Notes under the pieces: model-generated
The model's database searches: none
What the model saw: the letters and a program-made list of their open reading frames with translations, nothing else
Told to the model about the DNA's origin: nothing
Source of the DNA: Actinocatenispora comari
GTDB lineage: Bacteria; Actinomycetota; Actinomycetes; Mycobacteriales; Micromonosporaceae
Length of the DNA: 64,000 bases
Direction of reading: 5' to 3'
Assembly (NCBI RefSeq): GCF_017312725.1
Contig: NZ_BOPO01000002.1
Location: forward strand, 62,001-126,000
Position numbers and translations under genes: made by a program
Part shown: positions 1 to 64,000 of the stretch, piece by piece
Position numbering within the stretch: position 1 is the first letter of the stretch
How the letters are laid out: every line of letters starts with the position of its first letter

Positions 1-1356
1 ATCCCCGCCGTGGTACGGGATGTCGAGCTGTCCGACCCGCTGCCCGCCCTGCCGCCCCGGGACGCGACCGGGCGCCGCGCCGACCGGGCCTTCCTGCTGC
101 TGCGAAGCCACACCGCACCGCTGGCGCTGGTACCGGTCGAGGTGCCCGACGGCGGGCTCGCACCGGCGCGGCTGGCCGCGGCGCTGACCACCGCGCTGGG
201 CCCCGGATGCATCGCCGACGCCGTCGTCGCGGCGGCCCCGCCGCCCGATCACACCGGCCATTCCGTTGCGGACCAACCCGTCCCGCCGGTCACCGATCCG
301 TCCACTGTGGATGGCCAGCAGTACCTGCGGCGGCGGGCCGAGGTGCTGCGCGCGGCACCGGAACTGACGGTGGCGATCTGCACCCGGGACCGGGCCGAGC
401 TGCTGGCGCAGTGCCTGGAAGCCGTTGCCGTGCAACACCACCCCCGGTTCCGGGTGCTGGTGGTCGACAACGCCCCCCGCACCGACGCCACCCGCCGCTG
501 CGTCGACGCCGCCCGCTCTCGGTACCCGGTCGAGATCGAGTATCTGGTCGCCCCGCGCGGCGGGGCGTCGAACGCCCGCAACGTGGCCCTGGCGGCGACC
601 CGGGGCCGGACGGTGGCGTTCGTCGACGACGACGCGCAACCCGACCCGTACTGGCTCGCCGAGATCGCCCGGGCGTTCGCCGACCACCCGACGGCGGACG
701 CGGTCACCGGCCCCGTCGTACCGCTGGTGCTCGACAGCCCCGCGCAGCTGTGGTTCGAGCAGTACGGCGGGCTCAGCAAGGGCCGCGGCTTCCGCGAGTG
801 GGTGTTCGGCCCGAACGGCGCCGACCGGCAGCATCCGCTCTACCCGCTGCCGCCGGTCGGCAGCGGCGTCAACATGACGCTGCGGCCGACCGCGGTGGCG
901 CGCATCGGCCGGTTCGACCCCGCGCTCGGCGGTGGCACGCCGGCGCTGGGCGGCGAGGACACGTTGGCGTTCATGACGCTGCTCGCCGCCGGCGGCACCG
1001 TCGTCTACCATCCCGGCGCGCTGGTCCGGCACCGGCACCGGGACGACCTCGCCGGGCTGCGCAGCCAGCTGGTCGGCTACGGCTCGGGCCTGACCGCCGC
1101 GTACACCGCGCTGGTGTGCCGGCACCCGGCGAGCCTGCTCACCCTGGCCCGGCTGGCGCCGAGGGCGCTGCACGACCTGTTCGCCACCGACAGCCCGCGG
1201 GTCGCCACGATCGGTCCGGACTTCCCGCGCGAGCTGCTCACCGCCAACCGGCACGGCATGCTCCGCGGCCCGCTCTGGTACCTGCGGGGCCGGCGGGACC
1301 GGTCGCCGGCGGCAGGCACGGTGGACGTGAAGCAGGCGGTGGGCGGGGCACCATGA
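1..1356 (+). CDS. Family 2 glycosyltransferase (5' end cut by window)
   Basis: The frame is open from base 1, so the true start probably lies upstream; an internal GTG at 10 is the first possible start inside the window. A variable N-terminal module of about 115 residues precedes a GT-A domain. The domain shows TVAICTRDRAELL, the nucleotide-binding strand VLVVDNAP, and the metal-binding acidic triad in FVDDDAQPDPYW near residue 209. Further on come the acceptor-side GGEDTLAF and a conserved histidine region (RHRHRDDL). GT2 enzymes of this type move a sugar from a nucleotide donor to an envelope glycan or lipid carrier on the cytoplasmic face. Its stop overlaps the next start by 4 bp (ATGA), so it is translationally coupled to the membrane proteins behind it. 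Donor and acceptor cannot be told from sequence. Confidence 0.88.
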   Translation: MPAVVRDVELSDPLPALPPRDATGRRADRAFLLLRSHTAPLALVPVEVPDGGLAPARLAAALTTALGPGCIADAVVAAAPPPDHTGHSVADQPVPPVTDPSTVDGQQYLRRRAEVLRAAPELTVAICTRDRAELLAQCLEAVAVQHHPRFRVLVVDNAPRTDATRRCVDAARSRYPVEIEYLVAPRGGASNARNVALAATRGRTVAFVDDDAQPDPYWLAEIARAFADHPTADAVTGPVVPLVLDSPAQLWFEQYGGLSKGRGFREWVFGPNGADRQHPLYPLPPVGSGVNMTLRPTAVARIGRFDPALGGGTPALGGEDTLAFMTLLAAGGTVVYHPGALVRHRHRDDLAGLRSQLVGYGSGLTAAYTALVCRHPASLLTLARLAPRALHDLFATDSPRVATIGPDFPRELLTANRHGMLRGPLWYLRGRRDRSPAAGTVDVKQAVGGAP

Positions 1357-3215
1357 CGCTGACCGCCGACCGGCACCGGGACACGGTGGCGCCCGCCGTA
1401 CCGCGGGCGCCGGCCCTCGGGCACGCGCCGGTGACGCTGACGGTCTGCGCGGTCGGCGTGGCGCTGGTCGCGGTCTCGTACGCGCAGGGCTGGGCCGGCG
1501 CCGACGGCAGCGTCGCGTACTGGTGCGGCCAGCTGCTGGTGTTCGTGCCGGTCGCGGTGCGGCTGCTCGCAGCCCGCACGGTCGGTACCGCCGAGGCCGG
1601 CACCCTGGTGCTCGGGTTGGCGGTGCTGCAGTACCTGCTGAAGTGGATGTACAGCCCGGACCGGTTCCGGTTTCCTGACGAGCTGCAGCACTGGGCCGGC
1701 ACCACCGACCTGCTGCACACCGGTCAGCTGTACCGGCCCAACGAGGCGTTGCCGATCGCCGCGCACTATCCCGGCATCGCCGAGGTCGGCGCCGCGGTGG
1801 CCGGGCTCACCGGGCTGCCGGCCACCGTGGCGGGTCTGCTGGTCGCCGGCGTCTGCCATCTGGCGTTCGTGGCGGCGCTGTTCGTCCTGGCGCGACGGAC
1901 CGGCGCCGGCCCGCGCACCGCGGCGCTCGCCTGCGTGCTGTACGCGACCGGCCTGCACTACCTGTTCTTCGACTCGATGTACCTGTACCAGACCGTCGCG
2001 CTGCCGTTCCTGCCGCTGGTGCTGTGGGCCAGCCGGCGCTGGCGGCTGCACTCGACGGACACCCTGCCGTACGCGGCGATCGGGCTGGTCGCGCTGGCCA
2101 CGATGACGGTCACCCACCACGTCACCGGGTACCTGGCGGTCGCGGTCCTCGCTCTGCTCGGTGCCCTGGAGGCGGTGCTGGGCGGGCGCCGCGCGGCCCG
2201 GCCCGGCGCCGGCACGGTGCCGCGACGGTACGAGACGTTGCTGCTGGCGGCGGCCGGTGCGGTGTTGGTGGGTGCCTGGACGCTCGGGCCGGCGCGGTCG
2301 GTGGTCGACTACTTCGGCCCGCAGCTGCGGCAGTTCGGCGACGCGGCGAGCGGGCTGCTGTCCGGGCGGTCGAGCGGCTCGACCGGCACCGACCCGGCGG
2401 CCGCGGCGGTCCAGGCGGCCGGGCTGCTGGCCCTGTTCGTCGTGCTGATGGTGGCGCTGCGCGCGACGGTACGGGCCCGATGCCGCGACCCGTGGCGGTG
2501 GGCGCTGCTGGTGGGTGGCGGCACGTTCTTCGCCGTCGCCGCGATCCGGTTCGTCGGCGCGCAGGGGCCGGAGATCGCCGGCCGGGCCACCACGTTCACT
2601 TACCTGCCGCTGTCGCTGCTGGCCGCCGGCGTCCTGGTCGGTGCCACCAGCCGCGGCGGCGCCGGTCTCGACAGCGGGCCGCCGACCGTTCACCACCGCT
2701 GGCGGGTCGCCGCCGGTACCGCGGTGCTGCTGTTGCTGCTGGCCGGGGCGCGGCTGGACGGCTGGCCGCCGGCGTTCGAGCGGCTGCCCGGCGGTTTCCG
2801 CCTCGACGGCTACGAGAGCGGGCTGGACGCGCGGTCGGTCGCGGCGGCGCAGTGGCTGGGCCGGCAGTACCCGCCCGGTACCCGGATCGGCTGCGACCTG
2901 ACCGGCTGCACGCTGGCCGCCGCGTACGGGCGGCTCGATCCGGTCGGCTACGTCGACCGGGTGTACACCACGCCCCGCTGGACGCCCGGCACCGAGGCGC
3001 TGCTGCGGCAGCAGGCGGTGTCACTGCTGTGGGTCGACCGCCGGCTGGGCACCGACACGCCGCCGACCGGCAGCCTGTTCCCGACCGATCCGCGCGCCGG
3101 GCAGCGGAACCGGCCGCTGCCGCGGGCCGCGGTCACCAAGTTCGACCGGCTGCCGGGCAGCGACCGCCGGTACGACGACGGCGCGGTCCGCATCTACACG
3201 GTGGACCGGCGATGA
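1353..3215 (+). CDS. Large polytopic membrane protein, GT-C-like
   Basis: The product is 620 residues with roughly ten hydrophobic segments and a soluble C-terminal tail of about 150 residues. It starts at the ATG that overlaps the upstream stop. After the second or third membrane segment is an acidic pair in RFRFPDELQHW, placed like the catalytic loop acidic residues of GT-C enzymes that use polyprenyl-phosphate sugars. This resemblance is my inference, not a family match. The tail contains GTRIGCDLTGCTLAAAYG and may fold outside the membrane. Sitting between a GT2 and a flippase, it most likely takes part in assembly or modification of an exported polysaccharide. It could also be a polymerase (Wzy-like). 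Confidence 0.6.
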   Translation: MTLTADRHRDTVAPAVPRAPALGHAPVTLTVCAVGVALVAVSYAQGWAGADGSVAYWCGQLLVFVPVAVRLLAARTVGTAEAGTLVLGLAVLQYLLKWMYSPDRFRFPDELQHWAGTTDLLHTGQLYRPNEALPIAAHYPGIAEVGAAVAGLTGLPATVAGLLVAGVCHLAFVAALFVLARRTGAGPRTAALACVLYATGLHYLFFDSMYLYQTVALPFLPLVLWASRRWRLHSTDTLPYAAIGLVALATMTVTHHVTGYLAVAVLALLGALEAVLGGRRAARPGAGTVPRRYETLLLAAAGAVLVGAWTLGPARSVVDYFGPQLRQFGDAASGLLSGRSSGSTGTDPAAAAVQAAGLLALFVVLMVALRATVRARCRDPWRWALLVGGGTFFAVAAIRFVGAQGPEIAGRATTFTYLPLSLLAAGVLVGATSRGGAGLDSGPPTVHHRWRVAAGTAVLLLLLAGARLDGWPPAFERLPGGFRLDGYESGLDARSVAAAQWLGRQYPPGTRIGCDLTGCTLAAAYGRLDPVGYVDRVYTTPRWTPGTEALLRQQAVSLLWVDRRLGTDTPPTGSLFPTDPRAGQRNRPLPRAAVTKFDRLPGSDRRYDDGAVRIYTVDRR

Positions 3216-4168
3216 CCGGCGCACACCGTTCTCCCGGCCGCGGCCGGCGCCGGCCGGGCGGGGCGGCACACGGACCCTGTCCACCGGTTGCCGGCCGGGC
3301 AGCTCGGTCGGCCGGGGTCGCCGGCGGGCCGGGGCGGCCGGCCGCACGCACGCTTCGTCGGGCGGTGGCCGGCGGGCCGCGGTGGCCGATCGGGATCGCG
3401 GGCGCCGCGCTGGTCGCCGCCGGTGCGGTGCTGCTGCCGGTACCGGTGCTGCGGGTGCCGGCCGGCCTCGCGCTGGTGTTCGCCCTGCCCGGCCTCGCCG
3501 CCATCGGCCCGCTCCGGCCCCGACTGTCCACAATGGAGCGGATCGCGCTGGTGCCGTTGCTGAGCATCGCGGTACCGGTCGTCGGTGGCATCGGCTGCTA
3601 CGCCGCCGGTGTCCGGCTGACCACGCCGGTGTGGGTCGCGCTCACCACCATCGTCACGCTCGCGCTCTGCGGCCTGCACGTCGGGCTCGGCCCGCGCGCG
3701 ACCCGGTCGGCCGGGCGCCCCGCCGACGATCCCACGACCGAGGACGGTGGCCGGCCGGCGCGGCGCGGTCCCGCGGGCCGCTGGACGGCGCGCCGGGCGC
3801 TGCGGGTCGTCCTGCCGGCGGTACTGACGATCGCGCTGCTCGGTGGCGCCGGCGTGGTGGCGTTGCGGGCGGCGCGGACCGGGTCGGTGCAGCACTACAC
3901 CGCGCTGTCGATCACGCCGGTCGGGTCGGCCGTCGCGCTCGACCGGTCGGTACGCGTCACCGTGTCCTGCAACGAGTCCGCCCCGACCGGCTACACGGTC
4001 CGGGTGACCGGTGCGGACGGGTACGCGGCGCACCGCAGCGTGCGGCTCGCACCCGGACACTCCCGTACCTGGCAGCTCTCGGTACCGGCGGTCGGCCGGG
4101 TCACCGCACGGCTGTACACCGGTGACGGGGGAACCCCGTACCGGTCGGTGTTCCTGGCCGGGGGGTGA
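3212..4168 (+). CDS. Membrane protein, DUF1616-like
   Basis: The product is 318 residues. A basic, disordered N-terminus of about 55 residues is followed by two hydrophobic hairpins. The stretch PAGLALVFALPGLAAIGPL followed by LSTMERIALVPLLS is the arrangement typical of DUF1616 proteins. A linker of charged residues leads to another membrane segment near residue 205 and an extracytoplasmic beta-rich domain of about 100 residues containing RVTVSCNESAPTGYTVRV. The start is the ATG in a 4-bp overlap with the preceding gene. The role is unknown. Context in an envelope glycan operon suggests an accessory factor for synthesis or export. Confidence 0.6.
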   Translation: MTGAHRSPGRGRRRPGGAAHGPCPPVAGRAARSAGVAGGPGRPAARTLRRAVAGGPRWPIGIAGAALVAAGAVLLPVPVLRVPAGLALVFALPGLAAIGPLRPRLSTMERIALVPLLSIAVPVVGGIGCYAAGVRLTTPVWVALTTIVTLALCGLHVGLGPRATRSAGRPADDPTTEDGGRPARRGPAGRWTARRALRVVLPAVLTIALLGGAGVVALRAARTGSVQHYTALSITPVGSAVALDRSVRVTVSCNESAPTGYTVRVTGADGYAAHRSVRLAPGHSRTWQLSVPAVGRVTARLYTGDGGTPYRSVFLAGG

Positions 4169-4174
4169 GGCGGC

Positions 4175-5551
4175 GTGGCCCACCAGCGCGGCACCCCGAC
4201 CCTGCCCCGGCCCACGGCGCGGCTGGCCCGCCTGGCCCGCCGGGACGGCGACCTGCTCACCAGCTCCGGCTCGCTGACCGCCTCCACCCTGATCACCTCC
4301 GCCACCGGCTTCCTCTACTGGTTCGTCGCCGCCCGGCTGTTCAGCCCGGAGGCGGTCGGTACCGCGTCGGCGGCGGTGTCGGCGATGACACTGGTCGGCA
4401 CGCTCGGCATGTTCGGCCTCGGCACGATGCTGATCGGCGAGCTGCCCCGGCTGCCCGGTGACCGCTGGCCGTTGCTGTCCGCCGCCGCCCTCACCGCCGG
4501 TGCGATCGCCGCCGTCGGCGCGCTGATCTACCTCGGCCTCGCCTGGGTCGCCATCCCCGGCCTGCGCACCGCGCTGCCCGGGCCGACGATGGTCGTCCTG
4601 GTCGCGGCCGGCATCGTCCTGACCGCGATGGCGCTGGTGGTCGACGAGGGGCTGGTCGGCCTCGCCGCCGGCCCGTTTCAGATGTTGCGCAATCTGTACT
4701 TCGCGGTCGCCAAGCTGGTGCTGCTCGGTGCCGCCGCGCTGCTGCCCGCCACCGCGACCGGTGCCCCGATCCTGGCCAGCTGGCTCGCCGGGTTGCTGCT
4801 GTCGCTGCTGCTGCTCGCCCAGCTGCTGCGCCGACGCGGCCGGCTCGGCTCGCTGCGCCCGGCGCTGTCGATGCTGCGCGGCCGCACCGGCCGGGCCCTC
4901 GACTACAACCTGCTCAACCTCTCCCTGTACCTGCCGCACATCACGTTGCCGCTGGTGGTGACGGCAGTGTTGGGCGTGCGGGTGACCGGCGCCTTCTACA
5001 CTGCCTGGATGGTCTACACGGTCGCGGTGATGCTGCCCGGCAACCTCGCGACCGCACTGTTCGCGGTGGCGACCGGGCAGCGTGCGGTGCTGCGGGCCAA
5101 GCTGCGTACCGCGCTCGCGGTCGCGCTCGGCGTCGGTGTGCCCGCCACCGTCCTGGTGGCCGTCGCCGCCCGGCCGATCATGTCGCTGTTCGGCGCCGAG
5201 TACGCCGACGTCGCCACCGGCGCGCTGCGCATCCTGGCGCTGAGCTACCTGTTCGCGGTGTTCCGCCAGCTCGTCGTCGGCGTGGTACGGGTGCTCGACA
5301 AGGTACGGCTCGCCACCGTCGGCGCGGTGCTCGCCGGCTGCCTGGAGATCGCCGCCGCCGCGTACGGCGGGACCCACGGCGGGCTGACCACGATGGTGCT
5401 GTGGCTGGTCGGCGTGTTCGCGTTGGAGGCGCTGATCACCGCGCCGATCGTGCTGTGGGCCGCGACCGCCCGCCCCGGCGACCGGCGCGAGCACCCCGAG
5501 CGGCCCGACCGGCCCGACCGAAGCGGGCGGCCCGGGCGGGGCGCCCGGTGA
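4175..5551 (+). CDS. Polysaccharide flippase (Wzx/MATE-like)
   Basis: The product is 458 residues with about twelve to fourteen hydrophobic segments spread evenly along it, the usual form of the MOP-superfamily polysaccharide exporters. The opening TSSGSLTASTLITSATGFLYWFVAARLFSPEAVG matches the first helices of Wzx-type proteins, where an oligosaccharide-lipid enters. The GTG at 4175 is chosen; a GGGGGG-rich Shine-Dalgarno lies over the previous stop at 4160-4168. The likely job is moving a lipid-linked oligosaccharide across the cytoplasmic membrane for the operon. The C-terminus ends in a charged disordered tail. Confidence 0.82.
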   Translation: MAHQRGTPTLPRPTARLARLARRDGDLLTSSGSLTASTLITSATGFLYWFVAARLFSPEAVGTASAAVSAMTLVGTLGMFGLGTMLIGELPRLPGDRWPLLSAAALTAGAIAAVGALIYLGLAWVAIPGLRTALPGPTMVVLVAAGIVLTAMALVVDEGLVGLAAGPFQMLRNLYFAVAKLVLLGAAALLPATATGAPILASWLAGLLLSLLLLAQLLRRRGRLGSLRPALSMLRGRTGRALDYNLLNLSLYLPHITLPLVVTAVLGVRVTGAFYTAWMVYTVAVMLPGNLATALFAVATGQRAVLRAKLRTALAVALGVGVPATVLVAVAARPIMSLFGAEYADVATGALRILALSYLFAVFRQLVVGVVRVLDKVRLATVGAVLAGCLEIAAAAYGGTHGGLTTMVLWLVGVFALEALITAPIVLWAATARPGDRREHPERPDRPDRSGRPGRGAR

Positions 5552-5805
5552 CCGGCACGGACCGCCCGACGCCCGCCGCCGACGGCCCGGCACCCGGCGC
5601 CGACGGCGCGAGAGCGGCAGCGGAGAGCGGCACGGGCCGTCCGGTGAGCGGCGAGCGGCCGTGCGTGTGCGGGCATCCGCGCACCGCGCACCGGCACTAC
5701 CGGCGCGGCAGCGACTGCGCCGTGTGCGGCCCCGAGGTGTGCCCCCGCTACCGCCCGGTCCGCTGGTGGCGCCGCCCGGCGAAAGCGGACCGAGCGGCCC
5801 GGTAG
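5548..5805 (+). CDS. Small Cys/His-rich protein, possible zinc site
   Basis: The product is 85 residues and starts at a GTG overlapping the flippase stop by 4 bp, so it ends the operon. The first half is Ala/Gly/Pro-rich and disordered. The second half carries CVCGHPRTAHRHYRRGSDC followed by CGPEVC, giving five cysteines and three histidines in 31 residues, which could bind one or two metals. The tail is strongly basic. I do not recognise the family. Its place behind a flippase suggests a regulator or partner of the glycan machinery. The short length makes an annotation error possible, but the Cys/His spacing and the coupled start argue for a real gene. Confidence 0.6.
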   Translation: MTGTDRPTPAADGPAPGADGARAAAESGTGRPVSGERPCVCGHPRTAHRHYRRGSDCAVCGPEVCPRYRPVRWWRRPAKADRAAR

Positions 5806-5876
5806 CACCCTGCTGACCTGCGGTTTCCTCAGTCCGGGGCCAGGCGCGGAAGATTCTCGAAGATAATCTGGCGACG

Positions 5877-5904
5877 TGTCGATCCCGGTGCGGCGCCGTT
5901 CGAC
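5877..5904 (+). promoter_or_regulatory. Predicted ECF42-dependent promoter
   Basis: TGTCGA at 5877-5882 is followed, after 18 bases, by CGAC at 5901-5904. From memory, ECF42 sigma factors recognise TGTCGA in the -35 and CGA/TC in the -10 region and control DGPF-protein genes. This site lies 52 bases before such a gene and just ahead of an ECF42-type sigma gene, so autoregulation is the natural reading. Confidence 0.65.
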
Positions 5905-5955
5905 CTACGGATGAACGGGCCGGACGGCGGCCCGGACGAACACGGAGGCAACGCC

Positions 5956-6375
5956 ATGAAGTACATGCTGATCATGCGGGCGGACGACACGGCGCTGGCG
6001 CAGATGGGCGACGTCGACTTCACCGAGATGCTGGCCACGGTCGGCCGGTTCAACGAGGAACTGATCCGGGCCGGGGTGCTGCTGGCCGCGGAGGGGCTGG
6101 CCGACGCCGCCGACGGCGTGGTCGTCGACCACTCGAGCGAGCCGCCGCTCGTCACCGACGGGCCGTACGGCGAGACCAAGGAGCTGTTCGGCGGGTTCTA
6201 CCTGCTCAACGTCGCGTCGAAGGAGGAAGCCGTCGAGTGGGCCAAGCGGATGCCGATCACCGGCCCCGGCTTCAAGACCGAGATCCGCCGGGTCCCCACC
6301 ATCGACGAGTTCCCGCAGGACAACGAGTGGATCCAGCGCGAGCGCGTCTGGCGCGAGTCCACCGGCCAGCTCTGA
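5956..6375 (+). CDS. DGPF (YCII-related) domain protein
   Basis: The product is 139 residues and opens with MKYMLIMRADD, typical of the YCII/DGPF family. The signature is TDGPYGETKELFGGF, with Tyr in place of the final Phe of DGPF. The start at 5956 is chosen over an in-frame ATG at 5911 because CGGAGG at 5942-5947 sits at the right distance and the homologous region begins here. Such small proteins form ferredoxin-like dimers; no reaction is established for most. It lies 14 bp before an ECF42 sigma factor gene, the usual pairing. It is probably the regulated target or partner of that sigma factor. Confidence 0.88.
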   Translation: MKYMLIMRADDTALAQMGDVDFTEMLATVGRFNEELIRAGVLLAAEGLADAADGVVVDHSSEPPLVTDGPYGETKELFGGFYLLNVASKEEAVEWAKRMPITGPGFKTEIRRVPTIDEFPQDNEWIQRERVWRESTGQL

Positions 6376-6389
6376 GCGGGTACGAACCG

Positions 6390-7676
6390 ATGAGCGACCC
6401 GACGGGCCGGGAGGCGGTGGCCGCGGTGTGGCGGATCGAGTCCGCCCGCATCGTCGGCGCGCTCGCCCGCTACACCGGCGACTTCGCGCTGGCCGAGGAC
6501 CTGGCGCAGGAGGCACTGGCCGAGGCGCTGGTGTCCTGGCCGCGCGACGGCGTGCCGCGCAACCCGGCGGGTTGGCTGCTCACGGTCGGGCGGCGGCGGG
6601 CGATCGACACGTACCGCCGCCGCTCGGCCCTGGACGACCGGTACGCCGCCCTTGGCCACGACCTGGGCGAGGGCGGCGCCGCGTCCGGGCCGGTACCGGC
6701 CGACCCGGCCCGGGACGCCGACGACGTGCTGTGGGACCCGGACCGGATCGACGACGACACGCTGGCGCTGATGTTCGTCGCCTGCCACCCGGTGCTGTCC
6801 CGGGAGGCGCGGGTGGCGCTGACCCTGCGGGTGCTCGGCGGGTTGACCAGCGACGAGATCGCGAAGGCAGGCCTGGTACCGACGGCGACGGTGCAGGCCC
6901 GGATCACCCGGGCGAAGAAGACGCTCGGCGCGGCCCGGATACCGTTCGCGGTGCCGCCACCGGCCGAACGCCCGCAGCGGCTCGGCTCGGTGCTCAACGT
7001 CGTCTACCTGATCTTCACCGAGGGGTCCTCGGCCAGTACGGGCGGCGCGGCGATCCGGTTCGACCTGGCCGGCGAGGCGCAGCGGCTGGCCCGGGTCCTG
7101 TCCCGGCTGATGCCGGACGAACCCGAGGTGCACGGGCTGCTCGCGCTGCTGGAGCTGACGGCGGCGCGGTTCCCGGCCCGCACCGGGCCGGACGGCGAGG
7201 CGGTACTGCTGGAGCAGCAGGACCGGCGCCGCTGGGACCGCGCCGCGATCCGCCGCGGCCGGGCCGCGCTGGCCCGCGCCGGGCGCGCCGGTCGCGGGCT
7301 CGGCGCGTACGGGCTGCAGGCGGCGATCGCCGAGTGCCACGCGGTCGCCGAGTCGGTCCGGTCGACCGACTGGCCACGCATCGTGCTGCTGTACGAGGCG
7401 CTGGGCCGGTTGGCGCCCTCCCCGGTGGTCGAGCTCAACCGTGCGGTGGCGGTGTGCATGGCCGACGGGCCGGCCGCCGCACTGTCCATTGTGGACAAAG
7501 TGGCGAGCGACCCGGCACTCGCCGGCTCGCACCTGCTGCCCAGCGTCCGCGGCGAGCTGCTCACCCGCCTCGGCCGTACCGACGAGGCCCGCGCCGCGCT
7601 GCAACTCGCCCTGCGGCGCAGCGACAACGACCGGGACCGCAGCGTGCTGTCCCGCAAGCTCGCCGCCCTCGACTGA
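6390..7676 (+). CDS. ECF42-type RNA polymerase sigma factor with TPR-like extension
   Basis: The product is 428 residues, more than twice a minimal ECF sigma. The N-terminal 180 residues hold region 2 (AEDLAQEALAEALVSWP then NPAGWLLTVGRRRAIDTYRR) and region 4 (LTSDEIAKAGLVPTATVQARITRAKK). The remaining 240 residues form a helical domain with VYLIFTEG and repeated LYEALGRL/ELNRAVAV units, the TPR-like extension that defines ECF42. No anti-sigma gene is next to it, as is usual for the group; the extension is thought to control activity. The start ATG at 6390 follows the DGPF gene by 14 bases, and the two are probably co-transcribed from the promoter at 5877. Confidence 0.9.
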   Translation: MSDPTGREAVAAVWRIESARIVGALARYTGDFALAEDLAQEALAEALVSWPRDGVPRNPAGWLLTVGRRRAIDTYRRRSALDDRYAALGHDLGEGGAASGPVPADPARDADDVLWDPDRIDDDTLALMFVACHPVLSREARVALTLRVLGGLTSDEIAKAGLVPTATVQARITRAKKTLGAARIPFAVPPPAERPQRLGSVLNVVYLIFTEGSSASTGGAAIRFDLAGEAQRLARVLSRLMPDEPEVHGLLALLELTAARFPARTGPDGEAVLLEQQDRRRWDRAAIRRGRAALARAGRAGRGLGAYGLQAAIAECHAVAESVRSTDWPRIVLLYEALGRLAPSPVVELNRAVAVCMADGPAAALSIVDKVASDPALAGSHLLPSVRGELLTRLGRTDEARAALQLALRRSDNDRDRSVLSRKLAALD

Positions 7677-7695
7677 GTCGCCGCGACGGGGCCGG

Positions 7696-8139
7696 TCAGT
7701 GCCTGGCGAGCGGTTCAGCCCCGCCACCCGGGGTGCGGCGCGGGGCGATCGTCCGGTGCCGGATGCGCCAGCCGCCGGCGGCCCGGACCAGCCGATCCTC
7801 GTAGGTGTAGCTGGCGATCGTCCCGTCCGGCGCCACCGTGAACCCCTTCGACCAGGCTCGGGCACCGGCCTCGCCGTCCGCCCGGACGATGATGCTGGTG
7901 ACGTGCATGGCCACCGTGCTGCCGGCACCACGCTCGTGCGCCACCGCGATGTAGGTCTCCAGCCACGGCCGGGACGGATCCCGCGGCGGCAGCGGCGCGA
8001 GCCCCAGCGCGCTGGCGTCCACCTCCAGATCCGGCGCGAACACCTCGTCGAACCGGTCGTACGCCTCGGCATCGCACAGGTGACCGTGCAGCGCGATCAC
8101 CTCGTGGATCTCCAGCTTGTCCTCGGCGCTGAGCCGCAT
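7696..8139 (-). CDS. SnoaL-like (NTF2-fold) protein
   Basis: The product is 147 residues beginning MRLSAEDKLEIHEVIALHG, the first helix of the nuclear transport factor 2 / SnoaL-like fold. DAEAYDRFDEVFAPD and YTYEDRLVRAAGGWRIRHRTI fit the later helix and strands. Enzymes and binding proteins of this fold act on small hydrophobic compounds, but the active residues vary and no substrate can be named. It converges with the sigma factor gene upstream (20 bases between stops) and stands alone. A second protein of the same family lies at 39618. Confidence 0.8.
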   Translation of the reverse strand: MRLSAEDKLEIHEVIALHGHLCDAEAYDRFDEVFAPDLEVDASALGLAPLPPRDPSRPWLETYIAVAHERGAGSTVAMHVTSIIVRADGEAGARAWSKGFTVAPDGTIASYTYEDRLVRAAGGWRIRHRTIAPRRTPGGGAEPLARH

Positions 8140-8284
8140 CGCGCACCCCTCCGTCGCCCGGCAACGGACGCCGACGCTAACACCGCGGTACGGCGCCCGG
8201 CCACTTTCCGCTTTCCGTTGTCACGGAAGGGATGCAGCTTCCCGGCCCGCGCGTGGCGCGCTTGACGGCGCGAGGCCGGTGTGA

Positions 8285-8944
8285 TCAGGTGACCAGGCCG
8301 TGCCGGTAGGCGTACACGACGGCCTGGACGCGGTCGCGCAGGCCGAGCTTGGTCAGGATGCGGGAGACGAACGTCTTGACCGTCTCCTGGCTGATCCGCA
8401 ACGTCGCGGCGATCTCCGCGTTGGACAGCCCGTCCGCGATCAGCCGCAGCACCTCCAGCTCGCGCGGCGTCAACGGCCGGTCCGGCGCGGCGCCGTCCAC
8501 CGGCCGGATCCGTGCCGCGTACCGGCCGACGAGCTGGCGGGTCACCTCCGGGTCCAGCAGCGCGGCGCCGCTCGCGACGGTACGGATGCCGTGCAGCAGC
8601 TGCGCCGGCGGCGCGTCCTTGAGCAGGAACCCGCTCGCCCCGGCCCGCAACGCCTGGTAGACGTACTCGTCCAGGTTGAACGTGGTCACCACGAGCACCT
8701 TCACCGGCTGCTCGACGCCGGCGCCGGCGAGCAGCCGGGTGGCCGCGATGCCGTCGAGCACCGGCATCCGGACGTCCATCACCACCACGTCGGGGTGCAG
8801 CCGGCCGGCGAGTTCGACCGCGGCCCTGCCGTCGCCGCACTCGCCGACCATGGACAGGTCCGGCTGCGCGTCGATGATCGTCGCCAGCCCGGTGCGGATG
8901 AGCACCTGGTCGTCGCAGACCAGTACCCGGATCGGCGCGGTCAC
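8285..8944 (-). CDS. NarL/FixJ-family response regulator
   Basis: The product is 219 residues. The receiver domain has the acidic pair in VLVCDDQVLIRTG, the phospho-acceptor Asp in DVVVMDVRMPVLDG and the conserved Lys in GFLLKDAPP. The C-terminal LuxR-type helix-turn-helix is LTPRELEVLRLIADGLSNAEIA with the recognition helix in SQETVKTFVSRIL. The GTG at 8944 overlaps the stop of the sensor kinase by 4 bp. It is the output of the CAAX protease/kinase/regulator operon; in similar operons elsewhere the regulator controls nearby membrane or exporter genes. Its targets cannot be seen here. Confidence 0.93.
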   Translation of the reverse strand: MTAPIRVLVCDDQVLIRTGLATIIDAQPDLSMVGECGDGRAAVELAGRLHPDVVVMDVRMPVLDGIAATRLLAGAGVEQPVKVLVVTTFNLDEYVYQALRAGASGFLLKDAPPAQLLHGIRTVASGAALLDPEVTRQLVGRYAARIRPVDGAAPDRPLTPRELEVLRLIADGLSNAEIAATLRISQETVKTFVSRILTKLGLRDRVQAVVYAYRHGLVT

Positions 8945-10218
8945 GACACCTTCCCCACCGGGATCCGGGCCCGTACCAGGAAACCGCCGTCCGGCCGGGT
9001 GCCGGCGTCGAACTCGCCGCCGAGCACGTCCACCCGCTCGCGCAGGCCGGCCAGCCCGCGACCACCGGCCGGCAACACCACCGGTGCGCCGGTCGGGAAC
9101 GCCGCCGCGGCACCGCCCGCCAGGAGCCGCGTGCCGCCTGCCGGCACCGTCGCCGTGGCGGCCCGGGTCCGTGCGGCTTCCGGGCGCGCGGTCGCCCCGT
9201 CCGCGACCGGCGCTTCCGGCCCGTCCGTCGTGACCTGCACGCCGATCTCCCGTTCGCCGTGGTGCACCCGCACCGCGGTCCGCCGCCCGTGCGCGTACTT
9301 CAGGGCGTTGGTCAGCGCCTCCTGCACCACCCGGTACGCCACCAGGTCGGCGCTGCCGGTCGACTCGGCCGGCGTGCCCACCTCGTCGAACGTCACCGGC
9401 TGGCCGGCCTGGCGGGTCTGCTCGACCAGCGTACGCAGCCGCCCCACGGTCGGCGTGCGCGCCTCGACGTCGTGCTCCGGGTCGAGCAGATCCAGCAGGT
9501 GCCGCAGGTCGGTGATGGCCCGCCGGCCGGTGTCGGAGACCGCACCGAGCGTCTCCTCCAACCGTTCCGGAGCCGCGGTCAGGTAGCGCGCCGCCTCGGC
9601 CTGTACCACCATCGCCGTCACGTGGTGGGTGACCACGTCGTGCAGCTCCCGCGCGATCCGGGTCCGTTCCGCGGCCCGGGTGGCCGCGGCGACGCGGTCC
9701 CGCCGCTCGCTCTCGGCCAACCGGGCGGTCCGCCACCAGGCGCCGATCCCCCAGCACAGCGCCAACGCCAGGTAGAAGGCGACGAACTCGGTCACGGTCT
9801 CGCCGGTACCGACCCGGTCCAGCGCCACCGCGAGCGCCACGAAGCCCGCCGAACCGGCAAGCACCGTGGTACGCCGGAAGCGATCCAGCGCGGCACCGAC
9901 CCCGATCAGCGCGAACGGCAGCGCGGTCCCGGCCACCGTGTGGTAGCCGCGCAGCTGGTCGAGGGCGAACCCGGCGGACACCAGCGCCAGGCTCGCCAGC
10001 GGCCAGCGGCGCCGGCTGATCAGCGGCAGGCACTGCAACGCGACCACGAGCAGCGCCCACAGGTCGAACCGGTGCGTCGGCACGCCGCCGAGCCGGGTGC
10101 CGTAGTGGTGGAACTCGGGAACCAGCGACGCGACGAACAGCGCGAGCGCGAGCGGTACGTACCAGACCGCGGCGCCGATGCGGCGCCACGGTCCGGGGAT
10201 TCGGGGCAGAGCGATCAC
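8941..10218 (-). CDS. Sensor histidine kinase, HPK7/NarX-DesK type
   Basis: The product is 425 residues. About five or six N-terminal membrane segments lie in residues 1-150 with almost no extracellular loop. The dimerisation domain holds the phospho-acceptor in RTRIARELHDVVTHHVTAM. The ATPase domain has the N-box ALTNALKYAHGRR and a late G-box in GRGLAGLRERVDVLGG. An Ala/Thr/Pro-rich insertion of about 45 residues separates N- and G-boxes, longer than usual and possibly disordered. The GTG start at 10218 overlaps the protease stop by 4 bp; a longer frame upstream lies inside the protease gene and is rejected. Confidence 0.9.
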   Translation of the reverse strand: MIALPRIPGPWRRIGAAVWYVPLALALFVASLVPEFHHYGTRLGGVPTHRFDLWALLVVALQCLPLISRRRWPLASLALVSAGFALDQLRGYHTVAGTALPFALIGVGAALDRFRRTTVLAGSAGFVALAVALDRVGTGETVTEFVAFYLALALCWGIGAWWRTARLAESERRDRVAAATRAAERTRIARELHDVVTHHVTAMVVQAEAARYLTAAPERLEETLGAVSDTGRRAITDLRHLLDLLDPEHDVEARTPTVGRLRTLVEQTRQAGQPVTFDEVGTPAESTGSADLVAYRVVQEALTNALKYAHGRRTAVRVHHGEREIGVQVTTDGPEAPVADGATARPEAARTRAATATVPAGGTRLLAGGAAAAFPTGAPVVLPAGGRGLAGLRERVDVLGGEFDAGTRPDGGFLVRARIPVGKVS

Positions 10219-11072
10219 TGCGAAAGTGTAGGAACGGCGTCGAGGGTGGCGAGACGGGCCGCCCGTTTCCTCAGCGGCACCAGCCGCCCCCGCCGCCACG
10301 CGATGACCAGGAAGACGATCGCGGTCAGCACGCAGAACACCATCGAGTACAGGCTGCCCTCCGGGCCGAAGTCACCGCCGGTGACCAGCGCCGGGCCCTG
10401 CATCGTGGCGTCCAGCAGCCCCTGGTTGCCGCCGTTGCCGGAGACCTCGGTACTGAAGATGGCGGCGGCGGCGTAGTTCCAGCCGAAGTGCAGCCCGATC
10501 GGCACCCACAGCTTGCGGGTCGCGACGTACGCGGCGGTCAGCATGCCGCCGGCCTCGACCACGATGGCGGCCGCACCCCACAGGCTCGCGTCCGGATTGG
10601 CCAGGTGGTACGCACCGAACAGCAGCCCGGAGATCAGCATCGCGAGCCAGGTGCCGGTACCCCGCTCCAGCACCCGGAACAGGATGCCGCGAAACATCAG
10701 CTCCTCGGTCACCGCGGCCGCCGCCATGTAGCCGAACAGCCCGATCATGCCGACGTTCGCGGCCGCCCCGTGCACGTGGTAGAAGCCAAGAAACCAGATG
10801 TTCACGATCACGCCACCGAAGATCGCGATGCCCACGGCCGCGCCCAGCAGCAGCCCCGGTACCAGGCCCTTGGCGCTGGCCTCGACCACCCGGCGACGCT
10901 CGGTCAGCCGGACCAGTCCCTTGTAGACGAACAACGCGACGACCGCGCTGCCGCCACCGACGGCGAGCATGAGCCACGGGTTCCCCTGTACCGCGGTGAG
11001 CGCCTGGCCACCGGCGGCGGCCACCACCACCACGGCGACCAGCTGCAGGACGGTCCCGAAGAACACTTTCAC
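10215..11072 (-). CDS. CPBP (CAAX-like) intramembrane glutamic protease
   Basis: The product is 285 residues with seven or eight membrane segments. The ABI/CPBP motifs are intact: EE and Arg in TEELMFRGILFRVLE (motif 1), the His in LLFGAYHLANP (motif 2), and GLHFGWNYAAA (motif 3). Relatives are Rce1-like proteases; in bacteria they often serve in peptide maturation, immunity or signalling. The GTG start at 11072 has GAGGAG eight bases upstream. It is the first gene of a three-gene operon with a histidine kinase and a response regulator, all coupled by 4-bp overlaps, so it may process the signal that the kinase senses. Confidence 0.9.
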   Translation of the reverse strand: MKVFFGTVLQLVAVVVVAAAGGQALTAVQGNPWLMLAVGGGSAVVALFVYKGLVRLTERRRVVEASAKGLVPGLLLGAAVGIAIFGGVIVNIWFLGFYHVHGAAANVGMIGLFGYMAAAAVTEELMFRGILFRVLERGTGTWLAMLISGLLFGAYHLANPDASLWGAAAIVVEAGGMLTAAYVATRKLWVPIGLHFGWNYAAAAIFSTEVSGNGGNQGLLDATMQGPALVTGGDFGPEGSLYSMVFCVLTAIVFLVIAWRRGRLVPLRKRAARLATLDAVPTLSQ

Positions 11073-11336
11073 GACGACTCCTCACCGGAAACGCGCGGCC
11101 AATGCGCCGCAACTGCCCGGAACGCTACGGATGGGGCCGGTCGGAATCGTCACCATCGAGCGGACACTTCCCCGTAGCTCGCACGGGGGACGAGCCGGCA
11201 GCCGGCCGCTGCCGGTTATTTGACTTGACCGCGCCGCACCGGGTTGGTCTGCTGATCCCGGCCCATCGTCGAGACCGGAAGGAGGCGAGTCGGATGTCCG
11301 TCCACCCTGCCCACTCGCTGAGAAAGGTCTCACGAC

Positions 11337-11684
11337 TTGGCATTCGCACGTTCGTTCCAGTGCACCCAGTGCGGCGCGGCGGTCTCGCTCGACGCACCCG
11401 GAACAACACACCGTAACCACTGCCCGCGCTGCCTGTGGTCCCGGCACCTGGACCGCAACACGCCCGGCGACCGCAAGGCCACCTGTTCGGCCGGGATGGA
11501 ACCGATCGCGGTCACCGTGCGCGGCAAGGGAAGTTGGGTGCTCGTCCACCGCTGTCTCAGCTGCGGCCGGCTGCGCCTGAACCGTACCGCCGGGGACGAC
11601 AACCCGCTGCTGTTGCTGCGGCTCGCGGCGCTCCCGCTGACCATGCCGCCCTTCCCGGTCCAGCGCCTCCAGGACGACGACTGA
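11337..11684 (+). CDS. RNHCP-domain zinc-ribbon protein
   Basis: The product is 115 residues and is recognised by the motif HRNHCPRCLW, which gives the RNHCP family its name. It is flanked by FQCTQCGAAVS at the N-terminus and HRCLSCGRLRLNR at the C-terminus; together these form paired CxxC metal sites. The start is the TTG at 11337, because AGAAAGG sits nine bases upstream at 11321-11327 and the ATG at 11294 is out of frame. The function of the family is not established; RNA binding is a common guess for such ribbons. A strong hairpin follows the stop by four bases. Confidence 0.85.
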   Translation: MAFARSFQCTQCGAAVSLDAPGTTHRNHCPRCLWSRHLDRNTPGDRKATCSAGMEPIAVTVRGKGSWVLVHRCLSCGRLRLNRTAGDDNPLLLLRLAALPLTMPPFPVQRLQDDD

Positions 11685-11687
11685 CGC

Positions 11688-11725
11688 CGGGCGGGGCCCG
11701 CGCCCGTACGGGTGGGCCCCGCCCG
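11688..11725 (+). terminator. Strong intrinsic-type hairpin after the RNHCP gene
   Basis: Twelve-base arms (CGGGCGGGGCCC at 11688-11699 and GGGCCCCGCCCG at 11714-11725) pair perfectly, and the loop holds a second palindrome CCCGTACGGG at 11703-11712. It begins four bases after the stop codon. There is no T-tract, as is common in actinomycetes. Confidence 0.8.
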
Positions 11726-11800
11726 CGATCGCTCGTTCACCCGGAGCCCGCGACGCGCGGCCCCGTAGGCTGGACGCCGACCGGCGGGAGGGAGGCTGCG

Positions 11801-12475
11801 GTGGTCGAGGCGACGGCGACCGAGGTGCTGGCCGAGCTGGCCGCGCTGGAGGACCCGAAGATCCGCGCGGTGAACCAGCGGCACGGCGACGACCACGGGG
11901 TGAACCTCACCACGCTGCGCGCGATCGCGAAGCGGCTCGGGACCCGACCCAACCTGGCCCGCGAGCTGTGGGCCACCGGGGACAGCGCGGCCCGGCTGCT
12001 GGCGATCCAGATCAGCCGGCCCACGCAGTACCAGGCCGACGAGCTGGACGCGATGCTGCGCGCAGCGCGCACCCCGAAGGTGCACGACTGGCTGGTCGGC
12101 ACCGTGGTGACCAGGAGCCCGCACGCCGAGACGCTGCGGCAACAGTGGTTGGCCGACCCCGACCCGGTGGTCGCGAGCGCCGGTTGGGCCCTGACCACCA
12201 CCCGGGTCGCGAAGAGCCCCGACGGGCTGGACCTGACGGCGCTGCTCGACACGATCGAGGCACGGCTGAGCGAGGCACCGGACCGGCTGCAGTGGGCGAT
12301 GAACCACTGCCTCGCCCAGATCGGCATCGAACACCCCGACCACCGGGCCCGGGCCCTCGCCATCGGCGAGCGGCTCGGGGTGTTCCGCGACTACCCGACC
12401 CCGCGCGGCTGCACCTCGCCGTACGCGCCGACCTGGATCACCGAGATGGTCCGCCGGCAGGCCGGGAACTCCTGA
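11801..12475 (+). CDS. DNA alkylation repair protein-like (AlkD, HEAT-like)
   Basis: The product is 224 residues, all helical, with paired helices such as NLTTLRAIAKRLGTRPNLARELWATG and repeated Trp/Leu positions. This is the layout of AlkD-like HEAT-repeat proteins, which in characterised members excise N3- or N7-alkylated bases without base flipping. The expected catalytic-cleft aromatic and acidic residues cannot be assigned with certainty by eye, so glycosylase activity is an inference from fold. The GTG at 11801 follows GGGAGGGAGG; a longer upstream frame is not needed. Its 3' end overlaps the convergent NADAR gene by 38 bp. Confidence 0.65.
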   Translation: MVEATATEVLAELAALEDPKIRAVNQRHGDDHGVNLTTLRAIAKRLGTRPNLARELWATGDSAARLLAIQISRPTQYQADELDAMLRAARTPKVHDWLVGTVVTRSPHAETLRQQWLADPDPVVASAGWALTTTRVAKSPDGLDLTALLDTIEARLSEAPDRLQWAMNHCLAQIGIEHPDHRARALAIGERLGVFRDYPTPRGCTSPYAPTWITEMVRRQAGNS

Positions 12476-13052
12476 GCCCGGACTCCGCCGCGAGCGCCTC
12501 CCGGGCCCGCATCAACGCGAAGCCGAGCAGGTTGGCGCCGGGCCAGCGGGCCGGATCGGTGGCCCGCTCGTCGGCGGCGGAAACCCCGATCCCCCAGATC
12601 CGGTCGTACGGGCTGGCCTCGACCAGCACCCGCGACCCGGTGCCCAGCAGGAACTCGCGCAGCCGCGGGTCCTGGCCGAACTTGGCCACGTTCCCGTCCA
12701 CCACCAGCCCGAACCGGCGCGATTCCCACACCTGCTGGTCGAAGTCGCGGACCGACCGGCCCAGCTTCTTCGCCTCGGCCGGCGTCCGCGCCGCCAGGAT
12801 CCGCTCCAGTGCCACACCGTCGCCGAACAAGCGGGCCTTGCCGGCCATCATCCAGTGCTCGGCCGAGGCGTACCCGACACCGTCCACAGTGAACCGACAG
12901 GGCCACCACTGGCTCAGGCAGCCCGGGCCGACGCCGCCGTCGCGGGCCGGCCGGTGCCCCCAGAACAACAGCCACTTCGGTGTCGCGCCCGCATCGAGGG
13001 CCGCCACCAACTCCGTCACACTGAGTGCCGCCGCCGCGTCGTTGCTCCGCAC
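12438..13052 (-). CDS. NADAR-family protein (YbiA-like)
   Basis: The product is 204 residues. Family motifs are LLFWGH near residue 29, CLSQWWPCRFTVDGVGYASAEHWMM with the conserved Glu-His-Trp-Met, the SPYDRIWGIG loop and a closing GANLLGFALMRAREAL. NADAR enzymes cleave N-glycosidic bonds, with reported roles on ADP-ribose linked to nucleobases and on riboflavin intermediates. The GTG at 13052 is chosen because the homologous part starts shortly after; the open frame runs on to 13256 without supporting similarity. It is convergent with the AlkD-like gene and divergent from the HelD-like gene. Confidence 0.85.
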   Translation of the reverse strand: MRSNDAAAALSVTELVAALDAGATPKWLLFWGHRPARDGGVGPGCLSQWWPCRFTVDGVGYASAEHWMMAGKARLFGDGVALERILAARTPAEAKKLGRSVRDFDQQVWESRRFGLVVDGNVAKFGQDPRLREFLLGTGSRVLVEASPYDRIWGIGVSAADERATDPARWPGANLLGFALMRAREALAAESGLRSSRPAGGPSR

Positions 13053-13359
13053 CCCACCATCGTGCCAAGCGGCCACAGCCGGCACCACCCGTGGCGCAGG
13101 GCCACGGCGCGGGAGGATTGCACAGAAAAACGGCGGCCGGCTCGGAGACCCGGCGGCGCCGTCACGAGCCATTCTAACAGGGGGAACGGCCGTTTCCGGG
13201 GTCATCCGGCGGAATGGTGAGGCAGTCGGCAGATGATGGGCGGAGCGCGCCCGCACGCGTTAGCTTAGGCCCTCGGCTCCGGTGCACGGTGCGCGCTGCC
13301 CTGAGGGCGGCCGCGGCGTCGACCGGCCGGCAGATCCCCGGGGCGAAGGTGGCAGGCGC
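13053..13359. other. Divergent gap between NADAR and HelD genes, no gene seen
   Basis: About 307 bases with shorter AT-containing patches. A palindrome AACGGCCGTT lies near 13185, and TAGCTT at about 13261-13266 may be a -10 box for the helicase-like gene. I looked for the 19-bp rifamycin-associated element known upstream of helR genes and did not find a match. Confidence 0.5.
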
Positions 13360-15816
13360 GTGGCAGACAGGGACCGATCGACGGTGGCAGAGCAACCGGC
13401 ACCGGGCAGCACCCGGGACGCGGCGGTGACCGCCCCCGACGGTAGCGCGGGTGCCGACGCCGCGGCGGGCGACGCGGCCGCCGTGGCGGTCGAGCAGAGC
13501 TACCTCGACCGGCTGTACGGGCGGCTCGACGAGCTGCGCGGCGACGCGCAGGGGCGGCTGTCCGGCGCGCTGCGGCAGGTCGGGAACACGCCGTCGGAGC
13601 GGGCCGAGCGGGAGAGCGTGGTCCGTGACGCCAACGACCAGGTCGCCATGCTGGGCGCGGTCGAGCAGGGGCTGTGCTTCGGCCGGCTCGACTTCGCCGA
13701 CGGTGCCGAACCGCCCCGCTACGTCGGCCGGATCGGCATCTTCGACGAAGCCAACGGGTACGAGCCGCTGCTGGTCGACTGGCGCGCGCCGGCGGCCCGG
13801 CCGTTCTACCTGGCCACCGCCGCGGCACCGGACGGGGTGCGGCGCCGCCGGCACCTGGACACCCGCGGGCGGCGGGTCGTCGAGGTCACCGACGAGGTGC
13901 TCGACCTCGACGACGCCGCGCACGCCGGGCACGAGGGGCTGACCGGTGAGGCGACGCTGCTCGCCGCACTGTCCCGCAGCCGTACCGGCCGGATGCGCGA
14001 CATCGTCGACACCATCCAAGCCGAGCAGGACCGGGTGATCCGGGCGCCGCTGGCCGGGATGCTCGTCGTGCAGGGCGGCCCCGGCACCGGCAAGACCGCG
14101 GTGGCGTTGCACCGCGCGGCGTACCTGCTCTACACCTACCGCGAGCAGCTGACCCGGCAGGGCGTGCTGCTGGTCGGTCCACATCGGACGTTCCTGCGCT
14201 ACATCGAGCACGTGCTGCCGGCGCTGGCCGAGACCGGCGTGCTGGCCCGCACCGTCGGCGAGCTGTTCCCGGGTGTCGCCACCGCCGTCGAGGAGGAGCC
14301 GGAGGCCGGTCTGGTCAAGGGCGCCACGTCGATGGTCGAGGTGCTGCGGGCGGCGGTCGCCGACCGGCAGCGGGTACCGGACGAGCCGGTCGAGGTGCTC
14401 ATCGACGACAGCCACCAGGGTTTCGGCTTCCAGCACGACACCGTGGTGCTGGAGCCGGAAACCGTTGCGGCGGCGCGGGATCGTGCCCGGCGTACCACCC
14501 GGCCGCACAACCTGGCCCGCGAGGTGTTCGTCGCCGAGGTCGTCGACTCGCTCGGCTGGCAGGTCGCGCAGCGACTCGGCGACGACCCGTACGCCGACCA
14601 GGCGCTCGGCGGCAACGACGCACCCGGCGAAGGGACGTTGCTGCTCAACGAGGGCGACGTGGCCGAGATCCGCCGGGAGCTCGCCACCGACTCCCGGCTC
14701 GCCGCGGCGCTGGACGAGCTGTGGCCGACGTTGACGCCACAGCAACTGCTCACCGACCTGTACGCGTCCGACGACCGGCTGGCCGCCGCCGCGCCCGCCC
14801 TGCCCGAGGCGCGGCGTGCGCTGCTGCGCCGCGACCCCGGCGCACCGTGGACGGTCTCCGACGTACCGCTGCTGGACGAGGCGGCCGAGCTGCTCGGCGT
14901 CGACGACCGGGCCCGGCGGGAGCGCGAGGAACGCCTCCGGCGCCGCCGGATCGAGTACGCGGAGGGCGTGCTGGAGGTCGCCGCGGGCTCCATGTCGCAG
15001 GAGTTCGAGGACGAGGAGACCGAGGTACTGGAGGTCACCGACGCGCTGACCGCCGAGCAGCTCGCCGAGCGGCAGGTCGAGGCCGACCGGCGTACCGCGG
15101 CCGAGCGCGCGGCGGTCGACCGGCAGTGGACGTTCGGTCACGTGATCGTGGACGAGGCGCAGGAGCTGTCGCCGATGGCGTGGCGCGCGCTGATGCGCCG
15201 CTGCCCCACCCGGTCGCTGACCGTGGTCGGCGACGTGGCGCAGACCGCCGACGAATCCGGCACCCGTACCTGGGCCGACACCTTCGCGCCCTACGTGGAC
15301 GGCCGGCTGCGCACCGCGGAGCTCGCGACCAGTTACCGCACCCCGGCGGAGATCCTGGCGGTGGCGGCCCGGCTGCTCGCCCACATCGACCCCACGCTGA
15401 CCCCGCCGCGGGCCGTTCGAGACACCGGCGACGAGCCGTGGTTCCGTTGCGTACCCAGCGATCTGATCGCCACCGAGGTGGCCGACACGGTGCGCACGGA
15501 GGCCGCCGAGGTCGGCGACGGCAGGGTCGGCGTGATCGTACCGGCCGGGCGCGCCACCGCGGTCACCGCCGCGGTGCGCACGGTGGTGCCGGACGCGGCC
15601 AGCGGCGACGACGCCGACCTGGAGCGCGGGGTCGCGGTGCTGACCGCCCGCCAGGCCAAGGGGTTGGAGTTCGACACCGTGCTGGTGGTGGCGCCGGACG
15701 AGATCGTCACCGAGTCCCGCCGCGGCTACTCCGACCTGTACGTGGCGCTGACCCGGACCACCAACCGGCTCGGCGTCATCCACAGTGGACAGTTGCCGGC
15801 CGGCCTGGAAGCCTGA
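13360..15816 (+). CDS. HelD/HelR-type RNA polymerase recycling motor ATPase
   Basis: The product is about 818 residues, the size of actinobacterial HelD proteins. A helical N-terminal arm (EQSYLDRLYGRLDELRGDA) precedes the UvrD-like motor. Walker A is QGGPGTGKTAVALHRAA near residue 239, Walker B/motif II is VIVDEAQELSPMAW near 600, and motif VI is LYVALTRTTNRL near 793. HelD binds RNA polymerase, opens the clamp and releases stalled complexes; HelR homologues in Streptomyces also displace rifamycins. The GTG at 13360 is preferred to the upstream ATG frame, which lacks similarity; a GTG at 13384 is possible too. It stands alone, divergent from NADAR. Confidence 0.87.
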   Translation: MADRDRSTVAEQPAPGSTRDAAVTAPDGSAGADAAAGDAAAVAVEQSYLDRLYGRLDELRGDAQGRLSGALRQVGNTPSERAERESVVRDANDQVAMLGAVEQGLCFGRLDFADGAEPPRYVGRIGIFDEANGYEPLLVDWRAPAARPFYLATAAAPDGVRRRRHLDTRGRRVVEVTDEVLDLDDAAHAGHEGLTGEATLLAALSRSRTGRMRDIVDTIQAEQDRVIRAPLAGMLVVQGGPGTGKTAVALHRAAYLLYTYREQLTRQGVLLVGPHRTFLRYIEHVLPALAETGVLARTVGELFPGVATAVEEEPEAGLVKGATSMVEVLRAAVADRQRVPDEPVEVLIDDSHQGFGFQHDTVVLEPETVAAARDRARRTTRPHNLAREVFVAEVVDSLGWQVAQRLGDDPYADQALGGNDAPGEGTLLLNEGDVAEIRRELATDSRLAAALDELWPTLTPQQLLTDLYASDDRLAAAAPALPEARRALLRRDPGAPWTVSDVPLLDEAAELLGVDDRARREREERLRRRRIEYAEGVLEVAAGSMSQEFEDEETEVLEVTDALTAEQLAERQVEADRRTAAERAAVDRQWTFGHVIVDEAQELSPMAWRALMRRCPTRSLTVVGDVAQTADESGTRTWADTFAPYVDGRLRTAELATSYRTPAEILAVAARLLAHIDPTLTPPRAVRDTGDEPWFRCVPSDLIATEVADTVRTEAAEVGDGRVGVIVPAGRATAVTAAVRTVVPDAASGDDADLERGVAVLTARQAKGLEFDTVLVVAPDEIVTESRRGYSDLYVALTRTTNRLGVIHSGQLPAGLEA

Positions 15817-16172
15817 CCGGGGAGCGCGACCGGTGCTGCGACGCGCTTGTCGCCGCCACCACGCCACGCGGTCAGGCCGGCGATCGTCCCGCACACCAGC
15901 AGGAACGGCACCGGCAGCGCGGCACCGGTGACCACGCCGTCGTCGCCGTACAGCCCGTACGAGACCGGGGCCGCCACCGCCGCCGCGACCACCAGCACCG
16001 CGCCCGCCGCACCCAACCGGTTCGACCGCCGACCGGGCCCGGCCCGACGTGCCGTGTGGCAGCTGGCGTACCCGCCGACGAACAGCGCGGCCGCCGCGAC
16101 CGGAATCGGCAACCGCCCGTCCTGGCCGAGGACGGTGTCGACGTCGGCGGGGACGGTCAGCCCCGACAGCAT
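15726..16172 (-). CDS. Small membrane protein of unknown function
   Basis: The product is 148 residues with three clear hydrophobic segments: IPVAAAALFVGGYA, AGAVLVVAAAVAAPVSYG and ALPVPFLLVCGTIAGLTAW. Third codon positions are strongly GC, which supports real coding. The last 30 codons overlap the end of the convergent HelD gene by 91 bp. No Shine-Dalgarno precedes the ATG at 16172. Just upstream in the same frame a TGA interrupts what reads as TRWPW then PLAILML, a plausible first membrane helix, so the gene may be shortened or broken at its 5' end. The family is not recognised. Confidence 0.45.
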   Translation of the reverse strand: MLSGLTVPADVDTVLGQDGRLPIPVAAAALFVGGYASCHTARRAGPGRRSNRLGAAGAVLVVAAAVAAPVSYGLYGDDGVVTGAALPVPFLLVCGTIAGLTAWRGGGDKRVAAPVALPGQASRPAGNCPLWMTPSRLVVRVSATYRSE

Positions 16173-16261
16173 CAGGATCGCCAGCGGTCACCACGGCCAC
16201 CGCGTCGCACCGACCGCGGGCGGTCGGCGGGCCCGGCGACCGGGTCGGTCAGAGCGTGCGG

Positions 16262-17134
16262 TCAGAGCGCGGCGGTCAGCTCGTCGAGCATCGCGTCGGT
16301 GGCGCCCAGGCCGATCGACAGGTGCCCCTCGCCGGACCGCAGGTGCGCGCGGGCGCCGGGCACGTGCGCCGCGAGCCACTCGCCGTGCGCGTACGGCACC
16401 ATCAGGTCCTCGCTGCCCTGCCACAGCGACACCGGAACGGCGATCGAGTCCAGGGCGAAGCCCCACGGCGTGACGAACGCCAGATCGTCGTCCAGCCAGC
16501 CGTCCACGCCGGTACGCAGGGCCTCGTGGAAGCCGGTGGCCATGTCCTCGCCGTACTCGTCGGTGAGCACCGCCCGGTCCACCGGCGGCAGCAGCGTCGA
16601 CATCCCGGCGATCAGGCCGTCCACGTCGGCGTCGGCGAGCCCGGCCGCCTCGTTCTCCAGGTACGGCCGCAGCACCGCCTCGCCGCGCAGCGCGGCGGCG
16701 TTCTCCTCGACGTTCTGCTCGCCGGCCCCGGCGTCGAAGTCCAGCCCCTCGGCGTCGTACGGGGCGACCGACGCGATGCTCAGCACCCCGGCGACGCGGT
16801 CCGGCAGCAGCGCTCCGGTGGCGAGCGCGTGCGGGCCGCCACCGGACCAGCCGGCCGTCACGCACCGGTCGGCGTTCAGGCGATCCAGGATCGCCTCGAC
16901 GTCACCGGCGACGGCCGCGACGTTGCGGCCAGGCCGCCGGGTCGACCCGCCGTACCCGGCGCGCGAGTACGTGACCAGCCGCAGGCCGCGAGCGTGCACG
17001 GCGCGGGCGAACGCCCGGATCGGTACTACCGAGCCGGGGGTGCCGTGGTGGAAGACCAGCGGGGTACCACCGGCCGGGCCACTGACGTCCACATCGAGGG
17101 TCCGGCCGTCGGGCAGCCGCAAGGACTCGGTCAT
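16262..17134 (-). CDS. Alpha/beta hydrolase
   Basis: The product is 290 residues with the standard hydrolase order: oxyanion segment FHHGTPGS, nucleophile elbow GWSGGGPHA (Ser), acid in [16 protein letters not shown] and a C-terminal His in SGEGHLSI. A helical cap lies between the elbow and the acid. Substrate cannot be inferred. The ATG at 17134 starts [15 protein letters not shown], where similarity to the family begins; the open frame upstream lies in low-similarity sequence. A GAGAAT hexamer six bases before the start may act as a weak -10 box. The neighbour on the same strand is a VOC protein. Confidence 0.85.
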
Positions 17135-17208
17135 CGGATGATTCTCGCAGTTCACCGCGGCTGCCCCGGTGTCTCCCTGGTCACGAACAGGCAGCTGTGC
17201 GCCAGCTG

Positions 17209-17637
17209 TCAGCGGGCGAAGATCTGCGACTCGTCGGCGAACGACTTGAACTCCAGCGCGTTGCCGGCCGGGTCGCGCAGGAACATCGTCCACTGCTCCC
17301 CCGGCTGGCCGGGAAACCGCAGGTACGGCTCGATGACGAAGGCGACGTGCGCGTCCCGCAACCGTCCCGCCAGCTCGTGGAACTCCTCGGCCGGCAGGAT
17401 CAGCCCGAAGTGCGGCACCGGCACCCGGTGCTCGTCCACCTCGCTGCGGCCGGCCGGACCGGTCGCATCCGGTACCAGGTGGGTGACGAGCTGGTGACCG
17501 TGCAGGTCCCAGTCGATCCAGTGGTCGCTGTCGCGGCCGCGCGGCAGGCCGAGCACCTCGCCGTAGAAGCGGCGGGCGGCGGCGAGGTCGTCGACCGGGA
17601 TGGCCAGGTGGAAACCGGGCCGGTGCGATGCTGACAT
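17209..17637 (-). CDS. VOC-family (glyoxalase/dioxygenase fold) protein
   Basis: The product is 142 residues opening [26 protein letters not shown], the N-terminal signature of vicinal oxygen chelate proteins. Likely metal ligands are the His at the start of the first module and the Glu in [14 protein letters not shown] at the end of the second. Members isomerise, open rings or bind antibiotics; the exact reaction is open. The ATG at 17637 is used. It lies just before the alpha/beta hydrolase on the same strand and is divergent from a SnoaL-like gene only 31 bp away, so the two share one promoter region. Confidence 0.87.
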
Positions 17638-17668
17638 GACCCGATCATCGCAGCAGGAGGTGGCCGCC

Positions 17669-18019
17669 GTGACAGGGGCGACGACGCCGGACGAGCTGGG
17701 CCGGCTGTTTCTGCAGCGCGCCAACGCCGGCGACGCGGACGGCCTGGCCGCCCTGTACGAGCCGGACGCGGTGCTGGCCTTCCCGGCCGGCGCGACCACG
17801 GTGGGCCGGGACGCGATCCGCCGCGTCTACGCCGACCTGCTCGCCGACCGGCCGCGGTTCGAGCCGGGCCGCCCGTCGCCCACGCTGCTGCGCGACGACC
17901 TAGCGCTGACCTCGACCGTACTGGCCGACGGTGCGGTGACCGCCGAGGTCGCCCGCCGCCAACCGGACGGCACCTGGCTGTGGGCCATCGACCATCCCCG
18001 CATCGCCCAGCCGAGCTGA
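17669..18019 (+). CDS. SnoaL/NTF2-like small protein
   Basis: The product is 116 residues: TPDELGRLFLQRANAGDADGLAALYEPDAVLAFP followed by GRDAIRRVYADLLA, a typical nuclear transport factor 2 fold opening. The GTG at 17669 is chosen because AGGAGG at 17655-17660 sits eight bases upstream; an ATG at 17636 in the same frame lacks such a site. Proteins of this size act as ketosteroid-isomerase-like enzymes or as binding partners. It is divergent from the VOC gene and ends 62 bp before the MFS transporter, but a promoter lies between them. Confidence 0.8.
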   Translation: MTGATTPDELGRLFLQRANAGDADGLAALYEPDAVLAFPAGATTVGRDAIRRVYADLLADRPRFEPGRPSPTLLRDDLALTSTVLADGAVTAEVARRQPDGTWLWAIDHPRIAQPS

Positions 18020-18043
18020 ACCCGGAGCGCACCTCGCGCAAGT

Positions 18044-18075
18044 GGTTCGATATTTGTCGAACCTTGCTCTAGGTT
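18044..18075 (+). promoter_or_regulatory. Palindromic operator and leaderless promoter of the MFS gene
   Basis: GGTTCGA at 18044-18050 and TCGAACC at 18057-18063 are perfect inverted arms around a 6-base AT-rich centre. TAGGTT at 18070-18075 fits a -10 box and lies exactly six bases before the ATG at 18082, with TTCGAT 18 bases further up as a possible -35. A repressor bound at the palindrome would cover the -35. Confidence 0.65.
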
Positions 18076-18081
18076 AGTTCC

Positions 18082-19452
18082 ATGGAATTCGAACATCGAC
18101 GCGGTGTCGTGCTGCTCGCGCTGGTCGCGGCGTTCATGGTCTTCGTGGACGGGACGATCGTGACCGTCGCCCTGCCGCAGCTCGCCGCGCACCTGCACGC
18201 CTCCCGCAGCGAACTGGAATGGGCGGTCAACGCGTACACGCTGTCGTTCGCCGCGACGATGCTCGCCGCCGGTGCGATCACCGACGTACTCGGGGCCAAG
18301 CGCACGTTCGTCGCCGGACTGCTGGTCTTCGGCGCGTCCTCCGCGGTCTGCGCCGCCGCCGGGTCGATGACCGCGCTCGACCTGGCCCGGCTGGCCCAGG
18401 GTGCGGGCGCCGCGCTGCTGCTGCCCAGCGCGCTGGTGCTGGCGACCGCGTCCGCCCCTGACGAGCGGACCCGGCACCGGCTCGTCGGCGCCTGGACCGC
18501 CGCCGGCGGCGTCGGCATGGCGGCCGGGCCACTGCTCGGCGGCGTCCTGGTCGCGGCGGCCGGCTGGCGCGCGGTGTTCGCGGTCAACGTGGTCATCGCG
18601 GTGCCGGCCGTGCTCTGGAGCCTGCGCACGATGCCCGCCGTACCGCGCCGTGGGCGGCGCTTCGACACCGCCGGCATGCTCGCCGCCACCGTGACGATCG
18701 GCGCTCTGGTGTACGCGTTCATCGAGGCGCCGACGCGCGGCTGGGCCAACCCGGCGGTCGTCGCCGCCGCCGCGCTGGCACTGGCCGGGCTGGTCGGCTT
18801 CGTCCGCGCCGAGCGGACCGCACGCACCCCGCTGCTGCCGCCGCGCCTGTACGCCGACCGGGGCTTCGCCACCAGCGCCGGCCAGGGCGCGCTGTTCAAC
18901 TTCACCTTCTACGGGCTGCTGTTCGCGCTGAGCCTGCTGCTGCAACAGGGCCGCGGGCTCGACCCGCTGCGCAGCGGGCTGCTGTTCCTGCCGCTGACCG
19001 GCCTCATCTCGATCGGCAGCCTGTGCGCCGCGCCGCTCGCGCAGCGGCTGGGCCGCCGCGGCGTACTCGGCCTCGGGCAGCTCGCGCTCACGGTGACGCT
19101 GCTCGCGGTGGCCTGGGCGAGTACCGCCGGCGGGCTCTGGCCGCTCGCGGTCGCGCTGCTGCCGGCCGGGTTCTTCGCCGGGCTGCTCGTACCGACGATG
19201 ACCTCGCAGTCGATCGCCGCGGTGCCGCCCGATCTGCACGGCGCGGCGTCCGCGGCCTTCAACACCTCCCGGCAGGTGGGCGCCGCGATCGGCGTCGCGA
19301 CGTTCGGTCCGTTGCTCGGCGCCGGCGCCGACCTCACCGGCGGGTTCGTGACCTGCGTGAGCATCGGTGCCGCCGCGACGGCGCTGATGCTGCTGCTGAC
19401 CGCGGCGGCCCGACCGGCCGCGACACCCGCCCGGGTTGATGTCGGGCGGTGA
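18082..19452 (+). CDS. MFS transporter, DHA2-type drug/proton antiporter
   Basis: The product is 456 residues with about fourteen hydrophobic segments. Motif D1 of the DHA2 family is seen in FMVFVDGTIVTVALPQLA, and the loop AGAITDVLGAKRTFVAG matches motif A. QGAGAALLLPSALVLATA and AAGPLLGGVLVAAAGWRAVF correspond to motifs B and C of exporters. These proteins expel antibiotics, dyes or natural products by proton exchange. The start has no Shine-Dalgarno, and a -10 box six bases upstream points to a leaderless transcript. The perfect palindrome just ahead suggests control by a regulator not encoded next to it. Confidence 0.9.
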   Translation: MEFEHRRGVVLLALVAAFMVFVDGTIVTVALPQLAAHLHASRSELEWAVNAYTLSFAATMLAAGAITDVLGAKRTFVAGLLVFGASSAVCAAAGSMTALDLARLAQGAGAALLLPSALVLATASAPDERTRHRLVGAWTAAGGVGMAAGPLLGGVLVAAAGWRAVFAVNVVIAVPAVLWSLRTMPAVPRRGRRFDTAGMLAATVTIGALVYAFIEAPTRGWANPAVVAAAALALAGLVGFVRAERTARTPLLPPRLYADRGFATSAGQGALFNFTFYGLLFALSLLLQQGRGLDPLRSGLLFLPLTGLISIGSLCAAPLAQRLGRRGVLGLGQLALTVTLLAVAWASTAGGLWPLAVALLPAGFFAGLLVPTMTSQSIAAVPPDLHGAASAAFNTSRQVGAAIGVATFGPLLGAGADLTGGFVTCVSIGAAATALMLLLTAAARPAATPARVDVGR

Positions 19453-19462
19453 TGATGGGCCG

Positions 19463-19545
19463 ATGGGCGTTGCGAGCGTGACGGTCGCGATGCCGGTCTC
19501 GGACCTGGCGGCCGCCCGATCCTGGTACGACCCGGTCCTGGTCGC
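19463..19545 (+). pseudogene. N-terminal remnant of a VOC-family gene
   Basis: From ATG 19463 the frame reads MGVASVTVAMPVSDLAAAR then SWYDPVL, an unmistakable start of a vicinal oxygen chelate domain. Similarity is lost after about 27 codons, and the frame then runs into the end of the convergent AhpD-like gene at 19596. The rest of a normal 120-residue domain is missing. This looks like a deletion that joined the 5' end of a VOC gene to the AhpD-like gene. Confidence 0.6.
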
Positions 19546-19595
19546 CGCACGCCCGACACGGCGCGGGACGGCGGTCGCCGTCCCGCGCCGCTCGG

Positions 19596-20066
19596 TCAGC
19601 CGAGCTGGCCGGCCTGGTAGCTGCCGCCGACCTGGCGGGTGATGACGTTGAGCCGGTTGAACGTGTTGATCAACGCGATCTGCGCGACCAGCGCCGCCAG
19701 CTGCTCGTCGTCGTAGTGCTTGGCCGCGTTGCGCCACACCTCCTCGTCGACGCCGGCGCTGTCGGCCAGCCGGGTGCCCTGCTCGGCGAGTTCCAGCGCG
19801 GCGCGTTCGGCCTCGGTGAACACGCTCGCCTCGCGCCAGCAGGCGACCAGGTTGAGCCGTACCGAGGTCTCCCCCGCCGCGATCGCCTCCTTGGTGTGCA
19901 TGTCGAGGCAGGGCGCGCACCCGTTGATCTGGCTGGCCCGGATGTCGACCAGGTTCAGCGTCGCCTCCGGTACCGACGTTTCGGTGATGGCGCGGTGCGA
20001 CGCGACGAAGTGCTTGACGAGCTTCGGACCGAGTTCGGTGGCCATGATGTCGAGTCGTGCCTGCAT
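19596..20066 (-). CDS. AhpD-like carboxymuconolactone decarboxylase-family protein
   Basis: The product is 156 residues. The AhpD-type redox motif is present as NGCAPCLDMHTKEA (CxxC followed by His), with ETSVRLNLVACWREASVFTEAERAALELAE typical of the family. Members reduce peroxides through the cysteine pair and serve in oxidative defence. The ATG at 20066 is preceded by GAGGAGATCATC. In many actinomycetes such a gene sits directly beside an ECF41 sigma factor and is its target. Here the likely partner at 21391 is 1.3 kb away, with a secreted-protein gene in between. Confidence 0.88.
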   Translation of the reverse strand: MQARLDIMATELGPKLVKHFVASHRAITETSVPEATLNLVDIRASQINGCAPCLDMHTKEAIAAGETSVRLNLVACWREASVFTEAERAALELAEQGTRLADSAGVDEEVWRNAAKHYDDEQLAALVAQIALINTFNRLNVITRQVGGSYQAGQLG

Positions 20067-20191
20067 GATGATCTCCTCGTTTCGATGTGCTTCAACTACC
20101 CGACGAAGCAGCGACCCGAGACGTAACGCCGGCACCCTGCGCGGCGGGGTTCGGCTCCGGCCCGGCCGACGGATCACCGCTCGCGCCGGGA

Positions 20192-20217
20192 ATCCGGCGC
20201 GGGTTCCCGCGCCGGAT
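20192..20217. repeat. Perfect 12-bp-arm inverted repeat
   Basis: ATCCGGCGCGGG at 20192-20203 and CCCGCGCCGGAT at 20206-20217 pair perfectly around TT. It lies between two divergent genes, so it is not a normal terminator position. It may be a regulatory hairpin, a leftover of an insertion, or an insulator between the AhpD-like and secreted-protein promoters. Confidence 0.6.
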
Positions 20218-20230
20218 GGCGGCACTCACC

Positions 20231-20283
20231 ATCGACCGACGTCGATTCTCGGGACCAATCGGAATGCACCGCGCGGGTAGCAT
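20231..20283 (+). promoter_or_regulatory. Possible promoter/operator of the secreted-protein gene
   Basis: ATCGAC at 20231-20236 and GTCGAT at 20241-20246 form an inverted repeat with a four-base gap. TAGCAT at 20278-20283 could be a -10 box, placing the RNA start about 27 bases ahead of the ATG at 20317. The -35 is unclear. Confidence 0.4.
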
Positions 20284-20316
20284 GACCGCACCAGAAACAG
20301 GGCAGGAGGACCAGGA

Positions 20317-21339
20317 ATGAGAATACTCGGACGCGCAGGTGCCGCGGCGGTGGCGGCCGCTGCGCTGGTCGCGGTCGGATTCGCCGGCATGTCCCCGGCC
20401 TCGGCCGAGGGGGCCGGTGCACACTCCGGCTCGACGACGGCCGCCCGAAACGCCTCGGTCGTGCGACCCGCGGCCAGCACCGGTTACTTCAACACCTACA
20501 CGACCATGGCGACGCTCGGCAACGCGAACAGCTGTTACGCGACCGAGGGGTTCGCCGTCGGGTCCAGCTACACCTATTCGGTGAAGATCAACGGCGACGA
20601 GAACAGGGCCGTCATCTACCGCACCCGGATGAGCGACGGCAGCACCACGCTGATGAAGAACGGCGACAACGGCACGACGTACGCGACCTATCTGGGCCAC
20701 GCGAACGACGTCGTGTTGAGCTCGACCAACGGTAACTACTACATGTTCATCGTGACGATGAAGGCCGGCAGCACCAGCGTGGTGAAGCTCAAGTACGTCA
20801 GCACCACCTTCTACAAGGTGGGCAGCTACACGATCAAGTACAACGGCACGAACCACTCCATGTCCGGGGTGAAGATCACCAGCAAGACCTCCAGCACCAT
20901 CAACTTCCTGTTCAAGAGCGGCCGGAACTTCTACCGCGGCACGCTGCCGTTGAACGCCTCGACCGGGACCATCAATCTGACCTCCGCGTTCACCCTCGAC
21001 GTCGCGCACGCGAAGGTGAACGGCAAGACCATCTCGAACATCTCCTCGTTCGTGACCCAGGGGTACAGCTACCGCAGCAACGCGATCTACTTCCCGATGA
21101 CCTACAAGAACGTCAGCATCGTTCTCGTGTACCGCAACATCTCCTCCGCGTCGGGCACCATCAACGCGGCCAGTGACCTGTCGTTCCGGATCACCTCCAG
21201 CGCCTACCCGACCCTCTTCGAGATCGAGAGCGTCGGGGTCGGCCCCAACGACCATCTCTGGTTCGCCACCAACCGGAAGACGTCGTCGAGCGACACCTCG
21301 CACGACGGCGTGCACTACTTCAACGGCTACACCGCCTGA
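20317..21339 (+). CDS. Secreted protein, possibly helveticin-J-like fold
   Basis: The product is 340 residues. A Sec signal peptide (MRILGRAGAAAVAAAALVAV, ending at SPASAEG near residue 31) is followed by a Ser/Thr/Asn/Tyr-rich domain with no Cys pair beyond one cysteine in NSCYATEGFAVG. Short beta-strand repeats suggest a propeller or sandwich. The pairs TQGYSYRSNAIYFPM and FEIESVGVGPNDHLWFATN resemble, to my eye, the conserved IQGYD and EVESI blocks of helveticin J, a class III bacteriocin; this is a weak inference. AGGAGG precedes the start. Base composition is far less GC-rich than its neighbours (about half GC in 20701-20760), which points to horizontal transfer or a different selection regime. 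Confidence 0.6.
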   Translation: MRILGRAGAAAVAAAALVAVGFAGMSPASAEGAGAHSGSTTAARNASVVRPAASTGYFNTYTTMATLGNANSCYATEGFAVGSSYTYSVKINGDENRAVIYRTRMSDGSTTLMKNGDNGTTYATYLGHANDVVLSSTNGNYYMFIVTMKAGSTSVVKLKYVSTTFYKVGSYTIKYNGTNHSMSGVKITSKTSSTINFLFKSGRNFYRGTLPLNASTGTINLTSAFTLDVAHAKVNGKTISNISSFVTQGYSYRSNAIYFPMTYKNVSIVLVYRNISSASGTINAASDLSFRITSSAYPTLFEIESVGVGPNDHLWFATNRKTSSSDTSHDGVHYFNGYTA

Positions 21340-21390
21340 CGGCCCCCGCGCCGGCGGCCGCGACGCCGTGTCGATCACGTGGCTCGATCG

Positions 21391-22272
21391 TCACCCGTCC
21401 CGGCCGCCGGGCAGGTCGATCGTGGCGAGCCGGGCGGGATCGCTGACCGACACGATCTCGACGATGCGGCCGCCGGCGACCGTGCAGGCCATCACCCCGA
21501 CCAGCCGCCCGTTCGGCGCCCGTACCACGATGCCGGGCTCGCCGTTGACCAGCGCGCGGCTGGCGTCCACCGAGGTACGCCCGCCGAGCCGGGCCCGCTC
21601 GGCGACCTCGGCCGCGCCGTGCCGGACCGCCACGCCGCGGCTGGAGTGCACGGTCCACCGCACGTCCGGGTCGAGCACCCGCAGCAGCCCGTCGAAGTCA
21701 CCGTCCCGGGAGGCGGCCAGGAACGCGTCGACCACCTGCCACTGCCGCCGCCGGTCGTCGGTCGGCCGGGGCGTGCCCTGCACCTTGCGCCGGGCCCGGC
21801 TGGCCAGCATCTTCGCCGCGTCGGCGGACCGGTCGAGAATCCGGCCGATCTCGTCGAACGGCATCGCGAACATGTCGTGCAGTACGAACGCCAACCGCTC
21901 GGCCGGGCCGAGCGTGTCCAGCACCACCAGCAGCGCCAGCCCGACCGACTCGGCCAGTACCGCCTCGTCCGCTGGCTGCTCGTCGTCGTCCTCGGTCACC
22001 ACGAACTCCGGCAGCCGCTGCTCGTACGACAGCTCGGGGTGCGCGGTGCGGGCGCGCAGCAGGTCGATGCAGATCCGGCCGACCACGGTGGTCAGCCAGC
22101 CGGCCAGGTTGTCGATCGCCTCGGCGTCCTGCCGGCCGAGCCGCAGCCACGCCTCCTGCACCGCGTCCTCGGCGTCGGCCCGCGACCCGAGCATCCGGTA
22201 CGCGACCGCCACCAACCGCCCGCGCTGCCGCTCGAAGGCCGCCGCGAGCGTCTCCGGCCCCGTCCCCGCCAT
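21391..22272 (-). CDS. sigJ-like: ECF41-type sigma factor with SnoaL-like C-terminus
   Basis: The product is 293 residues. Region 2 is seen in RMLGSRADAEDAVQEAWLRL and NLAGWLTTVVGRICIDLLRAR, and region 4 in MFAMPFDEIGRILDRSADAAKMLASRARRKVQ. The C-terminal 110 residues form a SnoaL-like fold (VVDAFLAASRDGDFDGLLRVLDPDVRW) ending in VSDPARLATI, the position of the NPDKL-type motif that tunes ECF41 activity. The interdomain YEQRLPEFVV matches the WLPEP-like linker. No anti-sigma factor is needed in this group. Its normal target is a carboxymuconolactone decarboxylase-family gene; the candidate lies at 19596. GGAGGAAGG precedes the ATG. Confidence 0.9.
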   Translation of the reverse strand: MAGTGPETLAAAFERQRGRLVAVAYRMLGSRADAEDAVQEAWLRLGRQDAEAIDNLAGWLTTVVGRICIDLLRARTAHPELSYEQRLPEFVVTEDDDEQPADEAVLAESVGLALLVVLDTLGPAERLAFVLHDMFAMPFDEIGRILDRSADAAKMLASRARRKVQGTPRPTDDRRRQWQVVDAFLAASRDGDFDGLLRVLDPDVRWTVHSSRGVAVRHGAAEVAERARLGGRTSVDASRALVNGEPGIVVRAPNGRLVGVMACTVAGGRIVEIVSVSDPARLATIDLPGGRDG

Positions 22273-22334
22273 GGTGTTACCTTCCTCCGCACGTTCCGTC
22301 ATGACCATGACGGGTACCGGCCGGCGAAGGTAAC

Positions 22335-22355
22335 GGATTCGCCGAACGCGAATCC
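22335..22355. promoter_or_regulatory. Inverted repeat between two divergent sigma genes
   Basis: GGATTCG at 22335-22341 and CGAATCC at 22349-22355 are perfect arms around seven bases. A smaller repeat with arms GTCATG and CATGAC lies at 22298-22311. Both are in the 164-bp gap between ECF41 and the next ECF sigma gene and may be operator sites. Confidence 0.5.
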
Positions 22356-22436
22356 TTTCCCGGCCCCGGGCGCTCTTGTCCCGGACGGATCGAACGCGGG
22401 TCGCCGGGCGGCGCGCACGGGGCACGGGAGGCGGCG

Positions 22437-22997
22437 TTGGCCGGGCCGGGTTGGGCAAGCAGGCAGCTGATCGAGGCCGCGCAGGCCGGTGACCTCGACT
22501 CGCTCACCGCCGTGGTGCACGGCGCCCACCCGCACGTCCGGCGCTTCGCCGAGCACCTGTGCGCCACCAGCCAGGACGCCGAGGACGCGGCGCAGGAGGC
22601 GCTGATCGTGCTGTACCGCAGGATCGGCACCCTGCGCGCCACCGCGGCCCTCACGTCGTGGATGTTCCGGATCGTCCGGAACGAGTGCCTGCGCCGGGCC
22701 CGGACCTGGCGCCGCGAGATCCCGGCCGAGGCCGTCGACCGGCCCGCGCCGGTCGGCTCGGCCGAGGAGCAGGCGCTGGACCGGCTCGACGCCGAGCGGG
22801 TCGCCGCGGCGATCCGGGCGCTGCCGGAGACCCAGCGGCGGGTACTGATCCTGCGCGACGTGCTGGGCCACCCGGGGGGCGCGGTCGCCGAGTCGCTCGG
22901 GCTCAGCACCGCGGCGATGAAGTCCCAGCTGCACCGGGCCCGTACGGCTCTGCGCCGGAACCTGCGCGACAGCGGCACCGGTGCCGGGCGCGGCTGA
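22437..22997 (+). CDS. ECF RNA polymerase sigma factor
   Basis: The product is 186 residues, a normal length for a minimal ECF sigma. Region 2 is QDAEDAAQEALIVLYRRIGTL and LTSWMFRIVRNECLRRAR; region 4 is LPETQRRVLILRDVLGHPGGAVAESLGLSTAAMKSQLHRART. The TTG start at 22437 is supported by GGGAGG at 22426-22431, five bases upstream. No anti-sigma gene is adjacent. It is followed after 76 bases by a redoxin gene on the same strand, which suggests that it answers oxidative or thiol stress. Confidence 0.88.
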   Translation: MAGPGWASRQLIEAAQAGDLDSLTAVVHGAHPHVRRFAEHLCATSQDAEDAAQEALIVLYRRIGTLRATAALTSWMFRIVRNECLRRARTWRREIPAEAVDRPAPVGSAEEQALDRLDAERVAAAIRALPETQRRVLILRDVLGHPGGAVAESLGLSTAAMKSQLHRARTALRRNLRDSGTGAGRG

Positions 22998-23073
22998 CCG
23001 CCCGATCCGTCGTCGTACCCGGCCCGCCGCCCGCGTTCCGCGGCGGGCCGCCATCGAGGGAAGGAAGCTCGTC

Positions 23074-23562
23074 ATGCTCGCCATCGGATCGCCGGCCCCG
23101 GACCTGACGTTCGAGGACACCACCGGCCGCCCCGTCCGCCTGTCGGACCACCGCGGACACCCGGTCCTGCTGTACTTCCTGCGCTCCACCACCTGCCCGG
23201 TGTGCAACCGGCACGTCCGGGACCTGGCCGCGCACGCGGCGCGGCTGGCCGGCGTCCGCGTCCTGCTGGTGGTACCGGAGGACCGCGGCACGGCCGCGGC
23301 GTGGCGGGCCCGACGCGACGTCGGGTTCCCCGTGCTCGTCGGCCGCGGCGACCGCCCGCACCAGCGGGTCGGCCTGGACCGCAGGCTCTTCGGCACCCTG
23401 CAGCAGTCCGGCACGGTACTGCTGGACGCTGCCGGCACGGTTCGCCACCTGCGTGCCGCCACGGTCCCGACCGGCGGGTACGACCGGGCCGGCGTCCTCG
23501 CCGCGGTCGACGCGCTGCGCACCGACGACGCCACCGGGGCGCGGGACGGGACGGTCTGCTAG
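23074..23562 (+). CDS. Redoxin / AhpC-TSA-like peroxiredoxin
   Basis: The product is 162 residues with a thioredoxin fold opening IGSPAPDLTFEDTTGRPVRLSDHRGHPVLLYF. The active site is RSTTCPVCNRHVRDL, where a peroxidatic Cys is followed by a second Cys three residues on. The C-terminus has GTVLLDAAGTVRHLRAA. Such proteins reduce peroxides or act as thiol oxidoreductases in the cytoplasm. The ATG at 23074 is preceded by GAGGGAAGGAAG. It lies directly behind an ECF sigma factor, in probable operon with it, and is its likely target. Confidence 0.85.
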   Translation: MLAIGSPAPDLTFEDTTGRPVRLSDHRGHPVLLYFLRSTTCPVCNRHVRDLAAHAARLAGVRVLLVVPEDRGTAAAWRARRDVGFPVLVGRGDRPHQRVGLDRRLFGTLQQSGTVLLDAAGTVRHLRAATVPTGGYDRAGVLAAVDALRTDDATGARDGTVC

Positions 23563-23571
23563 AACGGCGGG

Positions 23572-24051
23572 GTGCGCAGCTCCGAGTGGTACGACCTGCC
23601 CCAGCCGGCCCGCGGCATCGCCGAGGCGACCGTCGCCGCGGTGACCGCGGCCCGCGACACCGACGCCGACGGGTACCGGGTGGCGACCGCGCGGCTGGCC
23701 GGGCACCAGGCCGAGCAGGTCGGCATCGTGGCCGGCGAGACGGTGCGGCTGCTGCTGGAGGACCGCTACCCGGACGGGCTGACCGGCGACGACCTGCGCG
23801 CCGTGCTCACCGACTGCGCGGGCGCGGCCGGCTGGTACCCGGAGTTCGATCCGACCGTGGCGATGACGTTGATCGCCGGCGCGCTGGGCGTGCACGAGGC
23901 CGACGGCGAACCGTTGCCGCTGGATCCGGCCGGGGCGGCCGGGCACGGCCCGCTGCTGATCGCCCGGCTGGCCACCGGCGCGCCGCACCCGCTCACCGGC
24001 TATCTCCGCGCCGCGCTGGCCGAGATCGCCCGCACCGAGACGATGGACTGA
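23572..24051 (+). CDS. Conserved hypothetical protein
   Basis: The product is 159 residues, acidic and mostly helical, with EWYDLPQPARGIAEATVAAV near the start and GWYPEFDPTVAMTLIAGALGV in the middle. I do not recognise a family, and no signal peptide or membrane segment is present. The GTG at 23572 follows the redoxin stop by nine bases. TAGAAC lies exactly six bases before the start, so a leaderless transcript of its own is possible as well as readthrough from the redoxin gene. Confidence 0.65.
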   Translation: MRSSEWYDLPQPARGIAEATVAAVTAARDTDADGYRVATARLAGHQAEQVGIVAGETVRLLLEDRYPDGLTGDDLRAVLTDCAGAAGWYPEFDPTVAMTLIAGALGVHEADGEPLPLDPAGAAGHGPLLIARLATGAPHPLTGYLRAALAEIARTETMD

Positions 24052-24065
24052 CCGGCGAGCGGCAC

Positions 24066-26927
24066 TCACACCGCCGGCCGGGCCATCGGGACCAGGCCGA
24101 GGTCGGCAAGCAGGCGGGAGCCGCGTTCGGCGTGCTCGCCACCGGCCAGGACGAGCGTGCGCGCCGCCTGGTAGTGGCAACCGGCGGCCTCGAACGCGGG
24201 CAGCGCACCGAGCAACCGGTCCCGGTCGCGGTCGAGCAGCGCCGCGGCCCGGTCGACCAGCGCGGTCGCCACCGGGTTGCCGGCCACGACCGCCCGCGCA
24301 GCGGTGACCCGGTCGCGCGCGGCGGGGTCACCGGCGAGCACGGCGGCCTCGGCCCGCAGCGCCACGTACCAGTGCAGCCAGATCCAGGTGACCCACTTCC
24401 ACACCTCGTCCGGCTGCGGCGCGGTCCGGTCGACCGCGGCCGCCGGATCGCCCTCGTGCAGCAGCCGCAGCGCGTCGAACACCGCGCCGTAGCCGTAGGT
24501 GTGTTCCGGCGGCGTGCCGAGCCGGTCCCGGATCTCCGCCCACTCGCGCCGGGCCGCCTCGTCGCCGCGCAACGCGTGGATCGTCGCCACCCCGGTCGCG
24601 GCCGGCGTGAACACCGCGGTCGCCGGGCTGCCGGCCCGTCGCCACCCCTCCCGGAACCGGTCGCCCCGGGTACCGATCTCGGCCACGTTGCCGGCCAGCG
24701 CGTCGGCGACCAGCAGCCAGGCGGTCGCCCGGTGCCCGACCTCGGCCAGCAACGGGTGGTCGGCCAGCTGTCGCCCCCACCGGTACGCGCCGGGCAGGTC
24801 ACCGACGCCCAGGCTGGTCTCGACCGCCATGCCCAGCGCGTCGACCAGCTCGTGCGCGCTGGCCGGCGTCTCCGGCAGCGACCGCAGCAGCGTGATGCGG
24901 CGCCGCGCGGTGGCGGCGGTACCGAACGTGTCGCCGGCCCAGCTCTGCGCCCCGGTCAGCGCGTCCAGCGCGGCCGACTCGGCGATCGGATCCCCGGTAC
25001 GGCGGGCCAGCGTCACCGCCCGCTCTGCCGCGGCCATCGTGTCGGGTACCGCGTTGTCCGGCGGGCCCTGCGCGGCCCCGAACGCGTCCGCGAGCACCGC
25101 GGCCTCGGCCAGCGCCACCGCCGCGCACGCCGCCGGGTCGGTGCCGGCCAGCTGCCGCGCCTCGGTCAGCAGCGCCAGCACCTCGGCCGGCGCCGGCAGC
25201 CGCTCGAACTTGGTGGAGAACCGGTACGCGCAGGTCGCGGCGGTGGCCAGGTCGCTCGCCGCGCCCGCGACGTCACCCGCCAGGCGGGCCGCCCCGGCCG
25301 CCGCCCGGTGCAGCCGGTACGCATCGTCGCCACGGGTACGGCAGCCGGCCACCGCCGCGGCCCGCCGCAGCATCGGCGCCGCCCGGGCCGGTTCGGCCGC
25401 CAGCCCGGCGGCCTGCTCGTACCGCTGCTGCGACTCGCCGGTCAGGTTCCGGGTGAACGCCAGCTCCGCCAGTCGGCTCGCCAGCAGGTACGCGTCCGCC
25501 CGCAACGCCGCCCGGTCGCCGCCGGGGTGCGGACCCGCCGGCGCGGCGTCTCCGGGTGTGCCGGGCCGGGCGGTGTTCGGCGGCGGTGCGCAGCGGTCGG
25601 CCGCCCAGCCCAGCGCCGCACGCAGGTCGTCGGCGACCGCGTCGAACCGGGCCCGCCAGTCGTCTCCGCCCGCGGCCAGCTCCGCCGCGGCGGCCAGGCA
25701 CCAGCACAGCTGCCGGGCCCGGGTGTCGGCCTCCTCGCCGGCCACCGCGAGCCGTTCGGCCCCGTACTGCCGGATCGACTCCAGCGCCCGGTACCGGGTG
25801 CCGGCCGGCGCCGGCGACACCACCAGCAGGCTCTGCTCGGCGAGCCGGGCCAGCCCGTCGGCGGCGGTGCCGGCCTCGACCCCGGCCACCTCGGCCGCCG
25901 CCGCGACCGTGAACGGCGCCGCGAATACCGAGATCCGGCGCAGCAACGCCTGGGCATCGGGGTCGAGCAGGTCGTGGCTCCAGTCCAGCGCGGCGCGCAC
26001 CGAACGGTGCCGGTCGTGCGCGCGGGAACCGCCGGCCAGCGTCCGCAGCGGGTCGGCCAGCGCGGCGGTCAGGCCGTCCGGTCCGAGCGCCGGCCAGCGC
26101 GCCGCGGCCAGCTCGATCGCCAGCGCCATCCCGTCCAGCCGGCGGCAGATCGCCGCGACCGCGTCGCGGACCGCCGGCTCCGGCCGGGCACCGCCCGCGG
26201 CCGCGCGGTCGACGAACAGCGCCACCGCCTCCGACGTACCGTCGCCGGACAGCGACAGCGGCGGCACCGGGTAGGTGTGCTCGAACGGCACCAGCAGCCG
26301 GGCCCGGCTGGTGGCCAGCACCGTGACCTGCGGGCAGGCCGCGAGCAGCCGGTCGGCGAGGTCCGCCACCCCGTCGCGTACCTGCTCGCAGTTGTCCAGG
26401 ATCAGCAGCGCCTGCCGGTCGGCCAGCGCGGCCGACACCGACTCGGCCATGCCCCGGCCCGGCTGCTCGCCGAGCCCGAGCGCACCGGCCACCGCGGCGG
26501 CGACCATCCGCGGGTCGCCGGTCGGCGCCAGGTCGACGAACCACACCCCGTCCCGGTACGACCCGGCCACGTCCGCCGCGACCGCCAGGGCCAGCCGGGT
26601 CTTGCCGACGCCGCCCGCGCCGAGCGCGGTGACCTGCCGGTGCGTCGCGAGCGCCGCGGCCAGCTCGGCCCGTTCGGTCACCCGGCCGACGAACGAGGTC
26701 GCCGGCGCCGGCAGCGCCGGCCGCGCCGGTTCGGCCGCGCGCCGGGCCAGTGCCCGCCGGTCCGGCGCGCCCAGCTTGCGCAGCAGCGACGAGACGTGAC
26801 TCTCGACGGTACGCACCGAAATGAACAGCTGTGCCCCGATCTCGGCGTTGCTGAGATGCCGCCCGATCAGCTGCAACACCTCGGCTTCCCGAGCCGAGAC
26901 CTCCACCGGTGCGCTCACGCCGGCCAT
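24066..26927 (-). CDS. Large LuxR-type NTPase transcriptional regulator
   Basis: The product is about 953 residues. Unusually, the LuxR-type helix-turn-helix is at the N-terminus (SAREAEVLQLIGRHLSNAEIG and SVRTVESHVSSLLRKL, residues 10-65). An AP-ATPase/STAND NTPase follows: Walker A in ALGAGGVGKTRLALAVA near residue 105 and Walker B in QALLILDNCEQV. The C-terminal 550 residues are helical, TPR-like. This is the layout of STAND regulators that integrate a ligand signal. The ATG at 26927 is annotated; a GTG at 26918 has better Shine-Dalgarno spacing and may be the true start. It is divergent from a VOC gene 127 bp away, a possible target. Confidence 0.85.
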   Translation of the reverse strand: MAGVSAPVEVSAREAEVLQLIGRHLSNAEIGAQLFISVRTVESHVSSLLRKLGAPDRRALARRAAEPARPALPAPATSFVGRVTERAELAAALATHRQVTALGAGGVGKTRLALAVAADVAGSYRDGVWFVDLAPTGDPRMVAAAVAGALGLGEQPGRGMAESVSAALADRQALLILDNCEQVRDGVADLADRLLAACPQVTVLATSRARLLVPFEHTYPVPPLSLSGDGTSEAVALFVDRAAAGGARPEPAVRDAVAAICRRLDGMALAIELAAARWPALGPDGLTAALADPLRTLAGGSRAHDRHRSVRAALDWSHDLLDPDAQALLRRISVFAAPFTVAAAAEVAGVEAGTAADGLARLAEQSLLVVSPAPAGTRYRALESIRQYGAERLAVAGEEADTRARQLCWCLAAAAELAAGGDDWRARFDAVADDLRAALGWAADRCAPPPNTARPGTPGDAAPAGPHPGGDRAALRADAYLLASRLAELAFTRNLTGESQQRYEQAAGLAAEPARAAPMLRRAAAVAGCRTRGDDAYRLHRAAAGAARLAGDVAGAASDLATAATCAYRFSTKFERLPAPAEVLALLTEARQLAGTDPAACAAVALAEAAVLADAFGAAQGPPDNAVPDTMAAAERAVTLARRTGDPIAESAALDALTGAQSWAGDTFGTAATARRRITLLRSLPETPASAHELVDALGMAVETSLGVGDLPGAYRWGRQLADHPLLAEVGHRATAWLLVADALAGNVAEIGTRGDRFREGWRRAGSPATAVFTPAATGVATIHALRGDEAARREWAEIRDRLGTPPEHTYGYGAVFDALRLLHEGDPAAAVDRTAPQPDEVWKWVTWIWLHWYVALRAEAAVLAGDPAARDRVTAARAVVAGNPVATALVDRAAALLDRDRDRLLGALPAFEAAGCHYQAARTLVLAGGEHAERGSRLLADLGLVPMARPAV

Positions 26928-27054
26928 TCTCCCGTACCGCTCCGGGCCGGATCCGTGGTCAGCACGGATGTGCGTCGACCGCCACGGCGGGAGGCTGAAA
27001 ACCACTTCCGGTTCGCCTCCGGACCGGCCCGATCCGTACAGAGAAGAGCCTGTC

Positions 27055-27684
27055 ATGACCGCGATTCACCACTTGACCATCGACGTCGCCGACACCGCGG
27101 CCGCCGACGCCTACTACGCCGCCGCGTTCGGCGTCGGCGACCGGATCCGGGTACGCGAGGGGCAGCCGCCCACGACCGGCTTCCGCGGCTTCGCGGTGTC
27201 GCTGGTGGTGGCCCAGCCCAGCATCGTGGACAGCCTGACCGGTACCGCGATCGACGGCGGCGCGACCGCGCTCAAGCCCGCCGCGAAGGGCTTCTGGGGC
27301 TACAGCAGCGTGCTGCGCGACCCGTACGGGGTGATCTGGAAGATCGCCACCTCGGAGAAGAAGAACACCGGCCCGGACAGCCGGGCGGTGGACGACATCG
27401 TGCTGCTGCTCGGCGCCTCCGACGTCGGCGCGACCAAGAAGTACTACCTCGGCCGTGGCCTGCCGCTGACCAAGAGCTTCGGCAGCAAGTACGTCGAGTT
27501 CGGCACCGCGCCGATCAAGCTCGCCCTGTACACCCGGCGCGCGGCGGCCAAGGACCTCGGGGTCGACGCCGGCGGCACCGGCTCGCACCGGCTCACCATC
27601 GGTGCCGACGCCGGTACCTTCGCCGACCCGGACGGCTTCGCCTGGGCCCCGGCGCTGGCGCCCACCCCGGCCCACGGGCACTGA
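27055..27684 (+). CDS. Two-module VOC-family protein
   Basis: The product is 209 residues in two VOC modules. The first begins TAIHHLTIDVADTAAADAYYAAAFGVG and ends RDPYGVIWKIATSEK. The second begins DDIVLLLGASDVGATKKYYLGRG and ends FADPDGFAWAPA. Ligand residues of a metal site are not evident in every usual position, so it may bind a ligand rather than catalyse. The ATG at 27055 has AGAGAAGAG upstream. It is divergent from the large LuxR-type NTPase regulator and probably controlled by it. Confidence 0.85.
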   Translation: MTAIHHLTIDVADTAAADAYYAAAFGVGDRIRVREGQPPTTGFRGFAVSLVVAQPSIVDSLTGTAIDGGATALKPAAKGFWGYSSVLRDPYGVIWKIATSEKKNTGPDSRAVDDIVLLLGASDVGATKKYYLGRGLPLTKSFGSKYVEFGTAPIKLALYTRRAAAKDLGVDAGGTGSHRLTIGADAGTFADPDGFAWAPALAPTPAHGH

Positions 27685-27694
27685 CCGCCGGGCC

Positions 27695-27753
27695 GCGGCG
27701 CCGGCCCGCAGGCCGCGGCGCCGGGCGGCGGCGCCGGCCCGCAGGCCGCGGCG
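27695..27753. repeat. 26-bp direct repeat, likely terminator region
   Basis: The same 26 bases, with core CGCCGGCCCGCAGGCCGCGG, occur at 27695-27720 and 27728-27753, a period of 33. Each copy is internally self-complementary. The repeat fills the 114-bp gap between two convergent genes, so it may end transcription from both sides. Confidence 0.6.
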
Positions 27754-27798
27754 GCCGGGCGGCGACCCCTCGACGCCGTCCGACCGTCCGGTGGTACC

Positions 27799-28551
27799 TC
27801 AGCGCGACACCGACTCCAGCACCGGTGCCTTCTCCCGGCGCACCCGCGGCACGGCCCGGGCCACCCGGTGCGGGTACCGGCGGGCCAGGTAGATCTCGAC
27901 CACCACGAGGTTGCCGGCCAGTGCGAGCCACACGCTGGAGCTCGCCACGTCGTGGATCATCGCCAGCGTGTTGCCGTGGTAGATCGGGCTGTCGGCGAAC
28001 CCGAACACCAGTACCGACATCAGCAGCTGCCACGGGCGGGACGCCAGCGAGGCGAGGGTCACCGCGAAGTTGCGGATCATCCACCGGCGGTGATCCGGGT
28101 ACCGGCCCTGCACGGCGGCGCGCAGCCCGGCGACCGCGGTGACCGCCCACGCCGCGTCCAGCGCCAGCAACCCGGCCATGTTGGCGAACCCGAACGAGCT
28201 CAGCAGCGCCACCGGCACCGCCAGCACCAGCGACGGGAACACCCCGGCGAAGAAGTACGCCCGGCCGACGTAGCGGTGCACCCGCGGATGGGTGCGCCGC
28301 AGCCACGGCCAGAACTGCCCGAACCCGGTCAGCGTGGCGATGGTGGCGGTACCGATGTGTGCCACCAGCAGCCAGTAGTGCACCGGGTGGCCGGCCACCG
28401 GGATCCGGCTGGTGCGCATCTCGGGCGGCAGGTAGGCCGACAGCATGTACGACAGGATCAGCAGCCACACCGCCGCGAACGGCACCAGCCACCAGCCGCG
28501 CGACCGGCGCCGGGCCGGGGTCGGCGCGGGACGCACCTGGGTCTGACTCAT
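27799..28551 (-). CDS. DUF2306 membrane protein
   Basis: The product is 250 residues with about six or seven membrane segments. Family signatures are the loop THPRVHRYVGRAYFFAG and the later GRYPDHRRWMIRNFAVTLA, which carry conserved His and Arg residues on the cytoplasmic face. The His residues look like possible heme or quinone ligands, but the function of the family is not established. The ATG at 28551 with GAGGAGGAGA upstream is preferred to an ATG at 28608. It is convergent with the VOC gene. Confidence 0.82.
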   Translation of the reverse strand: MSQTQVRPAPTPARRRSRGWWLVPFAAVWLLILSYMLSAYLPPEMRTSRIPVAGHPVHYWLLVAHIGTATIATLTGFGQFWPWLRRTHPRVHRYVGRAYFFAGVFPSLVLAVPVALLSSFGFANMAGLLALDAAWAVTAVAGLRAAVQGRYPDHRRWMIRNFAVTLASLASRPWQLLMSVLVFGFADSPIYHGNTLAMIHDVASSSVWLALAGNLVVVEIYLARRYPHRVARAVPRVRREKAPVLESVSR

Positions 28552-28829
28552 CGGGGTCTCCTCCTCGCTGGGCTCGCCACCACTTTCGTCCGGATCGCGG
28601 CCCGACACCCTGGCGTCACCTCCCCAACCCGACCTGACGCCTTCACCCCGCCCGGGGTCGGGTCAGCCCCCGTGTCCGGGCACGGCAAGGGCACGGTGAA
28701 CGCTGCGTACTGCGGTTGTCCACAGGTGGACCGGGAGCGCGTCCACATGGCGGATGCACAGTCCGGCCCCGTAGCGTTGGTCCGCATGAACCGACGCCGA
28801 CTCGGCGGTGCGACGAGGGGGATGCGCGC

Positions 28830-30107
28830 GTGAGCCTGATCCTGCTGGCGGACGGCAGCACCGGCGGCGGCCTCGCCGGTACCGTCGCCGACTGGGCCAC
28901 CAAGATCATGGACGTGGCCGGCAGCCCCGGCGCGGGCCTGGCGAACGCGCTGGACAGCATCATCCCGGTGCTGCCGAGCGAGGTGATCCTGCCGCTGGCC
29001 GGGTTCGCCGCGAGCCGCGGCAGCATCAACCTGTACGCGGCGCTGGTCTGGACCACGATCGGCTCGATCGTCGGCTCGATCGCGATGTACTACATCGGCG
29101 CGGCGTTCGGCCGCGAGCGGGTGCTGCGCTGGGCCGCGAAGATCCCGCTGGTGCAGGTACACGAGGTGGAACGCACCGAGGCGTTCTTCCGCAGGCACGG
29201 CACCAAGGCGGTGTTCTTCGGCCGGTTCATCCCGGTGTTCCGCAGCCTGATCTCGCTGCCGGCCGGGCTGGAACGCATGCCGTTGCTGAAGTTCACGCTG
29301 CTGTCCGCGGCCGGCTCGGCGATCTGGAACACCGTGTTCGTGCTGGCTGGGTACTCGCTCGGGGCCAACTGGGAGAAGGTCGAGCAGTACGGCAGCTACT
29401 TCTCCAAGGCGATCATCGTGCTGATCGTGGCCGCCATCGCGTACTTCGTGATCTCCCGGCTGCTGCGCCGCCGGCGCGCCGCCGCCGGCCCCGACGAGTC
29501 GGACGACCATCCCGGCTTCGCCGCGCTGGCGGTCGACGACGACCCCGGCCCGGCCGGCTACGGCCTGCCCACCGGCCACCCGGCCGACCACCGCGAGCCT
29601 GCCGACCTCCGCGAGCCTGCCGACCAGCGCGACCTTGCCGGACAGCGCGACCCGGCCGGCCACCGCGAGCCGTACGGCCGTCCCGACCCATACGGCCGTC
29701 CCGACCCGTACGGCCGCGCCGGGCAACCGCCGGCCGGGCGCACCGGGTACCGCGCCGGGTACGGCCCGGACGGCCGCGACGGCAACCACCCGGACGAGAG
29801 CGGCGGGTACCAGCGGCCCGAACACCGGTCCGGCGGTCCGTCCGCCGGGTCCGGCTACTCCGGCGCGCACTCGCCGGCGGGGTTCCCGCCGGCCGGCGCC
29901 ACCTCCGGACCGCCGCAGCACGCGTCGGCCGACCCCGCCACGCCACGCCACGCGGCCGGCCCGGCGCCGGAGGCCCACCCGTACCCGGGCTCCGATCGAA
30001 CCGCGGACGGGCGGCCGGCGGCCGACGGGGAGCCGACGCTGGTGAAGCGGTTCCGCGGCACGGTCTACGGCTCGTCCCGGCCCACCGAGCCCGACGGCCG
30101 GGCCTAG
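28830..30107 (+). CDS. DedA-family membrane protein with long disordered tail
   Basis: The product is 425 residues, twice the normal DedA length. Residues 1-215 are the DedA core: SIIPVLPSEVILPLAGFAASRG, the conserved GRFIPVFRSLISLPAG and membrane helices near 165 and 195. DedA proteins are lipid scramblases/flippases, some for the undecaprenyl carrier. The other 200 residues are Gly/Pro/Arg/Asp-rich and include short repeats (REPADLREPADQRDLAGQ and YGRPDPYGRPDPYGR, DNA about 29580-29720). The tail ends in a conserved-looking TLVKRFRGTVYGSSRP. The GTG at 28830 has GAGGGG seven bases upstream. A two-component system follows nine bases after the stop. Confidence 0.85.
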   Translation: MSLILLADGSTGGGLAGTVADWATKIMDVAGSPGAGLANALDSIIPVLPSEVILPLAGFAASRGSINLYAALVWTTIGSIVGSIAMYYIGAAFGRERVLRWAAKIPLVQVHEVERTEAFFRRHGTKAVFFGRFIPVFRSLISLPAGLERMPLLKFTLLSAAGSAIWNTVFVLAGYSLGANWEKVEQYGSYFSKAIIVLIVAAIAYFVISRLLRRRRAAAGPDESDDHPGFAALAVDDDPGPAGYGLPTGHPADHREPADLREPADQRDLAGQRDPAGHREPYGRPDPYGRPDPYGRAGQPPAGRTGYRAGYGPDGRDGNHPDESGGYQRPEHRSGGPSAGSGYSGAHSPAGFPPAGATSGPPQHASADPATPRHAAGPAPEAHPYPGSDRTADGRPAADGEPTLVKRFRGTVYGSSRPTEPDGRA

Positions 30108-30116
30108 GCTGCCCCC

Positions 30117-31271
30117 GTGCGGTACCTGTCCCGGCCGGCCCGTGCCGTCGCCGCGCTGCTGGTCGGCGCGCTGACCGTACCGGTGGAGGCGCTGGCGCTG
30201 GCGGTGGCCGGGCTCGCGGTGCTGGTCACCCTGGGCCGGCCGGCACCGCGCCGGACGATCGCCGCCGCGCTTCGCCGGCTGACCGCCGCCGAGCTGTCCC
30301 GTGCCGCCCGCTGGCCCGCCACTCCACCGGTGCCGCCGCACCTCGCCCGCAGCGTCGGCTACCTGCTGGTACGGCTCGGCCTCGGGCTGCTCGGTGGCGC
30401 CGTGCTGACCCTGTTCGGCGCCGGCCTGGTGACCGGCGCGCGGCTGGTGACGGGCTGGCTGACCGGCCACCCGCTGGACGACATCACGCCGTCCCTGCCG
30501 GTCGTCGGCTACCTCACGGTGGCCGGGCTGGTCCTCGCGTTCCTCGCGGTACAGGGGATGATCGCCGTCGCCGCGCTGGAACTGCGCTGGGCGAACTGGG
30601 CCGTCCGGCCCGGTCGCGCCGCCCTGGAGCACCGCATCGACGAGCTGTCGGTCAGCCGGGCCGAGGTGGTCGCCGCGGTCGACGGCGAACGCCGCCGGAT
30701 CGAACGCGACCTGCACGACGGCGTGCAGCAGCGGCTGGTGGCGCTCGGCATGCTGCTCGGCCGGGCCCGCCGCGCCACCGACCCGCAGCGCTCCACCGAC
30801 CTGCTGCGCGCCGCGCACGAGGAGTCCCGCCAGGCGCTGGTGGAGCTGCGCGAGGTGGCCTGGCGGGTGTACCCGTCGGCGCTGGACTCCGCCGGCCTGT
30901 CCGCGGCGCTGGAGTCGGTCGCCGAGCGCGCCGGCCTGCCGGTACGGCTGGACCACCGGCTCGGTGCCCGCCCGCCGGCCGGCATCGAGGCGGCCTGCTA
31001 CTTCGTGGTGTGCGAGGCGGTCACCAACGCCGCCAAACACGCCGCCGCGCACGCCGCGACCGTACGGCTGACCGAGGCGGCCGGCAGGATCCGCATCGAG
31101 GTGTGCGACGACGGGTGCGGTGGCGCCGACCCGGCCGGCCCCGGCCTGTCCGGGCTGGCCCGCAGGCTCGCCGCGGTCGACGGCCGGCTCTCGGTGACCA
31201 GCCCGCCCGGCGGACCCACCCTGGTCACCGCCGAGATCCCGACCCCCACCGCGGAGCCGTCGTGCGGATAG
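30117..31271 (+). CDS. Sensor histidine kinase, NarX/DesK type
   Basis: The product is 384 residues. Four hydrophobic segments fill residues 10-160. The dimerisation box is DGERRRIERDLHDGVQQRLVALG with the phospho-acceptor His, and the ATPase N-box is EAVTNAAKHAAAH, with a G-box in GPGLSGLARRLAAVDG. It phosphorylates the response regulator that overlaps its end by ten bases. TAGGCT at 30105-30110 lies exactly six bases before the GTG, and no Shine-Dalgarno is seen, so the mRNA is probably leaderless with its own promoter inside the end of the DedA gene. Confidence 0.9.
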   Translation: MRYLSRPARAVAALLVGALTVPVEALALAVAGLAVLVTLGRPAPRRTIAAALRRLTAAELSRAARWPATPPVPPHLARSVGYLLVRLGLGLLGGAVLTLFGAGLVTGARLVTGWLTGHPLDDITPSLPVVGYLTVAGLVLAFLAVQGMIAVAALELRWANWAVRPGRAALEHRIDELSVSRAEVVAAVDGERRRIERDLHDGVQQRLVALGMLLGRARRATDPQRSTDLLRAAHEESRQALVELREVAWRVYPSALDSAGLSAALESVAERAGLPVRLDHRLGARPPAGIEAACYFVVCEAVTNAAKHAAAHAATVRLTEAAGRIRIEVCDDGCGGADPAGPGLSGLARRLAAVDGRLSVTSPPGGPTLVTAEIPTPTAEPSCG

Positions 31272-31906
31272 CGCTGGCGGAGGACTCGGCGCTGCTGCGC
31301 GAGGGGCTGGTCCGGCTGCTGGCCGAGGAGGGCCACCAGGTCGTCGCCGCAGTCGGCGACGCGGACGCGCTGCTCGCCGCGGTCGCCGAGGACCGGCCGC
31401 AGGTGGCCGTGCTGGACGTACGGATGCCGCCGACGCACACCGACGAGGGGTTGCGCGCCGCGCTGACGATCCGACAGCAGTGGCCCGAGGTCGCGGTGCT
31501 GGTGCTCTCCCAGTACGTGGCGAAGCGGTACGCGACGCGGCTGCTCACCGGCGACCCGGCCGGCGTCGGCTACCTGCTCAAGGACCGGGTGGTCGACGTC
31601 GGCGAGTTCCTCGACGCGCTGGTACGGGTCGGCACCGGCGGCACGGCCTTCGACCCGGAGGTGGTCCGTCAGCTGCTCGCCGCCACCACGCACACCGACC
31701 CGCTGTCCCGGCTCACCGAGCGGGAACGCTCGGTACTGGACCTGATGGCGCAGGGTCACACCAACGCGTCGATCGGCGGGCAGCTGTTCGTCTCCCGCAG
31801 CGCGGTGGAGAAGCACGTCAACGCGATCTTCGCCAAGCTCGACCTGCCCGACAGCCCCACCCACAGCCGCCGCATCCTCGCCATCCTCCGCTACCTCGAC
31901 ACCTGA
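31262..31906 (+). CDS. LuxR-type response regulator
   Basis: The product is 214 residues. The receiver has RIALAEDSALLREGL (acidic pocket), the phospho-acceptor Asp in VAVLDVRMPPTHTDEG and Lys in GYLLKDRVVD. The effector is a LuxR helix-turn-helix: LTERERSVLDLMAQGHTNASIG with SRSAVEKHVNAIFAKL. The GTG at 31262 lies inside the kinase gene, whose stop is at 31269-31271, so the pair is translationally coupled. Target genes are not obvious; the upstream DedA gene is a candidate. Confidence 0.92.
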   Translation: MRIALAEDSALLREGLVRLLAEEGHQVVAAVGDADALLAAVAEDRPQVAVLDVRMPPTHTDEGLRAALTIRQQWPEVAVLVLSQYVAKRYATRLLTGDPAGVGYLLKDRVVDVGEFLDALVRVGTGGTAFDPEVVRQLLAATTHTDPLSRLTERERSVLDLMAQGHTNASIGGQLFVSRSAVEKHVNAIFAKLDLPDSPTHSRRILAILRYLDT

Positions 31907-32031
31907 CCACCGGCACGTTCCGGCCCGCTCTCCGGCCGCGGCCCACCGACCGCGCCCGTACGGTTCGCCGGCGCCGAGCCGGGCGCAGGCGATGGCTGAC
32001 GGCGACGCGGCGCGGGCGGGTCGTGGTGCGG

Positions 32032-32658
32032 CTAGGACCGGATGGCGAGCGCCGCGGTGACCTGGGCGGCCTGCTGTCGGCGCAGCTCGTCGGGGGACAA
32101 CCCGCCGGCGAGCAGCTCGTCGACGAGGTCGATCTGCACCAGGGCCAGCAGGGCGTGTGCCAGGTAGTGCGGTGATCGGTGCGTCGAGGCCGGCAGCGCG
32201 TCGGCGAGCATGCCGCAGAGCACGTCGTATGTCCAGCGGTACCGGTCGGACGAGCGGCTGGTGACCGAGGCCGCCTCGCGCGCCCGCATCAGGTTGTGGT
32301 TCTCCAGCTTGAACCTCAACACCGCATCGAGGAACGAGACGATCCGCCGTACGGCGGGACGACCGGTGGCGAAGTCGCCCTCGGCGTGCTCGACGGCGGT
32401 ACGCAGGGGGCGGAACCGCTCCGCGGCGAGCGCGTCCAGCAACCCGTCCCGGTCTCCGAACGCCCGGAAGAGCGTTCCCTTGCCGACCCCCGCGGCAGCC
32501 GCGATCGTGCCCATCGTGACCGACTCCGGCGCGGGGGTGGTCGCGAACACCGTGGCCGCTGCGTCGAGCATCGCCGCCCGCGACGCCGGCGGCCGGCCGG
32601 TGCGGGCCGACCTAGTTTCGGACCGGCGGTCCGAAACAGTGCTACGCTCTGGACCCAT
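32032..32658 (-). CDS. TetR-family repressor, beside an epoxide hydrolase
   Basis: The product is 208 residues. The DNA-binding domain is SRAAMLDAAATVFATTPAPESVTMGTIAAAAGVGKGTLFRAFGDRDGLLDAL (residues 26-77). The C-terminal domain is helical and binds an unknown ligand. The ATG at 32658 overlaps one palindromic operator and codons 8-15 overlap another, so the repressor would sit on its own start. On this strand TAGACT lies eight bases ahead of the start, which suggests a leaderless transcript. It is divergent from an epoxide hydrolase gene, the probable target; the inducer may be an epoxide or its diol. Confidence 0.88.
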   Translation of the reverse strand: MGPERSTVSDRRSETRSARTGRPPASRAAMLDAAATVFATTPAPESVTMGTIAAAAGVGKGTLFRAFGDRDGLLDALAAERFRPLRTAVEHAEGDFATGRPAVRRIVSFLDAVLRFKLENHNLMRAREAASVTSRSSDRYRWTYDVLCGMLADALPASTHRSPHYLAHALLALVQIDLVDELLAGGLSPDELRRQQAAQVTAALAIRS

Positions 32659-32667
32659 GGTCCGAAA
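32615..32667. promoter_or_regulatory. Two tandem palindromic operators for the TetR/epoxide hydrolase pair
   Basis: Site 1 has perfect ten-base arms GTTTCGGACC (32615-32624) and GGTCCGAAAC (32628-32637). Site 2 has arms GGACC (32651-32655) and GGTCC (32659-32663) extended by GAAA. Both have a 3-base centre. The centres are 31 bp apart, three helical turns, so two dimers could bind on one face. TACGCT at 32643-32648 may be the -10 for the hydrolase gene. Confidence 0.75.
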
Positions 32668-32761
32668 GTCTAGCCGCGGCCCTGGTGGGAGAGCACCAGA
32701 CCACCGACTGCGCCGGACCGGCCCCGTTCCACCGCCGTCACAGAATCGAAGTGTCCAGGTC

Positions 32762-33910
32762 ATGCACGTGACACCGTTCCGGATCGCCATCGCACAAGAT
32801 CAACTCGACGACCTGCAGCGCCGGCTGCGCACGACCCGGTGGCCCGACCCGTCGCCCGTCGGCGACTGGCAGGACGGCACCGACCTCGCGTTTCTCCAGC
32901 GCCTCACCGAGCACTGGCGTACCGGCTTCGACTGGCGCGCCGCCGAGGCCGAGCTGAACCAGCTACCGCAGTTCACCGCCCGGCTCGACGGGCTCCGCAC
33001 CCACCTCATCCACCAGCGCGGCACCGGGCCCCGGCCGTTCCCGCTGCTCATCGGGCACGGCTGGCCCGGCACCGGGTTCGACCTGCGGCGCATCATCCCG
33101 CTGCTCACCGATCCGGCCGGTCACGGAGCCGACCCGGCCGACGCCTTCGACGTCGTCGCCCCCTCGCTGCCCGGCTACGGCTTCTCCGCACCCCCGGTCC
33201 GGCCCGGAACCGGCCCGGAACGGGTGGCGGACATGTGGACGCAGCTGATGACCGCACTCGGCTACGACCGGTTCGGCGTGCAGGCCGGCGACTGGGGTGC
33301 CGCCGTCGCCATGTGGATTGCCGGCCGCGCCCCCGACCGCCTGGCCGGCATGCACCTCAACTTCGTCCCCGGCTTCTACCAACCGCCGCTGGGCGACGGC
33401 GAACCGCCGCTGAGCCCCGAGGAGCGGGAGTTCGCGGCCACGATGGCAAGGTGGTTCGATGCCGAAGGGGGCTATCACCGGCTGCACTCGACGAAGCCGC
33501 AGACGGCCGCGTACGGCCTGACCGACTCGCCGAGCGGCCTCGCCGCCTGGATGGTGGAGAAACTGCGTGCCTGGAGCGACTCACACGGCGACGTGACCAG
33601 CGTGTTCACCCTCGACGAGATCCTGACCAACGTCTCGATCTACTGGTTCACCGCAACGATCGGATCGTCCATGCGCTTCTACTACGAGAATCGGCTCCGC
33701 CCCAACCGGTACGCATCCGGGCAGCGGGTCGCCCCACCGCTGGGCTTCGTGGGCTTTCCGCGCGAGCCGGTCCCGCCGCGTTCCTGGCTCGAACGGGTCT
33801 TCACCGTCACCCGCTACCAGACCATCGAGCGCGGCAGCCACTTCGGCGCCTGGGAGGCGCCCGAGCTGCTCGCCGCGGACATCCGCGCGTTCTTCCGCCC
33901 GCTCCGGTGA
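32762..33910 (+). CDS. Epoxide hydrolase, microsomal-type
   Basis: The product is 382 residues. The N-terminal EHN domain (FRIAIAQDQLDDLQRRLRTTRWPDP) is followed by an alpha/beta hydrolase with the oxyanion HGWPG, the nucleophile Asp in QAGDWGAAVAMWIA and the catalytic His in RGSHFGAWEAPELL. Cap tyrosines that activate the epoxide are probably in YYENRL and nearby. It opens epoxides to diols, for detoxification or in a catabolic route. The ATG at 32762 is used. It is under probable control of the divergent TetR repressor through two operators. Confidence 0.9.
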   Translation: MHVTPFRIAIAQDQLDDLQRRLRTTRWPDPSPVGDWQDGTDLAFLQRLTEHWRTGFDWRAAEAELNQLPQFTARLDGLRTHLIHQRGTGPRPFPLLIGHGWPGTGFDLRRIIPLLTDPAGHGADPADAFDVVAPSLPGYGFSAPPVRPGTGPERVADMWTQLMTALGYDRFGVQAGDWGAAVAMWIAGRAPDRLAGMHLNFVPGFYQPPLGDGEPPLSPEEREFAATMARWFDAEGGYHRLHSTKPQTAAYGLTDSPSGLAAWMVEKLRAWSDSHGDVTSVFTLDEILTNVSIYWFTATIGSSMRFYYENRLRPNRYASGQRVAPPLGFVGFPREPVPPRSWLERVFTVTRYQTIERGSHFGAWEAPELLAADIRAFFRPLR

Positions 33911-33915
33911 CGACC

Positions 33916-34911
33916 TCAGCCGGCCGGGGCGGTGGCTTCGCGGAGGTGGGGGGCGAGGTCGCCGGTCTCGCCGACGGCGGCGGCGCGGCGGCCGAACACC
34001 ACCACGTAGCCCAGGAAGGCGGCGAGCGCGAGTACGCCGATGCCGACGCGGGCGCCGGTCGGCAGCGGTGACGGGGTCACGAACGCCTCGATCGCGCCGC
34101 TGACCGCGAGCACTCCGACCAGCCCGAGCGCCACCACCATCCCGGACCGGGCGGCGCCGGCGAGCGACTGGCCGCGGGTCAGGTACGGCCCGGGGGCCAC
34201 CCAGGACCAGCCGATGCGCAGCCCGGTACCGGCGGCGACGAACACCGCGGTCAGCTCCAGCAGCCCGTGCGGGGCGAGCAGTCCGAAGAACACGTCGGCG
34301 CGCCCCTCCCCCAGCATCGCGCCGCCGTCGACGGCCACCACCAGCGCGTTCTGCGCCAGTACCAGCAGCACGGGGAGCAGCAGGATGCCGCCGGCCAGGC
34401 ACAGCCCGGCGACCAGCGCGTTGTTGGTCCACACCTCGAACGCGAAGTCCTGCGCCGGCGCGGCCCGGTAGTAGTCGGCGAACTCGTGGTCGGCGAGGCT
34501 GCGCGCGCCGCCGTCACCGATCAGCGCCCGCAGCGCCTCCGGGTGCGCGACGAACCACGCGGTCAGCGCGGTGGACACGGCCAGGAACGACACCGCGACG
34601 GTGCACCACCAGCGCCAGGTGCGGTACACCGCGGCGGGGAAGGTGACGGTGACGAAGCGCAGCAGGTCGCTCGGGTGGAACGAGCGGCCGCCGGTGATGC
34701 TGGCCCGGGCCCGCAGCACCAGCCGGGACAGGTGCGCCACCAGCGCCGGGTCGGGCGCCTGGCTGCGCACCATCGACAGGTGGGTGGCGGTGCGCTGGTA
34801 GAGCGCGATCAGCTCGTCCGCCTCGCCGGCGTCCGGGCGGTGCCGGCCGGAGAGCGCCTCCAGCCGGCGCCACTCGTCCCGGTGCTCGGTGACGAAGGCG
34901 TCCAGATCCAC
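33916..34911 (-). CDS. SpoIIM-like (DUF95) membrane protein
   Basis: The product is 331 residues. An N-terminal helical cytoplasmic part (VDLDAFVTEHRDEWRRLEAL, LYQRTATHLSMVRSQ) is followed by five or six membrane segments. TNNALVAGLCLAGGILLLPV and the acidic/glycine motif APHGLLELTAVFVAAGTGLRIG are the signature of stage II sporulation protein M-like proteins. In actinomycetes it is nearly always paired with an RDD gene and a MoxR cluster; here only RDD is present. TATGCT lies exactly six bases before the GTG at 34911, so the transcript is probably leaderless. It converges with the epoxide hydrolase five bases away. Confidence 0.87.
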   Translation of the reverse strand: MDLDAFVTEHRDEWRRLEALSGRHRPDAGEADELIALYQRTATHLSMVRSQAPDPALVAHLSRLVLRARASITGGRSFHPSDLLRFVTVTFPAAVYRTWRWWCTVAVSFLAVSTALTAWFVAHPEALRALIGDGGARSLADHEFADYYRAAPAQDFAFEVWTNNALVAGLCLAGGILLLPVLLVLAQNALVVAVDGGAMLGEGRADVFFGLLAPHGLLELTAVFVAAGTGLRIGWSWVAPGPYLTRGQSLAGAARSGMVVALGLVGVLAVSGAIEAFVTPSPLPTGARVGIGVLALAAFLGYVVVFGRRAAAVGETGDLAPHLREATAPAG

Positions 34912-35005
34912 CCCGGCAGCATACGGTCGCACCGCCATGCCGGGCCGCCGCCGATCGGCCGTGCGGCGGTTGTCGGGACTGGACGGGATGCCGCAGGATG
35001 TGCGG

Positions 35006-35890
35006 ATGGGCGACGGGACGGTGGTGGACGGCGAGGCCGTCGCGGTCGAGCTGCGGCCGGCCCGGCTCGGGTCCCGGACGCTCGCGTTCGTGCTCGACCT
35101 GTCGCTGCAGGTGCCGTTCGCTCTGCTGGTGGCGACGGTGGCGGTGCCGCTGATGCTGTCGCGCTCCAGCGCGTTCGCGCACGGCGTGGTGGTGGTCGCC
35201 ACGGTGCTGGTCTTCCTCGCCCCGCCGGTACTGGTGGAGACGCTCACCGGTGGCCGGTCGGTCGGCAAGCTCGCGCTCGGGCTGCGGGTGGTGCGCGTCG
35301 ACGGCGGCCCGATCGGGTTCCGGCACGCGCTGACCCGGGCGCTGGTGGGGCTCGCGGTGGAGTGGCCGGGGCTGCTGGTCCCGCCGCTGAGCTGGCTGCT
35401 GTGCCTGGCGGTGATGGTCGGCGAGCGGTCCGGCCGGCGGTTGGGCGATCTCGCCGCCGGCACCCTGGTGGTGCACGAGCGCAGCCCGCAGTCGTGGGGG
35501 TGGGTGCCGACGATGCCGCCGCGGCTGGCCGGCTGGGCGCAGCGGCTGGACCTGACCGGGCTGGACGACCAGCTGGCCAACACAGTGCGGCACTACCTTG
35601 CCCGCAACCGGCGGATCGGTGAGCCGGCGCGGACCAGGCTCGGGTTGGCGCTGGCCTCGAAGGTGGCGGCGCAGACGACGCCGCCGGCGCCGCCCGGCAC
35701 CCCGGGCTGGGCGTACCTTGCCGCGGTGGTGGCGGAGCGGCATCGGCGGTCGCTGCACCGGCAGGCGGTGCGCCGGGGCATCGCGGCCCGGATCCTGGCC
35801 GAGCCGGCGCCGGATCCGGCGGCCGAGCTGGCCGGGGCGGGGAGCGGCGCGCGGGGCGGTCGTGGCTTCACAGTGCCCCCCGTACCGTGA
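35006..35890 (+). CDS. RDD-family membrane protein
   Basis: The product is about 294 residues. The RDD fold is seen as RLGSRTLAFVLDLSLQVPF (Arg and Asp of helix 1), a central GGRSVGKLALGLRVVRVDGGP and GRRLGDLAAGTLVVHER (final Asp). Three membrane helices precede a long cytoplasmic tail with conserved helices. RDD proteins are linked to ion transport or stress tolerance; the function with SpoIIM is unknown. The ATG at 35006 is chosen for spacing to AGGA; in-frame ATGs at 34988 and 34937 are alternatives, the last with TACGGT nine bases upstream. The two divergent -10 boxes overlap at 34918-34927. Confidence 0.85.
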   Translation: MGDGTVVDGEAVAVELRPARLGSRTLAFVLDLSLQVPFALLVATVAVPLMLSRSSAFAHGVVVVATVLVFLAPPVLVETLTGGRSVGKLALGLRVVRVDGGPIGFRHALTRALVGLAVEWPGLLVPPLSWLLCLAVMVGERSGRRLGDLAAGTLVVHERSPQSWGWVPTMPPRLAGWAQRLDLTGLDDQLANTVRHYLARNRRIGEPARTRLGLALASKVAAQTTPPAPPGTPGWAYLAAVVAERHRRSLHRQAVRRGIAARILAEPAPDPAAELAGAGSGARGGRGFTVPPVP

Positions 35891-35916
35891 AACCTCGTCC
35901 GCCCCGCGCCTTCACC

Positions 35917-35941
35917 GTGGTTCGTGCCGCACCCGAACCAC
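35917..35941 (+). terminator. Hairpin after the RDD gene
   Basis: GTGGTTCG at 35917-35924 and CGAACCAC at 35934-35941 form an 8-bp stem with a nine-base loop, 27 bases after the stop. The DNA behind it, to about 36030, is AT-richer and holds no gene; it may contain promoter elements for the ABC transporter. Confidence 0.55.
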
Positions 35942-36166
35942 CGATTCACGTTCCGTAGTCGTAGAGTTACTGAGAATCATGATGGTGTCAAGCGGGTTCG
36001 CCGATCTTCCACCATTTGTTGCGGCTCACGGCGCGGATTGCAGACTCTCGCCACGCGAACGGGGCGCCGACCGGGCGGTCCGGTCGAGCCGGCCCCCGAG
36101 TGACCAGGTCGGCACCCGGCGCTCCCCGACGCCGGTCACCGGTACGCACCGGCATACGCTGCGACG

Positions 36167-37140
<974 letters not shown>

Positions 37141-37144
<4 letters not shown>

Positions 37145-37932
37145 CCGAACATGTTCAGCCACGGTTCGCGGTGGGGACGTTCACGCCGGCGCCGGGACGT
37201 GGCCGGCTCGGCCGGATGCTGCTCGCGCAGACGGCGACCGAGACGAAGCTGGCGCTGCGCAACGGCGAGCAGCTGCTGCTGACCCTGATCATCCCGCTGG
37301 CGCTGCTGGTCGGGCTGACCGAGCTGCCGATCATCGACGTCGGTACGCCCCGGGTCGACTGGGTCACCCCGCGGGTCATCGCGCTCGCCATCATGTCCAC
37401 CGGCTTCACCAGCCAGGCGATCTCGCTCGGCTTCGACCGGCGGTACGGGGTGCTCAAGCGGCTCGCCGCGACCGCCCTGCCGCGCTGGCTGCTGGTCGCC
37501 GGCCGGGTGCTGTCCGGCGTACTGGTCATCGTGGTGCAGCTGATCGTGCTGGGCGCGGTGGCCGCGCTGCTCGGCTGGTCCCCGCAGCTGGCCGGGGTCG
37601 GCGAGTCGATCGCCCTGCTGGTACTGGGTGCCCTCGCGTTCGGCGCGCTCGGCGTGCTGCTCGGCGGGTCGGTACGGGCCGAGATCGTGCTGGCCGTCGC
37701 CAACGCGGTGTGGTTCGTCCTGCTGCTCGCCGGTGGCATCGCGGTGCCGGCGTCGTCGCTGCCGGCGGGGCTGGCCGACGTGGTCGGCCTGCTGCCCTCG
37801 GGGGCGCTCGCGAACGGCCTGACCGACGCGCTCGCCGCCGGCACCGCGCCGGGCCCCGGCCCGTACCTGGTGCTGGCGTTCTGGACGGTGCTGCCGGCCG
37901 CGGTCGCCACCCGCACCACCCGCCTCACCTGA
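37141..37932 (+). CDS. ABC-2 type transporter permease
   Basis: The product is 263 residues with six membrane segments. The cytoplasmic N-terminus (RMLLAQTATETKLALRNGEQLLL) contains the coupling helix. The middle has SLGFDRRYGVLKRLAATALPR, the intracellular motif of this permease group. It forms a homodimer with the ATPase encoded just before it; the ATG overlaps the ATPase stop by 4 bp (37141-37144). Such pairs export drugs, lipids or heme-linked compounds. No substrate can be deduced. Confidence 0.9.
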
Positions 37933-38011
37933 CCGCCGGGACGTGTCCCGGGGTCCGGCAGGAGCCGCACGGCGGATGCCGGCCCGCCCGCGCCTGCGGT
38001 AGGAACGGGCC

Positions 38012-38896
38012 GTGGACGTGACGATGCTGTGCGACGCGGTCGCGGTGTTTCCCGAGCCGGTCGAGGAGGCGCTGCCGGGATGGGCGGCGCGGCACCGGGA
38101 CTGGACCGCCGGCGCCGCACCGGGCAACGCCGCACCGGCCGGCTGGGTACTGCACGTGCACTGCTTCCTGCTCACCGACGGCGGCCGGGCCGCGCTGGTC
38201 GACACCGGCGTCGGGCCGGCCGGCGCACCGGGCGCGGACTGGCTGGGTACCACCGGGCGGCTGCCGGCGCTGCTGGCCGAGGCCGGTGTGCGCCCGGCCG
38301 AGATCGACACCGTGGTCCTCACCCACGTCCACCTCGATCACGCCGGCTGGAACGTCGCTCCCCACCCCGCCCCCGGCTCCGACGCCGACGGGAACGCGGA
38401 TGCCGGCGGGGACGCCGGTGCCGGCGGGCCGCTGTTCCCGCGCGCCGAGTACGTGGTGCAGCGCGCCGAGCTCGACCACGTCGCCGGGACCGGCACGTAC
38501 GCGCGGCTGGTCGCGCCGGTGCGGGCGGCCGGCCAGCTGCGGGTGGTCGACGGCGAGACCACGATGCCCGGCGGCTACCGGCTGCTGCCCACGCCCGGCC
38601 ACACGCCGGGCCACCAGAGCGTGCTCACCGACGGCGCGGTACTGGCCGGCGACGTGCTGGTGCACCCGGCCCAGGCGCGCTGGCCGGAGCTGCCCTACCG
38701 GTACGAGACGCGGCCCGGCACCGCGGCCGACAGCCGGCGCCGGGTGTTGCGGTACGCGGCCGAGCACGGCGTGCCGCTCGCCCCCGCGCACCTGCGCGAC
38801 CCGTTCGACGTCGCCGCCGACCTGACCCCGACCGCGCACCGGCCGGTCGCGCTGCCGGCCACCACCCGCTGCCCGCTTCGTCGCCTGTCCCGCTGA
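38012..38896 (+). CDS. MBL-fold metallo-hydrolase
   Basis: The product is 294 residues. The metal motif is VLTHVHLDHAGW (HxHxDH), with the third-ligand region in PTPGHTPGHQSVLTD and an Asp in LAGDVLVH. The layout resembles AHL-lactonase-like and related hydrolases. A Gly/Asp/Ala-rich insert of about 20 residues (SDADGNADAGGDAGAG) lies shortly after the first motif, probably a surface loop. TAGGAA lies six bases before the GTG start, a weaker form of the local leaderless pattern. The stop codon is built into a hairpin shared with the convergent TetR gene. Confidence 0.87.
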   Translation: MDVTMLCDAVAVFPEPVEEALPGWAARHRDWTAGAAPGNAAPAGWVLHVHCFLLTDGGRAALVDTGVGPAGAPGADWLGTTGRLPALLAEAGVRPAEIDTVVLTHVHLDHAGWNVAPHPAPGSDADGNADAGGDAGAGGPLFPRAEYVVQRAELDHVAGTGTYARLVAPVRAAGQLRVVDGETTMPGGYRLLPTPGHTPGHQSVLTDGAVLAGDVLVHPAQARWPELPYRYETRPGTAADSRRRVLRYAAEHGVPLAPAHLRDPFDVAADLTPTAHRPVALPATTRCPLRRLSR

Positions 38897-38940
38897 CCGG
38901 TCACCGCGGCGGCACGTCGCCGCCGCGCGCCGACCGGTCA
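38894..38940. terminator. Bidirectional hairpin containing both convergent stop codons
   Basis: Outer arms TGACCGGTC (38894-38902) and GACCGGTCA (38932-38940) and inner arms CGCGGCGGC (38905-38913) and GCCGCCGCG (38919-38927) pair perfectly around a five-base loop. The first TGA is the stop of the MBL gene and the last TCA is the stop of the TetR gene on the other strand. Confidence 0.8.
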
Positions 38941-39474
38941 GCCCGGCCGGGTCTCGACGCCGTACCGGACCAGGTCGAGCAGCCGCGCGGGCGATCCGCT
39001 GGCCAGTGCGACCCCGCTGGCCAGGGCCAGCAGGTCCGCCGGGTCGAGGTCGGGGCGGACGGCGCCGGACCGGCGGGCCCGGTCGACCAGCCCGGCCGCG
39101 GTCCGGTGCATCGCCGCGTGCCACTCGTCGAACCGTTCGGTGCGCTGCTCGCCGCTGGTGGCCGCGTGCGCCAGCGCGCGCTTGGTGGCGACGTGCGCGA
39201 CGAACTCACCGAGCCAGTCGAACAGCGCCTCCGCCGGGTCCGCGGTGGTCGCCGCGTCGCCGCGGGCGCACAGCTGCGCCACCTCGTCGGCGTACGCCGC
39301 GACGAGCAGGTCGCCGCGGGTCGGGAAGTTGCGGTAGAGGGTGGCGTTGCCGACGCCGGCCCGCCGCGCCACCTCGTCCAGCGGTACGTCCGGGCCGGCC
39401 TCGTCGAAGAGCTCCCGCGCGGCCGCGAGCAGCCGCTCGGCGTTGCGGGTCGCGTCGACCCGGCGTGCGGCCAC
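38938..39474 (-). CDS. TetR-family repressor, beside a SnoaL-like gene
   Basis: The product is 178 residues. The DNA-binding part is LAAARELFDEAGPDVPLDEVARRAGVGNATLYRNFPTRGDLL (residues 16-57). The C-terminal part, ending RLLDLVRYGVETRPG, is of the short type common in regulators of small oxidoreductase operons. The GTG at 39474 has AGGAGG upstream. Two GGGGA-N2-TCCCC sites lie 20 and 45 bases ahead in the gap to the divergent SnoaL-like gene, so it probably represses both itself and that gene. Confidence 0.88.
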   Translation of the reverse strand: MAARRVDATRNAERLLAAARELFDEAGPDVPLDEVARRAGVGNATLYRNFPTRGDLLVAAYADEVAQLCARGDAATTADPAEALFDWLGEFVAHVATKRALAHAATSGEQRTERFDEWHAAMHRTAAGLVDRARRSGAVRPDLDPADLLALASGVALASGSPARLLDLVRYGVETRPG

Positions 39475-39493
39475 GGGCGCCTCCTGGACAAGT

Positions 39494-39530
39494 GGGGATC
39501 TCCCCAGTACGTTGAAACGGGGAGTTCCCC
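39494..39530. promoter_or_regulatory. Two GGGGA-N2-TCCCC operator sites
   Basis: GGGGA at 39494-39498 with TCCCC at 39501-39505, and GGGGA at 39519-39523 with TCCCC at 39526-39530. Outer flanking bases also pair in each (T/A and C/G). The centres are 25 bp apart. They lie between the TetR gene and the SnoaL-like gene, the natural place for autoregulatory operators. Confidence 0.72.
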
Positions 39531-39549
39531 GGATAGTGCCAGTGTAGCC

Positions 39550-39621
39550 ATGACCGAGCGAATCATCAGCATGGTGCGTCGTGCCCGCGGCGGCGTGCCG
39601 GGGCAGGAGGAACGCCGATGA
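39550..39621 (+). CDS. Predicted 23-codon leader peptide ahead of the SnoaL-like gene
   Basis: From ATG 39550 a 23-codon frame reads MTERIISMVRRARGG and ends QEERR, with its TGA inside the ATGA overlap with the next start at 39618. The DNA GAGCGAATCAT near its start and the GGAGGAACGCCGATGAG at its end recur, in the same order, ahead of the GNAT gene at 49843 (opposite strand). Translational coupling is likely; whether the peptide itself matters is not known. Confidence 0.45.
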   Translation: MTERIISMVRRARGGVPGQEERR

Positions 39622-40019
39622 GCCTGACCACCGACGACCGGGTCGCCATCACCGACCTGATCAACCTGCACGGGCTGTACGCGGACAGCGGACAGCTGGA
39701 CCGGCTCCGCGAGCTGTTCACCGCCGACGTGGCGTACGACGTCAGCGACGTCGGGGGTGGCGTGCTGCACGGCGTCACGGCCGTCATCGACGCCGGGTAC
39801 GCCCTCGGCGCCGCCAACCCGCTCGGCCACCACGTCACCAACACCGTGCTCACCGAGTTCGCCGACGGCCAGGTACGCGCGTGGTCCAAGGCGATCGCGA
39901 TCCACACCGACCACAGCTGCGGCAGCGCCACCTACGAGGACACCGTGGTGCGCACCGCGGACGGCTGGCGGATCAGCCACCGTACGGTGCGCGCCCGCCG
40001 CGTCCCGCTGCAGCCCTGA
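39618..40019 (+). CDS. SnoaL-like protein under TetR control
   Basis: The product is 133 residues: SLTTDDRVAITDLINLHGLYADSGQLDRLRELFTADVAYD, with the later strands RAWSKAIAIHTDHSCGSATYEDTVVRTADGWRISHRTV. The helix-loop at the start is that of the SnoaL-like NTF2 group related to ring-hydroxylating dioxygenase small subunits. It probably binds a small aromatic or polyketide-like compound. AGGAGG precedes the ATG at 39618, and the start overlaps the stop of a 23-codon leader frame. The divergent TetR gene and two palindromes suggest ligand-induced expression. Confidence 0.82.
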   Translation: MSLTTDDRVAITDLINLHGLYADSGQLDRLRELFTADVAYDVSDVGGGVLHGVTAVIDAGYALGAANPLGHHVTNTVLTEFADGQVRAWSKAIAIHTDHSCGSATYEDTVVRTADGWRISHRTVRARRVPLQP

Positions 40020-40092
40020 GCGTCGGCCCGCGGCACCGACGCGTGCCGGCGAGCACCGCGACCCGTACCGGCGAGCAGTGCCGCACCGACCG

Positions 40093-41430
40093 TCAGCCGG
40101 CGGCGCCGAGCCGGACCGGCAGGGACTGCAGGCCGCGCAGCACGAGCCGGTCCCGCCGCACCGGATCGCCGGCGGCGCGGATCGCCGGAAACCGGCGTAC
40201 CAGCTGGGTGAACGCCACCGTCGCCTCCAGCCGGGCCAGGCTGTTGCCCAGGCAGACGTGCGCCCCCGCACCGAAGCTCAGCGGCCGCACGTCGGCACGG
40301 GACGGGTCGAACACGTCCGGGTCCGGATAGCGGGCCGGGTCCCGGTTGGCGGCGCCGACCAGGGCGATCAGGTCGGCACCCCGCGGTACCGGCTGGTCGG
40401 CGACGGACCGCCCGTCGACCAGCGCGGTGCGGGTCAGCACCTGCACCGGCGACTCGTACCGCAGCACCTCCTCGACGAACCCGGCGACCGCCGCGTCGCC
40501 GGTACCAGGCTCGGTCGCGGCGCCGGCCGAGGGAGCGGTTGCGGCGCCGGTCGAGGGAGCGGTCGCGGCGGCCGACGTGGCGGCGTGCAGGGTGGCGAGC
40601 AGCTCCGGGCGGTCGAGCAGCAGCGCGAGGCCGCTGCCGAGCAGGCTGGTGGTCGTCTCGAACCCGGCGACCAGCAGCAGGATCAGGTTGCCCAGCAGCT
40701 CGGCGTCCGACAGCCGCCCGTCGTCGGCGTCGCGTACCGCGACAAGCGCGCTGACCAGGTCGTCCCGCGGCTCGGCCCGGCGCGCGGCGACCAGCCCGGC
40801 GAACCGTCCGGCGAGGTCCTTCGCGGCCGTTTCGGCCGCCGGCGTGGTCGGCCCGGTCAGTTCGAGGACCTCGGTCAGGTCGGCGGCCAGCGGCCGCAAC
40901 CGGGCGTGGTCGCGCGCCTCGACGCCGAGCAGCGCGCAGATCACCGTGACCGGCAACCGGAACGCGAACCGGTCCATGAAGTCGACCGGCCCGCGCTCGG
41001 CGGCGAGCTCGTCGAGCAGGTCGTCGACCGCCCGTTCGACCTGCGGGGCGAGCGCGGCCACCCGGCGCCGGGTGAACACCTTCCCGATCAGCGACCGCAT
41101 CCGCGGGTGGTCCGGCGGGTTCGCGCGCAGGATCGAGCGGTTCAGCAGGTCGAGGGGGCCGTCGCCGCCCTGCCCGGTCGCCATCGTGTACAGCCCGAAG
41201 CCCGGGTCGCGCAGCAGCTGGTCGACCGCCTGGTACCCGGTGACCAGGTACAGCGTGTCGGCGATCCGGGCCACCGGGCCGAGCCGGTGCGCCTCGGCGT
41301 AGAGCGGGTACGGGTCGGCCCGGCCGGCGGGCGCGAGCAACCGCTCGACGAGCGTCGCGGCCGCACCGCTCGGGCCTCGGGAGGCGGTCGCGGCGGAGCC
41401 GTCGGGGATCTGCGGTTCGGGCTGGGACAC
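40093..41430 (-). CDS. Cytochrome P450
   Basis: The product is 445 residues. The I-helix is LLVAGFETTTSLLG (Glu-Thr acid-alcohol pair), the K-helix is EEVLRYESP (ExxR), and the heme-binding loop is FGAGAHVCLGNSLARLE with the axial Cys near residue 393. It is a soluble class I-type bacterial P450 that needs a ferredoxin and reductase from elsewhere. An extra Ala/Thr/Pro/Gly-rich loop (TAPSTGAATAPSAGAATEPG) just before the K-helix is encoded by 24-bp tandem repeats. The GTG at 41430 is used. It is divergent from a TetR gene 124 bp away, the likely regulator. The substrate is unknown. Confidence 0.92.
   Translation of the reverse strand: MSQPEPQIPDGSAATASRGPSGAAATLVERLLAPAGRADPYPLYAEAHRLGPVARIADTLYLVTGYQAVDQLLRDPGFGLYTMATGQGGDGPLDLLNRSILRANPPDHPRMRSLIGKVFTRRRVAALAPQVERAVDDLLDELAAERGPVDFMDRFAFRLPVTVICALLGVEARDHARLRPLAADLTEVLELTGPTTPAAETAAKDLAGRFAGLVAARRAEPRDDLVSALVAVRDADDGRLSDAELLGNLILLLVAGFETTTSLLGSGLALLLDRPELLATLHAATSAAATAPSTGAATAPSAGAATEPGTGDAAVAGFVEEVLRYESPVQVLTRTALVDGRSVADQPVPRGADLIALVGAANRDPARYPDPDVFDPSRADVRPLSFGAGAHVCLGNSLARLEATVAFTQLVRRFPAIRAAGDPVRRDRLVLRGLQSLPVRLGAAG
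40517..40570. repeat. 24-bp tandem repeat inside the P450 gene
   Basis: Units begin at 40517, 40541 and (partial) 40565, each starting GCGGCGCCGG or GCGGCGGCCG. The period is in frame and encodes the eight-residue units of the loop before the K-helix. The number of copies may differ between strains. Confidence 0.7.
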
Positions 41431-41554
41431 GGCGGCACCTCGGCACGATCGGGGTTCGGCGGCGACGCACCGCCCTGGTCACCCCAGTTTTTCAATACAC
41501 ATTGTCTCTGTCAAGCCAGATGTCTTCTACCTGTCCATCGTGTACGCTACCGGC

Positions 41555-42127
41555 ATGCCGAAGATCTGGAGCCAGACGATCGAGGCACACCGCGACGCGG
41601 TGCGCGAGGCGACCATCGCCGCCACCGCCGCGCTGGTCGCCGAGCACGGGCTCAGCGGCGTCACGATGTCGCAGATCGCCAAGGACACCGGCATCGGCCG
41701 CGCCACGCTGTACAAGTACTTCCCCGACGTCGAGTCGATCCTCGTCGCCTGGCACGACCGGCGCATCGACGCCCAGCTGGCCGAGCTGGTCCGGGTGCGC
41801 GACCGCACCGAGGGCGCCGGCCCCCGCCTCGACGCCGTCCTGACCGCATACGCGAAGGCGAACCGCGCCGGGCACCCGCCGGCCGATCCGGCCGCCGCGA
41901 TGCTGCACCGCGGCGCGCACGTCACCACCGCGCACCACCGCCTGCACGAGTTCGTCCGGGAGCTGATCGTCGACGCCGCCGCGGCCGGCGACCTGCCCGG
42001 TGACGTGCACGCCGACGAGCTCGCCGGCTTCTGCCTGCACGCGCTGGAGGCCGCCCGCGGCCGAAGCGCCGCCGCGGTACGCCGCCTGGTCCGCGCCACC
42101 CTCGCCGGCCTCGCCGCCACGCCGTGA
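41555..42127 (+). CDS. TetR-family regulator, beside the P450 gene
   Basis: The product is 190 residues. MPKIWSQTIEAHRDAVREATIAATAALVAEHGLSGVTMSQIAKDTGIGRATLYKYFPDVESIL is a standard TetR DNA-binding domain. The C-terminal domain is short and Ala-rich (TetR_C-like). The ATG at 41555 is chosen over a GTG at 41540 because the domain starts here and TACGCT lies exactly six bases upstream (41543-41548), a leaderless arrangement. The AT-rich gap to the P450 gene repeats TGTC four times (41503, 41509, 41521, 41532) and offers TTGACA on the minus strand as a -35 for the P450. It probably controls that gene. Confidence 0.88.
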   Translation: MPKIWSQTIEAHRDAVREATIAATAALVAEHGLSGVTMSQIAKDTGIGRATLYKYFPDVESILVAWHDRRIDAQLAELVRVRDRTEGAGPRLDAVLTAYAKANRAGHPPADPAAAMLHRGAHVTTAHHRLHEFVRELIVDAAAAGDLPGDVHADELAGFCLHALEAARGRSAAAVRRLVRATLAGLAATP

Positions 42128-42163
42128 CCGCCACCCCGTCGCCGCGTACGGGAGGATGGCGGG

Positions 42164-42964
42164 ATGGTCGACGATGTGTGGGCGAGCCTGGCCGATCCGT
42201 TCGTCGAGGGCGCGTACGCGACGGTGAAGGGCACGGTGCGCACCTACGTGCTGCACCGGCACCTGCTCACCCACCTGCCCCCGCCACCGGCCACCGTGCT
42301 CGACGTCGGCGGCGGCGCCGGTCACCAGTCGTTTCCGTTGGCCCGCCGGGGATACCGGATCACCCTGCTCGACTCGTCCGAGGCCATGCTGGCCGCCGCG
42401 CGGCGGCGGCTCGCCGCCGAACCCGCCGCGGTACGAGACCGGGTCCGACTGCTGCCCGGCCGCGGTGAGGACGCGGTGACGCTGGCCGGCGCGCACCGCT
42501 ACGACGCGGTGCTCTGCCACGGCGTGCTGATGTACCTGCCCGACCCGGCGCCGATGATCGCGGCGCTGTGCGGCTGCGTCGCGCCCGGCGGCATCGTCTC
42601 GGTGCTCGGCCTCAACGCCGCGACCCTGGCGGTACGGCCGGCGCTCGCGCACCGCTGGCGGGACGCGCTGGCGGCGTTCGACGCCGCCGGCGAGCGCGGC
42701 GTGCTGGGGCTCGACACCCGGGCCGACACCGTCGAGGGCCTGTCCGCGCTGTTCACCGGGCACGGCGCCAGCCCGCTGGCCTGGTACGGGCTCTGGCTGT
42801 TCAGCGACTGGCTGACGCTCGATGCCGACGACCCCGAGCTGCCCGACATCGCCGAGGTGGAGCTCGCGGCGAGCCGGCGCGACCCGTACCGCCGGCTCAG
42901 CCGGGTCTTCCACCTGCTCGCCCGCGCCGAAGCGGCCACCGCACCGGGCCCGCAGCGGCGATGA
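42164..42964 (+). CDS. SAM-dependent methyltransferase
   Basis: The product is 266 residues. Motif I is TVLDVGGGAGHQSFPLARRG, followed by the acidic strand end TLLDSSEAML, and motif IV is YDAVLCHGVLMYLPDPAPMI. The layout resembles the CmoM/SmtA-like class I enzymes. The acceptor is unknown; RNA-modifying relatives exist, but substrate cannot be read from sequence. The ATG at 42164 follows GGGAGGATGGCGGG. It lies 36 bp after the TetR gene on the same strand and may be transcribed with it. Confidence 0.87.
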   Translation: MVDDVWASLADPFVEGAYATVKGTVRTYVLHRHLLTHLPPPPATVLDVGGGAGHQSFPLARRGYRITLLDSSEAMLAAARRRLAAEPAAVRDRVRLLPGRGEDAVTLAGAHRYDAVLCHGVLMYLPDPAPMIAALCGCVAPGGIVSVLGLNAATLAVRPALAHRWRDALAAFDAAGERGVLGLDTRADTVEGLSALFTGHGASPLAWYGLWLFSDWLTLDADDPELPDIAEVELAASRRDPYRRLSRVFHLLARAEAATAPGPQRR

Positions 42965-43028
42965 GTTTCGCTCCGGCGTGGCGTCTACCCGCCGGACGCA
43001 CCCGAATGCCGGAACCCGAGGGGCTCAC

Positions 43029-43610
43029 ATGCGAAGGCTCAAGGTCATCGAACACGTCTCGCTGGACGGGGTGGTGCAGCACTCCGTCGACGGCGACGAC
43101 TTCCCGTACCCCGACTGGAACGTGCCGTTCCGGACACCCGAGGGCCGGGACGCGGTGCTCGCCATGCACGGCGACCGCTTCGACCTGGTACTCGGCCGGC
43201 ACACCTACGACCTGTGGGCGCGGTTCTGGTCCACGGTGTCGGGCAACCCGATGGCGGACCGGATCAACGCGGCCACGAAGTTCGTCGCCACGCACCGGCC
43301 GGAGAGCCTGGAGTGGGGCCCGGTCGAGCCGCTGGGGCCGGACGTGGCCGAGGGGGTGCGTCGGGTCAGGGCGAGTGACGGCCCGGATCTGGTGCTCTGC
43401 GGCAGTTCCACGCTCACCTCGACGCTGCTCGGGAACGGGCTGGTCGACGAGCTGCTGCTGATCGTCTACCCGATCGTGCTGGGTACCGGGAAGCGCTTCG
43501 TCGCCGAGGGCACGCCGGGCCGGTCACTCGCGCTGGCCGAGACCACGACCACCCCCGCCGGGGTCGTCCTGAGCCGGTACCAGGTCACCGGTGCGCTGCC
43601 GGCGGCGTAG
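43029..43610 (+). CDS. Dihydrofolate reductase/RibD C-domain family protein
   Basis: The product is 193 residues opening MRRLKVIEHVSLDGVVQ, the hallmark of the YwjB/YyaP-like branch of the RibD C-terminal (DHFR-like) family. DFDLVLGRHTYDLWARFW-type sequence (here RFDLVLGRHTYDLWARFW) and the NADPH-binding PDLVLCGSSTLTSTLLGNGLVDELLL follow. The enzyme probably reduces a pterin- or flavin-like or other carbonyl compound with NADPH. The ATG at 43029 has GAGGGG upstream. Behind it the strand turns to the mannose block. Confidence 0.87.
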   Translation: MRRLKVIEHVSLDGVVQHSVDGDDFPYPDWNVPFRTPEGRDAVLAMHGDRFDLVLGRHTYDLWARFWSTVSGNPMADRINAATKFVATHRPESLEWGPVEPLGPDVAEGVRRVRASDGPDLVLCGSSTLTSTLLGNGLVDELLLIVYPIVLGTGKRFVAEGTPGRSLALAETTTTPAGVVLSRYQVTGALPAA

Positions 43611-43713
43611 CCGGTAGGCCCGCGACCCGGTCGCGTGCCGGTCGGGCCCGTCTTCGCCGCGCAGCACCCGCACCGCCGCCCGGGTGGTACCGGTGGCCGC
43701 GGCCGGCGCGGCG

Positions 43714-44880
43714 TCAGGCGGTGGTCGCCTGGAAGACGGCACCGTACCCGGAGAGCCGGACGGTGCGGTGGTCGGCCGCGACGAACGCCGCCTCGCCCGG
43801 GCCGAGCGACAGCTCGCCCGCACCGTCGTCGGCGATCACCCGGCCGTGCACGCAGAGCAGCACCCGCGGCCCGTCCGCGGCGAGCTCGACCCGCCGGTGC
43901 GGCCCACCCACCCGCGCCACCGACAGCGCGAACTCCGCCACCCCCGGCAGCAGCTGCGGGTAGCTCTCCAGCCCGCCGGCGACCGGCACCGGGTCGGCGA
44001 TCGGCGGCGGCGCCGGCTCGTAGCGCAGCAGCCGCTGCAGCTCGGACACGTCCACGTGCTTGGGGGTCAGGCCGCCGCGCAACACGTTGTCGCTGGCCGC
44101 CATCAGCTCGACACCGACCCCGGCAAGGTAGGCGTGCAGGCAGCCGGCCGGCGCGTACAGCGCCTGCCCGGGGCGCAGCCGCACCTGGTTGAGCAGCACC
44201 GCGACCAGCACGCCGGGGTCACCCGGATGCCGCCGCGCCAGCTCCACCATCAGCCGGTACCCGGGTGCCCGGTCGGTCCGGCCGGACGCGGCGTGCACCG
44301 CCACCTCGACGGTACGCACCGGCACCGCGAGCAGCGCGGCGACCGCGGCCCGGATCCCGTTCGCCGCCTGGTCCGACCGCAGCGCCGCCACCACCGCATC
44401 CAGCTCCGGTACGGCCAGCCCGGCGAGCAGCTCCGCCGACCGCTGCGGCGGCGCGAACCCGCACAGCGCGTCGAAGTCGGTCAGCGCGACGATCATCTCC
44501 GGCTTGTGGTACGGGTCCTTGTAGTTGCGCTGCGGCGCGGACAGCGGCACCCCGGCGGCGTTCTCTGCGTCGAAACCGGCCCGCGCCTGGTCCGCGTTCG
44601 GGTGCACCTGCAGCGACAGCGGCTGGTCCGCGGCGAGCAGCTTGAGCAGGAACGGCAAGCGCCCGAACCGCTGTGCCGGGCCGAGCATCGCGGCCGGCTC
44701 GGCGGCGATCAGGTCCGCCAGCGTGTCGCCACCATCCACTGTGGACGGGGCGGCCGGGTGCGCACCGAGCCACAGCTCCGCCTCCGGCGTCTCGGACGGC
44801 ACCGGCCGGCCCTGGATCGCGGCGATCGCGGCGCGCGACCCCCACGCGTACGGCTGGATCCGGCCGGTCAGTGCCCGCAT
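43714..44880 (-). CDS. manA: Mannose-6-phosphate isomerase, class I
   Basis: The product is 388 residues. Zinc ligands and active-site motifs are visible: LSLQVHPNADQA (Gln/His), YKDPYHKPEMIVAL (His-Lys-Pro-Glu) and the final His/Arg loop in LYAPAGCLHAYLAGVGVELMAASDNVLRGGLTPKHVD. It interconverts fructose-6-phosphate and mannose-6-phosphate and feeds the phosphomannomutase at 47645. The ATG at 44880 with GGGGAGCGG upstream is preferred to the open frame reaching 44955. It is the last gene of the minus-strand run that holds CDF, SIS, Trm112 and manB. The M. tuberculosis counterpart is Rv3255c. Confidence 0.94.
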   Translation of the reverse strand: MRALTGRIQPYAWGSRAAIAAIQGRPVPSETPEAELWLGAHPAAPSTVDGGDTLADLIAAEPAAMLGPAQRFGRLPFLLKLLAADQPLSLQVHPNADQARAGFDAENAAGVPLSAPQRNYKDPYHKPEMIVALTDFDALCGFAPPQRSAELLAGLAVPELDAVVAALRSDQAANGIRAAVAALLAVPVRTVEVAVHAASGRTDRAPGYRLMVELARRHPGDPGVLVAVLLNQVRLRPGQALYAPAGCLHAYLAGVGVELMAASDNVLRGGLTPKHVDVSELQRLLRYEPAPPPIADPVPVAGGLESYPQLLPGVAEFALSVARVGGPHRRVELAADGPRVLLCVHGRVIADDGAGELSLGPGEAAFVAADHRTVRLSGYGAVFQATTA

Positions 44881-44992
44881 GTTCCGCTCCCCCTCGACGC
44901 CGACGCCGCCCGGCGCCGGCGCGGCCTCGACGCCTCCGACGTCACGACCCGCCACGCCGCCCGCGCCGGTACCCGCTCCGACGCCGCCGGCC

Positions 44993-45934
44993 TCAGGACT
45001 GTTCCGACTGCTTCGCGGCGGCCGTCCGGTACAGGTCCGGCTCGATGTAGATGACGTGCGCGATCGGCACCGCTGCCCGGATCCGAGCCTCGATCGCGTC
45101 GATGCCGCGGGCCACCTCGCGCGCCGTGTCGTCGTGGTGCACCGCGACCTTCACCGCCACCAGCAACTCCTCCGGGCCCAGGTGCATGGTGCGCATGTGG
45201 ATGATGCGCTCGGCCTCCGGCCCGTCGAGCACCGCCGCCTCGATCGCCCGCACGTTCGCCACCGTCGCCGACTCGCCGAGCAGCAGGCTCTTGGTCTCCA
45301 CCGCGAGCGTCGCGGCGACGCACACCAGCAGCGCGCCGATCGCGAGGGTACCGATGCCGTCGAACACGCCGTTGCCGGTCAGCAGCGTCAACCCGACCCC
45401 GAACAGCGCGAAGATCAGGCCCAGCAGCGCCGCCGAGTCCTCCAAAAGCACGACCGGCAGCTCCGGGTTCTTCGCCCGCCGGATGTAGCCGAGGAACCCG
45501 ACCTTGCGCCGCTCGGTGGCCGACTCCTTCAACGCGGTCCGGAACGAGTTGCCCTCCAGCACGATGCTGACCACCAGCACCACGATCGGCACCCACTGCC
45601 AGGAGTGGATGGCCTCCGGGTGGATCACCTTGTGGTAGCCCTCGTACAGCGCGAACAGGCCACCGACCGCGAACAGCACGATCGCCACGATGAACCCGTA
45701 GATGTAGCGCTCCCGGCCGTACCCGAACGGGTGCTCCGGGTCCGGGTCGCGACGCGCCCGCCGGCCACCGACCAGCAGCAACACCTGGTTACCCGAGTCG
45801 GCCACCGAGTGGATCGACTCGGCCAGCATCGACGACGACTGGGTCAGCAGGAACGCGAGGAACTTCACCACCGCGATGCCCAGGTTGGCTCCCAGCGCCG
45901 CCAACACCGCCTTGGTACCGCCGGACGAGCTCAC
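44993..45934 (-). CDS. Cation diffusion facilitator (CDF) transporter
   Basis: The product is 313 residues. It has six membrane segments and the metal-site motifs of CDF proteins: ESIHSVADSGNQVLLL in helix 2 and LLEDSAALLGLIFALFG in helix 5. The loop DPEHPFGYGRERY is typical of the family. The C-terminal cytoplasmic domain ends HVIYIEPDLYRTA. It exports Zn, Mn or similar divalent ions by proton exchange. GAGGAGAGG precedes the GTG at 45934. It is placed between the SIS gene and manA, where M. tuberculosis has no such gene. Confidence 0.9.
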   Translation of the reverse strand: MSSSGGTKAVLAALGANLGIAVVKFLAFLLTQSSSMLAESIHSVADSGNQVLLLVGGRRARRDPDPEHPFGYGRERYIYGFIVAIVLFAVGGLFALYEGYHKVIHPEAIHSWQWVPIVVLVVSIVLEGNSFRTALKESATERRKVGFLGYIRRAKNPELPVVLLEDSAALLGLIFALFGVGLTLLTGNGVFDGIGTLAIGALLVCVAATLAVETKSLLLGESATVANVRAIEAAVLDGPEAERIIHMRTMHLGPEELLVAVKVAVHHDDTAREVARGIDAIEARIRAAVPIAHVIYIEPDLYRTAAAKQSEQS

Positions 45935-45951
45935 GAGCTGCCTCTCCTCGG

Positions 45952-46011
45952 GTGACGAGCCACGAAGTGACGAGTCATCGGGTGACGAATCATGGCGTGA
46001 CGAAGTCCTTC
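45952..46011. repeat. 15-bp tandem repeat, four copies
   Basis: GTGACGA starts at 45952, 45967, 45982 and 45997, an exact 15-bp period; the eight bases between vary. The last copies run into the 3' end of the SIS gene (stop at 45990-45992 on the minus strand). The array fills the gap before the CDF gene start. Confidence 0.85.
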
Positions 46012-47198
46012 ATCTCCGACACCGCCGGCACCGCCATCGGGTCGAACCCGTGCGCCAGCGCCAGGTACACCGAGGCGAAGTCGGGTATCGCGGTCAGCGA
46101 CGCCAGCCGCTCCAGCGGCGACGCACCCTCGGCCCGCAGCACCGTGCAGCGCACCCCGCGCCGCTCCGCCAGCGACTGCACCGCCTCCGCGCGGCGGCTC
46201 TCCACCGCCGGCGGCTCCTCGCCGTCGCTGTCCTCCGCCGGGGTACCGGACTCGAAACCGTCGTCGCGCAGGATCACCAGCCGCAGCCGGGTCCCGCCGC
46301 CCGACGGCTCGTCGGCGAAGATGTCGCGCTGCGACTCGGCCAGCGCGCCGAACACCCCGTCGAGCAGGCCGACGCTGCCGCGCCCGGCCTCCAGCAGCGA
46401 GTCGGCCACCGACGGGTACCGCGCGTTCGCCGCCAGCATCTCGGCGAACCGGCCGGCCGCCACCGCGGCGAGCGGGGTGGACCCCCACACCACCGGCAGC
46501 GAGTTGGCCAGGTCCAGGGCGAGCGCCTTCGCCGGGTTGGTGAACGCGTCGTTGCCGACCTTGCAGCGTTCCGCGTCGTCGTCCAGCCGGGTCGCCGCCT
46601 CGGCCAGATCGGCCTCCGCGATCCGCAGCAGCCCCAGCGCCCGGCCGGCCAGCAGCACCGGTACGGTCAGCGCCCACAGGCTGGCGCGCGCCGGTGCCCG
46701 CCGCGGTACCGGGATGAACGGTGCCCGGGCGCGCTCGGCGACCGCGGCCAGCTCGGAGCCGGGCGCGCCGATCGCCACCAGCCGGGCCCCGCGCCGCGCC
46801 GCCGCCTCGGCCGCCGCCAGCGCCTCCGGGCTGCGGCCCGACGCCGACACCGCCAGTACCGTGTCGGCGGCGCCGACCCAGCCGGGCACGCCGGCGCTGC
46901 GGTGCGCGACGACCGGCACCGGGCAGCGCGGACCGGCCACCGCGGCGAGCACGTCACCGGTGCGCGCGGCGGTACCGGCGCCGGCCACCACCAGCGACCG
47001 CGGCCGGCCCTCGTCGGCCAGCGACGCCAGGTCGGCCTCGGCCGCGAGCGACATCGCCTCCCGAAGCTGCGGTCCGCCGGACGCGATCGCCCGCAGCATG
47101 AACCCCGGATCCGCGGCGTCGATGCGGGCCGGGTCGTCCAGCAGCGCCTCGTCGATGTCGCGGTAGCCGCTGACCCCCTCCGTACCGGGCTCGGTCAT
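45990..47198 (-). CDS. SIS-domain sugar isomerase-like protein
   Basis: The product is 402 residues in two SIS modules. RSLVVAGAGTAARTGDVLAAV and VLAVSASGRSPEALAAAEAA form the first sugar-phosphate site. KALALDLANSLPVVWGSTPLAAVAAGRF lies in the second. This is the layout of the bifunctional phosphoglucose/phosphomannose isomerase-like family, found next to manA and manB in actinomycetes (Rv3256c in M. tuberculosis). Whether it is an active isomerase is not known. The expected catalytic Glu/His are not all apparent by eye. GGAGG precedes the ATG at 47198. Confidence 0.83.
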   Translation of the reverse strand: MTEPGTEGVSGYRDIDEALLDDPARIDAADPGFMLRAIASGGPQLREAMSLAAEADLASLADEGRPRSLVVAGAGTAARTGDVLAAVAGPRCPVPVVAHRSAGVPGWVGAADTVLAVSASGRSPEALAAAEAAARRGARLVAIGAPGSELAAVAERARAPFIPVPRRAPARASLWALTVPVLLAGRALGLLRIAEADLAEAATRLDDDAERCKVGNDAFTNPAKALALDLANSLPVVWGSTPLAAVAAGRFAEMLAANARYPSVADSLLEAGRGSVGLLDGVFGALAESQRDIFADEPSGGGTRLRLVILRDDGFESGTPAEDSDGEEPPAVESRRAEAVQSLAERRGVRCTVLRAEGASPLERLASLTAIPDFASVYLALAHGFDPMAVPAVSEMKDFVTP

Positions 47199-47247
47199 GC
47201 CGCCACCTCCGCCGCGCGCGGGCGTCGCGCGCCACCAGGCTGCGCGG

Positions 47248-47454
47248 TCACGACTCGGACTCGGCCGGGCCGCCGTGCGCCTCGTCCAGCAGCAGCACCG
47301 GAATGCCGTCCACCACGTCGAAGACCCGGTGACACTCGGTGCAGGTCAGCGTCTGCGCCGCGGCGTCGTAGGTCAGTGGCGCGTGATGCTCGTCCGGGCA
47401 CGCCAGGATCGACAGCAGGTCATCGTCCAGCACCGCCGGGGTGGTCTCGGACAT
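47248..47454 (-). CDS. Trm112-family small zinc-binding protein
   Basis: The product is 68 residues. LLSILACPDEHHAPL and LTCTECHRVFDVVDGIPVLLLDEA give the paired-Cys site and the VxDGIPVLL signature of the Trm112/UPF0434 family. Eukaryotic Trm112 activates methyltransferases; the bacterial role is unclear. The ATG at 47454 with GGGAGGTGAG upstream is preferred to the longer frame. It sits between manB and the SIS gene, in the same run, with 49 bases to the SIS start. Confidence 0.87.
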   Translation of the reverse strand: MSETTPAVLDDDLLSILACPDEHHAPLTYDAAAQTLTCTECHRVFDVVDGIPVLLLDEAHGGPAESES

Positions 47455-47504
47455 GACGCTCACCTCCCGTTGTTCCCGCCGGCACCGCCGGCGGATCGTC
47501 CTCA

Positions 47505-47640
47505 CCGGCCGCGCCGGCTGATCCTCGTCACCGGCCGCGCCGCTGCTTCTCGTTGCCGGCCGCGCCGGCTGATCCTCACCACCGGCTCGGCCGGCCCGTT
47601 TGGCGCCGCCGCTTCACCGGCCGGGTCGGCCGGCGGTCGC
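47505..47640. repeat. Degenerate tandem repeat of about 26 bp
   Basis: CCGGCCGCGCC starts at 47505 and 47531, with related starts at 47556, 47582 and 47617. The first three units share GGCCGCGCCG and a following ATCCTC or TTCTCG. The spacing (26, 25, 26, 35) is not a multiple of three, and the array lies in the gap between manB and Trm112, so it is non-coding. Its palindromic cores could form hairpins in the mRNA. Confidence 0.7.
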
Positions 47641-47644
47641 CTGG

Positions 47645-49006
47645 TCAGTCGCGGACGACGGCCAGTACCTCGTCGCGCAGCTGCGCCATCCGCTGCTCGT
47701 CCCGGGCCTCCACGTTGAGCCGCAGCAGCGGCTCGGTGTTCGAGGCGCGCAGGTTGAACCAGGACCCGTCGTCGAACTGCGCGGTCAGCCCGTCCAGCTC
47801 GTCCAGCTCGGCGTCGGCGAACCGCGCCTTGACCGCGGCCACCCGGGCGGCCTGGTCGTCCACGGTCGAGTTCACCTCGCCGGACGCCACGTACCGGCTG
47901 AACTCGGCCACGAGTTCCGACAGCGGCCGGCTCTGCCCTCCCAGCGCGGCCAGCACGTGCATCGCGGCCAGCATCCCGGTGTCGGCGAACCAGAAGTCCT
48001 TGAAGTAGTAGTGCGCCGAGTGCTCGCCGCCGAACACCGCGCCGGTGGACGCCATCTCCGCCTTGATGAACGAGTGTCCGACCCGGGTACGCACCGGCAC
48101 CCCGCCGTGCTCCCGCACGATCTCCGGTACCGCGTGCGACACGATCAGGTTGTGGATGATCGTCGCGCCCGGCACCTTCGCCAGCTCCCGGGTCGCCACC
48201 AGCGCGGTGATCGCCGACGGCGGCACCGGCTCGCCCCGCTCGTCGACCACGAAGCACCGGTCGGCGTCACCGTCGAACGCCAGCCCGACGTCGGCGCCGA
48301 CCTCGCGGACCTTCGCCTGCAGGTCGACGATGTTCTTCGGCTCCAGCGGGTTCGCCTCGTGGTTCGGGAACGAGCCGTCGAGCTCGAAGTACATCGGGAC
48401 GATCTCCAGCGGCAGCGCCGCCAGCTTCTCGTCACCGAGCACCGTCGGCACGCTGTAGCCGCCCATCCCGTTCCCGGCGTCCACCACGACCTTGAGGCGG
48501 CGGATCCCGGACAGGTCGACCAGCGACCGCAGGTGCTTCGCGTAGTCGGTCAGCAGGTCGCGCTCGGTCACCGTGCCGGTCGTGGCGGCCGGCTCCGGCG
48601 ACTCGGCGAGGAACTGCTGCGCCAGGTCGCGGATGTCGGCCAGCCCGGTCTCCTGGCCGATCGGCCGGGCACCCGCCCGGCACATCTTGATGCCGTTGTA
48701 CCGGGCCGGGTTGTGGCTCGCGGTGAACATCGCGCCGGGCAGGTCGAGCGACCCGGAGGCGTAGTAGAGCATGTCGGTCGGGCCGAGCCCGGCGTCCACC
48801 ACGTCGGCGCCCTGGCCGGTCGCGCCCGCCGCGAACGCGGCCACCAGCAGCGGCGACGAGGTACGCATGTCGTGCGCGACGACGATCCGGTCCGCCCCGG
48901 TCACCCGGACGAACGCGGCACCCACCGCCCGCGCGACCCGCTCGTCGAGCTGGTCGGGCACCACACCGCGCACGTCGTACGCCTTGACGATCTCGGTCAG
49001 GTCCAC
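47645..49006 (-). CDS. manB: Phosphomannomutase/phosphoglucomutase
   Basis: The product is 453 residues and all four active loops are intact. The phosphoserine loop is AMFTASHNPARYNG, the metal loop is AFDGDADRCFVVDE, the sugar-specificity loop is FGGEHSAHYYF and the phosphate-binding loop is RASNTEPLLRLNVEA. It converts mannose-6-phosphate to mannose-1-phosphate (and may act on glucose). The GTG at 49006 gives the usual start VDLTEIVKAYDVRG; the open frame extends to 49042 without similarity. Counterpart: Rv3257c (pmmA). It starts the minus-strand run that reaches manA. Confidence 0.94.
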   Translation of the reverse strand: MDLTEIVKAYDVRGVVPDQLDERVARAVGAAFVRVTGADRIVVAHDMRTSSPLLVAAFAAGATGQGADVVDAGLGPTDMLYYASGSLDLPGAMFTASHNPARYNGIKMCRAGARPIGQETGLADIRDLAQQFLAESPEPAATTGTVTERDLLTDYAKHLRSLVDLSGIRRLKVVVDAGNGMGGYSVPTVLGDEKLAALPLEIVPMYFELDGSFPNHEANPLEPKNIVDLQAKVREVGADVGLAFDGDADRCFVVDERGEPVPPSAITALVATRELAKVPGATIIHNLIVSHAVPEIVREHGGVPVRTRVGHSFIKAEMASTGAVFGGEHSAHYYFKDFWFADTGMLAAMHVLAALGGQSRPLSELVAEFSRYVASGEVNSTVDDQAARVAAVKARFADAELDELDGLTAQFDDGSWFNLRASNTEPLLRLNVEARDEQRMAQLRDEVLAVVRD

Positions 49007-49120
49007 CGCACGCTCCCGTCCGTCCTGCGGAGTCGGATGCACCGAAGGGTACCGACCCGGGCCGACCGGCCACGACGTAGGTGTGCGGCACCGACCGCCG
49101 AATGCGGGCGCACCGGCAGG

Positions 49121-49843
49121 TCAGCCGGCGGCCACCGGGATGTGCCGGTACTCGTCGAGCGGGCGCACCGTGACCCGCTCGGCGGCGAGCGCGGTCGCCA
49201 TCCGCCGGGCCGCGCCGTCGACCGGGGCGCCCTCGGTGGCGCTCAGGTGGTCGAACCAGAACCGGCGCACCGGTTCGGCGTCGACCGCCTGCCCCTCCCG
49301 CCGGTACCGCTGCTCGACGTGCAGCGCGATCAGCAGCATCCCGTACGCCCGGTCCTCGTCGGCCCGCAGCGCCGGCTGGAAGTACGGCAGGTCCAACGCG
49401 CTCGCCCCGTACCGCTGGTAGAACCGCAGCCGGCCGACCGGATCGCCGTGCGCCAGCGAGGCCCGGTGCCGGTCCGGCCGCTCCACCTCGGCGAGCACCA
49501 CGCACGGGTCGTACCGCTGCGACCAGGTGCGGATCGCCTGCTCCAGCAGCTGGCCGCCGACCCCGTGACCGCGGCTGCCCGGCCGCGCCGCGAGATAGCC
49601 GAGCAGCATCACCCGGGCCGGCTCGTACCACTCGCCGACGGCCGCGCCCCACGGCACGCCGGTGGGGTCCAGCGCGACGGTCAGCGTGGCCCGCCGGGCC
49701 GTGATCGCGTCCCGCAACCCGGCCAGCGACACCAGCTCCGCCGGCGGGAACGAGGGCTGCAGGATGTCCGTGTACACCGCGTCGACGAGCGGACCGGTGC
49801 GCCGCACCTCGGTGACCGTCAGCGGAGCGGGCTCGATACTCAT
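49121..49843 (-). CDS. GNAT-family acetyltransferase
   Basis: The product is 240 residues. The acetyl-CoA-binding turn is seen in ARVMLLGYLAARPGSRGHGVGGQLLEQAIRTW (R-x-x-G-x-G type), followed by a strand with VVLAEVERPD and a late RFYQRYGASALDLPY. The acceptor is unknown. The ATG at 49843 has GGAGGAACGCCG ahead and overlaps the stop of a 26-codon leader frame. It is inserted between manB and DUF3499, a position where M. tuberculosis has no gene. Confidence 0.85.
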   Translation of the reverse strand: MSIEPAPLTVTEVRRTGPLVDAVYTDILQPSFPPAELVSLAGLRDAITARRATLTVALDPTGVPWGAAVGEWYEPARVMLLGYLAARPGSRGHGVGGQLLEQAIRTWSQRYDPCVVLAEVERPDRHRASLAHGDPVGRLRFYQRYGASALDLPYFQPALRADEDRAYGMLLIALHVEQRYRREGQAVDAEPVRRFWFDHLSATEGAPVDGAARRMATALAAERVTVRPLDEYRHIPVAAG

Positions 49844-49920
49844 CGGCGTTCCTCCTTCGTCGGAACACCGACGAGGCACGACACACGATGCCCATGATTC
49901 GCTCGCTCGCGCTCGCTCAT
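49840..49920 (-). CDS. Predicted 26-codon leader peptide ahead of the GNAT gene
   Basis: On the minus strand from ATG 49920 a 26-codon frame reads MSERERANHG and ends TKEERR, with its TGA inside the ATGA overlap with the GNAT start. The DNA GAGCGAATCAT, then GTCGTGCC, then GGAGGAACGCCGATGAG matches the leader at 39550. The middle of the two leaders differs by a small indel, so the peptides agree only at the two ends. Confidence 0.45.
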   Translation of the reverse strand: MSERERANHGHRVSCLVGVPTKEERR

Positions 49921-50010
49921 GAATTCAGAGTGGCACGAACCCGGGCCACTCGGGCAGCCCTGTCGCCCGGGCAATTCCGTCCCGGGGGCCGCCGGGGGGG
50001 GAACGGTGGC

Positions 50011-50367
50011 TCAGGCGGGCGGCGGGATCACCCGCAGATGGCCACGTCGCCCCACCTCGCGCTCGTCGTCCCGCTCCGGCTCCTCCCGCCGCACCGGCCG
50101 GCCCGCCTCGCGCACCGCCTCGGCCAGCGCGACCAGATCGTCCGTGGTGGGCGCCGGCGCCTCGAACTCGCCCTCGTGTCGGACCAGGTCCCAGCCGCGC
50201 GGCGCGGTCAGCCGCAACGCGTGCTGCTCGCACAGGTCGTACGAGTGGGGTTCGGCGAAGGCCGCGAGCGGGCCGACGACCGCGGTGGAGTCCGCGTAGA
50301 CGTAGGTCAGCGTCGCGACGGCCGGGTTGGGGCAGCCGGTTCTGGTGCAACGCCGTGGAGACCTCAC
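50011..50367 (-). CDS. DUF3499 family protein
   Basis: The product is 118 residues. RRCTRTGCPNPAVATLTYVYADSTAVVGPL and SYDLCEQHALRLTAPRGWDLVR give the two Cys pairs plus a His that define this actinobacterial family; a zinc site is likely. The C-terminal third is charged and disordered. The GTG at 50367 is used; TAACGT eight bases ahead may be the -10. It is divergent from the zincin-like gene, as Rv3258c is from Rv3259. The function is unknown. Confidence 0.88.
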   Translation of the reverse strand: MRSPRRCTRTGCPNPAVATLTYVYADSTAVVGPLAAFAEPHSYDLCEQHALRLTAPRGWDLVRHEGEFEAPAPTTDDLVALAEAVREAGRPVRREEPERDDEREVGRRGHLRVIPPPA

Positions 50368-50497
50368 GACCGATCACGTTAACGCCCGCCGCTGCGTCGT
50401 TCGTCCGGTTGGCCCTCGACACGCCGAGCGACAATGCCCACCCGCTCCGGCCGTGCCGGTGTGCCGCCGGGAGCGACCGGCGCACTACGCTGACTGC

Positions 50498-50953
50498 GTG
50501 AGCACGCGACCACGTCAAACCAGCCGGCCGGCCGGCCCGCACCGGGACCGGCGCGGTCGTGGCCTGCGCGGACGCCTGGTGCCGGCCTCGCTGCCGCTGT
50601 CGCGCACCCGCGCGCAACTGTTCGACGAGATGGTCCGGGACGCCGTCGAGTTGCTCGATCACCGGTTCACCCAGGAGCTCAGCGGCGTCGAGTTCGCCGT
50701 CGAGGACGTGCCGCCGGCGCTGAACGTCTACGACGCCGACGTGCTGGAGGACGGCGAGGTCCCGATCGCCCGGTTGCTGCCCGGCCGGGCCGGCGGGTCC
50801 GGCAGCGTCCCGCCCCGCATCGTGCTGTACCGCCGGCCGCTGGAGTTGCGCGCGGTGGACCGGGAGGATCTGGCCGATCTGGTCAAGGACGTGATCGTGG
50901 AGCAGGTCGCGAACCTGCTCGGGCTCGACCCGGAGGACGTCGACCCGGACTGA
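50498..50953 (+). CDS. Zincin-like metallopeptidase-family protein, active site lost
   Basis: The product is 151 residues. RTRAQLFDEMVRDAVELLDHRFTQELSGVEFAVEDVPP is the typical start of the small zincin-like (HExxH) family, and IVLYRRPLELRA precedes the motif position. Where active members have HExxHxxG, this protein reads VIVEQVANLLGL, so both His are missing and peptidase activity is unlikely. The basic N-terminus of 30 residues is extra. TACGCT at 50486-50491 lies exactly six bases before the GTG, with no Shine-Dalgarno. Counterpart: Rv3259, next to whiB2. Confidence 0.85.
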   Translation: MSTRPRQTSRPAGPHRDRRGRGLRGRLVPASLPLSRTRAQLFDEMVRDAVELLDHRFTQELSGVEFAVEDVPPALNVYDADVLEDGEVPIARLLPGRAGGSGSVPPRIVLYRRPLELRAVDREDLADLVKDVIVEQVANLLGLDPEDVDPD

Positions 50954-51080
50954 TCCCCCGGGCTGAGTTCGCCCTGGTGCGGGCCGCCCCGGCACGTGCC
51001 GCCCCGGACCGCCGGGCCGCGCCGGACCGGGCCGCGCCGGGAATTGCACGGCTCGGATTCCGTGCCGTTTCGGATACGGC

Positions 51081-51117
51081 AAGGCCCGGTGTGGCGCCCC
51101 CGCCATCACCGGGCCTT
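51081..51117. terminator. Strong bidirectional hairpin between zincin-like gene and whiB
   Basis: AAGGCCCGGTG at 51081-51091 and CACCGGGCCTT at 51107-51117 pair perfectly; the stem continues with TGGCG (51092-51096) and CGCCA (51101-51105) around CCCC, with one bulged T. It serves the convergent ends of the zincin-like gene and whiB. Confidence 0.85.
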
Positions 51118-51139
51118 CTGCATCTCGCCGCGGTCGACC

Positions 51140-51397
51140 TCAGCCGGCCCGGCGCTTCAACTTTCGCCGTTCGCGCTCCGACAATCCGCCCCAGATGCCG
51201 AACCGCTCGTCCTTGCCCAATGCGTATTCCAAGCACTCCGCCTGCACCTCGCAGCGCGAGCAGATGCGCTTCGCTTCCCGGGTCGACCCCCCCTTTTCCG
51301 GGAAGAACGCCTCCGGATCGGTCTGCGCGCACAAGGCCCGCTCCTGCCACTCCGGTGCGTCCTCCATCAGGTCGGCCACCGTCTCCCGGCCGTCCAT
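51140..51397 (-). CDS. whiB: WhiB-type iron-sulfur transcription factor (WhiB/WhmD group)
   Basis: The product is 85 residues. The four cluster cysteines are at 23, 46, 49 and 55 (ALCAQTDPEAFFPEKGG, RICSRCEVQAEC), followed by the turn GIWGGLSERERR and a basic tail. Such proteins bind a [4Fe-4S] cluster and regulate with the primary sigma factor; the WhiB/WhmD/WhiB2 group is needed for septation in sporulation or division. AGGAGG lies seven bases before the ATG at 51397. A strong promoter with an overlapping palindrome lies about 150 bases upstream. Counterpart: whiB2 (Rv3260c), beside fbiA. Confidence 0.95.
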   Translation of the reverse strand: MDGRETVADLMEDAPEWQERALCAQTDPEAFFPEKGGSTREAKRICSRCEVQAECLEYALGKDERFGIWGGLSERERRKLKRRAG

Positions 51398-51550
51398 CTA
51401 CGTGCCTCCTAGCTCCGCGCATCGGCCACGAACACCGATGCTCACCCCCCACGCGGAAGGCCCCGTTCAGTTGTTGCGCACGGACTTTTGCCGCCGGACG
51501 CGACGCCGCGTCCCACCACGGCACCGGGCCAACCAATGTCCGCCACCAAA

Positions 51551-51580
51551 ATTACACGCGTGTAATGCGTGCGTCGTCAA
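51551..51580 (-). promoter_or_regulatory. Probable whiB promoter with an overlapping 16-bp palindrome
   Basis: On the minus strand TTGACG (51580-51575) and TGTAAT (51556-51551) are separated by 18 bases. The perfect palindrome with arms ATTACACG and CGTGTAAT occupies 51551-51566, covering the -10 box and part of the spacer. A dimeric regulator bound here would block or modulate the promoter. Confidence 0.72.
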
Positions 51581-51754
51581 GCCGAACCTGATAAATAGGC
51601 CCGTTCGGCGTGCGTTTCGTGCGGACCGACAGGAACTGGGGTAGGAGCGGCAACCAGGCTACCCAGTCGCGGCCGTTTCCGGACGAGATTCACCGAGTTC
51701 GCGGACCGGCCGGCAACGGACGGCCGCGGACCCCGTCCGGCCGTCAGCATCGTC

Positions 51755-51811
51755 GATCACCGGGTCCGGCCGGCAACGGCTGGCGCGGATCACCGGGTCC
51801 GGCCGGCAACG
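51755..51811. repeat. 24-bp direct repeats, period 33
   Basis: The same 24 bases, containing CACCGGGTCCGGCCGGCAAC, occur at 51755-51778 and 51788-51811. A third, weaker copy ends CCGGCCGGCAACGG near 51720. The array precedes the terminator of the membrane protein gene. Confidence 0.75.
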
Positions 51812-51813
51812 AG

Positions 51814-51843
51814 CGTGGCCCGGCCGATCCCGGCCGGGCCACG
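51814..51843. terminator. Perfect 13-bp hairpin after the Gln-rich membrane protein gene
   Basis: CGTGGCCCGGCCG (51814-51826) and CGGCCGGGCCACG (51831-51843) pair with no mismatch around ATCC. It lies 40 bases beyond the minus-strand stop at 51883. Confidence 0.8.
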
Positions 51844-51882
51844 AAGGTTCGACGCGACGGCCTCGGGCCGCCCCGCCCCAGG

Positions 51883-53046
51883 TCACTGGTTCTGCTGGCG
51901 CTGCCGCATCTCCGGAGTGATCAGCTGGGTGCGCTGCCCCTCGTCCGGGTTCTCCGGCTCCGCCGGCTCGGCCTGCTGCTGCCAGTTGCCGGCCGCCGGC
52001 GTGGTCGGCCACGCGGCGGTCGCCGGGCCCTGCGCGGCCGGCGGCTGCTGCTGGGCCTGCTGGCCCTGCTGGCCCGCCGGCCAGGACGCGCCGCCGGACT
52101 GGTTCGGCCAGCCGTACCCACCCTGCTGGGCGTGCTGCCCCTGCTGGGCCTGGCCGGCACCGGAGGTCGGGGCCGCGGCGCCCGAGGTCGGCGCGGCCGC
52201 ACCCGAGGTCGGCGCCGCCGCGCCGTACTGCTGCTGGCCGTAGCCCTGCTGCTGGCCGTAGCCGGCCTGCTGGCCGTACCCGGCCTGGGCCTGCTGGCCG
52301 TACGCCTGCTGGCCGTACTGCTGGGCCGCACCCTGCTGGGCGGCCTGCTGCTGGGCGGCCTGCTGCGCCGCCTGCTGGGCCGCCGCCTGCTGCGCCGCCG
52401 GGTCGGCCGCCTGCTGCGCCTGGCCGTACTGCGCGGCCTGGGCCTGCTGCTGCGCGTACTGCTGCTGGGCCTGGCCGTACTGCTGCTGGCCGTAGCCCTG
52501 CTGCGGGTAGCCCTGCTGGCCGTAGCCGGCCTGTCCGTACTGCCCGAGCGCCGCCGGCTTGGGCGCCGCCAGGCCGCGGAACACCAGGAACGTCACCAGC
52601 CCGCCGGCGCCGCCCAGGGCGAGCAGTGCCAGGTCACCGAGCAGGATGCCGGCCGCGTCTCCGATGCCCGCGTACGCCCCGGTGTTGGTGAAGTTGTGGT
52701 AGGCACCGGCGATCGTGCCGATCAGGCCGAGCAGCAGCATCACGCCGTACTCGATCATGGCGATCAGGGCGACGATCTTGGTCTGGGCGAGCATCGGCCG
52801 CCAGTGGCTGACCAGCAGCACCGCCAGCACCGGCGGCAGCACCGTCGCCCAGCCGAGGAAGCCGGACACGCCGCTGCCGGCCCGGACCGTGAACGAGGTC
52901 TGGTCGGTCGGGACGAGCTGGATGATGTTCGCCAGCAGCAGCAGAGCAGCGGCGCCGAGCAGAATGAACGCGGCGATGAGCCGGATGGGTTTCGTGTACT
53001 GACTGGCCGTCGGGTCCTTCTCGTCGGCCGCCGTCTGGGTTGTCAC
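51883..53046 (-). CDS. Four-helix membrane protein with Gln/Tyr/Gly-rich tail (DUF5336-like)
   Basis: The product is 387 residues. Residues 20-165 hold four membrane segments (IRLIAAFILLGAAALLLLA, FLGWATVLPPVLAVLLVS, IEYGVMLLLGLIGTIAG, LALLALGGAGGLVTFLVF). The next 190 residues are prion-like: repeats of YGQQ, QQAA and GYGQ, then three identical APTSGA units. A short charged end has RTQLITPEMRQRQQNQ. DUF5336 proteins in actinomycetes share this plan; their function is unknown. GGGGGAGCT precedes the GTG at 53046. It is divergent from fbiA and has its own terminator. Confidence 0.75.
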   Translation of the reverse strand: MTTQTAADEKDPTASQYTKPIRLIAAFILLGAAALLLLANIIQLVPTDQTSFTVRAGSGVSGFLGWATVLPPVLAVLLVSHWRPMLAQTKIVALIAMIEYGVMLLLGLIGTIAGAYHNFTNTGAYAGIGDAAGILLGDLALLALGGAGGLVTFLVFRGLAAPKPAALGQYGQAGYGQQGYPQQGYGQQQYGQAQQQYAQQQAQAAQYGQAQQAADPAAQQAAAQQAAQQAAQQQAAQQGAAQQYGQQAYGQQAQAGYGQQAGYGQQQGYGQQQYGAAAPTSGAAAPTSGAAAPTSGAGQAQQGQHAQQGGYGWPNQSGGASWPAGQQGQQAQQQPPAAQGPATAAWPTTPAAGNWQQQAEPAEPENPDEGQRTQLITPEMRQRQQNQ

Positions 53047-53270
53047 AGCTCCCCCTTCGGGTAGCACAGCGCAGTGGTTTCGTGGGCATCCGTGTCCCGA
53101 CGAGACTAACCGCGGCGCGCCCCCCGTGGTATCACGCGGTACCCAGCATGGCCAGCGCGGCGCCACGCCGGTGGTACACGCACCGTACCGGGACGTGCGC
53201 GCAACGCTCGACCGCGCCGCCGCCGGACCGCATCGGTGCAGCGCCGGGGGCATGCGGGAGGATTGCCGGT

Positions 53271-54230
53271 ATGCGCATCGTGGTACTCGCGGGTGGCATC
53301 GGTGGCGCCCGGTTCCTGGCGGGGGTGCGTGCCTTCGCCGCGGCCGGCGGCCACGAGGTCACCGCGATCGTCAACACCGGCGACGACGTCACCCTGCACG
53401 GCGTCCGGATCTGCCCCGACCTGGACAGCGTGATGTACGCGCTGGGCGGCGGCGCGGATCCGGAACGCGGCTGGGGGCGGGCCGGCGAGACCTGGGCGGT
53501 CCGGGACGAACTCGCCGCGTACGGCGCCGAACCGACCTGGTTCGGCCTCGGTGACCGGGACCTCGCCACCCACCTGGTTCGCACCCGGATGCTCGCCGCC
53601 GGCTACCCGCTCTCGGCGGTGACCGAGGCGCTGTGCGCCCGCTGGCAGCCCGGCATCCGGCTGCTGCCGGCCACCGACGACCGGATGGAGACCCACGTGG
53701 TCGCCACCGTCGAGGGCGAGGCGGCACCGCGGGCGCTGCACTTCCAGGAGTGGTGGGTGCGCTACCACGCCGAGCCGCCGGCGCAGCGGTTCGTGTTCGT
53801 CGACGCCGAGCAGGCCAAGCCGGCCGCCGGGGTGCTCGACGCGCTCGCCGCCGCCGACGTCGTAATGCTCGCGCCCAGCAACCCGGTGGTCAGCATCGGC
53901 CCGATCCTCGCCGTACCGGGGCTGCGCGACGCCCTGGTCGCCGGCACCGCGCCGGTCGTCGGGATCGCGCCGATCATCGGCGGCGCCCCGGTTCGCGGGA
54001 TGGCCGACAAGTGCCTGACCGCGATCGGTGTCGAGGTCAGCGCCGCCGGGGTGGGCCGGATGTTCGGCGCGGCCGGCGACGGCGGGCTGCTGTCCGGCTG
54101 GCTGGTCGACCCGGCCGACGCCGCCACGACGGTACCGGGGGTGCGGGTGCTGGCCCGCCCGCTGCTGATGACCGACGAGGCCGAGACCGCCGCCATCGTC
54201 ACCGACGCGATCGGCCTGGCCGATGTCTGA
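53271..54230 (+). CDS. fbiA: 2-phospho-L-lactate transferase (F420 biosynthesis)
   Basis: The product is 319 residues. MRIVVLAGGIGGARFLAGV is the nucleotide-binding start of CofD/FbiA. VNTGDDVTLHGVRICPDLDSVMYALGG, GDRDLATHLVRT and LAPSNPVVSIGPIL follow in the expected order. It joins the phospho-containing three-carbon unit to Fo, giving F420-0 or dehydro-F420-0. GGGAGG lies 13-17 bases before the ATG at 53271. fbiB starts inside its last codons. fbiC and fbiD are not in this window. Counterpart: Rv3261. Confidence 0.95.
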   Translation: MRIVVLAGGIGGARFLAGVRAFAAAGGHEVTAIVNTGDDVTLHGVRICPDLDSVMYALGGGADPERGWGRAGETWAVRDELAAYGAEPTWFGLGDRDLATHLVRTRMLAAGYPLSAVTEALCARWQPGIRLLPATDDRMETHVVATVEGEAAPRALHFQEWWVRYHAEPPAQRFVFVDAEQAKPAAGVLDALAAADVVMLAPSNPVVSIGPILAVPGLRDALVAGTAPVVGIAPIIGGAPVRGMADKCLTAIGVEVSAAGVGRMFGAAGDGGLLSGWLVDPADAATTVPGVRVLARPLLMTDEAETAAIVTDAIGLADV

Positions 54231-55542
54231 CCCGGCGACCCCGGACGCCACCGACCACCAGTCCGGCGAGGCGGTGCCGGCGCGGATCGAGGTGCTGCCG
54301 CTGGTCGGCATCGGCGAGGTGACGCCGGGCGACGAGATCGCGGCGCTGATCGCCGAGCTCGGCGCGGACCTGCGGGACGACGACATCCTGGTGGTGACCA
54401 GCAAGATCGTCAGCAAGGCGGAGGGCCGGCTGGTCCCGGCGCCGAGCGACCCGGAGGCCCGCGAGGCCGCCCGGCAGGACGCGGTGACCGCCGAGACCGT
54501 CCGGGTCGTCGCGGCCCGGGGCCGCACCCGGATCGTGCAGACCCGGCACGGGCTGGTGCTGGCCGCCGCCGGCGTCGACGCGTCCAATGTGGACAGCTCG
54601 CAGCTGGTGCTGCTGCCGGTCGACCCGGACGCGTCCGCCCGCGCGCTGCGGGCCGGGCTGCGCGCCCGGCTCGGCATCCGGGTCGCGGTCGTCGTCACCG
54701 ACACGATGGGCCGCACCTGGCGCAACGGGCAGACCGACGTGGCGATCGGCGCCGCCGGGCTCGCGCCGCTGCGCGACCACCGCGGCCAGACCGACCCGTA
54801 CGGCAACGACCTGTCGGTGACCGCCGCGGCGGTGATCGACGAGCTCGCCGCCGCCGCCGACCTGGTCAAGGGCAAGACCTCCGGCGTGCCCGTCGCGGTG
54901 GTACGCGGCCTGGGCCCGGTCGCCGCCGACGACGGCCCCGGCGCGGCCGCCCTGGTACGGCCGTCGGCCGAGGACATGTTCTCGCTGGGCACCGCGGAGG
55001 CGCGGGACGCCGGCCGGCGCGAGGTGCTCGCCACCCGGCTGGCCGCGAGCGAGCTGTCCGACGAGCCCGTCCCGGACGCCGCGGTACGCCGGGCCGTCGC
55101 CGTCATGCGGGGCCAGGCCAGCGAACCGGGCCTCTGGCGGTACGTGCGGGTCAGCTCACCGGCCGCGCGCCGGGCACTGACCGAGCTGCTGCCCGGCGAG
55201 GTCGACACCGACCTGGTGACGCGCGCGCCGGTGCTGCTGGTGGCGTTCCGCACCGAAGCGATGGACGCGTTCGACCTGGACGACGAGGACCCGGAGACGA
55301 TCGCCACGGTCCTGCGGCAGATGGACGGGATCGCCTGCGCCGCCGACGCGCTGGCCGCCGAGGGCCTGGTACACGTGATGGTCACGCCCGGCCTGATCGA
55401 CCCGCCGGATCCGGTGGCGCTGGGCGCCGCACTCGACGTACCGGCGAGCTGGCAGTTCCTTGGCGCCACCGCCGCCGGCTTCCCGGCACACCCGGTCGTA
55501 CCGGCCGACGACGACCCCGGCGACGCCTACCTGGAGCGGTGA
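54223..55542 (+). CDS. fbiB: F420:gamma-glutamyl ligase, bifunctional FbiB
   Basis: The product is 439 residues. Residues 20-250 form the CofE ligase: VLPLVGIGEVTPGDEIAALI, DDILVVTSKIVSKAEGRL, RQDAVTAETVRVV, VTDTMGRTWRNGQTDVAIG and DPYGNDLSVTAAAVIDELA. It adds glutamates to F420-0. The remaining 190 residues occupy the place of the FMN-binding nitroreductase domain that reduces dehydro-F420-0. The domain is divergent: the usual Ser/Arg-rich opening and the PHHTRP-like segment are not visible, although late MVTPGLIDPPDPVALGAALDVPASW fits. The start overlaps fbiA by 8 bp. Counterpart: Rv3262. Confidence 0.92.
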   Translation: MSDPATPDATDHQSGEAVPARIEVLPLVGIGEVTPGDEIAALIAELGADLRDDDILVVTSKIVSKAEGRLVPAPSDPEAREAARQDAVTAETVRVVAARGRTRIVQTRHGLVLAAAGVDASNVDSSQLVLLPVDPDASARALRAGLRARLGIRVAVVVTDTMGRTWRNGQTDVAIGAAGLAPLRDHRGQTDPYGNDLSVTAAAVIDELAAAADLVKGKTSGVPVAVVRGLGPVAADDGPGAAALVRPSAEDMFSLGTAEARDAGRREVLATRLAASELSDEPVPDAAVRRAVAVMRGQASEPGLWRYVRVSSPAARRALTELLPGEVDTDLVTRAPVLLVAFRTEAMDAFDLDDEDPETIATVLRQMDGIACAADALAAEGLVHVMVTPGLIDPPDPVALGAALDVPASWQFLGATAAGFPAHPVVPADDDPGDAYLER

Positions 55543-56069
55543 TGACCGCGCTGTACGACGACGCGGTACAGGTGCTGTCGGGCTGGCGCGCCGGCGAGTC
55601 GCGGGAGCGCAGCCTGGCGCTGCTGGACGCCGGGCCGGTGGCGCTGACCCGCGGGTACGACCCGGGCCACGTCACGGCGAGCGCCCTGGTCGTCTCGGCC
55701 GACCTGAGCCGGGTACTGCTGTGCCTGCACGGCAGGTTCCACCGCTGGGTGCAGCTGGGCGGGCACGTCGAGGCCGACGACCCGTCGCTCGCCGCCGCGG
55801 CGCTGCGCGAGGCGACCGAGGAGTCCGGCATCGACGGGCTGCGGCTGCACCCGGAGCCGATCGACCTGGACATCCATCCGGTGCGCTGCGCCGGCCGCGA
55901 CTCGTACCACCACGACGTGCGCTACGCGGTGCTCGCGCCGCCCGACGCCCGCGAGCGGGTCAGTGCCGAGTCCGACGCGCTCGGCTGGTTCCGCCCGGAC
56001 GAGCTGCCGACCCCGCTCGCCTCCGCCACCGAGCACCTGATCGCCCCCGCTCTCGCCGCGTTCCGCTGA
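55542..56069 (+). CDS. NUDIX hydrolase
   Basis: The product is 175 residues. The Nudix box is QLGGHVEADDPSLAAAALREATEESGI, with the Mg-binding Glu residues in REATEE and one or two residues more than the standard spacing before it. The enzyme cleaves a nucleoside diphosphate linked to another group; substrate unknown. The ATG at 55542 shares a base with the fbiB stop (TGATG), so it is translated with fbiB. A link to F420 or its GTP-dependent precursors is possible but unproven. Confidence 0.9.
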   Translation: MTALYDDAVQVLSGWRAGESRERSLALLDAGPVALTRGYDPGHVTASALVVSADLSRVLLCLHGRFHRWVQLGGHVEADDPSLAAAALREATEESGIDGLRLHPEPIDLDIHPVRCAGRDSYHHDVRYAVLAPPDARERVSAESDALGWFRPDELPTPLASATEHLIAPALAAFR

Positions 56070-56135
56070 CCGGGTGCGTCGCCTGGCGACGGCCGGCGGC
56101 ATCCGACCGCCGTGGCCGGTCGGACGGGTGACCGG

Positions 56136-56801
56136 CTAGGAGTCGGCGGGGAGCAGGGCGGACATGCCGGTGAGGATGACCTGCAGGCCCTCGTCGAAGG
56201 CGGCGTCGGGGTCGGGGTCGAACATGTCGCCGATGCTGGCGGCGGTGAGCGGGAACCGGGCCGCATCGATGGTCCGCGCGATGCGCTCCGGCTCGTACGG
56301 GTTCTCCGGGTACGCCTCGCCGGCGCGGGCCTGCTCCTCGATGGTGAAGCCGATCGTGTAGTGCAGCAGCGTCGGGAACGCGCGGGCGGCCTGCCGGGTG
56401 GCGAAACCGGCGTCGGTCAGGGTGCGCAGGGTCAGCTCGATCACCCCGTGCACCGCCGGGTGGGACACGTCGGTACCGGCGAGCACCCGGGCGCCGTCGC
56501 GGTGTCGGAGCAGCTCGCGGCGTAGCCGCCGGACCACGTCGGCGGACCACTGCCGCCAGTCGACGCCGGCGGCGGGTGGGTGCACCCCGTCGGCGACGGC
56601 GACGAAGATGCGCTCGGCCATCGCGTCGAGCAGTTCCTGCTTGTTGCGGATGTGCCAGTAGAGCGCGGGCGCCTGCACGTCGAGCGTCGCGGCGACGGCA
56701 CGCATGGTCAGCCCGTCCAGGCCGGTGTCGTCGAGCAGCCGCAGCCCGGCGGCGGCGATCGTCTCCCGGCTGAGACGTGATCCGGTTCGCACCTTCGGCA
56801 C
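56136..56801 (-). CDS. TetR-family repressor, tetracycline-repressor-like class
   Basis: The product is 221 residues. LSRETIAAAGLRLLDDTGLDGLTMRAVAATLDVQAPALYWHIRNKQELLDAMAERI is the tetracycline-repressor-like DNA-binding domain (QAPALYWHIRNKQ). The ligand domain has HYTIGFTIEEQARAG and PDPDAAFDEGLQVILTGMSALL, typical of the TetR_C family. It is divergent from an FAD monooxygenase gene; three TTAAC-ARC-GTT sites lie in the 69-bp gap. It is inserted into an otherwise conserved block. The inducer may be an aromatic antibiotic. Confidence 0.9.
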   Translation of the reverse strand: MPKVRTGSRLSRETIAAAGLRLLDDTGLDGLTMRAVAATLDVQAPALYWHIRNKQELLDAMAERIFVAVADGVHPPAAGVDWRQWSADVVRRLRRELLRHRDGARVLAGTDVSHPAVHGVIELTLRTLTDAGFATRQAARAFPTLLHYTIGFTIEEQARAGEAYPENPYEPERIARTIDAARFPLTAASIGDMFDPDPDAAFDEGLQVILTGMSALLPADS

Positions 56802-56810
56802 GTTGACAGC

Positions 56811-56859
56811 TTAACAGCGTTCGAGCCATCCTTAACAGCGTTGGATTTAACAACGTTAA
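56811..56859. promoter_or_regulatory. Three TTAAC-N3-GTT operator sites
   Basis: Sites start at 56811 (TTAACAGCGTTCG), 56832 (TTAACAGCGTTGG) and 56847 (TTAACAACGTTAA, a perfect palindrome with a 3-base centre). The spacings are 21 and 15 bases. The gap also has TTGACA at 56803-56808. This is the region between the divergent TetR and FAD monooxygenase genes. Confidence 0.78.
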
Positions 56860-56870
56860 GGAGAGTCGTC

Positions 56871-58343
56871 ATGGCCGATGTGGTGATCGCCGGGGCCGGC
56901 CCGACCGGCCTGATGCTCGGCTGCGAGCTCGCCCTCGCCGGCGCCGACGTGCTGATCCTGGAACGGCGCACCGGGCCCACCGGCGAGTCCCGGGCAGGGG
57001 GCCTGCACGCCCGCACGCTGGAGGTGCTCGACCAGCGCGGCATGGTCGAACCGTTCCTCGCCGAGGGGCGGCCGCTTCCGGCCGGCCACTTCTCCGGGCT
57101 GCCGCTGCGGCTCGACGACCTGCCCACCCGGTACCCGTACCTGCTGGTGCTGCTGCAGGCGCACGTCGAGCGGCTGCTCGCCGAGCACGCCACGACCCTC
57201 GGCGTGTCCATCCGGCGCGGCGCCGAGGTCACCGAGCTGCGACAGGACGCCGACGGGGTCACCGTCACGCTCGGCGACGGCGGCACCGTCACCGGCCGGT
57301 ACCTGGTGGGCTGCGACGGCGGCCGCAGCGTGGTGCGGCACCTCGCCGGCATCGGCTACGCCGGTACCGACGCCACGCTGACCTCGCTGCTCGGCGACGT
57401 CGAGCTGGCCGACCCGCCCGCCGGGAACGTCTTCCAGCGGCGCACCGCCCGCGGTGACTACAGCGTGCTCGGCTTCGAGGCCGGCTGGTACCGGGTGATG
57501 ACCACCCAGACCGGCGTCCGCCCGCAGGACGGCCCGGTCACCCTCGACCAGCTGCGCGCCACCCTGACCGAGATCGCCGGTACCGACTTCGGGTTGCACT
57601 CCCCGCGCTGGCTGTCCCGCTACGGCGACACCGCCAGGCAGGCCGACCGGTACCGGCAGGGCCGGGTGCTGCTCGCCGGCGACGCGGCGCACATCCACTA
57701 CCCCGCCGGCGGGCAGGGCCTCAACACCGGCGTGCAGGACGCCGTCAACCTCGGCTGGAAGCTCGCCGCGGTGCTGCGCGGCGACGCCGCCGAGACGCTG
57801 CTCGACACGTACCACGAGGAGCGGCACCCGGTCGGCGCCCGGGTGCTGGACAACACCCGCGCGCAGGTCGCGCTCGGCCGGTACGACGCGCAGACCGAGG
57901 CGCTGCGGGCCACCGTGGCCGGGATGATCGCGCAGCCCGCGGTCAACGACCAGCTGGCCGGGATGGTCACCGCGCTCGACGTGGCCTACCCGCTGGGCGG
58001 CGGGCACCCGCTGGTCGGCCGCCGGCTGCCCGACGTCGACCTGCCCGACGGCCGCCGCGCCTACCAGCTGTTGCACCCGGCCCGGCCGGTGCTGCTGGAC
58101 CTCGGCGCCACCCCCCTCGCGGTACCGGAGGGCTGGGCCGGCGCGGTCGACCACATGCACGCCCGCAGCGCCGCGGCGACGTGGCGGCTGCCGGTGCTCG
58201 GCGCGGTACCGGCACCGGCCGCGGCGCTGGTCCGGCCGGACGGCCACGTCGCCTGGGCGAGCAGCACCGAGGGCGACACCACCGGCCTGGACGCCGCCCT
58301 GGCGACCTGGGTGCGCCAGCCGGCACTCGCGGCGCACGCCTGA
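56871..58343 (+). CDS. FAD-dependent aromatic monooxygenase, rifampin-monooxygenase-like
   Basis: The product is 490 residues. FAD-binding motifs are VVIAGAGPTGLMLGCELALAG (GxGxxG), the DG motif in YLVGCDGGRSVVR and GDAAHIHYPAGGQGLNTGVQDAVNLGWKLA (GD motif). The order and the stretch GTDFGLHSPRWLSRYGDTARQADRYR resemble group A hydroxylases of the Rox/PgaE type. A C-terminal thioredoxin-like part (residues 385-490) completes the fold. It may hydroxylate an aromatic antibiotic or other phenolic compound. AAGGAGAG precedes the ATG at 56871. The divergent TetR is the probable repressor. The exact substrate is not known. Confidence 0.87.
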   Translation: MADVVIAGAGPTGLMLGCELALAGADVLILERRTGPTGESRAGGLHARTLEVLDQRGMVEPFLAEGRPLPAGHFSGLPLRLDDLPTRYPYLLVLLQAHVERLLAEHATTLGVSIRRGAEVTELRQDADGVTVTLGDGGTVTGRYLVGCDGGRSVVRHLAGIGYAGTDATLTSLLGDVELADPPAGNVFQRRTARGDYSVLGFEAGWYRVMTTQTGVRPQDGPVTLDQLRATLTEIAGTDFGLHSPRWLSRYGDTARQADRYRQGRVLLAGDAAHIHYPAGGQGLNTGVQDAVNLGWKLAAVLRGDAAETLLDTYHEERHPVGARVLDNTRAQVALGRYDAQTEALRATVAGMIAQPAVNDQLAGMVTALDVAYPLGGGHPLVGRRLPDVDLPDGRRAYQLLHPARPVLLDLGATPLAVPEGWAGAVDHMHARSAAATWRLPVLGAVPAPAAALVRPDGHVAWASSTEGDTTGLDAALATWVRQPALAAHA

Positions 58344-58350
58344 CGCCCAT

Positions 58351-58378
58351 CCGGTCCCCGGCGATCGCCGGGGACCGG
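58351..58378. terminator. Perfect 28-bp palindrome between convergent genes
   Basis: Arms CCGGTCCCCGGCGA (58351-58364) and TCGCCGGGGACCGG (58365-58378) pair without any loop base. It lies eight bases after the monooxygenase stop and 61 bases from the manC stop, so it can terminate both. Confidence 0.8.
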
Positions 58379-58439
58379 GCAGGCCGCGCCGCGCCGGAAG
58401 TCTGGAAGATCCCCTAGGGTGTGGCGCCGGATCGCGGGG

Positions 58440-59549
58440 CTAGATCAGTTCGCGCTCGCCGCGTTCCTTGAGGCGGTCGACGAGCTTCTTGACGTCCTGG
58501 GCGCGGTTGCGCGGGCAGACCAGCACCGCGTCGTTGGTGTCGACCACCACCAGGTCGTGCACGCCGAGGGCGGCCACCAGCCGGCCGGAACGCGGCACCA
58601 CCACCGTGTCGTGCGCGTCGATGGCGAGCACCTCGCCGCCGCGCTCCTCGCCGCGGACCACCACGTTGCCGTCGTCGTCCATCGGCAGCACCACGCCGAG
58701 GGTGTGGAAGTCACCGACATCGGTCCAGCCGAAGCTGCCCGGCACGGTGGCGACCCGGCCGGCGCGCGCCGCGCCCTCCATCACCGCGTAGTCGACGGAG
58801 ATCTTCGGCAGCGTCGGCCAGATCTCGCCGATCGCCTCCTCCCGCTGCGGGGAGTCCCAGGCGTCCACCACCCGGCTCAGCCCGTCGTGCAGTTCCGGCT
58901 GCTGGCGGGCCAGCTCGGCCAGGAACGCGCGCACCGACCAGACGAACATGCCGGCGTTCCACAGGTACTTTCCCGACTCGACGTACTCGACCGCGACCTC
59001 GTGCGACGGCTTCTCCTTGAACTCGCCGACCAGCTTCGCCGGCCCGCCGTCGAGCGTCTCGGTGCAGCGCAGGTAGCCGTACCCGGTCTCGGGCTCGGTC
59101 GGGGTGATGCCGATCGTGGTCAGGTAGCCGGCGCGGGCGGCGTCGATCGCCTGCCGTACCGAGGAGTGGAACCGCTCGGTGAAGCGGACCAGGTGGTCGG
59201 CGGCGAACGAGCCCATGATCGCGTCCGGGTCGCGGCGGGCGATGACCATCGCGGCCAGCCCGATCGCGGCGCACGAGTCCCGCGGCGACGGCTCGACCAG
59301 GATGTTGTCCGTCGGCAGCGCCGGCAGCTGCCGGGACACCCCGGCCGCGTGCGCCACCCCGGTCACCACGTAGGTGCGTTCGGCGGGGGCGAACGGCGCC
59401 AGCCGGTCGATCGTCGCCTGCAGCAGGGTGCGGTCCGAACCGGTCAGGTGATGCAGGAACTTGGGTCGACCGGCGCGCGACAGCGGCCACAGCCGGGTGC
59501 CGCTACCGCCCGCCGGTACCACCGCGTAGAAGCCGCCCTCGTCGGTCAT
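58440..59549 (-). CDS. manC: Mannose-1-phosphate guanylyltransferase
   Basis: The product is 369 residues. The nucleotide motif is AVVPAGGSGTRLWPLSRAGRPKF, with LVEPSPRDSCAAIGLAA, FAADHLV, ETGYGYLRC, VGEFKEKPS and LWNAGMFVW following in the order expected for GDP-mannose pyrophosphorylase. It makes GDP-mannose from mannose-1-phosphate and GTP, completing the route begun by manA and manB in this window. No isomerase domain is fused to it. On its strand TAGTCT lies exactly six bases before the ATG at 59549, a leaderless layout. Counterpart: Rv3264c. Confidence 0.95.
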   Translation of the reverse strand: MTDEGGFYAVVPAGGSGTRLWPLSRAGRPKFLHHLTGSDRTLLQATIDRLAPFAPAERTYVVTGVAHAAGVSRQLPALPTDNILVEPSPRDSCAAIGLAAMVIARRDPDAIMGSFAADHLVRFTERFHSSVRQAIDAARAGYLTTIGITPTEPETGYGYLRCTETLDGGPAKLVGEFKEKPSHEVAVEYVESGKYLWNAGMFVWSVRAFLAELARQQPELHDGLSRVVDAWDSPQREEAIGEIWPTLPKISVDYAVMEGAARAGRVATVPGSFGWTDVGDFHTLGVVLPMDDDGNVVVRGEERGGEVLAIDAHDTVVVPRSGRLVAALGVHDLVVVDTNDAVLVCPRNRAQDVKKLVDRLKERGERELI

Positions 59550-59630
59550 CTCGGCAGACTAACCGGCCGAACTGAAAGCTACCTGGACGGCACCAGGGAG
59601 TGATCGGGTGACGCCGAACGGACCGGTCGG

Positions 59631-60779
59631 TCAGGCGGCGACCAGCGCGGCGGCCCTGGTCCAGGCCGCGATGTGCACCTCGGCGCTCTGCTCCCAGGTG
59701 AACTCCCGGGACCGCTCGTACCCCCGGCGGCCCAGGTCGGCGCGGCGCGGCTCGTCGTCGAGCAGCGCGGCCAGGTCGTGCCCGATCTCCTCGGCCGATT
59801 CGCCGGTGTACGCCACCGCGTCGCCGCCCACCTCCGGCAGCGACAACCGCGGCGTGGTCAGCACCGGCGCGCCGCAGGCCATCGCCTCCAGCACCGGCAG
59901 CCCGAACCCCTCACCGTGGCTGGGGTAGGCCGCGACCAGCGCGCCGCCCAGGTAGCCGGGCAGGTCGGTGTAGCGCAGGTAGCCCGGCCGCAGCAGCCGC
60001 AGGTGCGGTGGCACCTCGGCGACCACCTTGTCGATCTCCTCGTCGTGCCCGGTGCCGCCGGCCAGCACCAGCGCCGGCGGGTTCTCCCGGGTCGACACCG
60101 CGCGCACCCAGCCGCGGATCAGCTCGGGCACGTTCTTGCGCGGCTCCTTGGCACCGAGGAACGCCACGTACGGCGTGTCGGCCAGGCCGAGGCGGGCCGC
60201 CACCCGGGCCTGCTCGTCGGCCGACGGCGGGTGGAACGCCTCCGGGTCGACGCCGTGGTAGGCGACGTCCAGCCGGGTCGGATCGGCGTCCAGCAACCGG
60301 ATCAGCTCGTCCCGGGTCGCCTTGCTCGGCACGATCACCCGCGCCGCCCGGCGCAGCGAGGTCTTGATGGCGGACCGGAAGAACGTGCCGCGCGCCTTCT
60401 CGTAGTGGTCCGGCTCGGTGAAGAACGTCGCGTCGTGCACGGTCACCGTCACCGGGCAGGCCGCCCGCAGCGGGCAGGTGTAGAACGGCGAGTGGATCAC
60501 GTGCGCGGCGTGCTGCTGCGCCAGCAGCGGCAGACCGGTCTGTTCCCAGGCCAGCCGGGCCGGCCGGTGCGACACCGCGGCCGGGCCGACCACCACGTCG
60601 GCGTGCGGCAGCAGCCGCGAGTACCGCTCGGCGTCGGTGCGCTGGCAGACCACGGTCAGGCCGTGCTGGACCCCGGACAGCGCGTGCAGCAGCCCATCCA
60701 CGTACCGCCCGACGCCACCTCGGTCGGCTGGCACGCTCGTCGCGTCGAACAGCACCCGGGGCAGTTCGCCTCCGGCCAT
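59631..60779 (-). CDS. GT4-type glycosyltransferase (likely mannosyltransferase)
   Basis: The product is 382 residues with two Rossmann halves. RVLFDATSVPADRGGVGRYVDGL is the acceptor-side start; TVHDATFFTEPDHYEKA follows. The donor side has PYVAFLGAKEPRKNVPELIRGW and the E-x7-E motif in PSHGEGFGLPVLEAMACG. It is a retaining, GT4-like enzyme; GDP-mannose from the neighbouring manC is the obvious donor. The ATG at 60779 (GGGGAG upstream) is preferred to a GTG at 60788. In M. tuberculosis this place holds wbbL1, a rhamnosyltransferase, so the gene has been replaced. Confidence 0.88.
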   Translation of the reverse strand: MAGGELPRVLFDATSVPADRGGVGRYVDGLLHALSGVQHGLTVVCQRTDAERYSRLLPHADVVVGPAAVSHRPARLAWEQTGLPLLAQQHAAHVIHSPFYTCPLRAACPVTVTVHDATFFTEPDHYEKARGTFFRSAIKTSLRRAARVIVPSKATRDELIRLLDADPTRLDVAYHGVDPEAFHPPSADEQARVAARLGLADTPYVAFLGAKEPRKNVPELIRGWVRAVSTRENPPALVLAGGTGHDEEIDKVVAEVPPHLRLLRPGYLRYTDLPGYLGGALVAAYPSHGEGFGLPVLEAMACGAPVLTTPRLSLPEVGGDAVAYTGESAEEIGHDLAALLDDEPRRADLGRRGYERSREFTWEQSAEVHIAAWTRAAALVAA

Positions 60780-61053
60780 CCCGACCACTCCCCAGCAGCT
60801 GCGCGCTTCGCTGACGCGAAGTCACCGTCTCGTACCCCGGCATCCGCCGCGCGGTGGGCCGCGCCGCGCCGGGTGCCAGCATGCCAGCGTACGCCGGAAG
60901 CGTCGCGAACGAAGGACGCCACGACGACCGACACGTCCCGGTACCGCCCCGTTCACCTGACCGCGGCATCGTCGCAGTTCGTCGGGCCGGCGGCGGCGAC
61001 GGCACGACGCGCCCGGCCTCGGGTGGGCGCCTGGCCGACGCTATGGTGTGGCC

Positions 61054-61794
61054 GTGTCGAGCGATCCCGCCACCGTGCCCGCGGCGCTGGCCGCCGCGCT
61101 GCGCGCGAACCAGAACGCGCCGCTGATCACGTACTACGACGAGCGGCTGGGCGAGCGCACCGAACTGTCCGCGGTGACGCTGGACAACTGGGTCGCGAAG
61201 ACGGCGAACCTGCTGGTCGACGGCGCGGCGCTGGGCCCCGACGACAGCGCCGCGGTGCTGCTGCCGGCGCACTGGCAGACCGCGGCGGTGCTGCTGGGCT
61301 GCCTGACCGCCGGGGTACCGGTGCGGTTCGGTGCCACGGCCACCGGGCCGGCGCCGGTCGACGTCGCGTTCGCCGCGGTGGACCGCGCCGAGCAGGCCCG
61401 CGCGGCGCGCCCGGCCGAGACGTACCTGCTGGGGCTGGCGCCGATGGCGCTGCCGTTGCGGGAGGTGCCGGACGGCGCGCTGGACTACGTGGTGGCGGTG
61501 CGCGCGTTCGGTGACCGGTTCTCCTCGGCACCGGCGGACCCGAGCGGGATCGCCTGGTACGAGCCGGAACCGGTGAGCCAGGCGGCGCTGGCGGACCGGG
61601 CCCGGCGGCATGCCGGCGAGTCCGGCCTGCTGCCGGGTGGGCGGTTGCTGGTGCCGGTGGACGCCGAGCCGGACCCGGTCGCCTGGCTGTTCGCGCCGCT
61701 GCTGCTGGGCGCCTCGGTGGTGCTGGTCCGCAACGCGGACGCGGAGCGGCTGGACGCGATCGCCGCCACCGAGCGGGTCACCACCCGTACCTGA
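61054..61794 (+). CDS. TIGR03089 family protein
   Basis: The product is 246 residues. LITYYDERLGERTELSAVTLDNWVAKTANLLVD is the diagnostic opening, and PHWQT-like sequence (here PAHWQTAAVLLGCLTAG) follows. The family resembles the N-terminal half of AMP-forming acyl-CoA synthetases but lacks the adenylation core and the C-terminal lid, so activity is doubtful. TATGGT lies exactly six bases before the GTG at 61054, with no Shine-Dalgarno. Counterpart: Rv3268, near wbbL1 and cpsA. Its function is unknown. Confidence 0.88.
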   Translation: MSSDPATVPAALAAALRANQNAPLITYYDERLGERTELSAVTLDNWVAKTANLLVDGAALGPDDSAAVLLPAHWQTAAVLLGCLTAGVPVRFGATATGPAPVDVAFAAVDRAEQARAARPAETYLLGLAPMALPLREVPDGALDYVVAVRAFGDRFSSAPADPSGIAWYEPEPVSQAALADRARRHAGESGLLPGGRLLVPVDAEPDPVAWLFAPLLLGASVVLVRNADAERLDAIAATERVTTRT

Positions 61795-61812
61795 TCGTCC
61801 ACTGTGGACGAT
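61794..61812. repeat. 19-bp near-palindrome at the end of the TIGR03089 gene
   Basis: ATCGTCCAC (61794-61802) and GTGGACGAT (61804-61812) are perfect arms around one T. It starts in the stop codon. It contains the TCCA-N3-TGGA motif that recurs in this window. Confidence 0.65.
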
Positions 61813-61876
61813 TGCGCCGGTCCGTTCGGTAACCGACGCCGAGTCGGCACGCCGCCGCGCACGGCCGGTGGTCGGT

Positions 61877-62503
61877 TCAGTAGCCGACGCCGAGGGTGTG
61901 GCCGATCGTCGCGTCGTCGGCGAGCGCGGCGAGGATCGCCGCCGCCACGTCGGTACGGGCGATGGTGATGCCGATGTTGCGGTCCAGCGCGGTGCGGTAG
62001 GGCCGGTGCGCTCCGTCGGTCAGCCGGGGTGGCCGCACGATCGTCCAGTCCGTGTCGCTCGCCCGTACCTGGTCGTCGGACCGCCGGGTGTCGTTGAACC
62101 CCTCCCGCAGCAGGCGGCCGAGCAGCGGCTTGACCACCAGCCGGTTGAGCAGGTTGTCGCCCGCGTCGACGTAGGCGCCGTTGGCGCTGACCACGACCAG
62201 CCGGCGCACCCCGGTGGCGGCCATCGCGGCCAGCTCGGCGCGGGTGCCGTCGGAGCACACGGTGGTCGGGCCCCGGCCGCGCGGGCCGAGCGCGGACACC
62301 ACCGCGTCCGAGCCGTCCACCGCCGGGGTGACGCCGTCGGGTTCGAGCACCGCGGCGGTGTGCACCCGCAGCGCCGGAGTGGCGGCCACGTCGAGCCGGG
62401 CCGGGTCGCGGACCACGGCGACGACCTTGTGCCCCGCTTCGAGCGCCTGCCGTACGACGTGGGTACCGATGCGGCCGGTTGCGCCGAAGACGGTGATCTG
62501 CAT
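61877..62503 (-). CDS. NAD(P)-binding reductase/epimerase-like protein
   Basis: The product is 208 residues, an atypical short-chain fold. QITVFGATGRIGTHVVRQALEAGHKVVAVVRDPARL is the nucleotide-binding start (GATGxIG), VVSALGP and RLVVVSANGAY follow, and DTDWTIVRPPRLTDG is the motif of the SDR_a5-like NAD(P)H-binding group. Members act as flavin or biliverdin reductases or as redox sensors. GAAGGGCG precedes the ATG at 62503. It is divergent from a TetR gene with a long imperfect palindrome between them, so it is the probable target. Confidence 0.87.
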   Translation of the reverse strand: MQITVFGATGRIGTHVVRQALEAGHKVVAVVRDPARLDVAATPALRVHTAAVLEPDGVTPAVDGSDAVVSALGPRGRGPTTVCSDGTRAELAAMAATGVRRLVVVSANGAYVDAGDNLLNRLVVKPLLGRLLREGFNDTRRSDDQVRASDTDWTIVRPPRLTDGAHRPYRTALDRNIGITIARTDVAAAILAALADDATIGHTLGVGY

Positions 62504-62517
62504 GAGCGCGCCCTTCT

Positions 62518-62563
62518 GGTTAGTGAGTGCTCACCCACCTAGTATGGTGAGCAACCACTAACC
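62518..62563. promoter_or_regulatory. Long imperfect palindrome in the reductase/TetR gap
   Basis: Eighteen-base arms (62518-62535, beginning GGTTAGTGAGTGCTCACC, and 62546-62563) are complementary but for two positions, around ten bases. Each arm also looks like a half-overlapping GTGAG-N2-CTCAC type site. TAGTAT at 62541-62545 region may be the -10 box for the TetR gene. Confidence 0.72.
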
Positions 62564-62578
62564 CGTCAAGGAGGAACC

Positions 62579-63232
62579 GTGCCGAGCACTCCCGACCGCG
62601 AGACCCGGGCACCCGGCGACACCCCGGAACGCGCCGGCACCCGGCCGCGCGGCGGTACCCGGGACCGGATCCTCGACGCGGCGGCCCAGGTGATGCACCG
62701 GGACGGGCTCGCCCGCTCCACCACCAAGCAGATCGCCCGCGCGGCCGGCTACTCCGAGGCCACCCTGTACAAGCACTTCGACGACAAGACCGACCTGTTC
62801 CTCGCGGTGCTCAAGGAGCGGCTGCCCCCGCTCGGCGGGTTGCTCGCCGCCGAACCGGACGGCTCGCTGCGCGACAACCTGGTCGCCATCGCCGCCCGCA
62901 CGCAGGCCTTCTACCACGACAGCTACCCGATCGGCGCGTCGCTGTTCTCCGAGCCGACGCTGCTCGCCGCGCACCGGGCCGAGCTGGAGCGTCGCGGCGC
63001 CGGCCCGCACAAACCGGTCGACGGCCTCACCGGGTACCTGCGTGCCGAGCAGCGCGCCGGCCGGATCCGCGCCGACGCCGACTGCGCCGCGGCGGCCCAG
63101 CTGCTGATCGGTGGCTGCCTGCACCACGCGTTCCTGGACACGTTCGCGCAGCGCGAGTTCGACCCGGGCCGAGCCGAGCACCGGGCCGCGGCCCTCGTCG
63201 ACACCCTGCTCGCCGGCCTGACCCCGGCGTGA
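62579..63232 (+). CDS. TetR-family repressor, beside a NAD(P)-binding protein
   Basis: The product is 217 residues. A disordered N-terminus of 25 residues precedes [56 protein letters not shown]. The C-terminal domain includes [18 protein letters not shown]. The GTG at 62579 has AGGAGG upstream. The palindrome of 62518-62563 lies just ahead, so autoregulation and control of the divergent reductase gene are likely. The inducer is not known. Confidence 0.88.
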
Positions 63233-63246
63233 CCCCGCCCGCGGGG
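63233..63246 (+). terminator. Short GC hairpin after the TetR gene
   Basis: CCCCGC (63233-63238) and GCGGGG (63241-63246) pair around CC, immediately after the stop. The stem is only six pairs, so the call is tentative. Confidence 0.4.
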
Positions 63247-63443
63247 GCGCTCGTCCGACCGTGGGATGCCGGGTCCGACGCTCGGCCAACCCCCGCCCGG
63301 ATTTCGGCGTTCCGGCCGGCCGGGCGCACCGTTGCTGCGAGCCTCGGCAGAGGACCCCGCCACGTCGTCACCGGGCCGTACGAAACGGTGTCGCGGCCGG
63401 TCCTTGCCTGCACAGAGCCGGGCTCGCATCAACGGGAGGCGTC

Positions 63444-64000
63444 ATGGGCTACGTGACCGTCGCGGACGGGACGGAGATCTACTACAAGGACTGGGGCAGC
63501 GGGCAACCCGTCGTGTTCAGTCACGGCTGGCCGCTCAGCGCGGACGCCTGGGAGGACCAGTTGCTGTGCGTGGCGGAGAACGGGTACCGCGGCGTCGCGC
63601 ACGACCGGCGCGGCCACGGCCGCTCGTCGAAGGTATGGCACGGGTACGACTACGACACGTTCGCCGACGACCTCGCCGCGCTGATCGAGAAGCTCGACCT
63701 GCGCGACGTGGTCCTCGTCGCGCACTCGATGGGCGGTGGCGAGATCGCCCGGTACGTCGGGCGGCACGGCACCGCCCGGATCGCCAAGATGGTCATGATC
63801 GGTGCGGTGCCGCCGCTGATGCTCAAGACCGGCAGCAACCCGGACGGGCTGCCGATGGAGGTCTTCGACGGCATCCGGGACGGCATCCGCAACGGGCGGG
63901 CGCAGTTCTGGCGCGACTTCACCGAACCGTTCTTCGGCGCGAACCGGCCGGGGAACAAGGTCACCCAGGGCAACAAGGACGACTTCTGGCGCATCGCGAT
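63444..64000 (+). CDS. Non-heme haloperoxidase-like alpha/beta hydrolase (3' end cut by window)
   Basis: At least 185 residues are visible. [35 protein letters not shown] (oxyanion), RRGHGRSS and the nucleophile elbow [18 protein letters not shown] are those of cofactor-free haloperoxidases/perhydrolases, which make peroxyacids. The acid and His lie beyond the window. GGGAGG precedes the ATG at 63444. It was left out of closed-ORF listings because no stop is reached. Confidence 0.87.

Follow-up and report, generated by a model that had tools for sequence, protein, structure and literature searches.

Leaders of two unrelated Actinocatenispora comari genes as likely copies of a MIRU-like element inserted at start codons

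We found the same short repeat ahead of two genes of the window (the whole 64,000-nucleotide stretch of Actinocatenispora comari DNA analysed here), and we consider it likely that both leaders represent an interspersed, MIRU-like element of Micromonosporaceae, inserted at start codons and coupled to the host genes by leader translation (Table 1). MIRU is already known as a mycobacterial element of the same kind. No description of the Micromonosporaceae repeat was found in the literature searched, including passages of PMC12548453 and PMC9392950. The proposal of the preliminary description that the leader and not the gene is repeated, as a mobile or amplified translation-coupling unit, finds support in its presence or absence at orthologous start codons, in tandem arrays and in the conservation of the frame.

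Table 1. Positions in the window of the two repeat units, their parts and the genes that follow them
Feature	Position	Strand	Support
Near-consensus 82-bp repeat unit upstream of the GNAT gene, running from DTGAG to DTGAG	49839..49920	-	Covariance model R1, 104.1 bits, E 5.1e-24; alignment A1
GNAT leader ORF MSERERANHGHRVSCLVGVPTKEERR*, 26 codons + stop; stop TGA 49842-49840 in ATGA of the GNAT gene	49840..49920	-	
GNAT-unit hairpin CTCGTCGGTGTTCC-gacgaagga-GGAACGCCGATGAG, which encloses part of the Shine-Dalgarno as well as the start codon	49839..49875	-	RNAfold -24.4 kcal/mol; covariation over 28 copies
Shine-Dalgarno GGAGG within the GNAT unit	49851..49855	-	Read from sequence
GNAT-like gene downstream of the leader, 240 aa	49121..49843	-	
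Degenerate repeat unit upstream of the SnoaL gene	39540..39622	+	Covariance model R1, 43 bits, E 8.9e-8
SnoaL leader ORF MTERIISMVRRARGGVPGQEERR*, 23 codons + stop; stop in ATGA of the SnoaL gene	39550..39621	+	
Hairpin region of the degenerate SnoaL unit	39586..39622	+	RNAfold -13.0 kcal/mol
Shine-Dalgarno GGAGG of the SnoaL unit	39606..39610	+	Read from sequence
SnoaL-like gene downstream of the leader, 133 aa	39618..40019	+	PF13577, E 1.4e-20

Both leader blocks lie where the preliminary description had placed them, and both frames end, as it had said, within the ATGA of the following gene. The downstream proteins are indeed unrelated (BLASTP E 0.11). The first could be confirmed as SnoaL_4, while the identity of the second as a GNAT is borderline, with Acetyltransf_1 passing its cut-off (22.6 bits against 20.7) and Acetyltransf_7 failing (23.6 bits against 27). 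The repeat unit measures about 82-85 bp and includes a hairpin absent from that account. The GNAT copy (G000:C2:111839-111920 in contig coordinates) is near consensus and the SnoaL copy (G000:C2:101540-101622) is degenerate, the first codons of its leader being in a frame that differs from the consensus frame. A chance likeness of the two leaders was considered and rejected: with at most one mismatch, GAGCGAATCAT matches three times in the window, against 0.28 expected. The preliminary description also lacked the covariation of this hairpin over the start codon, DTGA as the target and MIRU as a known mycobacterial element of the same kind.

The repeat is not confined to these two loci. R1 recovered 72 matches at E < 1e-3 in the own genome (150 candidates scored) and 23, 64 and 72 at E ≤ 1e-3 in the three congeners G001, G002 and G003. 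With a second covariance model, R2 (E ≤ 1e-4, 74 candidates scored per genome), matches were obtained in 21 of 33 other Micromonosporaceae genomes and in 4/24 genomes from other families of the order. The absence of further copies in related genomes, which would have spoken against a repeated leader, was thus not what we found. By blastn of the GNAT leader region against the own genome, 51 places were listed at E ≤ 10 (40 of 80 first-look candidates scored), the best other copy having an E of 7e-31. An exact-pattern scan of named genomes, too strict for this repeat, returned only nine stretches, namely one from Planosporangium, three from Catellatospora, one from Micromonospora radicis and four from MAG records. 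Blastn with one unit detected no copy in phages or plasmids, and an exact pattern none in viral contigs. Copy number varies locally: the GNAT locus holds one unit in the own genome versus two in G003, and G002 carries an array of 78-bp units.

The typical unit is about 80 bp long (77-80 bp from start to start) and is bounded on both sides by DTGA(G). It holds an ORF of 22-28 codons whose stop lies inside the ATGA or GTGA of the next gene or the next unit. REP/BIME and MITE-type palindromes are likewise short, dispersed and amplified within one lineage, and are located outside genes. We think it very unlikely that the present repeat is an ordinary intergenic palindrome of this type, its position at start codons reflecting the survivors of selection and its ORF being incidental. 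It is indeed short, palindromic, dispersed and tandem, and among model-found units of non-founder length, a weak test of the frame, only 10/22 are in frame (P 0.16). Unlike those elements, however, the repeat sits on start codons and supplies an ORF, a Shine-Dalgarno sequence and a start codon: 125 of 143 full-length matches begin with a start codon and end in DTGA, 118/121 units have an SD-like sequence ahead of their last DTG, and the start-to-start distance is 2 mod 3 in 109 of 121 sense units, all 109 of which are open and coupled. Moreover, of 12 altered-length inserts at orthologous sites, 11 stop in the next DTGA and one is broken (P 5e-5 versus one third), a count that leaves out three SnoaL rows whose junction was misplaced and seven inserts without a junction start codon. 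Rfam 15 gave no match above the gathering score in seven loci, which also argues against a palindrome of this type. Among first units, 81 of 112 have an SD-like sequence ahead of the leader start itself, where shuffles give 34.8 +/- 4.5; here, as in all shuffles, background counts and unit pairs reported below, the relatedness of the copies is ignored.

What seems to be conserved is the translation of the leader rather than its peptide, since 109/121 units keep the frame, yet the codon positions vary alike (585, 573 and 657 differences at positions 1, 2 and 3 over unit pairs). The leader synonymous fraction is 0.237 versus 0.266 expected, and 6 of 12 aligned copies from other genera or MAGs, read by eye, lack one base early and use another reading frame. 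A functional peptide was rejected on the equal variation of the codon positions and on this change of frame, and a leader peptide sensing amino acids or antibiotics (attenuator) because a conserved peptide sequence is missing and the codon positions vary alike.

The hairpin that encloses the downstream Shine-Dalgarno and start codon covaries. Across 28 copies, 92.3% of the cells are paired versus 83.9% in shuffles, and 29 cells are changed on both sides versus 8.8; none of 500 shuffles reaches either value. Two of five covariation measures are not above the shuffles (both-side-changed pairs, 5 vs 4.4; further pair types, 15 vs 13.7). The last 37 nt of the unit have a median folding energy of -18.5 to -21.6 kcal/mol depending on the genome. 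A second small hairpin (A1 columns 28-50) is 95.2% paired, but we do not claim it because compensatory changes are lacking and it does not exceed the shuffles.

Covariation of a hairpin that covers Shine-Dalgarno and start would suit a regulatory leader, in which hairpin and uORF act as an attenuator or riboregulator (responding to temperature or to ribosome stalling on the peptide) for a regulon and copies are recruited by selection for control instead of selfish spread. Copies ahead of core genes, namely gatB, the adjoining amidase, carA, peptide deformylase and fumarase, fit this idea as well. We nevertheless regard it as quite unlikely, given the even drift of the peptide at all codon positions, the other reading frame in half of those 12 copies, the lack of an evident common function among ten downstream proteins tested, and sites that are occupied or free between close species.

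The comparison with the congeners agrees with a mobile or amplified leader. At orthologous sites, where flank identity is 81-96%, precisely empty sites were found at 9 of 19 in G002 and 8 of 22 in G003, five of them in both, fractions that are inflated because the 22 sites tested were preselected for having no matching fetched copy. Other orthologous sites are occupied by tandem or degenerate remnants or by ones fused in frame. In the fused ones, the leader start and the gene share one continuous frame (GNAT in G002 and locus L185 in G003), and locus L182 of G002 is a similar case. At the SnoaL locus of G002 the aligned leader frame starts without a start codon, so that the leader seems dispensable there. 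The DTGA of the leader coincides with the stop of an upstream frame of at least 100 codons in 64/95 first units, compared with 311/852 background sites. From these sequence comparisons we infer that the element moves, and that it behaves as a mobile or amplified start-codon insertion, mostly at stop/start overlaps. For gatB, the outgroup G001 has a degenerate coupled leader of 68 nt (by eye), and therefore absence in G002 and G003 by loss, instead of gain elsewhere, is possible; this comparison covers 30 loci read out of 37 genomes matched, one of them unreadable to the motif.

The inserted tiny frame and the ribosome-binding hairpin probably keep the host gene expressed. After insertion, the leader would be driven by the native ribosome-binding site, by the upstream gene or from a near-leaderless start. 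The translating ribosome would then melt the hairpin, terminate in the ATGA and re-initiate on the host gene, which would consequently still be expressed but depend on leader translation. Because the host gene would tolerate the insertion, the element could spread at DTGA sites. The weakest steps of this scheme are the spread, possibly through a putative trans-acting transposition or recombination system, and the tandem growth, which may occur by slippage or by insertion into the element's own DTGA ends. Translational-coupling leaders and bicistronic designs, in which, according to PMC12548453, a short uORF brings the ribosome past a repressive RNA structure to an overlapping start, would resemble the present leader in this. 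Those are single, natural or designed, whereas this leader is repeated and differs in presence between species.

An account of MIRU (mycobacterial interspersed repetitive units) was reportedly given by Supply et al. in 1997. For comparison we used 26 MIRU loci found by a pattern for the presumed MIRU core. Like MIRU, the present repeat is short, has tens of dispersed copies and some variable tandem arrays, inserts at start codons or DTGA sites between coupled genes, and joins an internal ORF to the host gene by a -4 stop/start overlap. A MIRU copy before a RegX3-like gene (L245) is likewise built as DTGA-ORF-DTGA, and an upstream open frame of 145 codons ends within it. The two differ in bacterial family (mycobacteria versus Micromonosporaceae) and in unit length, with a tandem spacing of about 51-55 bp in the pattern-selected MIRUs. 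The 50 nt before the MIRU frame stop have a median of -13.0 kcal/mol, and many such stops are not at DTGA. Exact coupling was seen at 9/26 MIRU loci, one of them with a 225-codon frame, against 109/121 units here, the comparison being unmatched. PMC12548453 describes MIRU as short, dispersed, apparently mobile start-codon repeats with an ORF coupled at -4 nt (ATGA) and variable tandem copies.

Could the repeat then be a true sequence-homologous branch of the MIRU family, diverged past recognition? Architecture and target are alike, one subfamily and many copies from other genera share a short GAGCGNAGCG core, and both elements tend toward an EERR-like frame end. Nevertheless, sequence homology was undetectable in the 26 MIRU loci (best E 0.27 with R1 and 3.1 with R2), and of 397 genomes from the order, 17 have the presumed MIRU core, all in one genus and none in Micromonosporaceae. 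We therefore hold this branch to be unlikely. The single searched genome of the MIRU-bearing genus (G043) gave no matches with either model, and another genome of its family (G056) gave one weak match with R1 and five with R2.

If the MIRU-like reading is correct, MIRU shifts from a curiosity of mycobacterial strain typing to an example of a wider strategy, by which DNA survives in operons by being translated. As a tentative extension, actinobacteria may harbour two or more families of minimal insertion elements that evolved independently, among them MIRU and the present one, which land on the 4-nt DTGA stop/start overlap and spread if the insert is translated in a frame that passes the ribosome to the next start. 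The hairpin could be both a translational lock and a DNA structure recognized for mobilisation. More than 100 natural uORF-hairpin-gene modules are offered for measuring translational coupling in high-GC actinomycetes, some of which have an empty orthologous site to serve as a matched control. For annotation, gene starts in these genomes may be placed too far upstream, inside the repeat, or the tiny ORFs may be called as genes.

Both leaders that the preliminary description placed ahead of the SnoaL and GNAT genes are present at those positions, as copies of a dispersed unit of about 80 bp.

Coordinates of the leader units and neighbouring features in the window
Feature	Position	Strand	Remark
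TetR-like gene	38938-39474	minus	divergent from the SnoaL leader
Palindromes GGGGATCTCCCC and GGGGAGTTCCCC	39494-39530		between the TetR-like gene and the SnoaL leader
SnoaL unit	39540-39622	plus	degenerate copy
SnoaL-like gene	39618-40019	plus	
GNAT-like gene	49121-49843	minus	
GNAT unit	49839-49920	minus	near the family consensus

A composite of the aligned copies gives the typical unit as ATGAGCGAGCGYCAGCGAGCGAATCATGGGCAYCGCGCGTC(+3)GTGCCTCATCGGCGTTCCGACGAAGGAGGAACGCCGATGAG. DTGAG, in which a start codon overlaps a stop, stands at both its 5' and 3' ends, so that neighbouring units of a tandem array share one such sequence. A 14-bp hairpin makes up the 3' half; its 3' arm holds the downstream start codon, and the GGAGG of the unit spans loop and arm. 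Among 28 copies, 92.3% of the hairpin cells were paired (83.9% in shuffles) and 29 cells were changed on both sides (8.8 in shuffles), values reached by none of 500 shuffles, while sliding the partner left pairing at only 36-55%. In the same copies we observed no excess of pairs altered on both sides (5 versus 4.4) or of further pair types (15 versus 13.7), and covariation gave no support to a smaller upstream hairpin. When 12 copies belonging to other genera or to metagenome-assembled genomes (MAGs) were aligned, a start-codon hairpin of different sequence was predicted there too. Separately, a second subfamily, whose loop is GAGCGAAGCGGAG and whose ends are similar to GGGCATGAG (L109:1501-1660, L111:1501-1585, L124:1501-1585, L246, L267), shares genomes with the main one and resembles the form of other genera.

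Searching 121 loci with R1, the covariance model of the 28 copies, yielded 150 matches, 144 of them non-redundant and 143 of at least 55 nt. A start codon came first and DTGA last in 125 of the 143; the other 18 were excluded and four antisense echoes dropped, leaving 121 units. The start-to-start distance was 2 mod 3 in 109 of these, all with a frame open up to the stop in DTGA, a count whose binomial value is nominal since the copies are related. Orthologous sites provide a better test, through inserts that have changed in length. After three of 15 were set aside for a misplaced aligned junction at SnoaL, eight of 12 stopped in the DTGA of the gene, three in that of a following unit (stop positions -76, -79 and -159) and one (L106 in the congener G002) was broken. 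Chance would couple one third (P = 5e-5), with some freedom coming from allowing the start within 3 nt of the junction; seven more inserts lacking such a start were left uncounted. On the other hand, among the units that the model found with a non-founder length, only 10 of 22 were in frame, which counts against the rule. Four spacers in G002 and G003 orthologous to L032, L035 and L108 (L176, L175, L195 and L198; 56, 125, 47 and 83 nt) carry scant or no recognisable repeat, yet have an open frame whose stop falls exactly in the next DTGA; they are either very old units or reflect a general rule for such spacers.

The leader peptide itself shows no conservation. Outside the hairpin, codon positions 1, 2 and 3 differed to a similar extent (585, 573 and 657 differences) and 23.7% of changed codons were synonymous (26.6% expected), in 256 non-independent pairs of units equal in length and differing by no more than 15%. 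Moreover, by eye, six of the 12 aligned other-genus or MAG copies, including Planosporangium and Catellatospora, are one base short in the 5' part, so that the same DNA reads MSERSERIMG rather than MSERQRANHG; all 12 units with intact ends in this group nevertheless keep the frame that leads to the ATGA stop. Since the peptide varies while frame and stop stay, selection seems to maintain translation of the leader and its stop rather than the product.

The last DTG opened an ORF of at least 50 codons in 101 of 118 terminal units (one being an antisense echo read through Ns), a figure that is weak alone because 409 of 849 background [AG]TGAG sites do likewise. The other 17 comprised 12 followed by another unit, three antisense echoes and two (L022, L159) with a 17-codon frame. 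Comparison with orthologues identified the downstream frames at 22 sites of the own genome as real genes. Ten downstream proteins tested belong mostly to unrelated Pfam families: SnoaL, GatB, a GatA-like amidase, carbamoyl-phosphate synthase small chain, an ABC ATPase, peptide deformylase, fumarase and two sigma factors; for the tenth, the GNAT protein, the hits are borderline. Upstream, 64 of 95 first-of-array units had a frame of 100 codons or more whose stop was the leader's own DTGA, against a background of 311 of 852 sites that still includes the units' own. Of 112 first units, 81 had an SD-like sequence ahead of the leader start, compared with 34.8 +/- 4.5 in shuffles (maximum 50).

The GNAT leader region, used as a blastn query, found 51 places in the own genome among the matches listed at E<=10, where 40 of 80 first-look candidates were scored. 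R1 gave at least 89 matches there at E<=1, both window copies included, and at least 72 below 1e-3, with the best 150 of 7852 candidates scored; E-values from both covariance models are rough. The preliminary description had taken the leader to be repeated, and further copies do occur in related genomes. R2, the model built across genera, had matches at E<=1e-4 in 29 of 61 genomes. All four members of the genus were among them, with 22-61 matches each, as were 21 of the 33 other genomes of the family, Micromonosporaceae (1-52), and, with 1-5 weak matches each, four of 24 from other families; with 74 candidates scored per genome, match counts are lower bounds. At E<=0.01, R1 matched four genomes of the genus, 20 of the rest of the family and two of other families. 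Plasmids and phages gave no match, nor did viral contigs by exact pattern.

Presence of the unit is polymorphic between species. The GNAT site holds one unit in the own genome, two near-identical tandem units in G003 and none in G001; in G002 the unit is truncated, with its start joined in frame to the gene (MSERQRANPEQRASSSQRAPL...). At SnoaL, the degenerate unit occurs in three species and is absent from G001; the leader frame aligned in G002 has no start codon at its beginning. We also compared 22 own sites, picked since no fetched copy matched them, with orthologous starts in G002 (19) and G003 (22). Nine and eight, respectively, were precisely empty (flank identity 81-96%), five in both: L018, L037 (gatB), L110, L111 (the amidase next to gatB) and L124. 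The L111 empty sites end much like the unit and may therefore retain a short remnant. For the other 10 and 14 sites, alignment was better when an insert was kept, whether intact, degenerate, fused or unrecognisable. At gatB, the 25 loci resolved in genomes outside the genus contained none of the three repeat motifs searched for, but the outgroup G001 has a degenerate 68-nt leader there, likewise ending in ATGA. Polymorphism is thus established; gain at some sites is likely, not proven. At L018:1460-1580 (+), the first ten bases of the host gene (ATGAGTGCCG) recur between a truncated unit and a second one that precedes the gene, an arrangement resembling nested insertion with duplication of the target.

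Beyond the anatomy, frame, covariation, position and polymorphism we observed, a mechanism may be proposed. Translation of the leader would open the hairpin, and termination in ATGA would feed re-initiation; tolerance gained in this way could allow the element to spread. The ATGAG direct repeats at both ends permit gain or loss of whole units by slippage; they are also consistent with insertion at DTGA and repetition of the target.

The closest known system is the mycobacterial interspersed repetitive unit (MIRU). MIRUs are described as apparently mobile, inserting at start codons, and their internal ORF is coupled to the gene with -4 spacing, with a likely minimal impact on expression (PMC12548453); senX3-regX3 is described with two or three 77-bp repeats (PMC9392950). 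A MIRU core pattern, scanned against 397 genomes of the order, matched 17, all of one genus, and none in the window's family. One locus so found, before a RegX3-like gene, has the DTGA-ORF-DTGA anatomy of our unit. Among 26 MIRU loci found with this core, the frame stops exactly in the next start in nine (one a 225-codon frame), reads on for 94-506 codons in seven, lacks a start codon in the frame used in eight, and stops elsewhere or before a very short frame in two. R1 and R2 recognise none of the 26. In architecture and target, the element works like a MIRU; membership by sequence is not shown.

Two observations concern the assembly. G000:C1:29855-29913 and G000:C124:29855-29913 match with the same coordinates and score, suggesting a duplicated stretch, and a run of Ns, masked or unresolved, lies within a tandem array of units at L036 (G000:C8, about 74000-74260). 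Finally, GGGGA/TCCCC pairs similar to the window palindromes occupy the corresponding position in G001, G002 and G003, and these palindromes are possibly the operator of the TetR-like regulator.
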